NCBI GenBank assembly: GCA_005791855.1
Contig: SXUH01000067.1
Location: 1-13,844, forward strand
DNA: 13,844 bases
Reading direction: 5' to 3'
Source of the DNA: Bdellovibrionales bacterium
Lineage (GTDB): Bacteria; Bdellovibrionota; Bacteriovoracia; Bacteriovoracales; Bacteriovoracaceae
The position numbers were made by a program, and so were the translations under genes. Under the pieces are notes generated by a model. It was not told where the DNA came from. It was given only the letters and a program-made list of their open reading frames with translations, and did not search any database. Of this stretch, positions 1 to 13,844 are shown piece by piece (the stretch's first letter is position 1; each line of letters opens with the position of its first letter).

Positions 1-289
1 AAGCGGAGTTGAGCAGGACCGAAACGTGGTTCAGGCCGAGGGCGACCATCTCCGGGGAGAATCCGGTGAGGCCGGGGAGCCGCTCCTGGGCTTCCTTCCG
101 AGCGGGGAACTCCGGATCCGACCAGTCCTGGGCCAGCTGGTCGAAGAGCTGGTAGACGAGCTCCAGCGGATGTGCCGCCGTCTCTTCCTGCCGAGCTTCC
201 GCCTTCTCGCAGATCTCGTGCACGGCGGGAGCCGTGAGCTTCCCGTCGATCTGGTAGAATTCTCCGAAGAGGTATCTGGTCTTCTTCAT
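1..289 (-). CDS. luxC: LuxC-type acyl-protein/acyl-CoA reductase (N-terminal 96 residues; cut by window edge)
   Basis: This is the N-terminal fragment of a LuxC-family acyl reductase, the NADPH-dependent enzyme that reduces a LuxE-bound or CoA-bound acyl group to a fatty aldehyde. It starts MKKTRYLFGEFYQIDG and stays open to the left edge. Residues about 43-95 follow the LuxC N-terminal pattern as I remember it: a hydrophobic helix (LVYQLFDQLAQDW), an acidic step, a basic stretch (PARKEAQERL), then TGFSPEMV, which matches the TGYSEEM-type segment of Vibrio LuxC. The catalytic Cys and cofactor domain lie outside the window. The ATG (289-287) overlaps the luxE stop as ATGA, and an AAGG Shine-Dalgarno lies 7 nt upstream inside luxE. 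Being next to luxE, its usual partner, strongly supports the call. It is the fifth and last visible gene of the minus-strand operon; whether more genes follow to the left cannot be seen. Confidence 0.85.
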   Translation of the reverse strand, partial: MKKTRYLFGEFYQIDGKLTAPAVHEICEKAEARQEETAAHPLELVYQLFDQLAQDWSDPEFPARKEAQERLPGLTGFSPEMVALGLNHVSVLLNSA

Positions 290-1416
290 GTCTGGGCCTT
301 CTTCTTTAGGATGTCCTCCGCGTGGAGGGCACAGCCTTTGTGTTTCGAGATCCCCGCGCGACCGAGGATCGTAAAGATTGGTGAGTTCTTACCGCAGGGA
401 CACGGCTCCTCGGAGATGACGGCCCAGTCCGTGGAGAGGACGGCGAGGGTCGGCATCATGGCGTTGAAGGGTGTGAGGAGTTCGAGGACTCCGCGTTCCC
501 CCGGGGCGGTGGGCTCCATCGTGACCGGATCCCGGGTGATGAGACGGTTGAACACCGGAACGTGGAACCGGTGAGCTTCGCACTCGTAGTAGGGAGCGCT
601 GTGCTCCGCCAGGCCATAGGCGTCCCGGACCCGGCTCGCCGGGAGGCCGAGCTTCTCGCCGCAGAGGGCGCGGAACTCTTCCTTGGTCGTCTTCTTATCC
701 TCGCTCGCCTTCCAGCCACCGCTGTAGATGAGGAGGCTCTCGGGATCGAGCCGGTACCGCCGCTCGCCGAGGTAGCTTAGGAAGTCGTGGAGGAACGCCG
801 GCATTCCGAGGAAGCGGACGGGCCCTCCTTCCAGGGCGAAGGCGTCGAGCGCCCGGAGGGTCCTCTCCTTGTCGAAGAACCACTCGCCCTTCTCGTCTTT
901 CCGGATGGCGTATTCGACCCGCTTCACCGGAGCGAAGCGGAGCTGGTTGTTCTGCGAGTAGGCCGTCCCGAGGTCGCCCGCCTCCCGGGGATCGTAGTTG
1001 AAGAGCAGGTAGTTCGTCGGCCGCGCGGAGGTGAGGCCCTCCTCCTCCAGGAGGCCGTCGAGCATCCGCTGGACGCGGTCGAGGCTTCCCTGGTCGAACC
1101 AGACCTGAGTCTTCTGGCCGGAGGTTCCGGACGAGGTGAGCTTGAGGACGGCCCGGTCCTCCGGCTGGGAGGTCAGGAGGTGGTACTTCATCGCCGTGAC
1201 TCCGACGTACGGGATCCGGGAGAGGTCCGCCACCGAACGGAGCGTCTCCGGACGGAAACCTTTCTTTTCGTAGAGCCGGCGGAGCTCGGGCGAGTTCTGG
1301 GAATGGAAGAGGGCCATCTCCCGACAGGCGTCGACGAAGAGCTGGTTCTTCTTCTCGTCCCAGCTGAGGGGGGCCTTCACGGAGCAGATCTGTTCGGCGT
1401 TGGGGAATGTGGTCAT
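286..1416 (-). CDS. luxE: LuxE-type acyl-protein synthetase (fatty acid activating subunit)
   Basis: A 376-residue LuxE-family acyl-protein synthetase, close to the roughly 370-380 residues of luminous Vibrionaceae LuxE. In that family the enzyme adenylates a fatty acid, takes it onto a C-terminal cysteine as a thioester and passes it to LuxC for reduction to aldehyde. Visible motifs: the phosphate-binding loop TSSGTSGQKTQ (94-104), YSGGWK (231-236), the adenylate-forming DAYGLAEH (265-272), a CPCG pair (339-342), LGRAG (351-355) and KGCALHAED (360-368). Cys362 sits where LuxE's acyl-accepting cysteine is known (about residue 364), so acyl transfer is probably retained (inference). The ATG overlaps the upstream gene's stop as ATGA, and an AAAGGA lies about 10 nt before it. 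The end overlaps luxC by 4 nt. No luxAB or luxD homologue is in view, so bioluminescence cannot be claimed; the aldehyde may serve lipid or secondary metabolism. Confidence 0.93.
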   Translation of the reverse strand: MTTFPNAEQICSVKAPLSWDEKKNQLFVDACREMALFHSQNSPELRRLYEKKGFRPETLRSVADLSRIPYVGVTAMKYHLLTSQPEDRAVLKLTSSGTSGQKTQVWFDQGSLDRVQRMLDGLLEEEGLTSARPTNYLLFNYDPREAGDLGTAYSQNNQLRFAPVKRVEYAIRKDEKGEWFFDKERTLRALDAFALEGGPVRFLGMPAFLHDFLSYLGERRYRLDPESLLIYSGGWKASEDKKTTKEEFRALCGEKLGLPASRVRDAYGLAEHSAPYYECEAHRFHVPVFNRLITRDPVTMEPTAPGERGVLELLTPFNAMMPTLAVLSTDWAVISEEPCPCGKNSPIFTILGRAGISKHKGCALHAEDILKKKAQT

Positions 1417-2849
1417 ATGAGAGAGTTCCTTTCGTGGTCTGATCTAACGAGCTGGAGCAACTGGTTGGCCTGGGCTCCGTGGATCTTGATGTTCTCCCAG
1501 GAGACCCGGGTGGGGCCGAGGCACTGGAGCCGGAGCGCTAACCGGCCAGTGTGGCGGTACGGGATGAGCCCTGCGAGGAAGAAGCCTGCTCGGCAGAGAC
1601 GTTCGTAGGCACTCCCGAGGCCCGGTTGGTCCAGCGGAACGTCCACCGCGCCGTAGAGGTTCCCGAGGCGGATGTAGTACTTCCAGTCGTCGATGAGGCT
1701 CGTGACCGCGTCGAGCCCCGGGGCTTCGAGGTCGAAGAAGACGGACTTCTGGATCGAGTCGAGCTTGGTCTGGTAGGATCCGGTTCGGGGGATGGAGGAG
1801 AACCTCGAGGACGGAACCCAGCGAACGCCCAGGGGGGTCAGGAGGAAGTCCAGGGCTTCGCCGAGGTTCGGCGGAAGGGTCACGGTCTCACCGAAAGGAT
1901 GGGGAACCCCGAGCCGCACGGCCATGAGGATGGAGTACCGATCCATGTCCTCGGCGTCGGTGCCGATGCCGAGCTTCTTCAGGCTCGCCTGCGTGGTGGA
2001 CCCCTGGACCCCGACGTTCAGGCACATCACGCACGCCGGGTAGTTGAACACTTCCCTCTGGCTGATGAGGTGGTTCGTCACCATGTCGAAGATGCAGTAG
2101 TCCATCGGCGTCCGGGAGATGAGGTCCATGGATTCCGACAGGAGTCGTTTGAAGAGGCCCTTCGATTTCAGACCCGGGTCCACCACTCCGAGGCCCAGGT
2201 CGTAGACCACGGGCGAGGTGTTGAACCTCACGAGGGCGACGTGGCCCACGTGCCTTCCCGCGGGGGAGCTTGCGACCAGCGAGATCATGTCCTGAGCTTC
2301 GAGCTTCCGGCGGATCTTCTCCGGGAAGTAGACCCAGTCGTTGATGTACCTGTAGCCGTAGACGCGGAAGAAGAGCTTCGCGAGCTCGTCGACTTCGAGA
2401 ACCCCCATCAGACGGACCTCGATCTCCTCCGGGTTCGTCTCCGGGAGCGGAGCTTCGAGGTCCGGGTGCTCCGTCGGATCGATGGGAAGGACGGAGACGA
2501 AGGCTTGGCCCTGCGGACCCAGGTTCACGAACTCGAAAGTATCCTCCGAGTCGATGGCCACGTCGGTGCTCCGGAGGTCTCGCTCGAAGATCGGGAGGCC
2601 TCGGTTCAGGAACTTGAGGGAGAGGCTCGCGCCGTCGGTCCGGAGCTCGAGCTCGATCGGGACCTCCCGGGACGTGCTCCGGGAATTTGTGATGATGAGG
2701 TTGAGGATCGTTTCGGTGAACTGCTCCAGTCGCCGGACCTTCTCCGACGGAAGCCGGAGGGCGTCTCCGTAGGAACGGACGAAGGCCTTCGACGGTTTGA
2801 CGAACCGGAGGTCCTGGGGGATCTGGAGGTGCGCCGGGAGGCAACTCAT
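1413..2849 (-). CDS. Fusion of degenerate HATPase (anti-sigma-like) domain and GNAT acyltransferase domain
   Basis: A 478-residue cytoplasmic protein with no signal peptide or membrane segment. Residues about 15-125 resemble the RsbW-like histidine-kinase-type ATPase fold: an N-box-like E46-T-I-L-N50, then LNRGLPIF (81-88) where a DxGxG loop is expected, and NLGPQGQAF (109-117) as a G2-like loop. The G1 aspartate is replaced by Asn, so ATP binding is uncertain. Residues about 145-310 look like a GNAT N-acyltransferase, with LGLGVVDPGLKSKGLFKRLL (218-237) as the acetyl-CoA-binding strand and pyrophosphate loop. Residues 310-478 match nothing I recognise. The start was set at ATG 2849 because it forms an ATGA overlap with the upstream ligase gene and has AAGGA 6 nt away; the longer reading to 3248 gives Arg/Pro-rich out-of-frame sequence. 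Its stop overlaps luxE by 4 nt. It may transfer an acyl group or regulate the pathway; the substrate is unknown. Confidence 0.7.
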   Translation of the reverse strand: MSCLPAHLQIPQDLRFVKPSKAFVRSYGDALRLPSEKVRRLEQFTETILNLIITNSRSTSREVPIELELRTDGASLSLKFLNRGLPIFERDLRSTDVAIDSEDTFEFVNLGPQGQAFVSVLPIDPTEHPDLEAPLPETNPEEIEVRLMGVLEVDELAKLFFRVYGYRYINDWVYFPEKIRRKLEAQDMISLVASSPAGRHVGHVALVRFNTSPVVYDLGLGVVDPGLKSKGLFKRLLSESMDLISRTPMDYCIFDMVTNHLISQREVFNYPACVMCLNVGVQGSTTQASLKKLGIGTDAEDMDRYSILMAVRLGVPHPFGETVTLPPNLGEALDFLLTPLGVRWVPSSRFSSIPRTGSYQTKLDSIQKSVFFDLEAPGLDAVTSLIDDWKYYIRLGNLYGAVDVPLDQPGLGSAYERLCRAGFFLAGLIPYRHTGRLALRLQCLGPTRVSWENIKIHGAQANQLLQLVRSDHERNSLI

Positions 2850-4186
2850 ACGACGTCCTTGACCCGGATGAGCTTTCCGGTCCGGGAGTTCCGTTCCAGG
2901 GTTCCCAGGGGAAGGATGTCCACGGCCAGGGGCCAGACCGATCCCTTCTTCACGAACTCCCGGAAGGACGGACGCAGAGAGAGGAATTCTTGCTCGAAGT
3001 TCTCCGCGAGGCCCGCGAAGTTCTCGGCGGGGGCCGGGGACTCGATGCGGATGACGAGCCGGTCCTTCCCCTCTTCCCGGCGCTTCTCCATCTGGATCGA
3101 CCCCGAGAGCCCGGGGATCTTCAGCGCGACTTCCTGGACTCCATTGTAGTCGACGGAGTCGTAGCCGATCCGAAGCACGTCGTCTCCTCTCCCGAGGAGC
3201 TCGAACCGTCTGGTCTTCCGGCCACAGGCACACTCGCCGCCGAGCCACCGGGCCTTGTCTCCGACGCGGTAGCGGATCACCGGCGTGAGGAAGCGAACCA
3301 GCGGAGTGGCGTAGAGCATCCCGACCTCTCCGAGGTTACAGTGGCGGGTCTCGTCTTCGTTGAAGATCTCGCTGTAGCACTGGTCCTCGTGGGCGTGGAA
3401 GACCCCGGCGGGGGTCTCCGTGCACTGGTAGCCGATGTACCAGGTGTCGACGGTGCCGTACCCCGGGGCGAGGATGGTCTTCACTCCGAACTTCTCCCGG
3501 AGCTCTTTCCGGTCGGCTTCGTAGAGGTGTTCCCCGCCGTAGTAGACTTTTTCGACGCCGAACCCGGTGGCCAGGTGATGGCCCTGGGCTTCGATCTCCC
3601 GGAGCGTGTTGAGGACGACGGAGGCGATCCCGGAGAAGCAGTTTATCTTGAAGAGGTTCGCCACGTTGTAGACGAAGTCCGACGGCGTGTGGTTCGAGAA
3701 CGGGAAGTTCATGTTTCCGTACTGCTGGAGCATCCGGTTCATGTGGATGAAGGTCATGTAGAGGCCGCCGACGGCCCAGAAGTTCCCGACCCGGTCCGAC
3801 GGGAGGAGGCCCGTGGCGTAGAAGCCGCGGCCGTTGAGCTGGTTGATCTCTTCGAGCTCGGTGTGGGTGAAGAGCGTGGTCTTCGGCACGCCGGTGGTGC
3901 CGCCGCTCTGGAAGACGGTGAAGCCGGTGCTCTCCGAAGTGAGGAGGGACCGGCCCCCCGGCGGGACGGCGGTCCGGAGGTCGCTCGCTCCCATGGTGGG
4001 GACGTTCGAGAGCGGGTGCTCGGCCCCGGCGTCGTACCCCCCGAGGCGCTCGCCGTAGAAGGGAGCCTTCGCCCGCGAGTGGGCTACGAGGTCCGCGAGG
4101 CGCTTCCTCCAGAACACGGTCCGCCGGTCGTCGTCGAAGGCCTCGAACTCGTGGAAGAATGGCCCGTGGGCCTTTTCGTACATCAT
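2846..4186 (-). CDS. PaaK-like adenylate-forming ligase (phenylacetate-CoA ligase family)
   Basis: A 446-residue member of the ANL superfamily nearest to phenylacetate-CoA ligase (PaaK, usually about 430-440 residues). These enzymes adenylate a carboxylic acid and pass it to CoA or a carrier thiol. Motifs in order: FQSGGTTGVPKTT phosphate loop (92-104), YYGGEHL (215-221), GYGTVD (242-247), RYRVGDKARW (305-314) with Asp310 in the ribose-binding position, Cys319/Cys321/CGR, the hinge LGRGDDVLRI (331-340), and a C-terminal RTGKLIRVKD (435-444) with the likely catalytic lysine. All expected motifs are present, so it is probably active; the acid substrate cannot be read from sequence. The start is ATGATG; either Met is possible and neither has a good Shine-Dalgarno, but the upstream stop is only 3 nt away, which suggests coupled translation. 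The end overlaps the HATPase-GNAT gene by ATGA. A second acid-activating enzyme beside LuxE suggests two acyl substrates. Confidence 0.85.
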   Translation of the reverse strand: MMYEKAHGPFFHEFEAFDDDRRTVFWRKRLADLVAHSRAKAPFYGERLGGYDAGAEHPLSNVPTMGASDLRTAVPPGGRSLLTSESTGFTVFQSGGTTGVPKTTLFTHTELEEINQLNGRGFYATGLLPSDRVGNFWAVGGLYMTFIHMNRMLQQYGNMNFPFSNHTPSDFVYNVANLFKINCFSGIASVVLNTLREIEAQGHHLATGFGVEKVYYGGEHLYEADRKELREKFGVKTILAPGYGTVDTWYIGYQCTETPAGVFHAHEDQCYSEIFNEDETRHCNLGEVGMLYATPLVRFLTPVIRYRVGDKARWLGGECACGRKTRRFELLGRGDDVLRIGYDSVDYNGVQEVALKIPGLSGSIQMEKRREEGKDRLVIRIESPAPAENFAGLAENFEQEFLSLRPSFREFVKKGSVWPLAVDILPLGTLERNSRTGKLIRVKDVV

Positions 4187-4189
4187 ACG

Positions 4190-5110
4190 TTACCGCAGGA
4201 GCTCGTTGAGGTTGAAGCTTCCGCCGCCGCCGGCACCAAGGGACAGCTGCCGGGCCTCGCTGGAGTTGGCCTTGAAGGCAGGCCGCGGGTTGCGACCGAG
4301 CAGGGTCCCCATGAGATCTTCGAAGTAGTTCTTGTACGGGATGACGTCGGCGCCGACGCGGATCTCTTCGAAGTTAAACCGCGACGCCTCCGGCTCGAGG
4401 ACGGAGGAGAAGTACTTGACCTTCGCCGGCAGGGCCACGGAGTAGATCCGCTCGACTCCCGGGACCGGGATCGCCACGATCCCTTCTGCCCTCCGGAGGT
4501 CCGGATTGAAGTTGAGTTCGATGAGGGCCGCGCCGGTTTCCTCCGGGATGGGTCTTGCGAAGGTCAGGTCCGGAAGGACGGCGTCGGCGTCGGTGATGTA
4601 GAGCTTCGCCCGGTTGGACCGGTCCCAGACGGACTTCACGTACCGGATCCAGTCGCGCATCCGCAGGACGCGGTTTACGATCGGGTCGATGGCGTACCAG
4701 TCATCCGTTCCCTTGACCAGGGTGGTGACGTGGAACCGCCACTCCGGCTGGCTCGTCGACCGGAGGTCGCCGACGATGAAGAGCTTCTTTATGCTCGCAG
4801 TTGCGAGCCCGAGCTTGCGAGCTTCGAGGTGCGCGGTCATGGCCCGGCCGAAGCAGTAGCCGATGGCGCCCGCCGGAGTGTCGTACTTCCGGATGTTCGC
4901 CGGGGTCGTCGCCGCGACCGGATTGTTGGCGGTGGCGAAGAAGAGCGCTTCGAGCTGAGGCCTCTGGAGCGCCTGGAGCGTCTGCGGCGCGGTCTCGGTG
5001 ATGACCCGGTACCGGGCGAGCACGTGCCGGTCATCCTGGAGGCCTTGGTTCTGGCCGAAGGAGAAAGCTGCGAAGGTTATTGAGATCAGCGAAAGAAGAA
5101 TTCTTTTCAT
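4190..5110 (-). CDS. Secreted protein-glutaminase-like (transglutaminase-fold) Cys-His-Asp enzyme
   Basis: A 306-residue exported protein and the first gene of the minus-strand operon. The N-terminus MKRILLSLISITFAAFSFGQ is a signal peptide, with cleavage probably near residues 19-20. The core (about 75-150) has the order expected of the protein-glutamine glutaminase/papain-like fold: Cys86 in AIGYCFGRAM at the start of a helix, His127 in WRFHVTTLV, and Asp142 in WYAIDPIVNR. Spacing and context (small residue before Cys, HV followed by hydrophobics, IDP) match bacterial protein glutaminases, which deamidate Gln side chains in proteins. The substrate is unknown, and a cross-linking or peptidase role is possible. 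The C-terminal 150 residues are not recognised and end with a glycine run near 292-297. ATG 5110 has AGGA 6 nt upstream. Nothing else in this operon looks secreted, so its link to the acyl-reductase genes is unclear. Confidence 0.72.
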   Translation of the reverse strand: MKRILLSLISITFAAFSFGQNQGLQDDRHVLARYRVITETAPQTLQALQRPQLEALFFATANNPVAATTPANIRKYDTPAGAIGYCFGRAMTAHLEARKLGLATASIKKLFIVGDLRSTSQPEWRFHVTTLVKGTDDWYAIDPIVNRVLRMRDWIRYVKSVWDRSNRAKLYITDADAVLPDLTFARPIPEETGAALIELNFNPDLRRAEGIVAIPVPGVERIYSVALPAKVKYFSSVLEPEASRFNFEEIRVGADVIPYKNYFEDLMGTLLGRNPRPAFKANSSEARQLSLGAGGGGSFNLNELLR

Positions 5111-5207
5111 GTCCGTTCCTAAGTTCTATTGGGTGGTTAGATGATGGCCTGCTTGAGTAGCACGTTTATCCGGGAGCATGAAGGTCAGTGAAAGTTTTAC
5201 CATCTCC

Positions 5208-5236
5208 TTTAAATAGAATCCCCGAGGAGATATAGA
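5208..5236 (+). promoter_or_regulatory. Candidate sigma-70-type promoter of the small secreted protein
   Basis: A -35-like TTTAAA (5208-5213), a 17-bp spacer and a -10-like TATAGA (5231-5236) lie just before the leader of the 5267 gene. The stretch is visibly AT-rich compared with its flanks. The match to consensus is moderate (four of six in the -35). No equally good site was found for the divergent operon starting at 5110. Confidence 0.25.
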
Positions 5237-5266
5237 GTCCGCACAACACCTCTCAGGAGCCACAGC

Positions 5267-5596
5267 TTGAAAAACTTTTTAACGAATCTTAAGGTCCTTG
5301 CCCTCGTGGGTATCATGTCCGCCGTTGCGACGGCAGCCCAGGCGAACGACGGAGCTCAAGAGCTCTGCGAGACTGAAGCGATCGAAGCCGCCCAGGCCGC
5401 CACGGGAAATGCCGCTGCCTGCCAGGTAGTGTCCGCGCATCTGACGGCTGCGATCCGAAACACTGCCGCCTTCCGAGTCCGTCTCGGCTGTCCGATCCCA
5501 GTTTTCCACTTCGACGTGACCACACGGCTCCAGCAGGTGCGAGGAGTGGTCGTGTGCAAGGCCACCAAGGTCGAGTGGGCCAAGGACATGTACTAG
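5267..5596 (+). CDS. Small secreted four-cysteine protein, function unknown
   Basis: A 109-residue protein read from a TTG start. The start is supported by AGGAG at 5255-5259 (7-nt spacer) and by the signal peptide that begins exactly there: MKNFLTNLKV, then a hydrophobic stretch (LALVGIMSAVATAA) and a cleavage site AQA-ND after residue 26. The mature part is about 83 residues with four cysteines (Cys34, Cys52, Cys75, Cys97), suggesting two disulfides in the periplasm or outside the cell. No family is recognised. It is monocistronic: the operon at 5110 diverges from it and the peroxidase gene converges on it about 50 bp downstream. The UUG start suggests modest translation. Codon use and the clear secretion signal argue that it is real; several antisense frames over it lack such features. 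Confidence 0.7.
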   Translation: MKNFLTNLKVLALVGIMSAVATAAQANDGAQELCETEAIEAAQAATGNAAACQVVSAHLTAAIRNTAAFRVRLGCPIPVFHFDVTTRLQQVRGVVVCKATKVEWAKDMY

Positions 5597-5605
5597 GAAA
5601 GGACG

Positions 5606-5630
5606 CCCTCCGAGCGCAGGGCCCGGAGGG
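5606..5630. terminator. Hairpin between convergent genes (possible terminator)
   Basis: CCCTCCG (5606-5612) pairs perfectly with CGGAGGG (5624-5630) around an 11-nt loop, 10 bp after the stop of the small secreted protein. There is no following T-run, so it is not a textbook intrinsic terminator, but its placement between convergent stops fits transcription termination or mRNA 3'-end protection. Confidence 0.4.
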
Positions 5631-5640
5631 ACTTAAGCCT

Positions 5641-5657
5641 CGGAGCCTACGGCTCCG
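5641..5657. terminator. Hairpin overlapping the 3' end of the peroxidase gene (possible bidirectional terminator)
   Basis: CGGAGCC (5641-5647) and GGCTCCG (5651-5657) form a 7-bp GC-rich stem with a 3-nt loop. The peroxidase stop codon (TAG on the minus strand, 5649-5647) falls in the loop/stem junction, so one arm also encodes its last residues. No T-run follows on either strand. Confidence 0.45.
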
Positions 5658-6678
5658 GAGTTAGACTCATGTTCACCGTGTTCGGAAGCTGGGGCATCTG
5701 CTGCTTCGGGAACTCTCCGGTCAGGGAGTTCAGGAACGCCACGATGTCGGCGACCTGGTTCTCCTTGAGGTCCATGTCGAGCTGGGTCTTCGCCATGACT
5801 CGCACGGCTTCGTCCAGCGTCTTCACCTTCCCGTTGTGGAAGTACGGAGCGGTGATGGCGACGTTCCTCCAGGTCGGGACTCTCCACTTGTTCTTGTCCT
5901 CGGCCTTCTTCGTCACCTCGTAGCGACCGAGGTCCGCCGTGATGTCGTAGAGCTTGTCGTACTTCGAGCCGGGGATCTGCGGGAACGGCTGGTAGTTCCC
6001 CTCGCCCATCTTGAAGCCTTCTCCGCTGAAGTTCTCGCCGGTGTGGCAGGAGGTGCAGCCGATCTCATCCACGAGCTTCATCCCCCGGAGCTCCTGAGCG
6101 TTCAGAGCCTTCTTGTCGCCCTTCATGTACTTGTCGAACGGCGAGTTCGGCGTGATGAGCGTGCGCTCGTAGGACGCGAGGGCCTTGGCCATGGTGTCGA
6201 TGGTGATGCGCTTCTCCTTCGGAAACGCCTTCTTGAAGGCTTCGACGTAGCCGGGGATCTTCTTCAACCGTTCGATGGTGAAGTCGTGCGAGGTCATCCC
6301 CATCTCCACGCCGTTGATGAGGGGCCCCTTCGCCTGCTCCTCGAGGGAGGGTGCGCGGCCGTCCCAGAACTGCACGGTCTGGAAGGCTGCGTTCCACACC
6401 GTCGGAGACCCTCGGCCTCCTCGCTGTCCGTGGATCCCCACGCCCACGGGCCTCCCGTCGCCGCCGTGGAACATGACGTTGTGGCAGGAGTTACAGGAGA
6501 TGGTTCCGTCGATGGAGAGCCGCGGATCGAACCACAGCATCTTCCCGAGCTCGACCTTCTCCGGAGTCATCGGATTATCCGCCGGTGTCGGAACCTTGTC
6601 CGGGAGCGCTTTGAACTCCGCGCGGGCGGTGACCGTGAACAGGACCGTCAGGGTAAATAAGATTTTTCTTAGGTGCAT
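5647..6678 (-). CDS. Di-haem cytochrome c peroxidase (CcpA/MauG family), periplasmic
   Basis: A 343-residue periplasmic enzyme of the bacterial di-haem peroxidase family, which reduces hydrogen peroxide to water with electrons from cytochrome c or a cupredoxin. It has a signal peptide (MHLRKILFTLTVLFTVTARA, about residues 1-20) and two haem-binding motifs, CNSCH (62-66) and CTSCH (208-212). Between them lie SPTVWNAAFQ, the QFWDGRAPSLEEQAKGP segment containing the inter-haem Trp105, and VEM with the conserved acid Glu125. His83 in GIHG is in the place of the distal His of the peroxidatic haem, and Met295 in VRVMAKTQL is the likely ligand of the electron-transfer haem. Length and order are those of classical CcpA rather than MauG (inference). 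The ATG has AGGGG 6 nt upstream. The gene is single, divergent from ppsR, with an AT-rich 75-bp gap between them. Confidence 0.95.
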   Translation of the reverse strand: MHLRKILFTLTVLFTVTARAEFKALPDKVPTPADNPMTPEKVELGKMLWFDPRLSIDGTISCNSCHNVMFHGGDGRPVGVGIHGQRGGRGSPTVWNAAFQTVQFWDGRAPSLEEQAKGPLINGVEMGMTSHDFTIERLKKIPGYVEAFKKAFPKEKRITIDTMAKALASYERTLITPNSPFDKYMKGDKKALNAQELRGMKLVDEIGCTSCHTGENFSGEGFKMGEGNYQPFPQIPGSKYDKLYDITADLGRYEVTKKAEDKNKWRVPTWRNVAITAPYFHNGKVKTLDEAVRVMAKTQLDMDLKENQVADIVAFLNSLTGEFPKQQMPQLPNTVNMSLTPEP

Positions 6679-6753
6679 TTGAGTCCCCTCTTGAGTAAAA
6701 TAAGTACTGATAGTTTAGCGAATCAAAAAATAAACCAGCAACCTTTTAAAATT

Positions 6754-7611
6754 ATGCAGCCGCACGACAAATTGAAAGTCATAGTCATCTCGGACGGTAC
6801 CGGAGAAACAGCGTCGGCCATAACCCGGGCCGCCATGACGCAGTTCCAGGATAAGGAGATCTTCTTCACCCGCTACAAGAACATCCGGACCAAGCAGCAG
6901 ATCGATGCGATCTTTCAGGAAGCCGCGATCCACCACGACATCGTGGTCTACACCATCGTTTCGGTGGAGCTCCGGGCCTACATCGCCGAGCTCTCCAAGC
7001 GGGACCACGTGCGGTCGGTGGACGTGATGGGCCCGCTCCTCACCACGTTCTCGAACTTCTTCGAAGCCGAACCGAACTACCAGCCGGGCCTGCTCCACGC
7101 GGTGAACGACCAGTACTTCAAGCGCGTCGCCGCCATCGAGTTCACCCTGAACCACGACGACGGGAGGAACATCAACTCCCTGGAAGAGGCCGACGTGATC
7201 CTCGTCGGAATCTCCCGGACCTCGAAGACCCCGCTCTCCATGTACCTCTCCCTCGAGGGGACGAAGGTGGTCAACGTCCCCATCGTCATGGGCGTGCACC
7301 TGCCGGAGAAGATCTTCCAGGTGGACCAGCGGAAGATCTTCGGCCTCACCATCGACGCGGACGCCCTCTTCCAGATCCGGAAGAACCGCCTGACCCGGCT
7401 TGGCCTCTCGAACGACGAGGGGGACTACGCCGACATCGCCAAGGTCTCCGAGGAGATCGAGTGGGCCAACCGGATCTTCTCCGAGAACAAGCGCTGGCCC
7501 GTGTTCAACGTCACCGGCAAGGCCCTCGAGGAGACCGCGGCGGAGATCATCAAGCTCCTGAACATGCGGAAGGTGAACCGCTTCAAGCAGTCGAAGCGGT
7601 TCGAAGAGTAG
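6754..7611 (+). CDS. ppsR: PpsR/PDRP family kinase/pyrophosphorylase (DUF299)
   Basis: A 285-residue bifunctional regulator that uses ADP to phosphorylate a threonine of PEP synthase or pyruvate phosphate dikinase (inactivation), and Pi to remove it with release of pyrophosphate (reactivation). It sets carbon flow between pyruvate and PEP in the cytoplasm. Diagnostic parts: VISDGTGETASAITRA (11-26) at the N-terminus, VDVMGPLL (89-96), and the nucleotide-binding loop GISRTSKTPLSMYLS (152-166). Length is normal for DUF299. ATG 6754 was chosen because family members begin a few residues before the SDGTGETA motif; an in-frame GTG at 6673 would add 27 residues of AT-rich non-homologous sequence and overlap the divergent peroxidase gene. 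No Shine-Dalgarno is evident. Whether the target is PEP synthase or dikinase cannot be told, since neither gene is in the window. Confidence 0.93.
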   Translation: MQPHDKLKVIVISDGTGETASAITRAAMTQFQDKEIFFTRYKNIRTKQQIDAIFQEAAIHHDIVVYTIVSVELRAYIAELSKRDHVRSVDVMGPLLTTFSNFFEAEPNYQPGLLHAVNDQYFKRVAAIEFTLNHDDGRNINSLEEADVILVGISRTSKTPLSMYLSLEGTKVVNVPIVMGVHLPEKIFQVDQRKIFGLTIDADALFQIRKNRLTRLGLSNDEGDYADIAKVSEEIEWANRIFSENKRWPVFNVTGKALEETAAEIIKLLNMRKVNRFKQSKRFEE

Positions 7612-7618
7612 AATCTCC

Positions 7619-7741
7619 TGAATCTGCCTTAAGGGCGCCAAGTTCAAGGCGACAAGGAGTGAGGGAGGAGGCGTACGTCAGTACGTCGCACGACCGATCG
7701 ACGCAGGCAACGCCGAAATTGGGGACCTTAAGGCAGATTCA
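7619..7741. repeat. 123-bp imperfect palindromic element with perfect 16-bp terminal inverted repeats
   Basis: The ends TGAATCTGCCTTAAGG (7619-7634) and its exact reverse complement (7726-7741) form a perfect 16-bp inverted repeat. Further nested blocks also pair: CCAA (7638-7641) with TTGG (7719-7722), TTC (7643-7645) with GAA (7715-7717), GGCG (7648-7651) with CGCC (7711-7714), and CGTAC (7672-7676) with GTACG (7681-7685) around a central GTCA. The whole element is symmetric about 7680 and could fold into a long cruciform or RNA hairpin. It fills the gap between convergent genes and probably serves as a bidirectional terminator. Its outermost three bases on the right are the stop codon of the kinase gene. 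It resembles a mobile palindromic repeat (MITE or REP-like), but no coding capacity or convincing target duplication is seen. Confidence 0.8.
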
Positions 7742-9655
7742 CTCGAGGAAGTGCTTCTTGTTCTCTTCGATCTTGAACTCCACCCGCTTCTCCGTTCCGA
7801 GGATCGGGTTCACCACCTTCCCTTCGTAGGTCCCTTCGGTGATCTGGACGTCCTTGAACGGGAGGTCGCGCTCGACGGTCTCTCCGCCCTCTTCGTAGAC
7901 GAGCTTCGATCCAGCGGTGTAGTTCAGCGAGGTCGTGAGGAGGCCCGCGCGGGTCTTCTCCAGCGGCGGGACGGAGATGACCTCGGAGGTCTTCCCGTCG
8001 TCGAGGGTGACCTTGGTGACGAAGGGAGTGAAGCCGGATTTCTTGACGATCACCGAGACCGCCTGGCCCAGGGGAACCTTGATCGGCCTGCCGATGTAGT
8101 CGGTGCGGATGCCGTCGACCACCACTTCCATCGAGATGTCGATGCCGCTCAGGACGATCTCCCCGGTGGCCTCGGCCGGGTCCCGGACCTTCTGGGAAGT
8201 GCTCACGGGCGCGCTGGTGACCACCGGAGCCGTCGGCGCGGTGGCCTCGGACTTGATCCCGAAGACCTTCTCGAAGAGCTCCGGCCGGAAGTACGCCACA
8301 CCCATGACGGAGGCGGCGATGAGGATCATGATGATCTGCTTGCCGGAGGAGGAGGACTCCTCCGCGGTCTCCACGTCCTGCTTGTTCATCCCCTGGGTGA
8401 TGGTCTTCTCGATCCGCCGGGAGACGGTGCTGGTCAGGCGCGTGTTCTTCGACGCCGCCTGCGCGGGGGCGACGATGGACCCCTTGTTCCCGAGCTTCTT
8501 CGTCTTCGTGAGGTCCGGCTTGTTGTTGATCTCGATGTTGACCTGCGGACTGATCGGGAGCTCGAGCTCCCGCACGCGGGCGCGCGGGTCCTCGGCCTTC
8601 ACGCCGAGCGGTTCCTTCCGGAAGATCTTCCCGGTCTTGCTCTCTTCGTTCTTCATGTCCTCGATGTAGGAGGCCGTGTCGATCTTCCCGTACTCGACGA
8701 ACTTATCCCGGTCCCGGGCGATCTCGTTCCCGAAGAGGTCGTCGGCGAACTTCCGGAGGTCCGAAGCGTTGAACTCCGGGTACTTCGAGTAGAGGAAGCG
8801 CACGAGGGCGCGGTTCATCTGGTCCAGGTCTTCGTAGCGGTTCGAGCGGTCCTTCGAGAGGGCCTTCATGACGATGGCGTCGAGTTCCTTCGGGACCGTC
8901 GGGTTGATCTCCGACGGGGGCCGGATCTTGCAGGCCTGGATCTGCTTCAGGACGGCGAGGTCGTTGTTCGCCTGGAAGAGCTTCTGCGAACACAGGAGCT
9001 CCCAGAGGGTCACGCCCACGGCGAACTCGTCGTAGCGGGCGTCGAGCTCGATCCCCTCGAGGTACTCGGGGGCGAGGTACGAGAGCTTCCCCTTGATCGT
9101 CCCGGCCTGGGTGGCTTCCGAGTTGGTGTTCGACTTCGCGATTCCGAAATCGATCACCTTCACCGCGCCGTCGTAGGTGAGCATGATGTTGTGCGGGGAG
9201 ATGTCCCGGTGGATGATGTTGTACGGCTTGCCGGTGAGCTTGTCCGTGAACGTGTGCGCGTAGTGGAGGCCCTGGCAGACCTGGGAGATGATGTAGCAGG
9301 AGATCTCCACGGCGAAGCCGCCCTTCTTCTTGTCCCGCAGGCGATCGAGGTACTGCTTGAGGTTGGCGCCGTGGATGTACTCCATGGCGGTGTAGAGCTG
9401 GCCGTTGGTCTTCCCGTAGTCGTAGACCTGCATGATGTTCGGGTGGAGCATGCCGAAGGTGATGTTGAGCTCGTCCTGGAACATGCGCACGAACGCTTCG
9501 TCGTTCGAGAACTGCGGCTGGACCATCTTGATGGCGACGACCTTATTGGCCTGCTCCCCGAGGTAGCGGGCACGGCAGATCTTCGCCATGCCACCGTCAA
9601 CCAGGTGATCCAGGATTAGATATTTTCCGAACCTTTGAAATTTCTTGTCGCTCAT
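7739..9655 (-). CDS. Membrane-anchored Ser/Thr protein kinase with C-terminal PEGA region
   Basis: A 638-residue Hanks-type kinase. The kinase domain (about 10-290) has a glycine-rich loop variant LVDGGMAKICRA (18-29), catalytic Lys43 in VAIKMV, alpha-C Glu62, HRDISPHN (149-156) with catalytic Asp151, IDFGIAK (168-174), and KLSYLAPE (190-197). The RD signature suggests activation-loop phosphorylation; that loop is Ser/Thr-rich. A charged linker (about 320-437) leads to one transmembrane helix (about 440-456), so the kinase is cytoplasmic. An external part follows with a Thr/Ser/Pro/Val linker and a PEGA-like domain (about 497-565; VVVDG, PLGQAVSVIVKKSGF), possibly followed by a second degenerate one. 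No PASTA repeats are present. The start has GAGG only 4 nt before the ATG. It lies 88 bp after the lipoprotein gene and may have its own promoter. The TGA stop lies in the palindromic repeat. The substrate is unknown. Confidence 0.93.
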   Translation of the reverse strand: MSDKKFQRFGKYLILDHLVDGGMAKICRARYLGEQANKVVAIKMVQPQFSNDEAFVRMFQDELNITFGMLHPNIMQVYDYGKTNGQLYTAMEYIHGANLKQYLDRLRDKKKGGFAVEISCYIISQVCQGLHYAHTFTDKLTGKPYNIIHRDISPHNIMLTYDGAVKVIDFGIAKSNTNSEATQAGTIKGKLSYLAPEYLEGIELDARYDEFAVGVTLWELLCSQKLFQANNDLAVLKQIQACKIRPPSEINPTVPKELDAIVMKALSKDRSNRYEDLDQMNRALVRFLYSKYPEFNASDLRKFADDLFGNEIARDRDKFVEYGKIDTASYIEDMKNEESKTGKIFRKEPLGVKAEDPRARVRELELPISPQVNIEINNKPDLTKTKKLGNKGSIVAPAQAASKNTRLTSTVSRRIEKTITQGMNKQDVETAEESSSSGKQIIMILIAASVMGVAYFRPELFEKVFGIKSEATAPTAPVVTSAPVSTSQKVRDPAEATGEIVLSGIDISMEVVVDGIRTDYIGRPIKVPLGQAVSVIVKKSGFTPFVTKVTLDDGKTSEVISVPPLEKTRAGLLTTSLNYTAGSKLVYEEGGETVERDLPFKDVQITEGTYEGKVVNPILGTEKRVEFKIEENKKHFLE

Positions 9656-9743
9656 AGTGCCTCGAGTACCTATCGGTACCCTGCGGTTTTTCTAAAGGTT
9701 TTTTCCGAAGGTTCCGCTAACCGAAGGAATCTGCTCGGGTTTC

Positions 9744-10271
9744 CTAGAGCTCGATCTCCAAGTGCTGGAAACTGGGAAAGTTGATCGCGAGGTTCTTGGT
9801 CTCGAGCCGGGTCGGAGAGCGCTTGCAGTAGCCCATGATCTTGTAGTTCTGGAGCCGCCAGTCGCTGGCCGAGGGATGGCTCTTGAGGTAGGAGGCGAAG
9901 GTGTTGAGGACCACGTCGTCGTAGCCGTTGAGCTTCATCTGCTCCCGGAAATTCACGTGGGAGATCTTCGCGGGATCCGCGCTGTACCCGGCGGTCACCA
10001 GGAGCGAGTCGCACTTGGTGAAGAACTCCTTCTCCGAGGGAGAGAACCACTGGGAGAACGGAGACGCCGGATCGGCCTTCCAGAAGAGGGCGTCGTAGTA
10101 CAGGGTCATCCCGTGGTACCAGCTCATGCGCTTGAACTTCAGGGAATTGTCCCAGGAGTCTTTCTGGTAGATCCCGCCGCGGAAGACGACCCGTCCGGTG
10201 GTGGTCTGGTTGTACGTCTTGTAGCTAGCGCAGCCGGCGACGGCGAGCAGTAGAAGGAAACCGGTCTTCAC
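9744..10271 (-). CDS. Small lipoprotein of unknown function
   Basis: A 175-residue predicted lipoprotein. The start was set at GTG 10271 because it overlaps the upstream hydrolase stop as GTGA, has GGAG 5 nt upstream, and puts a normal lipoprotein signal directly at the N-terminus: MKTGFLLLL followed by the lipobox VAGC, with Cys14 as the lipidated residue. An ATG 30 nt earlier would only add a polar extension inside the hydrolase gene. The mature protein is rich in aromatic residues (for example RMSWYHGMTLYYDALFW) and has no recognised domain. The residue after the Cys is Ala, so export to the outer membrane is likely by the usual sorting rule (inference). It is cotranscribed with the hydrolase and the PilZ protein; an 88-bp gap containing short inverted repeats separates it from the kinase gene. 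Confidence 0.75.
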   Translation of the reverse strand: MKTGFLLLLAVAGCASYKTYNQTTTGRVVFRGGIYQKDSWDNSLKFKRMSWYHGMTLYYDALFWKADPASPFSQWFSPSEKEFFTKCDSLLVTAGYSADPAKISHVNFREQMKLNGYDDVVLNTFASYLKSHPSASDWRLQNYKIMGYCKRSPTRLETKNLAINFPSFQHLEIEL

Positions 10272-11155
10272 TTGGACTCCTTGAGTTGCGTGTCCACCCA
10301 TCTTCTCATGGTTTCGAAGATTTCGTGGCGATCAATTTCGTTCCAGAGCTCGTGGAAGTGCTCGGGGTAATAGATCATCTGGGTCAGCTGCTTGTCGATC
10401 CCGTGGGCGAAGAGCCGCGCGCTCTCCGGGTCGACGACCTTGTCCGCGCCGGCGATGAGGAAGAGGCTCCGGGTCTTGAGGTAGTAGGACAGGCCGGAGA
10501 TCCGGTGGCTCGCCTCCACCACCTCCGCCGCCATCTTCACGCTCATGAAGGTCGGGATGAGGGTGTCGGTGTCGAAGTCGTTCGCGCGCTCCGGGTCCCG
10601 GGTGAGCTCCTTCCCGCGGATGAGCATGGGCAGGTGGAGCCGCGGAGAGAGGCCGACGAGCCTCCGCAGCACCGGTTCCGAGACGGGGCCCAGGAACTTC
10701 CGGGGCCGGATGCACGGACTCGAGAAGATGAGCCCGCGGACCGGATGGGGCCAGCCGTAGGCCGAGTCCAGGAGGCGCGTGAGGGTGACGAGGCCCCCGA
10801 GGCTGTGGGCGCAGATGAAGGTCTCGGTCTTCTCCTCGAGCTTCCGCTGGACGAAGTCGCCGACGATGAGGAAGTCGTCGAGGTAGGCCCTGAAGCTCTC
10901 GACGTACGCGCGGGCGCCGCCGCTGCGGCCGTGGCCGATGTGGTCGAAGACGGTGACGACCACGTCCCGGTAGTGCCGGAGCCAGAAGTTTATCAGATCG
11001 GTGTAGCGGCCCGAGTACTCGAGGGCACCGTGGACGAGGAAGAAGTGGACGCGCGGAGACCCGCGGTGGTACTGGCGGATGAAGAGCGAGGTCTCCCCGT
11101 CGCAGGACGGGACGGAGTAGTCAGTCGTGGTGAATGGAACGATCCCCCGGCTCAC
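10268..11155 (-). CDS. Alpha/beta hydrolase, monoacylglycerol lipase / lysophospholipase-like
   Basis: A 295-residue cytoplasmic alpha/beta hydrolase of the monoacylglycerol-lipase (Hydrolase_4) type, which cleaves esters of monoacylglycerols or lysophospholipids. Visible features: the oxyanion-hole segment FLVHGALEYSGRY (39-51, compare the family's HGxGEHSGRY), DHIGHGRSGG (71-80), the nucleophile elbow CAHSLGGLV (115-123) with Ser118 and Ala in place of the first Gly, GADKVVD (236-242) with the acid Asp238, and FHELWNE (267-273) with His268. All triad residues are present, so it should be active; the natural lipid is unknown. It starts at a GTG 2 nt after the PilZ stop with no clear Shine-Dalgarno, implying translational coupling; no other plausible start codon lies near. 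The stop overlaps the lipoprotein GTG by 4 nt. The context points to lipid or envelope turnover under the same control as a c-di-GMP receptor. Confidence 0.88.
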   Translation of the reverse strand: MSRGIVPFTTTDYSVPSCDGETSLFIRQYHRGSPRVHFFLVHGALEYSGRYTDLINFWLRHYRDVVVTVFDHIGHGRSGGARAYVESFRAYLDDFLIVGDFVQRKLEEKTETFICAHSLGGLVTLTRLLDSAYGWPHPVRGLIFSSPCIRPRKFLGPVSEPVLRRLVGLSPRLHLPMLIRGKELTRDPERANDFDTDTLIPTFMSVKMAAEVVEASHRISGLSYYLKTRSLFLIAGADKVVDPESARLFAHGIDKQLTQMIYYPEHFHELWNEIDRHEIFETMRRWVDTQLKESK

Positions 11156-11157
11156 GC

Positions 11158-12081
11158 TTAGTTTTCTTGCACATATTTTTCGATGGCCCGCCTGGCTTCG
11201 TCGGAGAGCCCGTGGAAGCGGAAGGAGAAGCCCGAGTTCCCCTCGAGGATCCGCACCACCACGCCGGAGGCGGTGAAGTGGTACTCGGTGTTCTCCGGGT
11301 GCACGTTGATGGTGATCTTGTCGCCGGCGTTGCCGTTGAACTTATCGATCAGGACCTGCATGCCGCCGATGGAGATGTCCCGGCAGATGCCCTCGAAGAC
11401 GACCTTGTTATTCTGGACGAAGAGCCGGGCCACGAACGGCTTGCGGACGGCCATCCGCCGCTCGGCCTCCGGGATGAGCGGCGGGAGTTCTTCGAAGATC
11501 TCCTGGTACTCCGGGAGGTCCGCGAGGAGCATCCACTCCTTCATCCCCTTCGAGAAGAGGTAGGTCTTCCCGTTGATCCGCTTCTCCTTGAACAGCTGCT
11601 TGAGCTGCTTCACGCTGTAGGGGCCGTAGTCGGAGGCGGCGGAGCCGCGGTCGGCGCCGATGCGGAGGAAGACGGCGCGCTCTTCGAAGTTCAGATCCTT
11701 GAGGCTGAAGACCTTCTCCGGCTCGACGTGGACCGGAGCGGGAGCGGGCTTCGGGGTCGGCGCCGCGGCCGGCTTCGGAGCTGGTGCGGGCGCCGCCGCG
11801 GGCTTCGGCGTCGGCGCGGGGGCCGCCGTAGGTTTCGGCGTGGCCGCTTGCTTGGGAGGCGTGAACACCGGCGCGGCCTCCGGCTCCTTCGGAGCGGGCG
11901 CGGGCGCGGGCTGCGACTGGAGCTCGGGCACTTCACTGATCTTCTTCCAGTTCTCGAACCCTTTCTTCCAGACGAAATCCTCGAGCTGCAGCTGCTGACC
12001 CCGGAGCATACTTTCGATGACTTCTACTCCAACGGGACCGTGCCGATTGCCCTTCTGAACGTAGTACCAGTTGTCTGCCAT
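11158..12081 (-). CDS. GYF_2-GYF_2-PilZ protein, probable c-di-GMP receptor
   Basis: A 307-residue soluble protein. Residues 4-54 form a GYF_2/DUF4339-type module (WYYVQKGNRHGPV at 5-17, then WKKGFENWKKI). A Pro/Ala/Lys linker with short repeats follows (about 57-120), then a second GYF_2-like module (about 137-197; YGPYSVKQLKQLF, GMKEWMLLADLP), and a C-terminal PilZ domain (about 207-305). PilZ carries the c-di-GMP-binding signature: R209-MAV-R213 (RxxxR) and D235-I-S237-I-G-G240 (DxSxxG). GYF-type modules usually bind proline-rich peptides, so this looks like an adaptor that changes partner with c-di-GMP level (inference). The ATG has GAGG with a 5-nt spacer. It heads the cluster with the hydrolase and lipoprotein. 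The first roughly 27 codons are less G/C-ending than the rest, and the divergent VWA lipoprotein gene starts 185 bp away. Confidence 0.9.
   Translation of the reverse strand: MADNWYYVQKGNRHGPVGVEVIESMLRGQQLQLEDFVWKKGFENWKKISEVPELQSQPAPAPAPKEPEAAPVFTPPKQAATPKPTAAPAPTPKPAAAPAPAPKPAAAPTPKPAPAPVHVEPEKVFSLKDLNFEERAVFLRIGADRGSAASDYGPYSVKQLKQLFKEKRINGKTYLFSKGMKEWMLLADLPEYQEIFEELPPLIPEAERRMAVRKPFVARLFVQNNKVVFEGICRDISIGGMQVLIDKFNGNAGDKITINVHPENTEYHFTASGVVVRILEGNSGFSFRFHGLSDEARRAIEKYVQEN
11734..11841 (-). repeat. Degenerate tandem repeat encoding a Pro-Ala-Lys linker
   Basis: Within the PilZ gene, residues 81-116 consist of four imperfect 8-10-residue units of the type TPKPxAAPAP. The DNA repeats a GGCTTCGG/GCCGCGG-rich unit. 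The number of units could vary between strains by slippage. It acts as a flexible spacer between the two GYF_2 modules. Confidence 0.65.
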
Positions 12082-12266
12082 AAATTCCTCAAGCTATTGA
12101 AATAATTGTTTAGGATATCTTACCTCAAACCTCCTGATAAAGAGGAATCGTGGCAATCTTTTCCCGTCCTTACCTCACCAGGTTAGTCGGAGAAGCCCCC
12201 GTCTTGATTAAAGTTTCCCCCCGCTTCCTCCGATGGGTAAGTAGGGAATTACCTTAAGGTGTTTAT
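12082..12266. promoter_or_regulatory. Divergent intergenic region between the PilZ gene and the VWA lipoprotein gene
   Basis: A 185-bp regulatory gap. It contains a 9-bp direct repeat CTTACCTCA at 12119-12127 and 12169-12177 (50 bp apart), a sigma-28-like site described separately, and a perfect palindrome ACCTTAAGGT (12251-12260) overlapping the ribosome-binding site of the VWA gene. The half near the PilZ gene is AT-rich, but no convincing sigma-70 promoter for it was found. Confidence 0.4.
12209..12236 (+). promoter_or_regulatory. Candidate FliA (sigma-28) promoter of the VWA lipoprotein
   Basis: TAAAGTTT (12209-12216) matches the enterobacterial sigma-28 -35 consensus in all eight bases. 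TCCGATGG (12229-12236) matches five of eight bases of the -10 consensus GCCGATAA. The spacer is 12 instead of 11 nt. Transcription would start about 25 nt before the ATG at 12267, a reasonable leader. The poorer -10 and altered spacing keep confidence low. Confidence 0.33.
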
Positions 12267-13706
12267 ATGAAAGCGTACGGTCAGGTTCTCTCGGGTCTCG
12301 TTCTTCTGGGCACGCTCGCCGGCTGCGGCGGCGAGAAGTTCGGCTCCACCCCCCAGTCCTCCACCAGCACCCCGGACGGCCTCCGCTACTACGACCAGCT
12401 CTCCTGCTCCTCCTCTACCCTGATCAAGCCGAAGGTCGACATCCTCTACGTGGTCGACAACTCGACGAGTAGCTACTACCTCGCCGGGGACATCAAGACC
12501 GCCATCCGCAACACCGTGGACTCGATCTCCAAGGAGTTCGACTACCGCATGGTGGGGACCACGCTGATCCCCGGAGCGAACGACGCCAATCCGTACGACG
12601 ACTACCAGGTGATGACCAACTCGAGCGACGCCCTGAGCGCCGAGGCCACCAACCGGAAGATCATCTCCTCCTCCGAGCTGACCTTCTTCACCAACCCGGC
12701 CGGCGGGAGCGAAGAGGCGGGCCTCCGCCGGGCCATCGACTTCATGAGTAACCACACCTCCGACAACCTCTTCCGGCAGAACGCCTACCACCTCGTGGTC
12801 CTGGTCTCCAATGGCCGGGACAACGACGTCGAATACGACCTCGGGTACGGCAACGGCGAGACGGGAGTCCGTGCGGACGTCTTCAATGCTCGCCTCGCGA
12901 GCCTCAAGGCCATCGACGCCTCCCTGAATCCGGCTCCGAACACGCAGAAGCTCCGGCTCTTCACCGTGACCGCGAAGTCCGCGTGCAAGACGGGCTGGCT
13001 CCCCTCGGTGAAGTCCTACGTGAAGATGGCCAACGAGATGTACACCTACTCGGAGGCCTCCGACAACAACGCGAAGAAGGACAGCTACGACCTCTGCGAG
13101 ACGGGGATCTCCTCCCTCTTCGCCACCGTGAACTCCTCGATCAAGCAGGTCGTGATCAGCCACAAGTACCGCTACTGGCCGATCACCTTCACCAACGACG
13201 CCATCGACACCTCGAAGATCAAGGTCTACAAGACCACGGCCGCCAACTCCGCTCCGGTGCTCCTGACCTCCGGCTGGCAGTACAAGCTCAACCCGAACTA
13301 CCCGAACGATTTCGACACCCGGTACTTCCCGAGCTCCGGCGAACCGACCCGCGCCCGGCACCTGATCGAGTTCCTCCCGGGCCACGAGATCTCCTACCCG
13401 ACCTGCGTCTCCGTGACCTCGACGTCGAAGACCGAGTACTTCAACTACGTCGTCCTCCCGAAGGAACCGAAGCCCCAGACCCTCGCCATGCAGATCAACG
13501 GCAGGGCCATCTCGTCCAGCGCCACCGACGGCTTCACCTACGTGGGCTACAAGACCAACCAGAACGTGAAGGTCGCCTACCCGAACGCGGGCGACGACCA
13601 GCCGGCCATCATCAAGTCCGGCTTCATGCTCCAGCTCAACGGCTCCGCGAACTACTACAAGTCCGGGGACAAGGTGGACGTGAACTACATCCCGGCGGGG
13701 ATCTAG
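12267..13706 (+). CDS. VWA-domain lipoprotein
   Basis: A 479-residue lipoprotein. The signal MKAYGQVLSGLVLLGTLAGC has a lipobox LAGC with lipidated Cys20, followed by a Gly/Ser/Thr-rich tether (21-37). Residues about 56-295 look like a von Willebrand factor A domain: a beta-strand and MIDAS motif VDILYVVDNSTSS (57-69; D64-x-S66-x-S68), a mid-domain GGSEEAGLRRAIDF (146-159), and the strand HLVVLVSNGRDND (175-187) where VWA domains usually have SDG. The Asn in place of Asp may weaken metal binding. Residues 300-479 are not recognised and are rich in Tyr, Asn, Ser and Thr, suggesting an extracellular beta-rich region. The start has AAGGTG with a 5-nt spacer. It probably acts in adhesion or envelope protein contacts (inference). 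A possible sigma-28 promoter lies upstream. The gene stands alone; no clear terminator follows. Confidence 0.87.
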   Translation: MKAYGQVLSGLVLLGTLAGCGGEKFGSTPQSSTSTPDGLRYYDQLSCSSSTLIKPKVDILYVVDNSTSSYYLAGDIKTAIRNTVDSISKEFDYRMVGTTLIPGANDANPYDDYQVMTNSSDALSAEATNRKIISSSELTFFTNPAGGSEEAGLRRAIDFMSNHTSDNLFRQNAYHLVVLVSNGRDNDVEYDLGYGNGETGVRADVFNARLASLKAIDASLNPAPNTQKLRLFTVTAKSACKTGWLPSVKSYVKMANEMYTYSEASDNNAKKDSYDLCETGISSLFATVNSSIKQVVISHKYRYWPITFTNDAIDTSKIKVYKTTAANSAPVLLTSGWQYKLNPNYPNDFDTRYFPSSGEPTRARHLIEFLPGHEISYPTCVSVTSTSKTEYFNYVVLPKEPKPQTLAMQINGRAISSSATDGFTYVGYKTNQNVKVAYPNAGDDQPAIIKSGFMLQLNGSANYYKSGDKVDVNYIPAGI

Positions 13707-13844
13707 GCTCGGGAATTTTGGACGCCGGTAACTGTCAATAATGTTGTCGCCTCATCCTGATGGAACAATTGATACTTTGTTTGTGACTTCCCAAGTCCTT
13801 TGCGCTCTTGTCCATCGCATTGGATGCTTGGCCATCGAGCAAGC
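13707..13844. other. Right-edge non-assigned sequence with lower GC content
   Basis: The last 138 bp are clearly less GC-rich than the genes to the left. On the minus strand one frame stays open from the right edge to 13703 (about 46 codons) and another to 13752, but codon use does not match the neighbours and no family is recognised. It may be intergenic DNA or the end of a gene entering from the right. Confidence 0.3.

What the first reader, a model, noticed from the sequence alone, without database searches (positions are those of the whole stretch)
1..5110. LuxE/LuxC acyl-reductase operon with a PaaK-like ligase, an ATPase-GNAT fusion and a secreted protein-glutaminase-like enzyme, without luciferase
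Sequence shows five same-strand genes joined by a 3-bp gap and three ATGA overlaps, so co-production is likely. Established: LuxE plus LuxC reduce fatty acids to aldehydes for luciferase in Vibrionaceae. Here no LuxA, LuxB or LuxD is visible. Instead there are a second acid-activating ligase and a probable acyltransferase. Inference: the operon makes an unusual aldehyde- or amide-linked lipid or signal, for example an acid activated by the PaaK-like enzyme and transferred by the GNAT domain. I know of no described pathway with this gene set.
Basis: partly seen in the sequence, partly recalled or inferred. Interest (0 to 1): 0.72.

Follow-up and report, generated by a model that had tools for sequence, protein, structure and literature searches.

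The report
Luciferase-free LuxE/LuxC small-molecule operon
A run of tightly joined genes in an uncultured bacterium uses the aldehyde-making half of the bacterial light system, with no light-making enzyme in the operon, probably to build and export an unknown small molecule, and similar gene sets occur in distantly related bacteria.

Summary
The operon is real and longer than the window shows. The window's left edge is a contig end; a second contig of the same genome continues luxC in frame, with no luxA, luxB or luxD. LuxC is fused to a second PaaK-like ligase (885 aa), followed by an MFS exporter and a GNAT-like gene. The set is: secreted protein-glutaminase-like enzyme, PaaK ligase, RsbW-like:GNAT fusion, LuxE, LuxC:PaaK, MFS, GNAT2. 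Its order is largely conserved in 18 loci of uncultured bacteria labelled Bdellovibrionota, Elusimicrobia and others, but 0 of 25 congeners searched have the fusion gene. LuxE and LuxC keep their cysteines, the ligases their lysine, the glutaminase-like enzyme its Cys-His-Asp triad. The 'ATPase' keeps none of three ATP-site residues in its 21-member family. A wider family with the core GNAT2, LuxE, LuxC:PaaK recurs in the host's phylum (14 contexts read) and on Streptomyces-group plasmids. Best reading: free-standing enzymes make and export an N-acylated amino- or peptidyl-aldehyde, on which the secreted amidase-like enzyme acts outside the cytoplasm. The product is inferred, not shown. My open-access searches listed no description of this gene set.

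The parts
4190..5110 (-). Secreted protein-glutaminase-like Cys-His-Asp enzyme ('GlnD' here), 306 aa, hydrophobic signal-like N-terminus
   Evidence: Model pLDDT 89; only two solved matches at E <= 0.001, protein glutaminases 8z3i and 3a56. C86, H127, D142 invariant in the 62 of 94 relatives that I aligned and in 16 of 16 rows from loci and window. Hydrophobic N-termini (hydropathy only, no signal-peptide program).
2846..4186 (-). PaaK-like adenylate-forming ligase (PaaK1), 446 aa
   Evidence: Matches solved phenylacetate-CoA ligases; C-terminal Lys 438 in 27 of 28 rows, the other a gap (rows include paralogues); next to the fusion gene in 17 of 17 testable loci.
1413..2849 (-). RsbW-like (pseudo-ATPase) : GNAT fusion with a C-terminal part that looks GNAT-like in the model (my reading, not tested alone), 478 aa
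286..1416 (-). LuxE-type acyl-protein synthetase, 376 aa
   Evidence: PF04443 E 5e-34; aligns with LuxE of the solved LuxC-LuxE complex 7xc6; the C-terminal Cys 362 (acyl-accepting in lux LuxE, recalled) in 20 of 23 rows, 3 gaps.
2..289 (-). Start of luxC; continues in frame on contig C433 (L004 1-2397) as a LuxC:PaaK fusion of 885 aa
   Evidence: 28-bp end overlap of the contigs; in-frame join; database protein P0118, 885 aa, on a 21,719-bp contig, equals the join except residue 723; Cys 281 in 19 of 20 rows, 1 gap.

Best explanation
It is a biosynthetic operon for a small, exported, aldehyde-bearing molecule, assembled by free-standing enzymes instead of a mega-synthetase. Shown by sequence: the set GlnD, PaaK1, RsbW-like:GNAT, LuxE, LuxC:PaaK2, MFS, GNAT2, its conservation, and retained catalytic-type residues in the two PaaK units, LuxE, LuxC and GlnD. 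Established elsewhere (general knowledge, recalled): LuxE adenylates an acid, holds it on a C-terminal Cys, passes it to a Cys of LuxC, and LuxC reduces it to an aldehyde with NADPH. Inferred: the PaaK units activate carboxylic acids, most likely amino acids or N-acyl amino acids, and help form amide bonds; the GNAT-fold proteins N-acylate an amine; LuxE-LuxC reduces the final carboxylate; the MFS protein exports the product; GlnD, outside the cytoplasm, hydrolyses or modifies an amide of the product or of a target protein (export then trimming would fit an exporter paired with a secreted amidase). The RsbW-like domain is probably a leftover regulatory or docking domain from a partner-switching ancestor.
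For: Order in 18 close loci (L007-L024), counting only loci whose contig reaches: PaaK1 next to the fusion gene 17 of 17, LuxE next 14 of 17, LuxC:PaaK2 after LuxE 11 of 11, MFS next 8 of 10, GNAT2 in the cluster 10 of 10, GlnD directly upstream 9 of 14. All 10 genomes given to a LuxE search (of the 18) have it. Catalytic-type residues retained. The MFS protein matches PF05977 above cut-off and TIGR00900 below it. In the wider family GNAT2-LuxE-LuxC:PaaK recurs: 10 of 14 contexts that I chose and fetched, and three Streptomyces-group plasmid loci have PaaK-MFS-GNAT2-LuxE-LuxC:PaaK. GNAT2 relatives in that wider family are canonical enough for Pfam GNAT (3 of 3 scanned), and four of the five GNAT2-type proteins scanned resemble AblB weakly. 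A LuxE-LuxC pair lies beside DUF692, MBL-fold, a 51-aa ORF and YcaO genes on a S. europaeiscabiei plasmid, which I read as a peptide-type cluster.
Against: No substrate can be read from sequence, and no product is known. GNAT motif A is altered in the fusion (first Gly to Ser in 17 of 21), and the window-type GNAT2 copies score no Pfam GNAT hit (4 of 4 scanned), so acyl transfer is uncertain. GlnD is only weak (L017, L018) or not found (L015) in three genomes with the cluster. Three loci separate LuxE-LuxC from PaaK1 and the fusion gene (L013, L019, L021). LuxE-LuxC pairs also occur without these partners beside them (Chloroflexota plasmid) and with fatty-acid genes (Aeromonas islands). PF05893 alone is not specific: it passes its cut-off in 7 of 14 control genomes. 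AblB similarity is far below cut-off. The peptide-aldehyde reading rests partly on recall of leupeptin-type pathways, whose leup genes I could not compare.
Confidence: 0.45

Rival explanations
1. Fatty-aldehyde or lipid pathway: LuxE-LuxC reduces a fatty acid, as in lux, and the aldehyde or an amide-linked lipid made from it goes to the membrane or serves as a signal.
For: LuxE and LuxC align with the solved LuxC-LuxE complex 7xc6 and keep both cysteines. LuxC and LuxE also occur in Aeromonas flagellar glycan islands with fatty-acid genes, for which PMC7874193 suggests a liposugar (passages).
Against: No LuxD thioesterase, acyl carrier protein or lipid gene recognised in the cluster as far as sequenced. 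Two PaaK units, GNAT-fold genes and an efflux-type MFS fit a soluble product better (inference). LuxE and LuxC score far below the NCBIfam cut-offs for the long-chain enzymes (79.9 of 550 and 103.6 of 750 bits), although such cut-offs would also exclude distant fatty-acid enzymes.
Confidence: 0.2
2. A modification system for a secreted or surface protein: the pathway makes an acyl or aldehyde group that the secreted glutaminase-like enzyme, acting as a transglutaminase, attaches to proteins.
For: GlnD has the Cys-His-Asp triad and the protein-glutaminase fold, related to transglutaminases (recalled), and travels with the cluster (9 of 14 directly upstream).
Against: Three of the nine genomes searched, all with the cluster, have only a weak GlnD or none, and no GlnD hit lies in the 14 wider-family contexts. 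I noticed no conserved substrate protein in the fetched loci, but did not search for one.
Confidence: 0.15
3. An ordinary lux operon cut by the contig end, or another known bioluminescence relative.
For: LuxE followed by LuxC.
Against: The continuation shows a PaaK domain, an MFS exporter and a GNAT-like gene, not luxDAB. The one luciferase-family gene found in the (60% complete) genome lies on another contig (C90), and that family is present in 10 of 14 control genomes.
Confidence: 0.02

Closest known systems
Fatty-acid reductase complex LuxC-LuxE of luminous bacteria (PDB 7xc6)
   Same: LuxE C-terminal Cys and LuxC Cys aligned and conserved; adjacent genes
   Different: LuxC fused to a PaaK ligase; no LuxA, LuxB or LuxD in the cluster; far below the NCBIfam equivalog cut-offs
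Leupeptin pathway of Gammaproteobacteria (leupABCD plus transporter; Li et al. 2020, seen only as cited in passages of PMC11480411 and PMC8283571)
   Same: Small operon beside a transporter; the product is a peptide aldehyde; made by discrete ligases (recalled from the abstract of Li et al., not seen here)
   Different: leup sequences could not be fetched, so shared families are untested; the source paper is not held
Livipeptin locus of Streptomyces lividans (PMC10548850, passages)
   Different: Uses a tRNA-utilising enzyme and an NRPS; 'LuxE' and 'acyl-CoA reductase' occur 0 times in the text
PaaK-type ligases (4r1l, 2y4o)
   Same: Overall match, nucleotide motif and C-terminal Lys
   Different: Far below the PaaK equivalog cut-off (88.8 of 646 bits); substrate unknown
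Protein glutaminases (3a56, 8z3i)
   Same: Fold and Cys-His-Asp triad
   Different: About 20% identity over about half the chain; below the PF18626 cut-off; in a biosynthetic operon
RsbW / SpoIIAB anti-sigma kinases
   Different: ATP-site Glu, Asn and Asp kept in 0 of 21 rows; fused to GNAT

Membership tests
lux operon (luxCDABE) | LuxC and LuxE with their cysteines | tested here: met
   PF05893 E 3e-70 and PF04443 E 5e-34; cysteines in every row without a gap. PF05893 alone is not specific (7 of 14 controls over cut-off)
lux operon (luxCDABE) | Luciferase luxA and luxB in the operon | tested here: not met
   Genes read across two contigs; none is a luciferase. The genome's one PF00296 gene found is on C90
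LuxE long-chain acyl-protein synthetase (NF052244) | Equivalog cut-off of 550 bits | tested here: not met
   79.9 bits
LuxC long-chain reductase (NF052251) | Equivalog cut-off of 750 bits | tested here: not met
   103.6 bits for the 798-aa part on C433, which lacks the first 87 residues
Phenylacetate-CoA ligase PaaK (TIGR02155) | Equivalog cut-off of 646 bits | tested here: not met
   88.8 bits for PaaK1, 78.9 for the fused domain
Protein glutaminase (PF18626) | Curated score cut-off | tested here: not met
   19.4 of 25 bits; two relatives scanned 23.5 and 17.8; 24 of 94 relatives carry a precomputed PF18626
Protein glutaminase (PF18626) | Fold and Cys-His-Asp triad | tested here: met
   Foldseek E 1.8e-5 to 8z3i; triad in 62 of 62 aligned
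RsbW / SpoIIAB kinase | ATP-binding N-box Glu and Asn and G1 Asp | tested here: not met
   0 of 21 at each of the three columns, with one gap at the first two (motif names recalled)
RsbW / SpoIIAB kinase | RsbW-type fold | tested here: met
GNAT acetyltransferase | Acetyl-CoA motif A (R/Q-x-x-G-x-G/A, recalled) | tested here: inconclusive
leup-type peptide-aldehyde cluster | Homology to leupABCD | not testable with these tools
Flagellar glycosylation island with luxC/luxE | Sugar, glycosyltransferase and ACP genes beside luxC/luxE | tested here: not met
   No such domain among the cluster proteins scanned, as far as the cluster is sequenced

The most novel reading that the evidence does not exclude
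A cross-phylum, NRPS-free class of natural-product operons makes N-acyl (poly)amino aldehydes by free-standing PaaK ligases, GNATs and a LuxE-LuxC:PaaK reductase. In the window's branch a partner-switching (RsbW) domain has been fused to the acyltransferase and later lost its kinase site, and a secreted glutaminase-fold amidase processes or resists the exported product.
Probability: 0.3. Interest if true: 0.85.

Novelty: new variant of a known kind. Interest (0 to 1): 0.62.

Why it matters
LuxE and LuxC are known mainly as the aldehyde supply for bacterial light. Here the pair sits, with no luciferase in the cluster, in a multi-enzyme operon conserved in uncultured bacteria of several labelled phyla, and 23 of 25 congeners of the host have a gene that matches its LuxC:PaaK protein at least in part. 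If the product is an exported aldehyde, these uncultured bacteria would hold an unsampled class of likely protease inhibitors or signals, and the lux reductase would be one use among several of a wider carboxylate-reduction module. It also offers an apparent case of a sigma-factor partner-switching domain attached to an enzyme of small-molecule synthesis.

Tried and rejected
Cut-off lux operon: rejected by the continuation contig. Anti-phage defence: no PADLOC match for seven cluster proteins, one of them (GNAT2) taken from L017 because the window genome's copy is cut. Flagellar glycan island: no sugar genes recognised. Horizontal transfer from a tree: the PaaK1 tree of 21 rows mixes labelled phyla, but only 4 of 18 inner branches are well supported, so transfer is not shown. 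GNAT2 as a paralogue of the fusion's GNAT half: profile comparison gave no support (probability 0.4%). Promoter and terminator scan of 4150-5700 found nothing; no tRNA in the window. Leupeptin comparison failed: no leup sequence reachable, source paper not held, and text searches gave no domain description. Searches of open-access text for this gene set listed no title or abstract start that describes it; two searches listed only 12 of 46 and 10 of 23 papers, and of all those listings I opened only PMC7874193 (passages). That is no proof of absence, and most subscription journals are not held.
Full report
THE OBSERVATION. The five minus-strand genes are present at the stated coordinates, with a 3-bp gap and three ATGA overlaps. 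The window is the whole of contig C448 (13,844 bp) of an uncultured, 60%-complete genome.

BEYOND THE LEFT EDGE. The first 28 bases of the window match the end of contig C433 in reverse. C433 (L004, 4,286 bp) continues luxC in frame. LuxC (PF05893, E 3e-70) runs without a stop into a second PaaK-like ligase; the join gives 885 aa. An MFS exporter follows (L004 2397-3653; PF05977 above cut-off, TIGR00900 below), then a GNAT-like gene cut by the contig end (L004 3650 on); both junctions overlap. The last 100 bases of C433 match nothing else in the genome. No luxA, luxB or luxD is in the cluster as far as it is sequenced.

CONSERVATION. A protein search (5.8 billion sequences, 7,996 candidates scored) gave 23 hits for the fusion protein: itself, 20 close and 2 distant relatives. 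The genome collection gave 19 loci, 18 of them close (L007-L024; L025 is distant). Identity to the window's proteins depends on the gene: PaaK1 47-60%, LuxE 47-57%, LuxC 44-52%, GlnD 35-43%, PaaK2 36-41%, fusion 32-46%, MFS 34-39%, GNAT2 23-36%. Order, counting only loci whose contig reaches: PaaK1 adjacent 17 of 17; LuxE next 14 of 17; LuxC:PaaK2 after LuxE 11 of 11; MFS next 8 of 10; GNAT2 in the cluster 10 of 10; GlnD directly upstream 9 of 14. In the three LuxE exceptions the genes are elsewhere in the genome: about 11 kb away on the same contig for L013, on other contigs for L019 and L021. Nine genomes were searched for GlnD, the window's own and eight whose locus lacked it or was cut: of the eight, five have a good copy elsewhere, two only a weak one, one none.

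DISTRIBUTION. The fusion protein is in 1 of 58 relatives, the window's own genome, in 13 of 368 genomes of the phylum (11 strong, own included) and in 16 of 294 genomes of the phylum of L013 (Elusimicrobia by its record title; 10 strong). So the cluster is patchy. The LuxC:PaaK protein is broader: 177 matches (7,992 candidates scored), the 120 listed being 829-941 aa long; 119 of 368 genomes of the window's phylum match it at least in part, 23 of 25 congeners among them. The window's own genome has a second LuxC-type gene on C61. Of 14 contexts that I chose and fetched (some cut by contig ends), GNAT2-LuxE-LuxC:PaaK occurs in 10; 7 have an adjacent PaaK and 6 an adjacent MFS. In the three congeners fetched (L105, L115, L116) it is a three-gene run without either. 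On plasmids of Streptomyces sp. NBC_00158, S. cattleyicolor and Streptomyces sp. BHT-5-2 the order is PaaK-MFS-GNAT2-LuxE-LuxC:PaaK. A Salmonella plasmid carries LuxE, LuxC:PaaK and PaaK. A Chloroflexota plasmid has LuxE and LuxC with no such partners annotated beside them.

THE RSBW DOMAIN. One divergent cluster (L045) reads MFS, an unassigned 456-aa ORF that by eye resembles an adenylating ligase, PaaK, LuxE, LuxC:PaaK, RsbW:GNAT, then a Cache-HAMP-SpoIIE phosphatase and a STAS protein. The last two are a partner-switching module beside the RsbW:GNAT gene. It suggests that the fusion began as a regulated enzyme and that the window's branch kept the fold and lost the kinase site. This is inference from one locus.

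MECHANISM. That LuxE-LuxC reduces a carboxylate to an aldehyde is the best-supported step, by homology and retained cysteines, not by assay. Two PaaK units, GNAT-fold genes and an exporter match what an acylated, ligase-built peptide aldehyde would need, as in leupeptin (recalled; its genes were not comparable here). Weak pointers to amino-acid substrates are the AblB-like GNAT2 relatives (below cut-off) and a LuxE-LuxC pair beside DUF692, MBL-fold and YcaO genes. Against acyl transfer: GNAT motif A is altered in the fusion and 4 of 4 window-type GNAT2 copies have no Pfam GNAT hit, whereas 3 of 3 wider-family copies do. No aminotransferase, alcohol dehydrogenase, sugar or ACP gene was recognised in the sequenced part of the cluster, so the aldehyde may be the end product. 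GlnD could trim the exported product, act on a target, or give self-protection; the data do not decide.

LITERATURE. PMC11480411, PMC8283571, PMC10548850 and PMC7874193 were read as passages only; other papers were seen only in search listings. The passages do not describe this gene set.

VERDICT. The gene set is conserved and, as far as my searches go, undescribed; its product is unknown. Interest 0.62.

Noticed in passing
L045 9048-13134: RsbW:GNAT gene followed by a Cache-HAMP-SpoIIE-HATPase phosphatase and a STAS protein: an apparent partner-switching module attached to a LuxE/LuxC:PaaK operon.
   Followed up: partly
L123 25-8483 (Streptomyces europaeiscabiei plasmid): YcaO (opposite strand), MBL-fold, 51-aa ORF, DUF692, then LuxE and an unfused LuxC: looks like a peptide-type (RiPP-like) cluster that may end in carboxylate reduction.
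   Followed up: no
L118 4653-9530 (Salmonella plasmid): LuxE, LuxC:PaaK and PaaK genes on a conjugative plasmid, followed by an interrupted GNAT-like frame; described only.
   Followed up: partly
L119 9007-10374: Three genes annotated as peptidase-inhibitor family I36 lie downstream of a Streptomyces PaaK-MFS-GNAT-LuxE-LuxC:PaaK operon.
   Followed up: no
L043 and L112: Genome G225 holds two LuxC:PaaK clusters, one with the RsbW-like:GNAT gene and one of the form MFS-LuxE-LuxC:PaaK-PaaK.
   Followed up: partly
window 5267-5596: Small ORF with a signal-like start, divergent from the operon, with a very weak, sub-threshold match to the Bd0108 predatory-switch family (E 0.037).
   Followed up: no
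window 5647-6678: MauG/MbnH-like di-haem enzyme gene near the operon.
   Followed up: no
window 7739-9655 and 6754-7611: Ser/Thr protein kinase with a weak, sub-threshold PEGA match, next to a PEP-synthase regulatory kinase gene (PpsR-type).
   Followed up: no
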